Below are positions 1 through 16,085 of a stretch of DNA of 16,085 bases, piece by piece; the stretch's first letter is position 1; each line of letters opens with the position of its first letter. The stretch is from Candidatus Hydrogenedentes bacterium CG07_land_8_20_14_0_80_42_17 (GTDB lineage: Bacteria; UBA8481). Made by a program: the position numbers and the translations under genes. The stretch covers positions 1 to 16,085 of the forward strand of contig PEWQ01000077.1 of NCBI GenBank assembly GCA_002780065.1. Reading direction: 5' to 3'. The notes beneath the pieces are model-generated. The model saw only the letters and a program-made list of their open reading frames with translations, searched no databases and had not been told where the DNA came from.

Positions 1-95
1 AGAACGTGTGAAATAATTGAAAAATGAAAATTGGAAAAATAAAATTTTCAATTTGCACTTTCCAATTTGCAATTTCAAATAAATAACATACCAGC
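1..95. repeat. Direct repeat copy A flanking the restriction-modification island
   Basis: AT-rich sequence that recurs in the same orientation at 3133-3221. The two copies agree apart from one substitution near the start (T9 versus C3141), a 7-nt deletion in copy B and a few changes near the end. It holds an internal inverted repeat, AAATTGGAAA with TTTCCAATTT. Because the match begins at base 1, the copy probably extends left of the window. It has no coding potential and looks like a dispersed non-coding repeat. Confidence 0.85.
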
Positions 96-110
96 AATCT
101 GTTAACATTA

Positions 111-262
111 AGAGATTGCTTCGCACCTTCGGTGCTCGAAATGACAGCAGGAAATTGTGTGGAGCGGTGCTTGCGATGAATTCGAACGGTAGCCGCAGGC
201 TTTAGCCTGCGTAAGCAACGCATGCTTATCCAGCACGCACGAGGGCGTCCATTGACGCGTTA
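111..262. repeat. Cluster of REP-like palindromes left of the island
   Basis: Three short palindromic units lie here. GCACC-TTC-GGTGC is at 123-135. CGCAGGC-TTTA-GCCTGCG (7-bp stem, 4-nt loop) is at 194-211. GCGTC-CATT-GACGC (5-bp stem, 4-nt loop) is at 245-258. The last is the reverse complement of the unit tandemly repeated at 15978-16048. A 13-mer, GCATGCTTATCCA, at 220-232 recurs at 16065-16077. The stretch CGGTAGCCGCAG at 188-199 recurs inverted near 9541-9553. The arrangement resembles REP-type dispersed elements; no gene is visible in 96-276. Confidence 0.7.
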
Positions 263-276
263 GATGAACCGCTTCG

Positions 277-930
277 CTATTGGTTGTTGAATGAATTGAT
301 TAGCTCGAAGTCATCTTCCGCAATACCCAAATCTTCGCGGAGCAGTTCTTCTTCAGACTTGATGCGAGTCCCGCGCGGTTTCCCCTTCTTCGACGACTTC
401 ATTTCCGGAAAGGTGCCGAACCTCGCCTTGTGAGTAAGAATCTCAGCCAATCTATCTTCATCTTCGGAGACAATGAAGTAAGGCGCCATGCTTGATGCGA
501 GTGAATTTGACACCGGATTTCGAGAACTGATAACAATGAGTGAAAATAGCACATAGTTCTGGGCGGGGCGAAATGGTCGAATTTTGAACCACAGCGAGAA
601 CGGTCGATCTTTTGGATAATACCCAGGGATATGCGCCGCATCGCGTGGTTTTGTCCGCCGGGTCTCGACAATTTTTGCGTAGTGAGTTGTGAACCTCCCG
701 CGCGAACATTTTACCATGTAAAGCAGAGGGGCAGAACGTGATTTGCTTCGCCGATTCAGGTCTTCGATAAGAGTATGCGAAAGCGTCTTGTAGCCAAGCT
801 TTCCTAACCACACGTATCCAGATTTTCGCGCAATTTCGTTATGTGATTTGATAGTATCTGCCGTACCAGCAAAATTGTCCGCATATCGCAAGACGATATG
901 AATAGGCCGATCACGATCTACACGAATCAT
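277..930 (-). CDS. Unrecognised protein encoded downstream of the EcoRV-type endonuclease
   Basis: A 217-residue protein, third gene of the restriction-modification set, starting 30 bp after the endonuclease stop. I do not recognise the family with confidence. There is no signal peptide or membrane segment. The first ~170 residues alternate short hydrophobic and basic stretches (GYVWLGKLGY, PFSLWFKI, MAPYFIV), which suggests a small beta-rich domain. The tail is charged (KSSKKGKPRGTR, then an acidic EEELLREDLG). A PUA/EVE-like nucleic-acid reader or an accessory factor of the restriction system would fit, but that is inference only. The ATG at 930 has no strong ribosome-binding site, only GAG at suitable spacing. 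The frame is open back to the endonuclease TAG, so translation may depend on the gene upstream. It ends in TAG. Confidence 0.7.
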   Translation of the reverse strand: MIRVDRDRPIHIVLRYADNFAGTADTIKSHNEIARKSGYVWLGKLGYKTLSHTLIEDLNRRSKSRSAPLLYMVKCSRGRFTTHYAKIVETRRTKPRDAAHIPGYYPKDRPFSLWFKIRPFRPAQNYVLFSLIVISSRNPVSNSLASSMAPYFIVSEDEDRLAEILTHKARFGTFPEMKSSKKGKPRGTRIKSEEELLREDLGIAEDDFELINSFNNQ

Positions 931-960
931 GTTAAAATACTCGACGGTGAGTGCATACAG

Positions 961-1749
961 CTACTTTTGCCCCCTGGCCTTCCACCGCGCATAGTCTGAC
1001 AAATTCTTATAGGGCGGCTTTGATTCGATAGCTCGTGCCATATCAATCGTCAAATAGTTCATCCAATAGTCATCAAATACTTCTTCTCCAAGAGTAGAAA
1101 AGGAGCCTCGCCCGTTAAGCAAGTCGTCAACATTCTGAACAGACCCGATATTTTTTGTGTTTCCGCTTCCTGGGCGATCTATTGCAATTCGCCATTTATC
1201 CTGCACAAGGAACTGAAATTGTCGGACGACCGAGGCGATACTAGACAACTCGCTCAGCTTGTACACCCGCCGCTCGTCGTTAACCTCATCAAGGCGACTG
1301 TAGATAACGCCCAGAACCAGGTTCGCAGAGTATTGGCCGTACGGAAAAGTTACATTTTTGGTCGATTCGCGCTCCCGAAAATATCCAGTGAATGCACCGA
1401 GTGTAAATCCGTTTACAGTTGTAGCTGACGTCCGATATGTACTCTTGAGGTCAACCGCGATTTTTGCTCCATCGCCGGCTATGAATGAAATATCCGGATA
1501 ATGATTTTGATGTTCGCTAAGCACCATCTTGTAACCGTGTGTCTTGGCGAAGTGGCAGACTGTCGGAAATATCATTAGCTCGATGATTTTGGACACGACC
1601 TTTGTGTCGCAGGAAATTGTATAGATGTTCTGAAATACGTCTATGAAGCCCTTTACCGTCCATTCGCCATCAGGCGTCGCAAGGGTTTTCATGAATTCAG
1701 CGAAATACTTACGCAGATCTTCCTTGAATTTCTCTGTGGCTGCGCTCAT
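961..1749 (-). CDS. EcoRV-type type II restriction endonuclease (predicted GATATC)
   Basis: This 262-residue protein resembles R.EcoRV (about 245 residues) over its whole length. The shared core runs from SCDTKVVSKIIEL through QNHYPD, KIAVDLKSTY, FTLGAFTGY, QDKWRIA and GSGNTKNIGS to YARWKARGQK at the C terminus. The PD...DxK nuclease site is intact: D86 (in HYPD), D100 and K102 (in VDLK), with E57 at the place of EcoRV E45. The recognition-loop stretch GSGNT-NIGS matches EcoRV, whose loop reads the outer bases of its site, so the likely target is GATATC with blunt cutting (inference). The ATG follows the methyltransferase TAG with no gap. GGAAGGA about 8 nt upstream, inside the methyltransferase gene, is a good ribosome-binding site. 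It ends in TAG. Confidence 0.93.
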   Translation of the reverse strand: MSAATEKFKEDLRKYFAEFMKTLATPDGEWTVKGFIDVFQNIYTISCDTKVVSKIIELMIFPTVCHFAKTHGYKMVLSEHQNHYPDISFIAGDGAKIAVDLKSTYRTSATTVNGFTLGAFTGYFRERESTKNVTFPYGQYSANLVLGVIYSRLDEVNDERRVYKLSELSSIASVVRQFQFLVQDKWRIAIDRPGSGNTKNIGSVQNVDDLLNGRGSFSTLGEEVFDDYWMNYLTIDMARAIESKPPYKNLSDYARWKARGQK

Positions 1750-2829
1750 CTATTGATTCCTTCCGATGAATAGCACTTCATCACTACTTCCATTCGTAGA
1801 CAATACATATTTGTAACCCTTTCGATAGTGAACATCTACTTGGGCGTATAATTCCGACAGCATCGCTCGCAACGACTCGATGGACGGTATCCCGTCGCTC
1901 CTATATGAAACTGCGAGGGTCGAGTGCCTGAAGCGCTCAAATAGCGCTTTGAAGGCTCTCTCAATAGCACTGGCATTCGACCACGCGTTGCGCTCTCTGC
2001 GCAGTTTGCGATGCTTTGATGTCCGGTCAATCAACGAATCCCATGTATCATATTCACAGAGTCCCTCCAGAAAATGGTAAAACTCCCTGTAGTCCACACC
2101 GGTTTTCTTTGACGAAATATATGGTGTGTCGACGTATATGAGATCGTAATCACCAATAACGTTTATTGCGTCCATATTAAGAACCTTGTTATCCCGCCCG
2201 TTGTCAAACACCGCAACATTAGCCTCTCGAACAAATTGCCGAAACCATTCGTGAAATGGCCGGTCCCAGGTTGCCTTGTTGCCAAAACTGCGCTCAACCT
2301 CCGCAGTGCGAATATATAGGTTGCACCGATGAAACAGGTTGTAAGGCCTCTTGATAGTGCACGACTGCGCAAGAGCGAAGAACGCAATGGCCTGCTTGTA
2401 GGGATTTTCCATAGCACGAATATTCTGGATGACGGTATCAATCCATCGATTCTCATCATCCAAAAAGTAGATGCCGGAAAAGTTCGATTCGACGACCGAT
2501 GAATATTTGATCTTCCGATGGCGCGTCAGAAGGTAATCGACATCATCCTCAGATAGCGTCACATCTCGATTTTCGATTAGCGCACGCGCATAAACGGCGT
2601 TGAACTTGAGAAGGTCGTTATACGTTACGCATTTTCCCTCTTGCTTCAAGCGATAGGCGATTGCACCCGTTCCACCGAAAGCGTCTAGGCAGCTATCGAA
2701 TTCGATTTCCCTCAGGACGTCCCAAATCCAATCCGCAAGCTTAGCCTTGCTCCCTTGGTATCGAGTTGACGGGAATTCCCTCGTCAAGTCCGGGAAAAGT
2801 GACAGTGCTTGAGCGACGCTTCTAACCAT
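1750..2829 (-). CDS. D12-class N6-adenine DNA methyltransferase, partner of the EcoRV-type nuclease
   Basis: 359 residues. It is expected to methylate adenine in the site cut by the adjacent nuclease and so protect the host. Motif X (RYQGSK, residues 23-28) is followed by SAM-binding motif I (DAFGGTG, 49-55), the order of the alpha/D12 group. Catalytic motif IV reads DTPY (234-237) where the usual motif is DPPY. A central insert of about 110 residues separates motif I from motif IV and probably includes the target-recognition domain. The C terminus is complete (KGYKYVLSTNG). The ATG at 2829 has GAGG about 12 nt upstream, a rather wide spacing. It is the first gene of the island and leads straight into the endonuclease (TAG then ATG). 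No separate controller (C) protein is visible upstream. Confidence 0.9.
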   Translation of the reverse strand: MVRSVAQALSLFPDLTREFPSTRYQGSKAKLADWIWDVLREIEFDSCLDAFGGTGAIAYRLKQEGKCVTYNDLLKFNAVYARALIENRDVTLSEDDVDYLLTRHRKIKYSSVVESNFSGIYFLDDENRWIDTVIQNIRAMENPYKQAIAFFALAQSCTIKRPYNLFHRCNLYIRTAEVERSFGNKATWDRPFHEWFRQFVREANVAVFDNGRDNKVLNMDAINVIGDYDLIYVDTPYISSKKTGVDYREFYHFLEGLCEYDTWDSLIDRTSKHRKLRRERNAWSNASAIERAFKALFERFRHSTLAVSYRSDGIPSIESLRAMLSELYAQVDVHYRKGYKYVLSTNGSSDEVLFIGRNQ

Positions 2830-3132
2830 AATTTGATTCTACCTCATTGCCGGCCTTCAAGACAGGCATTTCTTGCGGGAAGTATCGTCGTCGGTAGAGT
2901 TCGTGCAACGCGCCGATGGCCGGCCACATGCTCCTGCGGGGCATGTGGCGCAACTTGCGAATCGTCACGGCGATTGCTGAGGCTGATTGCTCACAATGCC
3001 GTGTGATACTGTGTTGCTGATGAATCGTTATCACCCATTTTCGTTCAGCAATCGCCGCGCCAATCCGCAAGTTCGGACATCGCGTTCGTAGCGTGCGTGC
3101 CTCCAGATGAAATGTAATATTCTTTCTCCCAA
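2830..3132. repeat. Non-coding leader of the island with nested inverted repeats
   Basis: No credible gene lies here. A perfect 9-bp stem, GCCACATGC/GCATGTGGC, with a 9-nt loop spans 2923-2949. A larger inverted repeat pairs 2953-2980 with 3045-3072 (24 of 28 positions), giving a cruciform-sized element with a ~64-nt centre. The centre carries TCACGGCGATTG and CAATGCCGTGTGA, another near-palindrome of REP type. The promoter for the minus-strand island genes should be in this stretch, but no convincing -35/-10 pair was found. Confidence 0.65.
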
Positions 3133-3221
3133 AGAACGTGCGAAATAATTGAAAAATGAAAATTGGAAAAATAAAATTTTCAATTTGCACTTTCCAATTT
3201 CAAATATAGTAACATACCAGC
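3133..3221. repeat. Direct repeat copy B flanking the restriction-modification island
   Basis: Same orientation as copy A at 1-95, nearly identical from AGAACGTG to AACATACCAGC apart from a 7-nt deletion and a few substitutions. It carries the same internal AAATTGGAAA/TTTCCAATTT inverted repeat. With copy A it brackets about 3 kb that hold the methyltransferase, the endonuclease and the unknown protein. Confidence 0.85.
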
Positions 3222-3312
3222 TACCTATACACTGAGATTTTTTATCTATTTTTTTCTCTGTGCCTCCGGGCCTCAGTGGCTGCATTCCATATTGACTTGC
3301 ATGACTCCGGTT
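3222..3312. repeat. Short non-coding stretch with a degenerate dispersed repeat
   Basis: A T-rich run around 3238-3256 is followed by CTCTGTGCCTCCGGGCCTCA. It reads like a degenerate dispersed repeat and has no coding potential. It separates repeat copy B from the 3' end of the pilin-like gene. There is no good terminator hairpin next to the T-run. Confidence 0.4.
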
Positions 3313-3906
3313 CTAATATTGATTTGCTGTTTTTCCACCAAACATCATGACATTTTCGTCAATCCAAAGTGTTCCTGAAAGAGGCACATGGCCTGGAGGA
3401 TCACCACCGCACCAATTCCAACCGCCTTTACCGGCGGTATTGCCGTCATCAACACCTTGAACAGATCTGTTCGCATGCCACGAACCGTCAGCAGAACAAT
3501 AATCTAAGTGTGTATAACCCGGCTGGGGACCATCTCCAACCTCTTCCGGCCACTCGTCTTTTCTTCCCTCAATATACCAATGCTTAGGATGAGGCGAAGG
3601 GAACTGACAACCGATAACTACTCCATTTTCATCGTAATGAAAGAGCTGAATTATTTGAAATGGATATTCATTGTTGTTGCCGGGCATTGAATGATGATCA
3701 AGATAATACATATTTGATGCAGTTCTTAAAGATGTCAACCTTTGTACAGTTCGGCCTTGTCTTGCAGTTTCAAGAGCCTGCGACATCTTCGGCAAAAAAA
3801 TAGCCGCAAGCAATCCTATAATTGCAACAACAACAAGAAGTTCAATTAAAGTAAACCCTTGTTTTTTTGAAACTGCATTTTTATAGCAAAATGTAAGCGG
3901 TTTCAT
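3313..3906 (-). CDS. Type IV pilin-like / pseudopilin protein
   Basis: A 197-residue protein with a class III prepilin signal: a basic leader, then QG|FTLIELLVVVAIIG, with cleavage after G17, a methylatable Phe and Glu at mature position +5. A single hydrophobic helix follows (residues ~18-40). The amphipathic continuation (MSQALETARQGRTVQRLTSL) and a Gly/Trp/Cys-rich globular domain match small pilins or type II secretion pseudopilins. The C-terminal domain has several Cys and GWNWCGGDPPGH-type loops, and one N-x-S sequon (NRS). It should sit in the inner membrane and assemble into a fibre after prepilin peptidase processing. The gene is single, divergent from the STT3-like gene. The ATG at 3906 lacks a ribosome-binding site, but a promoter-like pair lies immediately upstream. 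Confidence 0.9.
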   Translation of the reverse strand: MKPLTFCYKNAVSKKQGFTLIELLVVVAIIGLLAAIFLPKMSQALETARQGRTVQRLTSLRTASNMYYLDHHSMPGNNNEYPFQIIQLFHYDENGVVIGCQFPSPHPKHWYIEGRKDEWPEEVGDGPQPGYTHLDYCSADGSWHANRSVQGVDDGNTAGKGGWNWCGGDPPGHVPLSGTLWIDENVMMFGGKTANQY

Positions 3907-3915
3907 AACGATTTA

Positions 3916-3944
3916 AGTATACCCTGACAATTATTGAAATTCAA
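3916..3944 (-). promoter_or_regulatory. Predicted sigma-70-type promoter of the pilin-like gene
   Basis: On the minus strand TTGAAT (3944-3939) is separated by 17 bp from TATACT (3921-3916). Only 9 bp lie between the -10 box and the ATG at 3906, so the transcript would have almost no leader. No Shine-Dalgarno sequence is present. Assignment is by consensus match only. Confidence 0.5.
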
Positions 3945-3984
3945 TACCCTTTTCCTGACACGAAAAATTATCTATTATTTCAGT

Positions 3985-5523
3985 GTGACTCAACTTAACT
4001 CAATAACAAGAGATAAATTCGATCTAAATCTCCATTTCGGATTTGTAATTGTTGTTGCCGTTATATCAAGACTGCTTCCGTTGTCGTCCTCTTTCTCTTT
4101 TCATGAGCTATCACTTATTGGCGGACCCGATGCATTCTATCATCTGAGGCGCGCAGAATTGCTTTCTGCAGGCAGTTCCGTAAATTTCGATGCTTGGACC
4201 AATTATCCTTGGGGAACTCATCTTCATTGGCCGGTTTTGTACAGTTGGATTCTAAGTTTTTTTATGTCTTTCGGTTCAGTTGCGCCCATCGCGTTTTTTC
4301 CCATTGCCTCATCAATTATCACAATTATTATTCTCAAAAGATGGACTGACGAATATAAATTTGGAAACCTTCTTCTTCTACTCATATCTTCTCTGCCTGC
4401 TTTTCTTTTTCCTACAGTGCTCGGAGCAATTGACCATCACTGTCTTGAACTTTTATTTCTAACTTTAGCTCTTTACAGCTCAACAATACAAAAACGCAAA
4501 GGAAACTTTTTACTTTTTATTGCTGTCGTTGCTTCTTTTTTGACAACAACAACATGGCCGATCGTGGCCGCATCTGGAGTCGGCACTCATATAATTAAAA
4601 ACAGTTCACGAAAAAAATCTGCCTTAACAATTTTATTTCTTATTTTTGCAATTCCCATTTTTGGATGGGATTATTTTAGAAATCCATGGCTTTTTGATAT
4701 CGAAGAAGCAAAGCCGTTGATAAACTCTTTCAGAGATTTATTTAAAGCAATAGTTGCTCTCTCGCCTGGATTTCTTTTTATTATTCCAGCATCAATCATT
4801 TGGTGGAAAGAAAAAGATAAGAGCAAGAATTCTGCTTTGCTTTCTTTGACTGCAATTGCTTTGCCTTTGGCTCTTCTTCAAAGAAGATTCATTCTCTATC
4901 TAGTTTTGCCGTCTGCATTTGCATTTGCGGATATTTTGAAAATTTCTTTTCGGAGATATCCGAAATGGCTGATAATTCTTTTTACTGTCATTTCAGTCAT
5001 GCCGGTAATTCGCGGCGTATCGGAAATTACTTCATGGCAAATGGATCCTTCTCCAATGTTAAGAAAATCATTGAACTTTCTTTCCAACCGAGGCATCGCG
5101 GGCGATTGGCATAATGCAATAAATACTCCGCAGTGGTGCGCAGTTGCGGAATGGGACCTTGGAAATCATATTCTTTTGCTGGGCAAAACTCCAGTCATGG
5201 CAAACGCATTTCACAATGCGCCTGAAGGGAGAGCCTGCGCTCATAGAATCCTTTACTCATCGGTTGCTGAGTCGAATAAAATTGCAGATGAAAATAAAGT
5301 AAGATATCTCTTTCTTACCGATCTCGTTTCAAACGGATACACATTTCACTACAAACCCAAAGATTCTCCGGAGACAATAAATACTCTTTACGGAAACTTG
5401 TATTTTTATGAAAACAAAAATTTAGGTTGGAGCATGGTTTATCATTCTTCCGAAACTTTCGAATTTGAAGGAAGAAGAATTCCTTTGCTTCAAATCTGGG
5501 AGAGAATTCATTTCAGCTCGTAA
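3985..5523 (+). CDS. STT3-like oligosaccharyltransferase homologue (GT-C membrane protein)
   Basis: About 512 residues from GTG 3985; a TTG at 3934 would add 17. It has many membrane helices and a soluble C-terminal part. The first loop contains GGPDAFYHLRRAE (Asp at ~49), like the D-x-x-YHLR signature of STT3/AglB/PglB, followed by NYPWGTHLHWPVLY, typical of the family. GAIDHH (D150-H152) and RRFILYLVLPSAFAF also fit. The C-terminal AEWDLGN (~389-394) stands where STT3 proteins carry WWDYG, which binds the acceptor sequon. STT3 enzymes transfer lipid-linked glycans to asparagine at the outer face of the membrane; here this is inferred. Its 3' end overlaps the convergent GT-C gene by 16 bp. 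A -10-like TATTAT lies 6 nt before the GTG. The acceptor might be the adjacent pilin. Confidence 0.8.
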   Translation: MTQLNSITRDKFDLNLHFGFVIVVAVISRLLPLSSSFSFHELSLIGGPDAFYHLRRAELLSAGSSVNFDAWTNYPWGTHLHWPVLYSWILSFFMSFGSVAPIAFFPIASSIITIIILKRWTDEYKFGNLLLLLISSLPAFLFPTVLGAIDHHCLELLFLTLALYSSTIQKRKGNFLLFIAVVASFLTTTTWPIVAASGVGTHIIKNSSRKKSALTILFLIFAIPIFGWDYFRNPWLFDIEEAKPLINSFRDLFKAIVALSPGFLFIIPASIIWWKEKDKSKNSALLSLTAIALPLALLQRRFILYLVLPSAFAFADILKISFRRYPKWLIILFTVISVMPVIRGVSEITSWQMDPSPMLRKSLNFLSNRGIAGDWHNAINTPQWCAVAEWDLGNHILLLGKTPVMANAFHNAPEGRACAHRILYSSVAESNKIADENKVRYLFLTDLVSNGYTFHYKPKDSPETINTLYGNLYFYENKNLGWSMVYHSSETFEFEGRRIPLLQIWERIHFSS

Positions 5524-7502
5524 AGATATACCTTTCTTTCATCGTCTTTAGCAATGAGCCATGCTTCTTCGCTTAGAAATGACTCGAATGCAATCCTGTC
5601 GATATCACATTCAGGCTGAGGCGCCAGACCGATATTTATCTTCGCCTTATACCAAGCCGGCGCATAAAGAAGATGAGTAATTTTTTCATGTTTAAGCCAT
5701 AAGCCGAATTGAAGCAAATTATGATTCTTTGCGTGAATAATTTTCAAAGCACGCGGAATCTCCTGATCGAGATCGAATACTGCCGACCTCCCAAGATGAA
5801 ACAAACGGTTTTCTCCGACTGAAAGAACTTTTGCGTCCATAGGTAAAAGTTCTTCTGCTTGTTTTATGATCTTATGAGAAGAGTTCCAGTTGTTCATGTA
5901 TTCAGTCTCATTTATTGAGCCTGCTAGAAAAAACAAAAAAGGCTGAGATACAAAAGAAATAATAATTGGCACGGATAGAGTTAGAATATTAGATAAAAGC
6001 AAACTCGCTACGAGTAAAATTCCGATACCTTTTTTTGCATCACGAAGAAGTATTTCGAGAGCTACTGCGCCAGTCGGCAGAATTATTCCAAAGACAGGCA
6101 GAGCAAAACGGAAGAGCCCTCCAGAAGCATAAGAATGACTGCCGCCGCCAGTGACAAGCCATAGTAAGATTCCAGTCATTGAGGCAAGAGCCGGAAAAAA
6201 GAGACTTGAGCTTTTTCTGATGTGAGGGATTAAAGAGAATGTTGCGACAAGCGCAAGCACTCCGAAAGGCCCGTCTATTCCCTGCTGAATAAAAGTAATG
6301 AACGAAGCGAAGATTCGAAATATCCGTTCGTAATACGGCGGACCGGCATAACCTAGAATTGATGAGAACAAATTTCCACCCTGAGGCAACAATTTATTGA
6401 ACCAGTACAAATTTGAAATGCACCACCATGAAAATGGTAAAATAAAGACAAATATTGAAACAACTATTTTTTTTATATTCAGGCGTTCTTTGTAAAATGC
6501 AAATAGAAGAAGAGGCAAGACGGCGTAAGCGGAAGTGATCTTGACTCCAATCGCACTGCCTAACAAAAAAGCAAGCTGCACAATCGAAAAATCTCGAATA
6601 AAGAAAGAAGCGAAAGCGACAGTCACTAATGCAAACGCAATCAAATCTGTTTTAGTATGAGCTGCAAGAATAATTGTCAAAGGGCATATCGCAAAAGCAG
6701 AAAGCGAAATTATTTTTGCTCTGACAGGAACGATATTTTCATCTGACCTGTTATTACGAGAGACCTCTTCCGCACAGCACATTCCGCTTATTGTTGCGGC
6801 TATCAAGAAAAAACCTGTAAGAATATTAGAAGCAATCCCACTCTTATCCAAAGCGGTTCCGAGCATAAGATAGATCTCGCCATTCTGCATATACTGATAA
6901 TAAACAGTTGAATCGAGAGGCATTATTTTTCCTCTTACAAGATATTGAAGACCAAGATTTAGATGGTATGCAAGAGCATCCATACCCGAGGGAATTACTA
7001 AGTTTGAAAGAAATGCCCAAAGCAACCCAACCGCGGAAATTATTACTAACACTTTTTCAATGTAACGAAGATTAATCCAAAAATTAACTGTTTCTAAAAA
7101 AATATTATTCGAAACTTTTTTTAAATAAAAGAATATGAAAATAAAATCGAGCGCAAAAATTACAACAGCAATTTCAATTGAAGTGAGAGGGAATATGCAG
7201 GTTGTTATCGGCAATAAAAAAGCTATTACCGCAAATCCAACTGCAAACGATTCAATAAAACTTTTATTTCTGAAAAAAAAACCTATTTGAACGGTGGCGG
7301 CAATTATCGCCAACGCAATTCCAATGCCCTTTAGAGCCTGACTCAGCCGCAGAGTCAGAAGATTGAAACTGAACTGCAAAGGTAAAAAATTTAGAGGCAT
7401 CATAGGCATAGTCTGGCGCAGAAGATCTAATAAAAGGCATAGAGATCCTGCAACCAACAAAATAGAAAGGCTAAAAGTAAAGAGATTTTTAGTTCGCGAC
7501 AT
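5508..7502 (-). CDS. Multi-spanning GT-C-type membrane protein, probable glycosyltransferase
   Basis: 664 residues with a dozen or more hydrophobic helices and a short soluble C-terminal part. Helix-loop PSGMDALAYHLNLGLQYL carries an acidic residue (D175) in an early external loop, as in dolichyl/polyprenyl-phosphate sugar-dependent GT-C enzymes. GGLFRFALPVFGIILP and the C-terminal soluble segment are also typical. The substrate cannot be read from the sequence. It starts 35 bp after the Flp-like pilin gene on the same strand, so the two may be co-transcribed. No clear ribosome-binding site precedes the ATG at 7502. Very AT-rich (one 60-bp line near 7081 has 8 G+C). It could equally be an uncharacterised O-antigen or mannosyltransferase-like protein. 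Confidence 0.7.
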   Translation of the reverse strand: MSRTKNLFTFSLSILLVAGSLCLLLDLLRQTMPMMPLNFLPLQFSFNLLTLRLSQALKGIGIALAIIAATVQIGFFFRNKSFIESFAVGFAVIAFLLPITTCIFPLTSIEIAVVIFALDFIFIFFYLKKVSNNIFLETVNFWINLRYIEKVLVIISAVGLLWAFLSNLVIPSGMDALAYHLNLGLQYLVRGKIMPLDSTVYYQYMQNGEIYLMLGTALDKSGIASNILTGFFLIAATISGMCCAEEVSRNNRSDENIVPVRAKIISLSAFAICPLTIILAAHTKTDLIAFALVTVAFASFFIRDFSIVQLAFLLGSAIGVKITSAYAVLPLLLFAFYKERLNIKKIVVSIFVFILPFSWWCISNLYWFNKLLPQGGNLFSSILGYAGPPYYERIFRIFASFITFIQQGIDGPFGVLALVATFSLIPHIRKSSSLFFPALASMTGILLWLVTGGGSHSYASGGLFRFALPVFGIILPTGAVALEILLRDAKKGIGILLVASLLLSNILTLSVPIIISFVSQPFLFFLAGSINETEYMNNWNSSHKIIKQAEELLPMDAKVLSVGENRLFHLGRSAVFDLDQEIPRALKIIHAKNHNLLQFGLWLKHEKITHLLYAPAWYKAKINIGLAPQPECDIDRIAFESFLSEEAWLIAKDDERKVYLYELK

Positions 7503-7537
7503 TCAATTCATTGTTTTGGCAAATAATTTCAATAAAA

Positions 7538-7747
7538 CTATTGATATATTCCTGCCGACAAAGAAGCCGCTGACCTTCCCATTCCTTCTTCGGAAAGGGT
7601 GCCGCTCGATTCTCCGCCAATATTCACTACACCATTGAGAGCGACAAATAATGTGACAATAAGAATGACTATCAAGCCGATAATCAAACCATATTCAACC
7701 ATTCCCTGCCCCAACTGGTTAAATGATTTAATTCTTTCTGCCTTCAT
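7538..7747 (-). CDS. Flp-type (type IVb) small pilin
   Basis: About 69 residues from the ATG at 7747; an upstream TTG at 7783 has no support. The leader MKAERIKSFNQLG is followed by QGMVEYGLIIGLIVILIVTL. Cleavage after G13 leaves Glu at +5 and Tyr at +6, the G-(x)4-EY mark of Flp prepilins processed by a TadV/prepilin-type peptidase. One hydrophobic helix is followed by a short Gly/Ser-rich tail. Flp pilins form Tad adhesion fibres, but no tad assembly genes lie in the window. GGAAG about 16 nt upstream is a distant ribosome-binding site at best. Divergent from the trmJ-like gene. Confidence 0.8.
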   Translation of the reverse strand: MKAERIKSFNQLGQGMVEYGLIIGLIVILIVTLFVALNGVVNIGGESSGTLSEEGMGRSAASLSAGIYQ

Positions 7748-7826
7748 AAGAATAATTGTTGCACTTCCTAAATAAAAAATCAATGTATGATTTTTTACTC
7801 AATAATAAAAGATCAGCGTGTTTATT

Positions 7827-7855
7827 TCGACAAAAAATCAGTGTTTTGCTATGAT
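7827..7855 (+). promoter_or_regulatory. Predicted promoter of the trmJ-like gene
   Basis: TCGACA (7827-7832), a 17-bp spacer and TATGAT (7850-7855) with a TG extension (TGCTATGAT) make a strong sigma-70-like match. It lies inside the longer open frame and ends 6 nt before GTG 7862. Transcription would begin at or beside that GTG, giving a leaderless message and arguing against the ATG at 7787. Confidence 0.55.
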
Positions 7856-7861
7856 TCATTC

Positions 7862-8587
7862 GTGCCTAAACTTTCAAATATTCATCCTGTACTTGTGAGA
7901 CCGCAATTTTCCGGAAATATTGGAGCGGCGACTAGAGCTGCTAAAGCGATGGGATTGGGTCCGCTGTTTCTTATAGAACCGCATCCGCCTTTAGATGGGG
8001 AAGCTCGAAAATTTGCGGCGGGTGCGATAAAAGAATTGAAAAAGATTAAAAGCTTTTCAAATCTTGATTCAGCTATAAAAGATTCAGTACGAATTTTTGG
8101 ATTATCTGCCAGGCGAAGAGAACACCGCTCAAAACCAATTTGGCTTGAGGAAGCCGTCGAAGAGGCTCTGAAAGCATCTTCAAAAGGAACTGTGTTATTT
8201 TTATTCGGAAAGGAACGGACAGGACTTGAAAATGAAGAGCTTGATTTTGCTCAAGTTTTAGTTCGAATAAAAACATCTTCTCGATTTAAATCCATGAATC
8301 TTGCTCAAGCTGTAATGGTCACCGCATATGAGATAAAGAAACAAGCCGGAGCGAAAATTGAACCTTATGATTATGAGCCTGCGACAGGAGAAGATATTGA
8401 ATGCTTGATTCAAGCTCTGGATAATGCGCTCGAGCGCAGAGATTTTTTCAAGCCAAACAAACGCAACATGGCTTTGCGCAGAATGAGAGATTTATTCGGC
8501 CGTGCGGCTCCGAAGAAGAACGAGATATCGCTCTTCCGAGGCATGCTCCGATGTCTTGACGAAAAACATTTATTTCGAAAATTATGA
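7862..8587 (+). CDS. trmJ: TrmJ-like tRNA 2'-O-methyltransferase (SpoU/SPOUT family)
   Basis: 241 residues from GTG 7862; an ATG at 7787 would add 25 residues that family members do not have. The knotted SPOUT core shows motif 1 (RPQFSGNIGAATRAAKAMG, residues 13-31), motif 2 (FLFGKERTGL, 112-121) and motif 3 (SMNLAQAV, 144-151). TrmJ uses SAM to methylate the ribose 2'-OH of tRNA residue 32. The C-terminal extension (NMALRRMRDLFGRAAPKKNEISLFRGMLR) matches the usual TrmJ helical tail. The DNA for its final ~25 residues (8490-8565) is repeated at 9590-9665. Other SpoU members acting on tRNA or rRNA remain possible. Start choice rests on homologue length and on the promoter match just upstream. 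Confidence 0.88.
   Translation: MPKLSNIHPVLVRPQFSGNIGAATRAAKAMGLGPLFLIEPHPPLDGEARKFAAGAIKELKKIKSFSNLDSAIKDSVRIFGLSARRREHRSKPIWLEEAVEEALKASSKGTVLFLFGKERTGLENEELDFAQVLVRIKTSSRFKSMNLAQAVMVTAYEIKKQAGAKIEPYDYEPATGEDIECLIQALDNALERRDFFKPNKRNMALRRMRDLFGRAAPKKNEISLFRGMLRCLDEKHLFRKL
8490..8565. repeat. 76-bp direct repeat, copy 1 (3' end of trmJ-like gene)
   Basis: Matches 9590-9665 in the same orientation with one mismatch (8557 T, 9657 C), exactly 1,100 bp apart. In this copy the plus strand encodes family-typical TrmJ C-terminal sequence, so this is probably the original. It contains a GATATC at 8523-8528. Confidence 0.95.
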
Positions 8588-8627
8588 TTCGTGGCAAAAA
8601 TACGTTGCAACGTGTTTTACGCTTTTG

Positions 8628-8669
8628 TTGAAAGATTTACCTAGATGCTATAACATTGGTATGTACATA
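8628..8669 (+). promoter_or_regulatory. Toxin-antitoxin promoter with palindromic operator
   Basis: TTGAAA (8628-8633) and TATAAC (8649-8654, preceded by TGC as an extended -10) form a plausible promoter with a short 15-bp spacer. Directly after it comes the perfect palindrome TATGTACATA (8660-8669). It contains TGTACA, the core hexamer reported for YefM and Phd operators, and fits autoregulation of the gene that follows (inference). Confidence 0.6.
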
Positions 8670-8679
8670 AGGAGGCACA

Positions 8680-8925
8680 ATGACAACAATTTCAATTAGA
8701 GACTTTGCGCGAAATGTGACTCGCGTATTGGCCCGTCGTTCCAAAACCGTAGTCACTAGGCGCGGAGAACCCGTTGCAATAGTCGTTCCTTTGCCCTCGG
8801 GAGGTACAGAAGCTTTGGTTCTGAAGATGACTGAAATTTTTCGAAAATCCGGTGTCACTGACTCGGACATTGAACGCGCAGTGAAAGAAGCAAGACGAGA
8901 AATGCATGTTTCGCGTCGTGATTGA
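8680..8925 (+). CDS. Phd/YefM-family antitoxin
   Basis: 81 residues. The N-terminal half (MTTISIRDFARNVTRVLARRSKTVVTRRGEPVAIVVPL) is the typical Phd/YefM DNA-binding domain, which dimerises on operator DNA. The C-terminal half is charged and helical and should wrap and neutralise the toxin. The start is firm: AAGGAGG at 8669-8675 lies 4 nt before the ATG. The toxin gene begins inside its 3' end with a 20-bp overlap, the usual arrangement for co-translated toxin-antitoxin pairs. It probably represses its own promoter through TATGTACATA at 8660-8669. Confidence 0.9.
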   Translation: MTTISIRDFARNVTRVLARRSKTVVTRRGEPVAIVVPLPSGGTEALVLKMTEIFRKSGVTDSDIERAVKEARREMHVSRRD

Positions 8926-9334
8926 TACAAACATTTTTTTCTCTGCGTTTTTGGGAGGAAAGCCGCAAAAAACGGTAATACGAGCGTTACGCAATGACAC
9001 TCTGCTCATAAGTCCCGCCTTGCGCTCTGAGATTTTACGCGTCCCTGCGATGATTTCGGACAAACTTGGTGTTCTTCTCTTCAACGAAGCCGGTGCCTAC
9101 ATCGAAGAACTATTACAACATTTTCAAATGGTCAATGTTCGTCGACATATTGTGCTTTGCCGTGATCCGGCAGATGACTTGCTTCTTTGTCTAGCTGCAT
9201 CAGGAAATGCGGACTTCATTGTGACAGGAGACAAAGATCTTCTTTCTCTTACATCCGAAGAATTGTTGCGTCATGGAGTTCGCGCAAAAATTATTCGACC
9301 TGCAGAGTATCTTGAGATACCGCACGTATCTTGA
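8906..9334 (+). CDS. PIN-domain toxin (VapC-like ribonuclease, COG1569-type)
   Basis: 142 residues with a complete PIN domain: D7 in VIDTN at the start, E42 in RSEIL, D87/D90/D91 in DPADDLLL, and D109/D111 in TGDKDLL. These acidic residues bind metal and cleave RNA in this family. The length and the FSAFLGGKP and CLAASGNADFIVTGDKDLL segments match the COG1569 subgroup of putative PIN toxins. It overlaps the antitoxin by 20 bp. The last residues (EYLEIPHVS) and the TGA stop at 9332-9334 lie inside the first copies of a 19-bp tandem repeat. The natural C terminus may therefore have been altered slightly, although the catalytic core is untouched. Confidence 0.9.
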   Translation: MFRVVIDTNIFFSAFLGGKPQKTVIRALRNDTLLISPALRSEILRVPAMISDKLGVLLFNEAGAYIEELLQHFQMVNVRRHIVLCRDPADDLLLCLAASGNADFIVTGDKDLLSLTSEELLRHGVRAKIIRPAEYLEIPHVS

Positions 9335-9415
9335 GATACCGCACGCATCTTGAGATACCGCACGCATCTTGAGATACCGCACGCATCTTGAGATACCGCA
9401 CGCATCTTGAGATAA
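9307..9415. repeat. 19-bp tandem array made of mini-hairpins
   Basis: The unit CTTGAGATACCGCACGCAT is present five times plus a 9-nt partial copy (9311-9414); the first full unit has GTAT in place of GCAT. Read from 9307, each unit is GTATC-TTGA-GATAC (5-bp stem, 4-nt loop) followed by the 5-nt linker CGCAC. Later copies have GCATC, which still pairs by G-U on the minus-strand RNA. The array starts within the 3' end of the PIN toxin gene. Confidence 0.95.
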
Positions 9416-9589
9416 AGAACATTGAATAATGATTATGGCTAAGAAATTGAGATATGAAAAAATCATTTTTCACTACAGAACACGGACAGGCGCGCATGGG
9501 AGCACACGGAGATAAATTTATTTTTTGCTCAGGCTGAACCCTGCGGCTACCGGTCGAGCGTAATTACTTTTCAATTATTTCACAGCTTC
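9416..9589. other. Non-coding gap between toxin array and repeat copy 2
   Basis: About 175 bp without a credible gene. It contains a purine-rich dispersed-repeat-like stretch (ACGGACAGGCG, CACACGGAG, then an AT run near 9511-9527) and GGCTGAACCCTGCGGCTACC at 9532-9551. Its 3' part is the inverse of the palindrome family seen at 188-199. No terminator with a clear stem and T-run was found. Confidence 0.5.
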
Positions 9590-9665
9590 ATTTATTCGGC
9601 CGTGCGGCTCCGAAGAAGAACGAGATATCGCTCTTCCGAGGCATGCTCCGATGTCTCGACGAAAA
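9590..9665. repeat. 76-bp direct repeat, copy 2 (3' end of bioF-like gene)
   Basis: Second copy of 8490-8565, 75 of 76 identical. Here the minus strand is read: it supplies the last 23 codons and the TAA stop of the bioF-like gene. It contains GATATC at 9623-9628. Confidence 0.95.
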
Positions 9666-10764
9666 GCCTGTGTCCTGACTGCACAGAGAGTCTTAATCTG
9701 GAAGTGCCTTTTGGAACAGTAGGAGGTCTAATAGGAAGTGTAAGACATCCAGCCGCCTCGAGTTTATTTGAAAGCTCGATCGTTTCTTTTTCGCCTCCGA
9801 TCACAATCGGAATTATCGGAGTCTTTGAAGTTTGAATTCCTATCTTTTTGCAGAACGCAGAAATATTTCTTCTCAAGTTCACAACTCGTTCATTGTTTTT
9901 AGCTAAAATATCGAGTGCCGCATTTGCCGCGCCTACGGCAGCCGGATTCAACCCGGTAGTATAAATAAAAGCCGGAGATTTTTGAATGAACAGATCGATG
10001 ATAGCTTTATCAGCCGCAAGAAAGCCGCCCTGACTGCCGAGAGCTTTGGATAGAGTACCCATCTGAATAACATATTCAGATGGCTTAATTCCAAAATGTG
10101 CGAATATTCCTTCGCCGTTCGGCCCCAAAGTTCCAGTGCCGTGAGCGTCATCAACGAGAAGAAATGAATCAAACTCCTCAGCAATATTCAATATTTCCGG
10201 CAAAGGAGCAATATCACCGTCCATCGAATGCACTCCGTCTAGAATAATCAAAAGTCGTTTAGAGCGATCGCGCAATTTTTTCAGAGCTCGAGTAAGACCT
10301 TCCAAATTATTTTTTCTAAAAAAAATTGTTTTACTTCCAGATAAGCGTGCTCCCGAAATCAGACATGCGTGAGAACTTTTCTCTATGACTATTCCGTCAC
10401 TTCGACCTACCAGAGCTACAATTGCGCTCAAAGCGGCAGTAAAACCTGAAGTAGTCACAAGCGCCCGTTCAGTATTTTTTAATTCAGCCAGTTTAGATTC
10501 CAGCAACGTAATCCTAGCTGATGTGCCGGCAATCAATCTTGAAGAACCCGCGCCTGCGCCATCTTCTTTAACAGCCGCGACAGCGCCCTCGATTACTAAA
10601 GGATCAGTAGCAAGCGAAAGATAATTATTCGAAGTAAGATTTATCATTTGTCTGCCATCTACTTCGATGTAAGGCGCTGAACCTCTATCAAAGATTCGCA
10701 AACGTCTCTTCAATTCAAATGGTATTTCTTCGAGTTGTTTTTTAATTTCTTGATTGCCTTTCAC
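9592..10764 (-). CDS. bioF: BioF-type alpha-oxoamine synthase (PLP-dependent)
   Basis: 390 residues, fold type I PLP enzyme. H132 (SSHACL) stacks on the cofactor, DDAHGTG (205-211) binds it, and K240 in GTLSKALGSQGGF forms the Schiff base; ARLSGSKTIFFRKN is also typical. The family condenses an amino acid with an acyl thioester and releases CO2: 8-amino-7-oxononanoate synthase (biotin), glycine C-acetyltransferase or sphingoid/autoinducer synthases. The motifs look closest to BioF, but the substrate is not certain. It is the last gene of a four-gene operon and overlaps the ketosynthase by 4 bp. Oddity: residues 368-390, after RLRLSVQSGHRL, come entirely from the 76-bp repeat and do not resemble the usual BioF C terminus. 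Confidence 0.85.
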   Translation of the reverse strand: MKGNQEIKKQLEEIPFELKRRLRIFDRGSAPYIEVDGRQMINLTSNNYLSLATDPLVIEGAVAAVKEDGAGAGSSRLIAGTSARITLLESKLAELKNTERALVTTSGFTAALSAIVALVGRSDGIVIEKSSHACLISGARLSGSKTIFFRKNNLEGLTRALKKLRDRSKRLLIILDGVHSMDGDIAPLPEILNIAEEFDSFLLVDDAHGTGTLGPNGEGIFAHFGIKPSEYVIQMGTLSKALGSQGGFLAADKAIIDLFIQKSPAFIYTTGLNPAAVGAANAALDILAKNNERVVNLRRNISAFCKKIGIQTSKTPIIPIVIGGEKETIELSNKLEAAGCLTLPIRPPTVPKGTSRLRLSVQSGHRLFVETSEHASEERYLVLLRSRTAE

Positions 10765-11834
10765 TTTTCCGCCTCTATAACGAGCGCCGCCATTTGCCCT
10801 CCAAAGCCATAGGAGAGTATAATACCAATACTTTTCTGTAATCTCATATTATTCTGCAAAATGCAATCGCACTGGCATTCAGGGTCTATATCTTCCAATC
10901 CAAAGCTCGCCGGCGCCATGCCGTTTTTCAAAAATTCAATAGTAATTATTGTCTCGACTGCGCCCGCGGCTCCAAGGCAATGCCCTGTCAAAGCCTTTGT
11001 TGACGAAGCAGGAATAAAAATGTTTTTTTTGTCGAAAATAATTCGCAGCGCCTTTGCTTCGGCAATGTCATTCTGTTTCGTTCCGGTTCCATGCAGATGA
11101 ATGTATGCAAGATCCTGTTTTTTTATTTCAGCATTAGTCAAAGCAAGCTGAATCAATTCCACAATATTGTGTTCATTCTCTTTTACCGAAACAGGATTTG
11201 AATCAGATTGCATCATTGCCCAACCTAAAATTTTTGCCACAGATTTTATTCCTTCCGACACAGCATCTGCTTCTCTCATCAAGAGCGCAACAGCTCCTCC
11301 TTCCGCCGGAACAAATCCATCGCGATTTTTATCGAATGGACGCGGTCGGGTTTTAGAAATAACTCCCATTCTCTTAAATCCTCCGACTACGAAAGGGTGC
11401 AGAGTTGCTTCTGCGGCTCCTGCAAGGCATATATCGCATTCATCGTTAGTTAAGAGCATTGCTCCGCGCACAAACGAGAATAATCCGGTAGCGCATGCGG
11501 ATATATTTGTCACTACCGGCCCTTTGACATTATCAGGCACGATTCGATTCGAAATAAAATCCGCCCATGCTTTAGAAGTTATTTTTCCTGAATCGAGTGA
11601 GCTCAAAATTCCTTGAAGTCCAGGTTTCGAAACTGTCACAGTCGAACCGGTTCGAATCGGATTGAACGAAAACGGAATTCTTCCAATAACTTTTTCAGAA
11701 AGTTTTATCGCAAGAAAATTTGATCTGTCGCTTTCGGAATCGAATTCCAATCGCCTTGGTCTGCAATCAGTTATTAACTCCCGACAGGCAATTTCCATTT
11801 CATAATCAACGATGACAACGTTCGATTTTACCAA
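10761..11834 (-). CDS. FabF-type beta-ketoacyl synthase, short N terminus
   Basis: 357 residues. The catalytic triad of condensing enzymes is intact: C114 (NISACATG), H248 (HLHGTGT) and H285 (KALTGHCLGAAG), with K280 and a C-terminal SYGFGGQ. It should extend an acyl-thioester by decarboxylative condensation with a malonyl unit. The active Cys lies ~50 residues earlier than in FabF (Cys163), so the N-terminal part is reduced; the usual opening VVITGLG strand is not evident. A divergent or pathway-specific ketosynthase is therefore more likely than housekeeping FabF. It overlaps the SDR gene by 7 bp and the bioF-like gene by 4 bp, implying coupled translation. No acyl carrier protein or dehydratase lies beside it in the window. 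Confidence 0.85.
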   Translation of the reverse strand: MVKSNVVIVDYEMEIACRELITDCRPRRLEFDSESDRSNFLAIKLSEKVIGRIPFSFNPIRTGSTVTVSKPGLQGILSSLDSGKITSKAWADFISNRIVPDNVKGPVVTNISACATGLFSFVRGAMLLTNDECDICLAGAAEATLHPFVVGGFKRMGVISKTRPRPFDKNRDGFVPAEGGAVALLMREADAVSEGIKSVAKILGWAMMQSDSNPVSVKENEHNIVELIQLALTNAEIKKQDLAYIHLHGTGTKQNDIAEAKALRIIFDKKNIFIPASSTKALTGHCLGAAGAVETIITIEFLKNGMAPASFGLEDIDPECQCDCILQNNMRLQKSIGIILSYGFGGQMAALVIEAEK

Positions 11835-12514
11835 GAGGAAAGTCTTCCGTCAGGAGAAAATATTTGCCCTGTGACTCCTTCCATCTTCGATAAAGCGAGT
11901 ACCATTTGAGCCACATCGTCTATTGAACCTAATCTTTTAAGAAGATGCTCGTTTCTGGCAAATTCCATTCCTTTAGGTGAAGTCTGTCCCATATCCGTAT
12001 CGAGATATCCGGGCAGAATGGAATTGACTCTAACATTTGGAGCAAGTTCCTTTGCTGAGGAAAGTGCTAATCCAAAAAGCCCTGCCTTTGATGCAGTATA
12101 AGCCGCAGAGCCTATAGCTCCGCGCTTTCCTAGTATCGAAGAGATTATTACAATACTGCCTTTCGATTCAGTTAATAATTCGAATAAAGCTCGAATACCA
12201 AAAAATATTCCGTTCAAATTTACAGCTATACTGCGATCCCAATCCTCTTCAGAGGTCGAGATTAATAACTCGTTAACAATCATTCCGGCATTTGCGACAA
12301 AGAGATCCAATCGACCGTATTTTGCTCGTATTTCTTTTTCCGCTCGAAATGAAGTTTTAGGATCGGCAACATCTCCTTTAATTATCAGCGCATCGTCAAA
12401 TCCTGAAATCGGAGTTTTATTGACGCCCAAAGCCAATTCGTATTCTTCAGATAATACCTCAGCAATTCTATTTCCCAATCCTTTAGCGGCTCCGGTAATG
12501 TAAGCAACTTTCAT
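11828..12514 (-). CDS. Short-chain dehydrogenase/reductase, FabG-like
   Basis: 228 residues, a classical SDR. The Rossmann nucleotide motif is TGAAKGLG (7-14), with NAG (75-77), catalytic Ser in IISSILG (125-126), and YTASK (Y139, K143). Length and the PGYLDTDM segment after the active site match FabG-type 3-oxoacyl-ACP reductases using NADPH. Between an aminotransferase and a ketosynthase, its most likely job is reduction of the keto group made by the ketosynthase (inference). It overlaps the aminotransferase gene by 4 bp (ATGA) and the ketosynthase gene by 7 bp. Confidence 0.88.
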   Translation of the reverse strand: MKVAYITGAAKGLGNRIAEVLSEEYELALGVNKTPISGFDDALIIKGDVADPKTSFRAEKEIRAKYGRLDLFVANAGMIVNELLISTSEEDWDRSIAVNLNGIFFGIRALFELLTESKGSIVIISSILGKRGAIGSAAYTASKAGLFGLALSSAKELAPNVRVNSILPGYLDTDMGQTSPKGMEFARNEHLLKRLGSIDDVAQMVLALSKMEGVTGQIFSPDGRLSSW

Positions 12515-13365
12515 AGTTTACTCTTTTGATTGCATTCAGATTCTATTCGCTCGTCATAGAGCGAATATATTTTTTTGAGAATAGGATGTTGAGTTTGAAA
12601 TTTTCTTCCCTCATATAAAGAAACAGGAATAGGACCGGTTGATGTGCTCGAGATAAAAAGTGCGTCCGCATTAAGCAAATGTTTTTCCGCAATATCTGAT
12701 TCTTCAATTTTGATAAGCTCACATAGAATCGAGCATGTAATGCTGGGGAGAATCTTTTTTCTGAATGGCATTTTAACTTTTCCATTTTTTATCAGATAAA
12801 GAGTTGATGCCGAACACTCTGAAATTTTTCCTTCGTAGTCTTTCATCACAACCTCATAGGTGTTTGAAAAGATTCTTGCGAGCGCCATTGCGCCGAGAGA
12901 AATAGTTTTTACAACGTTAATGAAAGGAAGTGGTCGTGGGATTACGGAATTTGAAAGCGTGACTCCTTTTCTTCTCAAAGATGCAATATTTGGAACAGCG
13001 CGGGTGACAGCATAAACAGTCGGAGCTGTAGCGGAATCGAATTTATAACCGCCCTTGCCAATACCGCGAGTGATCGTAATTCTTACCACTGCATCGTTCT
13101 CGGTGTTTTTACAAACTAGATTTTCTAAAATAATTCGCAATTCGCTTTTATCAAATGGAATTGAAATTTTTGTTTCCGACAACCCTTGAAACAGCCGCGC
13201 CGCATGTCGGTCAAAAGAAAAAAGTTTTCCGTGATAAGTACGCAGAGTATCGAAGACTCCGTCTCCAAGAGTAAATCCTCTATCATCGGGCGAAATTTTC
13301 GCCGCGGATTTAGATATGAATTTTCCATTCAAATACACAATCAAATGTTCTTTTGTTTTTTTCAT
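12511..13365 (-). CDS. Class IV (fold type IV) PLP aminotransferase
   Basis: About 284 residues from the ATG at 13365; an in-frame ATG at 13389 would add 8 residues. YLNGKFISK, then DRGFTLGDGVFDTLRTYHGKLFSFDRHAARL, is the standard N-terminal domain of the branched-chain aminotransferase / D-amino-acid aminotransferase / aminodeoxychorismate lyase family. The PLP lysine is probably in NVVKTISLGAMALAR, and KISECSASTLYLIKNGKV is the family's ECS/EGS-type loop. Members cannot be told apart reliably by sequence: transamination, or PabC lyase for folate, are both possible. It heads the operon with the SDR, ketosynthase and BioF-like genes (4-bp overlap), so it may supply or modify an amino compound there. 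No clear ribosome-binding site precedes either ATG. Confidence 0.85.
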   Translation of the reverse strand: MKKTKEHLIVYLNGKFISKSAAKISPDDRGFTLGDGVFDTLRTYHGKLFSFDRHAARLFQGLSETKISIPFDKSELRIILENLVCKNTENDAVVRITITRGIGKGGYKFDSATAPTVYAVTRAVPNIASLRRKGVTLSNSVIPRPLPFINVVKTISLGAMALARIFSNTYEVVMKDYEGKISECSASTLYLIKNGKVKMPFRKKILPSITCSILCELIKIEESDIAEKHLLNADALFISSTSTGPIPVSLYEGRKFQTQHPILKKIYSLYDERIESECNQKSKL

Positions 13366-13389
13366 GATATTAGATATGATATTAAGCAT

Positions 13390-13430
13390 AGAAAATAAAA
13401 TTCAAAGAGAATTTATCGGAAAATGTTTTT
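13390..13430. promoter_or_regulatory. Short divergent intergenic region
   Basis: Only about 41-65 bp separate the divergent aminotransferase operon (-) and the methyltransferase-like gene (+). Both promoters must sit here or extend into coding sequence. On the minus strand, TAATAT repeats (AATATCATATCTAATATCATG) lie just before the ATG at 13365. No full consensus promoter could be assigned for either direction. Confidence 0.4.
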
Positions 13431-14042
13431 ATGACAACAAAAGGAATAGGATTTCACTTTAGAGGAACAATTGGAGGAATTGCTATCGGCATATTTACTG
13501 CGATTGCACTCTTTTCAACTCCTGAAGTATCTGAAGGAACTTGGTGGGATGTTGTTACAGACGGCTTTGCATGGGCGGCAATGGTAGTGGGAATCGGTTT
13601 GAGATTTTGGTCAACATTGTTTCTTGCAGGCAGAAAAGAAACAGCAGTTGTTTCAGACGGACCCTACTCAATCTGCCGTAATCCTCTTTATCTCGGATCT
13701 TTCTTTATCGCAATCTCGGCAGGATTATTTTTAGAAAGCGTAACGTTTACAATCGGAGTAGGCCTTTCCATTATCTTCTATATGCTGGCTACAGTGCCTG
13801 CCGAAGAAAGGTATTTGAAAAGTGTTTTAGGAAAAGAATACGAGGATTATCTAAAGAGAGTTCCAAGTTTTATTCCAAACTTTTCTCTTTATCGAGAGCC
13901 GAAGAAACTTGAGGTTGATCTCATAGGATTAAAAAATGAAGCTCTAAGAGCAGGACGATGGATATGGCTGCCGATCTTTACCGAGGCGATAGCTATGCTC
14001 AGGCTAGAACCATGGTGGCCTCATTTTTTCAGGCTTCCTTAA
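13431..14042 (+). CDS. Isoprenylcysteine carboxyl methyltransferase / phospholipid methyltransferase-like membrane protein
   Basis: 203 residues with about five membrane helices. The SAM-binding end of the ICMT/PEMT family is clear: DGPYSICRNPLYLGSF (RNPLY), then PAEERYLKSVLGKEYEDYLKRVPSFIP, with the EE pair and the YxxYxxxVPxFIP ending. Such bacterial proteins methylate small lipophilic or lipid-linked substrates at the inner membrane; the actual substrate is unknown. A further ~45 residues follow the core, ending in WIWLPIFTEAIAMLRLEPWW, probably one more membrane-associated helix. The ATG at 13431 lacks a good ribosome-binding site. The DoxX-family gene follows 21 bp downstream and is probably co-transcribed. 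Confidence 0.8.
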   Translation: MTTKGIGFHFRGTIGGIAIGIFTAIALFSTPEVSEGTWWDVVTDGFAWAAMVVGIGLRFWSTLFLAGRKETAVVSDGPYSICRNPLYLGSFFIAISAGLFLESVTFTIGVGLSIIFYMLATVPAEERYLKSVLGKEYEDYLKRVPSFIPNFSLYREPKKLEVDLIGLKNEALRAGRWIWLPIFTEAIAMLRLEPWWPHFFRLP

Positions 14043-14063
14043 AATTTGCAGTTGGAGGATGAA

Positions 14064-14474
14064 ATGGATAAGAAAGAATGGATAATGGGATCGTTTCTGA
14101 CACGTATGGCTTTAGGTTTGCTTTTTTTCTTTGCAGGACTTAATAAATTTATGGGGCCTGGTCCCGAAGGTTTTATGAATTCTATTCTCGATCAATTTTC
14201 AAAAACATTTCTACCTCCGTTCAGCCTGAAAATATATGCGTATCTCCTTCCATTCTGCGAGGTGGGACTTGGGCTATTTTTAATTGCGGGATTGTATAGA
14301 AAAGCAGTTTTATTTTTGACAGGACTGTTACTTTTGTCGCTTGGGTTCGGCCAGATTTTATTAGGAAATCACGACACAGTTGCGAGCATATTTCTTTACG
14401 TATTCATGGCAGGATGGACTCTGAATCAAACTAACGACAGATTGACTTTAGACGAATATTTAACAAAAAAATAG
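14064..14474 (+). CDS. DoxX-family membrane protein
   Basis: 136 residues with four hydrophobic helices. The opening ALGLLFFFAGLNKFMGPGPEGF and the later LLPFCEVGLGLFLIAGLYRKAVLFLTGLLLL are the DoxX signature (helix 1 with a G-x-x-K-F motif, then P-x-x-E-x-x-x-G). DoxX-like proteins are associated with quinol or redox partner functions, but most have no assigned job. The start is decided by GGAGG at 14054-14058, 5 nt before ATG 14064, not by the upstream TTG at 14046. It follows the ICMT-like gene closely. Confidence 0.85.
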   Translation: MDKKEWIMGSFLTRMALGLLFFFAGLNKFMGPGPEGFMNSILDQFSKTFLPPFSLKIYAYLLPFCEVGLGLFLIAGLYRKAVLFLTGLLLLSLGFGQILLGNHDTVASIFLYVFMAGWTLNQTNDRLTLDEYLTKK

Positions 14475-14501
14475 AAACAACCTGCGCAATTCTGCCGATA
14501 A
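14474..14501 (+). promoter_or_regulatory. Possible sigma-28 (FliA) promoter of flgL
   Basis: GCCGATAA at 14494-14501 is an exact match to the -10 consensus of the flagellar sigma factor. GAAA at 14474-14477 lies 16 bp upstream as a partial -35 (consensus TAAA with ~15 bp). Transcription would start about 6 nt before the flgL ATG at 14514, leaving essentially no leader and no ribosome-binding site. Flagellar class III genes are the usual targets, which fits. Confidence 0.55.
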
Positions 14502-14513
14502 TTGTAATGGTAT

Positions 14514-15791
14514 ATGCGTGTAACAGAATCTAAAATGAAACTTATTACGTTAGCGGCGATGCGAAGTACGCAGGATGAAAATGCCGCTGCTCAATCCAAG
14601 CTGGCATCCGGCAAAGAAATTTACAAGCCGTCTGATGATCCTCAAAGGTTCGTAACTTCCGCGCGGCTAAAGTCTGTGGTAAAAAGTCATGACCAATATC
14701 TTCGCAATATAAGCGACGCAAAACGGTTCATCGACAACAGCGAAACAGCAGTGACGAAAATAGTCTCATTACTTCAAGAAACAAGAATGCTTATGGTAAG
14801 AGCGAGCAACGAAACATTTACGACGACCGACTTACAACTTATGGGAGACGAGATGCGCCAGCAACTTGACGGACTGATACAATTTGCAAATTCCGAAACA
14901 GTAGACGGAAAGATATTCGGAGGAACAAAGACGGATGTCAATCCATTCGAAGTTAAGAGAGACTCCGACGGGAACATTATCGATGTCATATACCGCGGAA
15001 ACAGAACAAAGATGAAGCGCACTATTTCCGAAGATTCAACGATCGACGTTAATTATATCGGTTCTGAACTTTTTCAAGTAGATAAAGATTGGATGGAATC
15101 TTCAGCAGGCGCGTCAGTAAATCCAATTTTGGCGCCTGACGAAAAACTATCGGCATATTTTACAAATCAAGAGCCCAAGCAGGGATATTTCACTGTGCAG
15201 GATAAGAGAGTTTGGTTCGACATAGAAAATGATTCATTGAATGATATAGCGGCAAGAATAAACGACAAAGTTCCGGAAGCAAATGCGACTGTAGAAACTC
15301 CTGTAGGCGGAAGCGGATACAGATTGAGAATAGAAACTAAAAATGAAGATCAACTAATTATTAAAGATGAAGGCGCCGGAAGATTTTTTGAAAGGATGCA
15401 GATGACTGACGGAACGGCTAATTCACCGGCGAATATGGGTTCCGGCAATCAAAATGATCTTTCTCTTTTCAACGTAATAATTAACACAATAGGAAATTTA
15501 GAGCGAGGAGAATACTCAGAGATAAGTAACACTCGAATTGCGGAATTATCCAGAGGTCTTGACCGAATGGATAAGGTAATAGGCGAAATTGGCGGACAAG
15601 CGGCGAGACTGGAAAATACTGAAAGCAGAGTAAAAGATATTCTCTATTTATCAAAGAAGAGCATTTCTGAGAACGAGGATTTAGAATACGGAGAAGCTAT
15701 CACACGATTGAGAATGTCCGAATTCAAGCTTCAGCTCGCAATCAGCGCGGCTCAAAATGCCCCGGGCCAGAATCTTCTAAAATTTCTATAA
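14514..15791 (+). CDS. flgL: Flagellar hook-associated protein 3 (FlgL)
   Basis: 425 residues against ~300 in enterobacterial FlgL. The N terminus MRVTESKMKL... ASGKEIYKPSDDPQRFVTSARLK is the flagellin-like D0/D1 coiled coil. The C terminus (GGQAARLENTESRVKD ... RMSEFKLQLAISAAQNAPGQNLLKFL) is the matching D1/D0. The middle (~residues 150-320) is enlarged. It includes WFDIENDSLNDIAARINDKV, which resembles a flagellin hook-IN type segment. It is the junction protein between hook and filament, exported by the flagellar secretion system. No flgK is present upstream. The gene starts right after a candidate sigma-28 promoter. The ATG at 14514 gives the family-typical MRVT start, so the ATG at 14535 is less likely. 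Confidence 0.92.
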   Translation: MRVTESKMKLITLAAMRSTQDENAAAQSKLASGKEIYKPSDDPQRFVTSARLKSVVKSHDQYLRNISDAKRFIDNSETAVTKIVSLLQETRMLMVRASNETFTTTDLQLMGDEMRQQLDGLIQFANSETVDGKIFGGTKTDVNPFEVKRDSDGNIIDVIYRGNRTKMKRTISEDSTIDVNYIGSELFQVDKDWMESSAGASVNPILAPDEKLSAYFTNQEPKQGYFTVQDKRVWFDIENDSLNDIAARINDKVPEANATVETPVGGSGYRLRIETKNEDQLIIKDEGAGRFFERMQMTDGTANSPANMGSGNQNDLSLFNVIINTIGNLERGEYSEISNTRIAELSRGLDRMDKVIGEIGGQAARLENTESRVKDILYLSKKSISENEDLEYGEAITRLRMSEFKLQLAISAAQNAPGQNLLKFL

Positions 15792-15835
15792 AGTAGCTTA
15801 CTAAGTTTATTACTGGAGTTTCCCTAAATCTTTTG

Positions 15836-15937
15836 CAACGGCACAATGGTGTCTACGGCACAATAGTGTCAACGGCACAATAGTGTCAACGGCACAATAG
15901 TGTCAACGGCACAATGGTGTCAACGGCACAATGGTGT
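15836..15937. repeat. 17-bp tandem array made of mini-hairpins
   Basis: Six head-to-tail copies of CAACGGCACAATAGTGT. The only variation is A/G at one loop position (AATA or AATG) and one CTA for CAA. Each unit is GGCAC-AATA-GTGTC, a 5-bp stem with one G-U pair and a 4-nt loop, plus the 3-nt linker AAC. It starts 45 bp after the flgL stop. Confidence 0.95.
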
Positions 15938-15965
15938 CCCGCATCCCCACCCTTCCACTTTGGAG

Positions 15966-16057
15966 GCACAGGCGCTACGCGTCAATGGACGCCCTCGCGT
16001 CAATGGACGCCCTCGCGTCAATGGCCGCCCTCGCGTCAATGGACGCCTCGCCTGTGC
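15966..16057. repeat. 18-bp tandem array within an inverted repeat
   Basis: Four copies of CGCGTCAATGGACGCCCT (15978-16048); the third has C for A, and the last lacks one C. Each unit is GCGTC-AATG-GACGC, a perfect 5-bp stem with a 4-nt loop, plus the 4-nt linker CCTC. The array is enclosed by GCACAGGCG (15966-15974) and its exact reverse complement CGCCTGTGC (16049-16057). GCATGCTTATCCA follows at 16065-16077. Confidence 0.95.
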
Positions 16058-16085
16058 AAGCTATGCATGCTTATCCAATAAGTGT

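What the first reader, a model, noticed from the sequence alone, without database searches (positions are those of the whole stretch)
9307..16048. Three tandem arrays with different sequences share one mini-hairpin design
The arrays at 9307-9415, 15836-15937 and 15978-16048 have unit lengths 19, 17 and 18 bp and unrelated stems. Every unit divides into a 14-nt hairpin (5-bp stem, 4-nt loop, 5-bp stem) plus a linker of 5, 3 and 4 nt: GTATC-TTGA-GATAC+CGCAC; GGCAC-AATA-GTGTC+AAC; GCGTC-AATG-GACGC+CCTC. Variants tend to keep pairing (G-U in the 17-mer; G-U on the minus strand in the 19-mer). This suggests one process that amplifies short REP-like palindromes into arrays of 70-110 bp, or a family of elements selected for repeated hairpins, possibly protein-binding or RNA-level. 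I know of no named element with this architecture.
Basis: seen in the sequence. Interest (0 to 1): 0.72.

Follow-up and report, generated by a model that had tools for sequence, protein, structure and literature searches.

The report
Tandem arrays grown from short hairpins
In this little-known bacterium, short stretches of DNA that can fold into tiny hairpins have repeatedly been copied into head-to-tail arrays of 15-19 bp units, between genes and even in frame inside essential genes, which makes the genome a good place to ask how minisatellites are born.

Summary
The three arrays are real and the shared design is not chance. I read 1.26 Mb of the 2.39 Mb genome. It holds 76 tandem arrays with 15-19 bp units, in 28 sequence families. 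Thirteen families have a perfect stem of at least 5 bp, against 1.07 in shuffled units. No other period class shows a significant excess. A same-order relative has 1 such array in 261 kb; 250 kb of E. coli has none.

Half of the in-gene families are hairpin units (7 of 14; about 0.5 expected), and 13 of 14 have in-frame periods (15 or 18 bp). Array 1 looks like an amplified native 3' end of a PIN-toxin gene. The MetH array is a 14-residue insertion beside a native motif kept in the relative. Array 3 belongs to a dispersed REP/BOX-like element: a 9-bp covarying outer stem around 1-9 inner hairpins, with 25 single-hairpin copies found.

Best reading: hairpin-assisted slippage repeatedly amplifies local short palindromes, and one palindrome family is also dispersed. 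A RAYT link, a terminator role and an Rfam identity found no support. The enzymology is untested.

The parts
9307..9415 (+). Array 1: six 19-bp units, GTATC-TTGA-GATAC + CGCAC; sequence found nowhere else in the genome
   Evidence: TRF; sequence; only itself at a significant E-value in the own genome
9307..9320 (+). Likely native seed palindrome of array 1: GTATCTTGAGATAC, which codes for the (E)YLEI(P) end of the PIN toxin
   Evidence: Array-free PIN homologs end in the same P..(F/Y)L(E) motif (e.g. L183 EPPIFLEKI, L180 VSDFLS), alignment
8906..9334 (+). PIN-domain toxin gene (PF13470, E 2e-13) whose 3' end is the first unit of array 1; its stop codon TGA lies in the second unit
8680..8925 (+). 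Phd/YefM-like antitoxin ORF upstream of the PIN gene
   Evidence: Pfam PF02604 E 1.7e-4, below the gathering score
15815..15839 (+). Conserved 5' flank of the array 2 family: GGAGTTTCCCTAAATCTTTTGCAAC
   Evidence: A similar flank precedes other copies in L016, L028, L031, L130, and one single-unit copy in L122
15840..15938 (+). Array 2: six 17-bp units, GGCAC-AAT(A/G)-GTGTC + AAC/TAC
15962..16057 (+). Complete array 3 element: GGAG tag, 9-bp outer arm GCACAGGCG (15966-15974), four inner hairpins, outer arm CGCCTGTGC (16049-16057)
   Evidence: DNA fold z -3.75
15979..16046 (+). Array 3 proper: four GCGTC-AATG-GACGC hairpins with CCTC linkers (the third unit reads GGCCGC in its 3' arm)
14514..15791 (+). 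Flagellin_N-domain gene (FlgL-like) ending 48 bp before the first hairpin of array 2
   Evidence: Pfam PF00669, E 2.5e-18

Best explanation
A genome-wide mutational process, hairpin-assisted strand slippage, amplifies short local palindromes into tandem arrays. A 12-14 nt palindrome (4-5 bp stem, 2-5 nt loop) folds on nascent single-stranded DNA. The primer end re-anneals about one hairpin-plus-linker back, so one extra 15-19 bp unit is copied, and later rounds grow the array. In genes mostly arrays with units of 15 or 18 bp survive, because they keep the frame; between genes 17-19 bp arrays accumulate. Array 1 is such a local event at the end of a PIN-toxin gene. Arrays 2 and 3 are the same kind of expansion inside dispersed REP/BOX-like palindromic elements, whose basic form has one hairpin. 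Shown here: the hairpin excess, the restriction to 15-19 bp units, a native seed sequence in two genes, homogenisation within each locus, and copy number 1-9 in otherwise similar elements. Inferred: slippage as the agent, the strand involved, and why this genome is so prone to it.
For: Excess of hairpins only in the 15-19 bp class: 13/28 families versus 1.07 expected; in genes 7/14 versus 0.5-0.6, between genes 5/11 versus 0.44. In-gene arrays are nearly all 15 or 18 bp and lie in housekeeping genes (MetH, SMC, RpoN, ScpA, UvrD, TrpG, HisD, OppF-like), where selection for a hairpin is hard to imagine. Local seeding: array 1's first unit matches the native C-terminal motif of array-free PIN homologs; MetH has a 14-residue insertion SKPRFPSKPRFP.. 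directly before the native PRFVAG of the same-order relative; the TrpG array falls where solved homologs have a shorter loop. Local growth: linkers match within arrays at 0.595 versus 0.195 after shuffling, maximum 0.32 in 2000. Copy-number lability: the array 3 element has n=4 in the window and n=1 about 145 bp further on in the same contig, with the same downstream flank; over 66 elements n runs from 1 to 9. Density: 20 arrays in 646 kb of contigs not chosen for hits, versus 1 in 261 kb of the relative (Poisson P 0.003) and 0 in 250 kb of E. coli.
Against: The dispersed array 3 family is not explained by neutral slippage alone. Its outer stem covaries (AG/CT 25, GT/AC 9, GCA/TGC 1, with no AG/AC or GT/CT element), and its inner variants favour G-T over A-C pairs on one strand (38:9; 18:7 without the commonest variant). 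That suggests selection on, or templated correction of, the folded strand. Several 17-bp families share the loop AATG, which slippage does not predict. Fifteen of 28 families have no 5-bp stem. For 1-6 nt repeats, structure has been reported to limit expansion (PMC7441554). No repair defect was pinned down: MutS and XseA are present; canonical SbcC was not found, but an SbcD-like gene with a large coiled-coil ATPase neighbour is present.
Confidence: 0.6

Rival explanations
1. A single-strand-specific enzyme (Y1/HUH transposase or a relative) recognises hairpins and copies or joins them in tandem, as RAYTs are thought to mobilise REPs.
For: Four Y1_Tnp matches in the genome; the array 3 element is dispersed in at least 66 copies with a conserved GGAG tag and a 9-bp stem; wobble pairs are kept preferentially on one strand while the element shows no orientation relative to genes, as expected if single-stranded DNA of that strand is the substrate.
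Against: No Y1 gene is flanked by these hairpins; one has its own unrelated TIRs. In-gene arrays consist of the gene's own sequence rather than a mobile sequence. Linkers are homogenised per locus.
Confidence: 0.15
2. The arrays are selected as DNA- or RNA-level regulators: repeated protein-binding sites, terminators or mRNA-stabilising hairpins.
For: Covarying outer stem and wobble-preserving variants in the array 3 family; arrays 1 and 2 lie at or just after gene 3' ends.
Against: Of 26 array 3 elements with both neighbours known, 16 are codirectional, 6 divergent and 4 convergent, much like the background of 138/61/33; strand relative to the genes is 7 same, 9 opposite. No Rfam match at the elements. 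The same hairpin bias exists inside essential coding sequences. Stems are only 3-6 bp and arrays 1 and 2 are little more stable than shuffles.
Confidence: 0.15
3. Two unrelated things coincide: an ordinary dispersed REP/BOX-like family, and ordinary minisatellites in genes, with the palindromes in the latter due to codon or composition bias.
For: The dispersed families make up most intergenic arrays (46 of 76 in one family); coding arrays have different stems and loops.
Against: Random in-gene segments of the same lengths and shuffled units give 0.5-0.6 hairpin families where 7 are seen (0 of 1000 trials). Both populations share the 15-19 bp unit, and the other period classes show no excess.
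Confidence: 0.1

Closest known systems
BOX elements of Streptococcus pneumoniae (boxA-[boxB]n-boxC; PMC3049150)
   Same: Dispersed element with paired outer modules around a variable number of tandem inner hairpins; copy number differs between loci
   Different: boxA, boxB and boxC are about 45-60 nt each (own knowledge; boxA/C about 50 nt in PMC3049150); here the arms are 9 nt and the unit 17-18 nt; no sequence relation was looked for
REP elements, GTAG and CGTC superfamilies (PMC3733652)
   Same: The n=1 form is a short dispersed extragenic palindrome with a tag at one end; REPs can be reiterated in tandem in some genomes
   Different: The inner hairpin, not the whole REP, is amplified; the tag GGAG does not fit the GTAG or CGTC consensus; no RAYT with these palindromes at its ends; no preference for gene 3' sides
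Rickettsia and Wolbachia palindromic elements and PARCELs (reviewed in PMC2996958)
   Same: Palindromic DNA in frame within protein-coding genes
   Different: Those are mobile insertions, or 75-nt repeats of one protein motif; here each in-gene array is different, seems locally seeded, and has 15 or 18 bp units
Hairpin-containing VNTRs of Wolbachia wMel (PMC3287509)
   Same: Tandem units with internal hairpins; slippage triggered by the hairpins was proposed there
   Different: Two loci with 105- and 141-bp periods; here 28 families with 15-19 bp units, 13 of them hairpins, across the genome

Membership tests
REP element (array 3 family, n=1 form) | Short, dispersed, high-copy imperfect palindrome, mainly extragenic | tested here: met
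   66 copies in 1.26 Mb, 25 with one hairpin; 9-bp outer stem; four lie inside predicted ORFs, which may be spurious
REP element (array 3 family, n=1 form) | Terminal unpaired GTAG or CGTC tag | tested here: not met
   Conserved tag next to the stem is GGAG; a CGTC lies 2 bp further out in only some copies
REP element (array 3 family, n=1 form) | Cognate RAYT gene flanked by the same palindromes (GTAG class) | tested here: not met
   None of four Y1_Tnp loci has the palindrome at its ends
BOX-type composite element | Two outer modules that pair, around a variable tandem array of an inner hairpin module | tested here: met
   Outer arms covary (AG/CT, GT/AC, GCA/TGC), inner n = 1-9
BOX-type composite element | Homology to streptococcal boxA/boxB/boxC | not tested
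   Unit lengths differ; the array 3 pattern was absent from 84,980 species genomes in an exact two-unit search, but box sequences were not compared directly
Rickettsia palindromic element type | One mobile palindromic sequence inserted in frame in many genes | tested here: not met
   In-gene arrays have unrelated sequences, one locus per family
Slippage-expanded minisatellite | Units derived from adjacent native sequence | tested here: met
   PIN 3' end and MetH PRF motif; two loci only
Slippage-expanded minisatellite | Copy-number variation between strains | not testable with these tools
   No same-species or same-genus genome held; variation was seen only between loci

The most novel reading that the evidence does not exclude
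The lineage has a dedicated activity, or a specific repair defect, that recognises 5-bp hairpins in single-stranded DNA and duplicates them in tandem, so that hairpin amplification is a general engine of minisatellite birth, intragenic repeat evolution and REP/BOX-like element growth.
Probability: 0.12. Interest if true: 0.85.

Novelty: new variant of a known kind. Interest (0 to 1): 0.55.

Why it matters
How a minisatellite starts from single-copy DNA is hard to study because most arrays have lost their ancestor. Here one genome holds single-hairpin and multi-hairpin versions of the same element, arrays in two genes whose native seed can be read off homologs, and a clear structural signature (a hairpin per 15-19 bp unit). 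That makes it directly testable whether short palindromes seed tandem repeats, and whether this adds residues to essential proteins.

Tried and rejected
RAYT mobilisation: Y1 genes found but not linked to the hairpins. Known RNA families: only tRNAs found by Rfam in nine loci. Phage origin: the array 3 pattern is absent from IMG/VR. Wide spread of the family: exact pattern absent from GTDB r220 species genomes and from 40 other genomes, so it is specific to this lineage as far as tested. Terminator or 3'-end role: no positional or strand bias. Loss of mismatch repair or ExoVII: MutS and XseA present. Loss of SbcCD: canonical SbcC not found, SbcD-like gene present; inconclusive in an 87% complete genome. 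Naming the organism by a protein search failed. HisD comparison with the relative was uninformative at the C-terminus, and one periplasmic-binding-protein search in the relative was empty.

Full report
Observation. The window is contig 55 of a 2.39 Mb, 207-contig, 87% complete genome; the only near relative held is one genome of the same order. The organism could not be named.

Genome-wide test. I read about 1.26 Mb of this genome in stretches and 0.26 Mb of the same-order relative. A simple scan for head-to-tail copies found 76 arrays with 15-19 bp units in 28 families; 13 families hold a perfect stem of at least 5 bp with a 2-5 nt loop, against 1.07 in shuffled units (0 of 300 shuffles reach it). 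The other period classes show no significant excess. A first version of the test with Tandem Repeats Finder gave 10 of 23 versus about 1. The relative had one such array in 261 kb, without a hairpin, and 250 kb of E. coli K-12 had none. In contigs not chosen for hits, this genome has 20 arrays in 646 kb.

Two settings. Seven of 14 in-gene families are hairpin units (0.5-0.6 expected), and 5 of 11 intergenic ones (0.44 expected). In-gene units are 15 or 18 bp in all but one case, which is a 17-bp array at the end of a gene. Genes include MetH, SMC, RpoN, ScpA, UvrD, TrpG, HisD and an OppF-like ATPase. Not every one of these arrays is itself a hairpin unit (SMC and RpoN are not). This looks like one mutational bias filtered by reading frame.

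Local seeds. Array 1's first unit is the coding end of a PIN toxin: homologs without arrays end in the same P..(F/Y)L(E) motif, and array 1 has no other significant match in the genome. In MetH the relative reads ETEE-HPRFVAG where this genome reads EANDTSKPRFPSKPRFPSKPRFVAG, a 14-residue insertion made of the neighbouring PRF motif; its 18-bp unit has only a 4-bp stem. In TrpG the repeat falls in a region where solved homologs are shorter. These support amplification of native sequence rather than insertion of a mobile one, in two clear cases and one weaker one.

Array 3 is different in one respect: it belongs to a dispersed element. I found 66 copies of GGAG-GCACAGGCG-(3-4 nt)-[GCGTCAATGGACGC + 3-4 nt]n-CGCCTGTGC, with n=1 in 25 copies and 2-9 in 41. 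The outer arms covary: AG with CT 25 times, GT with AC 9 times, GCA with TGC once, and no AG/AC or GT/CT element. Copies cut short or lacking a 3' arm were not counted as tests. The first search for arms allowed at most one mismatch and so leaned towards pairing; the count did not impose pairing. The next element on the contig, just outside the window (L033 16202), has n=1 and the same downstream flank as the window's n=4 copy. Linkers are the same within arrays far more than between them (0.595 versus 0.195), so arrays seem to have grown after dispersal. Array 2 belongs to a smaller family with its own conserved 5' flank (GGAGTTTCCCTAAA..TTTTG), including a single-unit copy.

Variants. Counting each variant once per array, 38 are G-T, 9 A-C and 13 other mismatches on the AATG strand. 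One variant (T-A to T-G) accounts for 20, and copies share ancestry, so this is suggestive, not a clean test; without it the ratio is 18:7. It points to selection or templated correction on one folded strand. As the elements have no orientation relative to genes (7 same, 9 opposite), single-stranded DNA is a more natural substrate than mRNA, but that is inference.

What it is not. No Rfam family matches the elements. The exact two-unit pattern is absent from GTDB r220 species genomes and IMG/VR, with the caveat that the genome's own records may be left out there. The four Y1_Tnp loci are not bordered by these palindromes.

Mechanism. Hairpin-assisted slippage is an established idea (for example it was proposed for two Wolbachia VNTRs, PMC3287509). 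What is unusual here is how many independent families show it and the narrow unit size, which fits one minimal hairpin plus a 1-5 nt linker. Why this genome is prone to it is open: MutS and ExoVII are present, SbcC was not found but an SbcD-like gene with a large ATPase neighbour was. Structure can also limit repeat expansion (PMC7441554, for 1-6 nt units), so the direction of the effect needs an experiment.

Known kinds. The architecture is BOX-like (PMC3049150), the n=1 form is REP-like (PMC3733652), and in-frame palindromic DNA recalls Rickettsia elements and PARCELs (PMC2996958). Each comparison fails on at least one defining feature tested here or was not fully tested, so I file it as a new variant of known kinds.

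Noticed in passing
window 15-80 and 3147-3205; L033 16149-16186 and 16335-16372: An AT-rich repeat built of heptads (AATTTCC, AATTTGC, CAATTTG CACTTTC) occurs in about 55 arrays in 1.26 Mb and often lies directly upstream of the array 3 element.
   Followed up: partly
window 277-2829, - strand: EcoRV-family endonuclease (PF09233, E 2e-103) beside a D12-class adenine methyltransferase and a PUA-like domain protein: a compact restriction-modification cluster.
   Followed up: partly
L138 11504-12418 and other loci: A Y1 transposase gene between inverted repeats GGGGTCAGGCTTGAACTTTTTTACTTTTT; the repeat occurs alone at several other places, 12 sites in all in 1.26 Mb.
   Followed up: partly
window 15840-16046; L064 3179-3271; L123 853-895; L081 5303-5388: Several 17-bp hairpin families with different stems share the loop AATG (CATT on the other strand). 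I cannot explain this.
   Followed up: no
all 15-19 bp arrays read: Unit lengths 15, 17, 18 and 19 occur, but no 16.
   Followed up: no
L016 15950-19998: An SbcD-like nuclease gene is followed by a 934+ aa ATPase with coiled-coil regions, possibly a YhaO/YhaN-like or SbcCD-like pair.
   Followed up: partly
L071 3341-3494, L073 1-96, L131 1-102, L080 6283-6374: Further tandem repeats of 21-51 bp with palindromic cores such as GGGCAGACC..GTCTGCCC and CGAAC..GTTCG.
   Followed up: no
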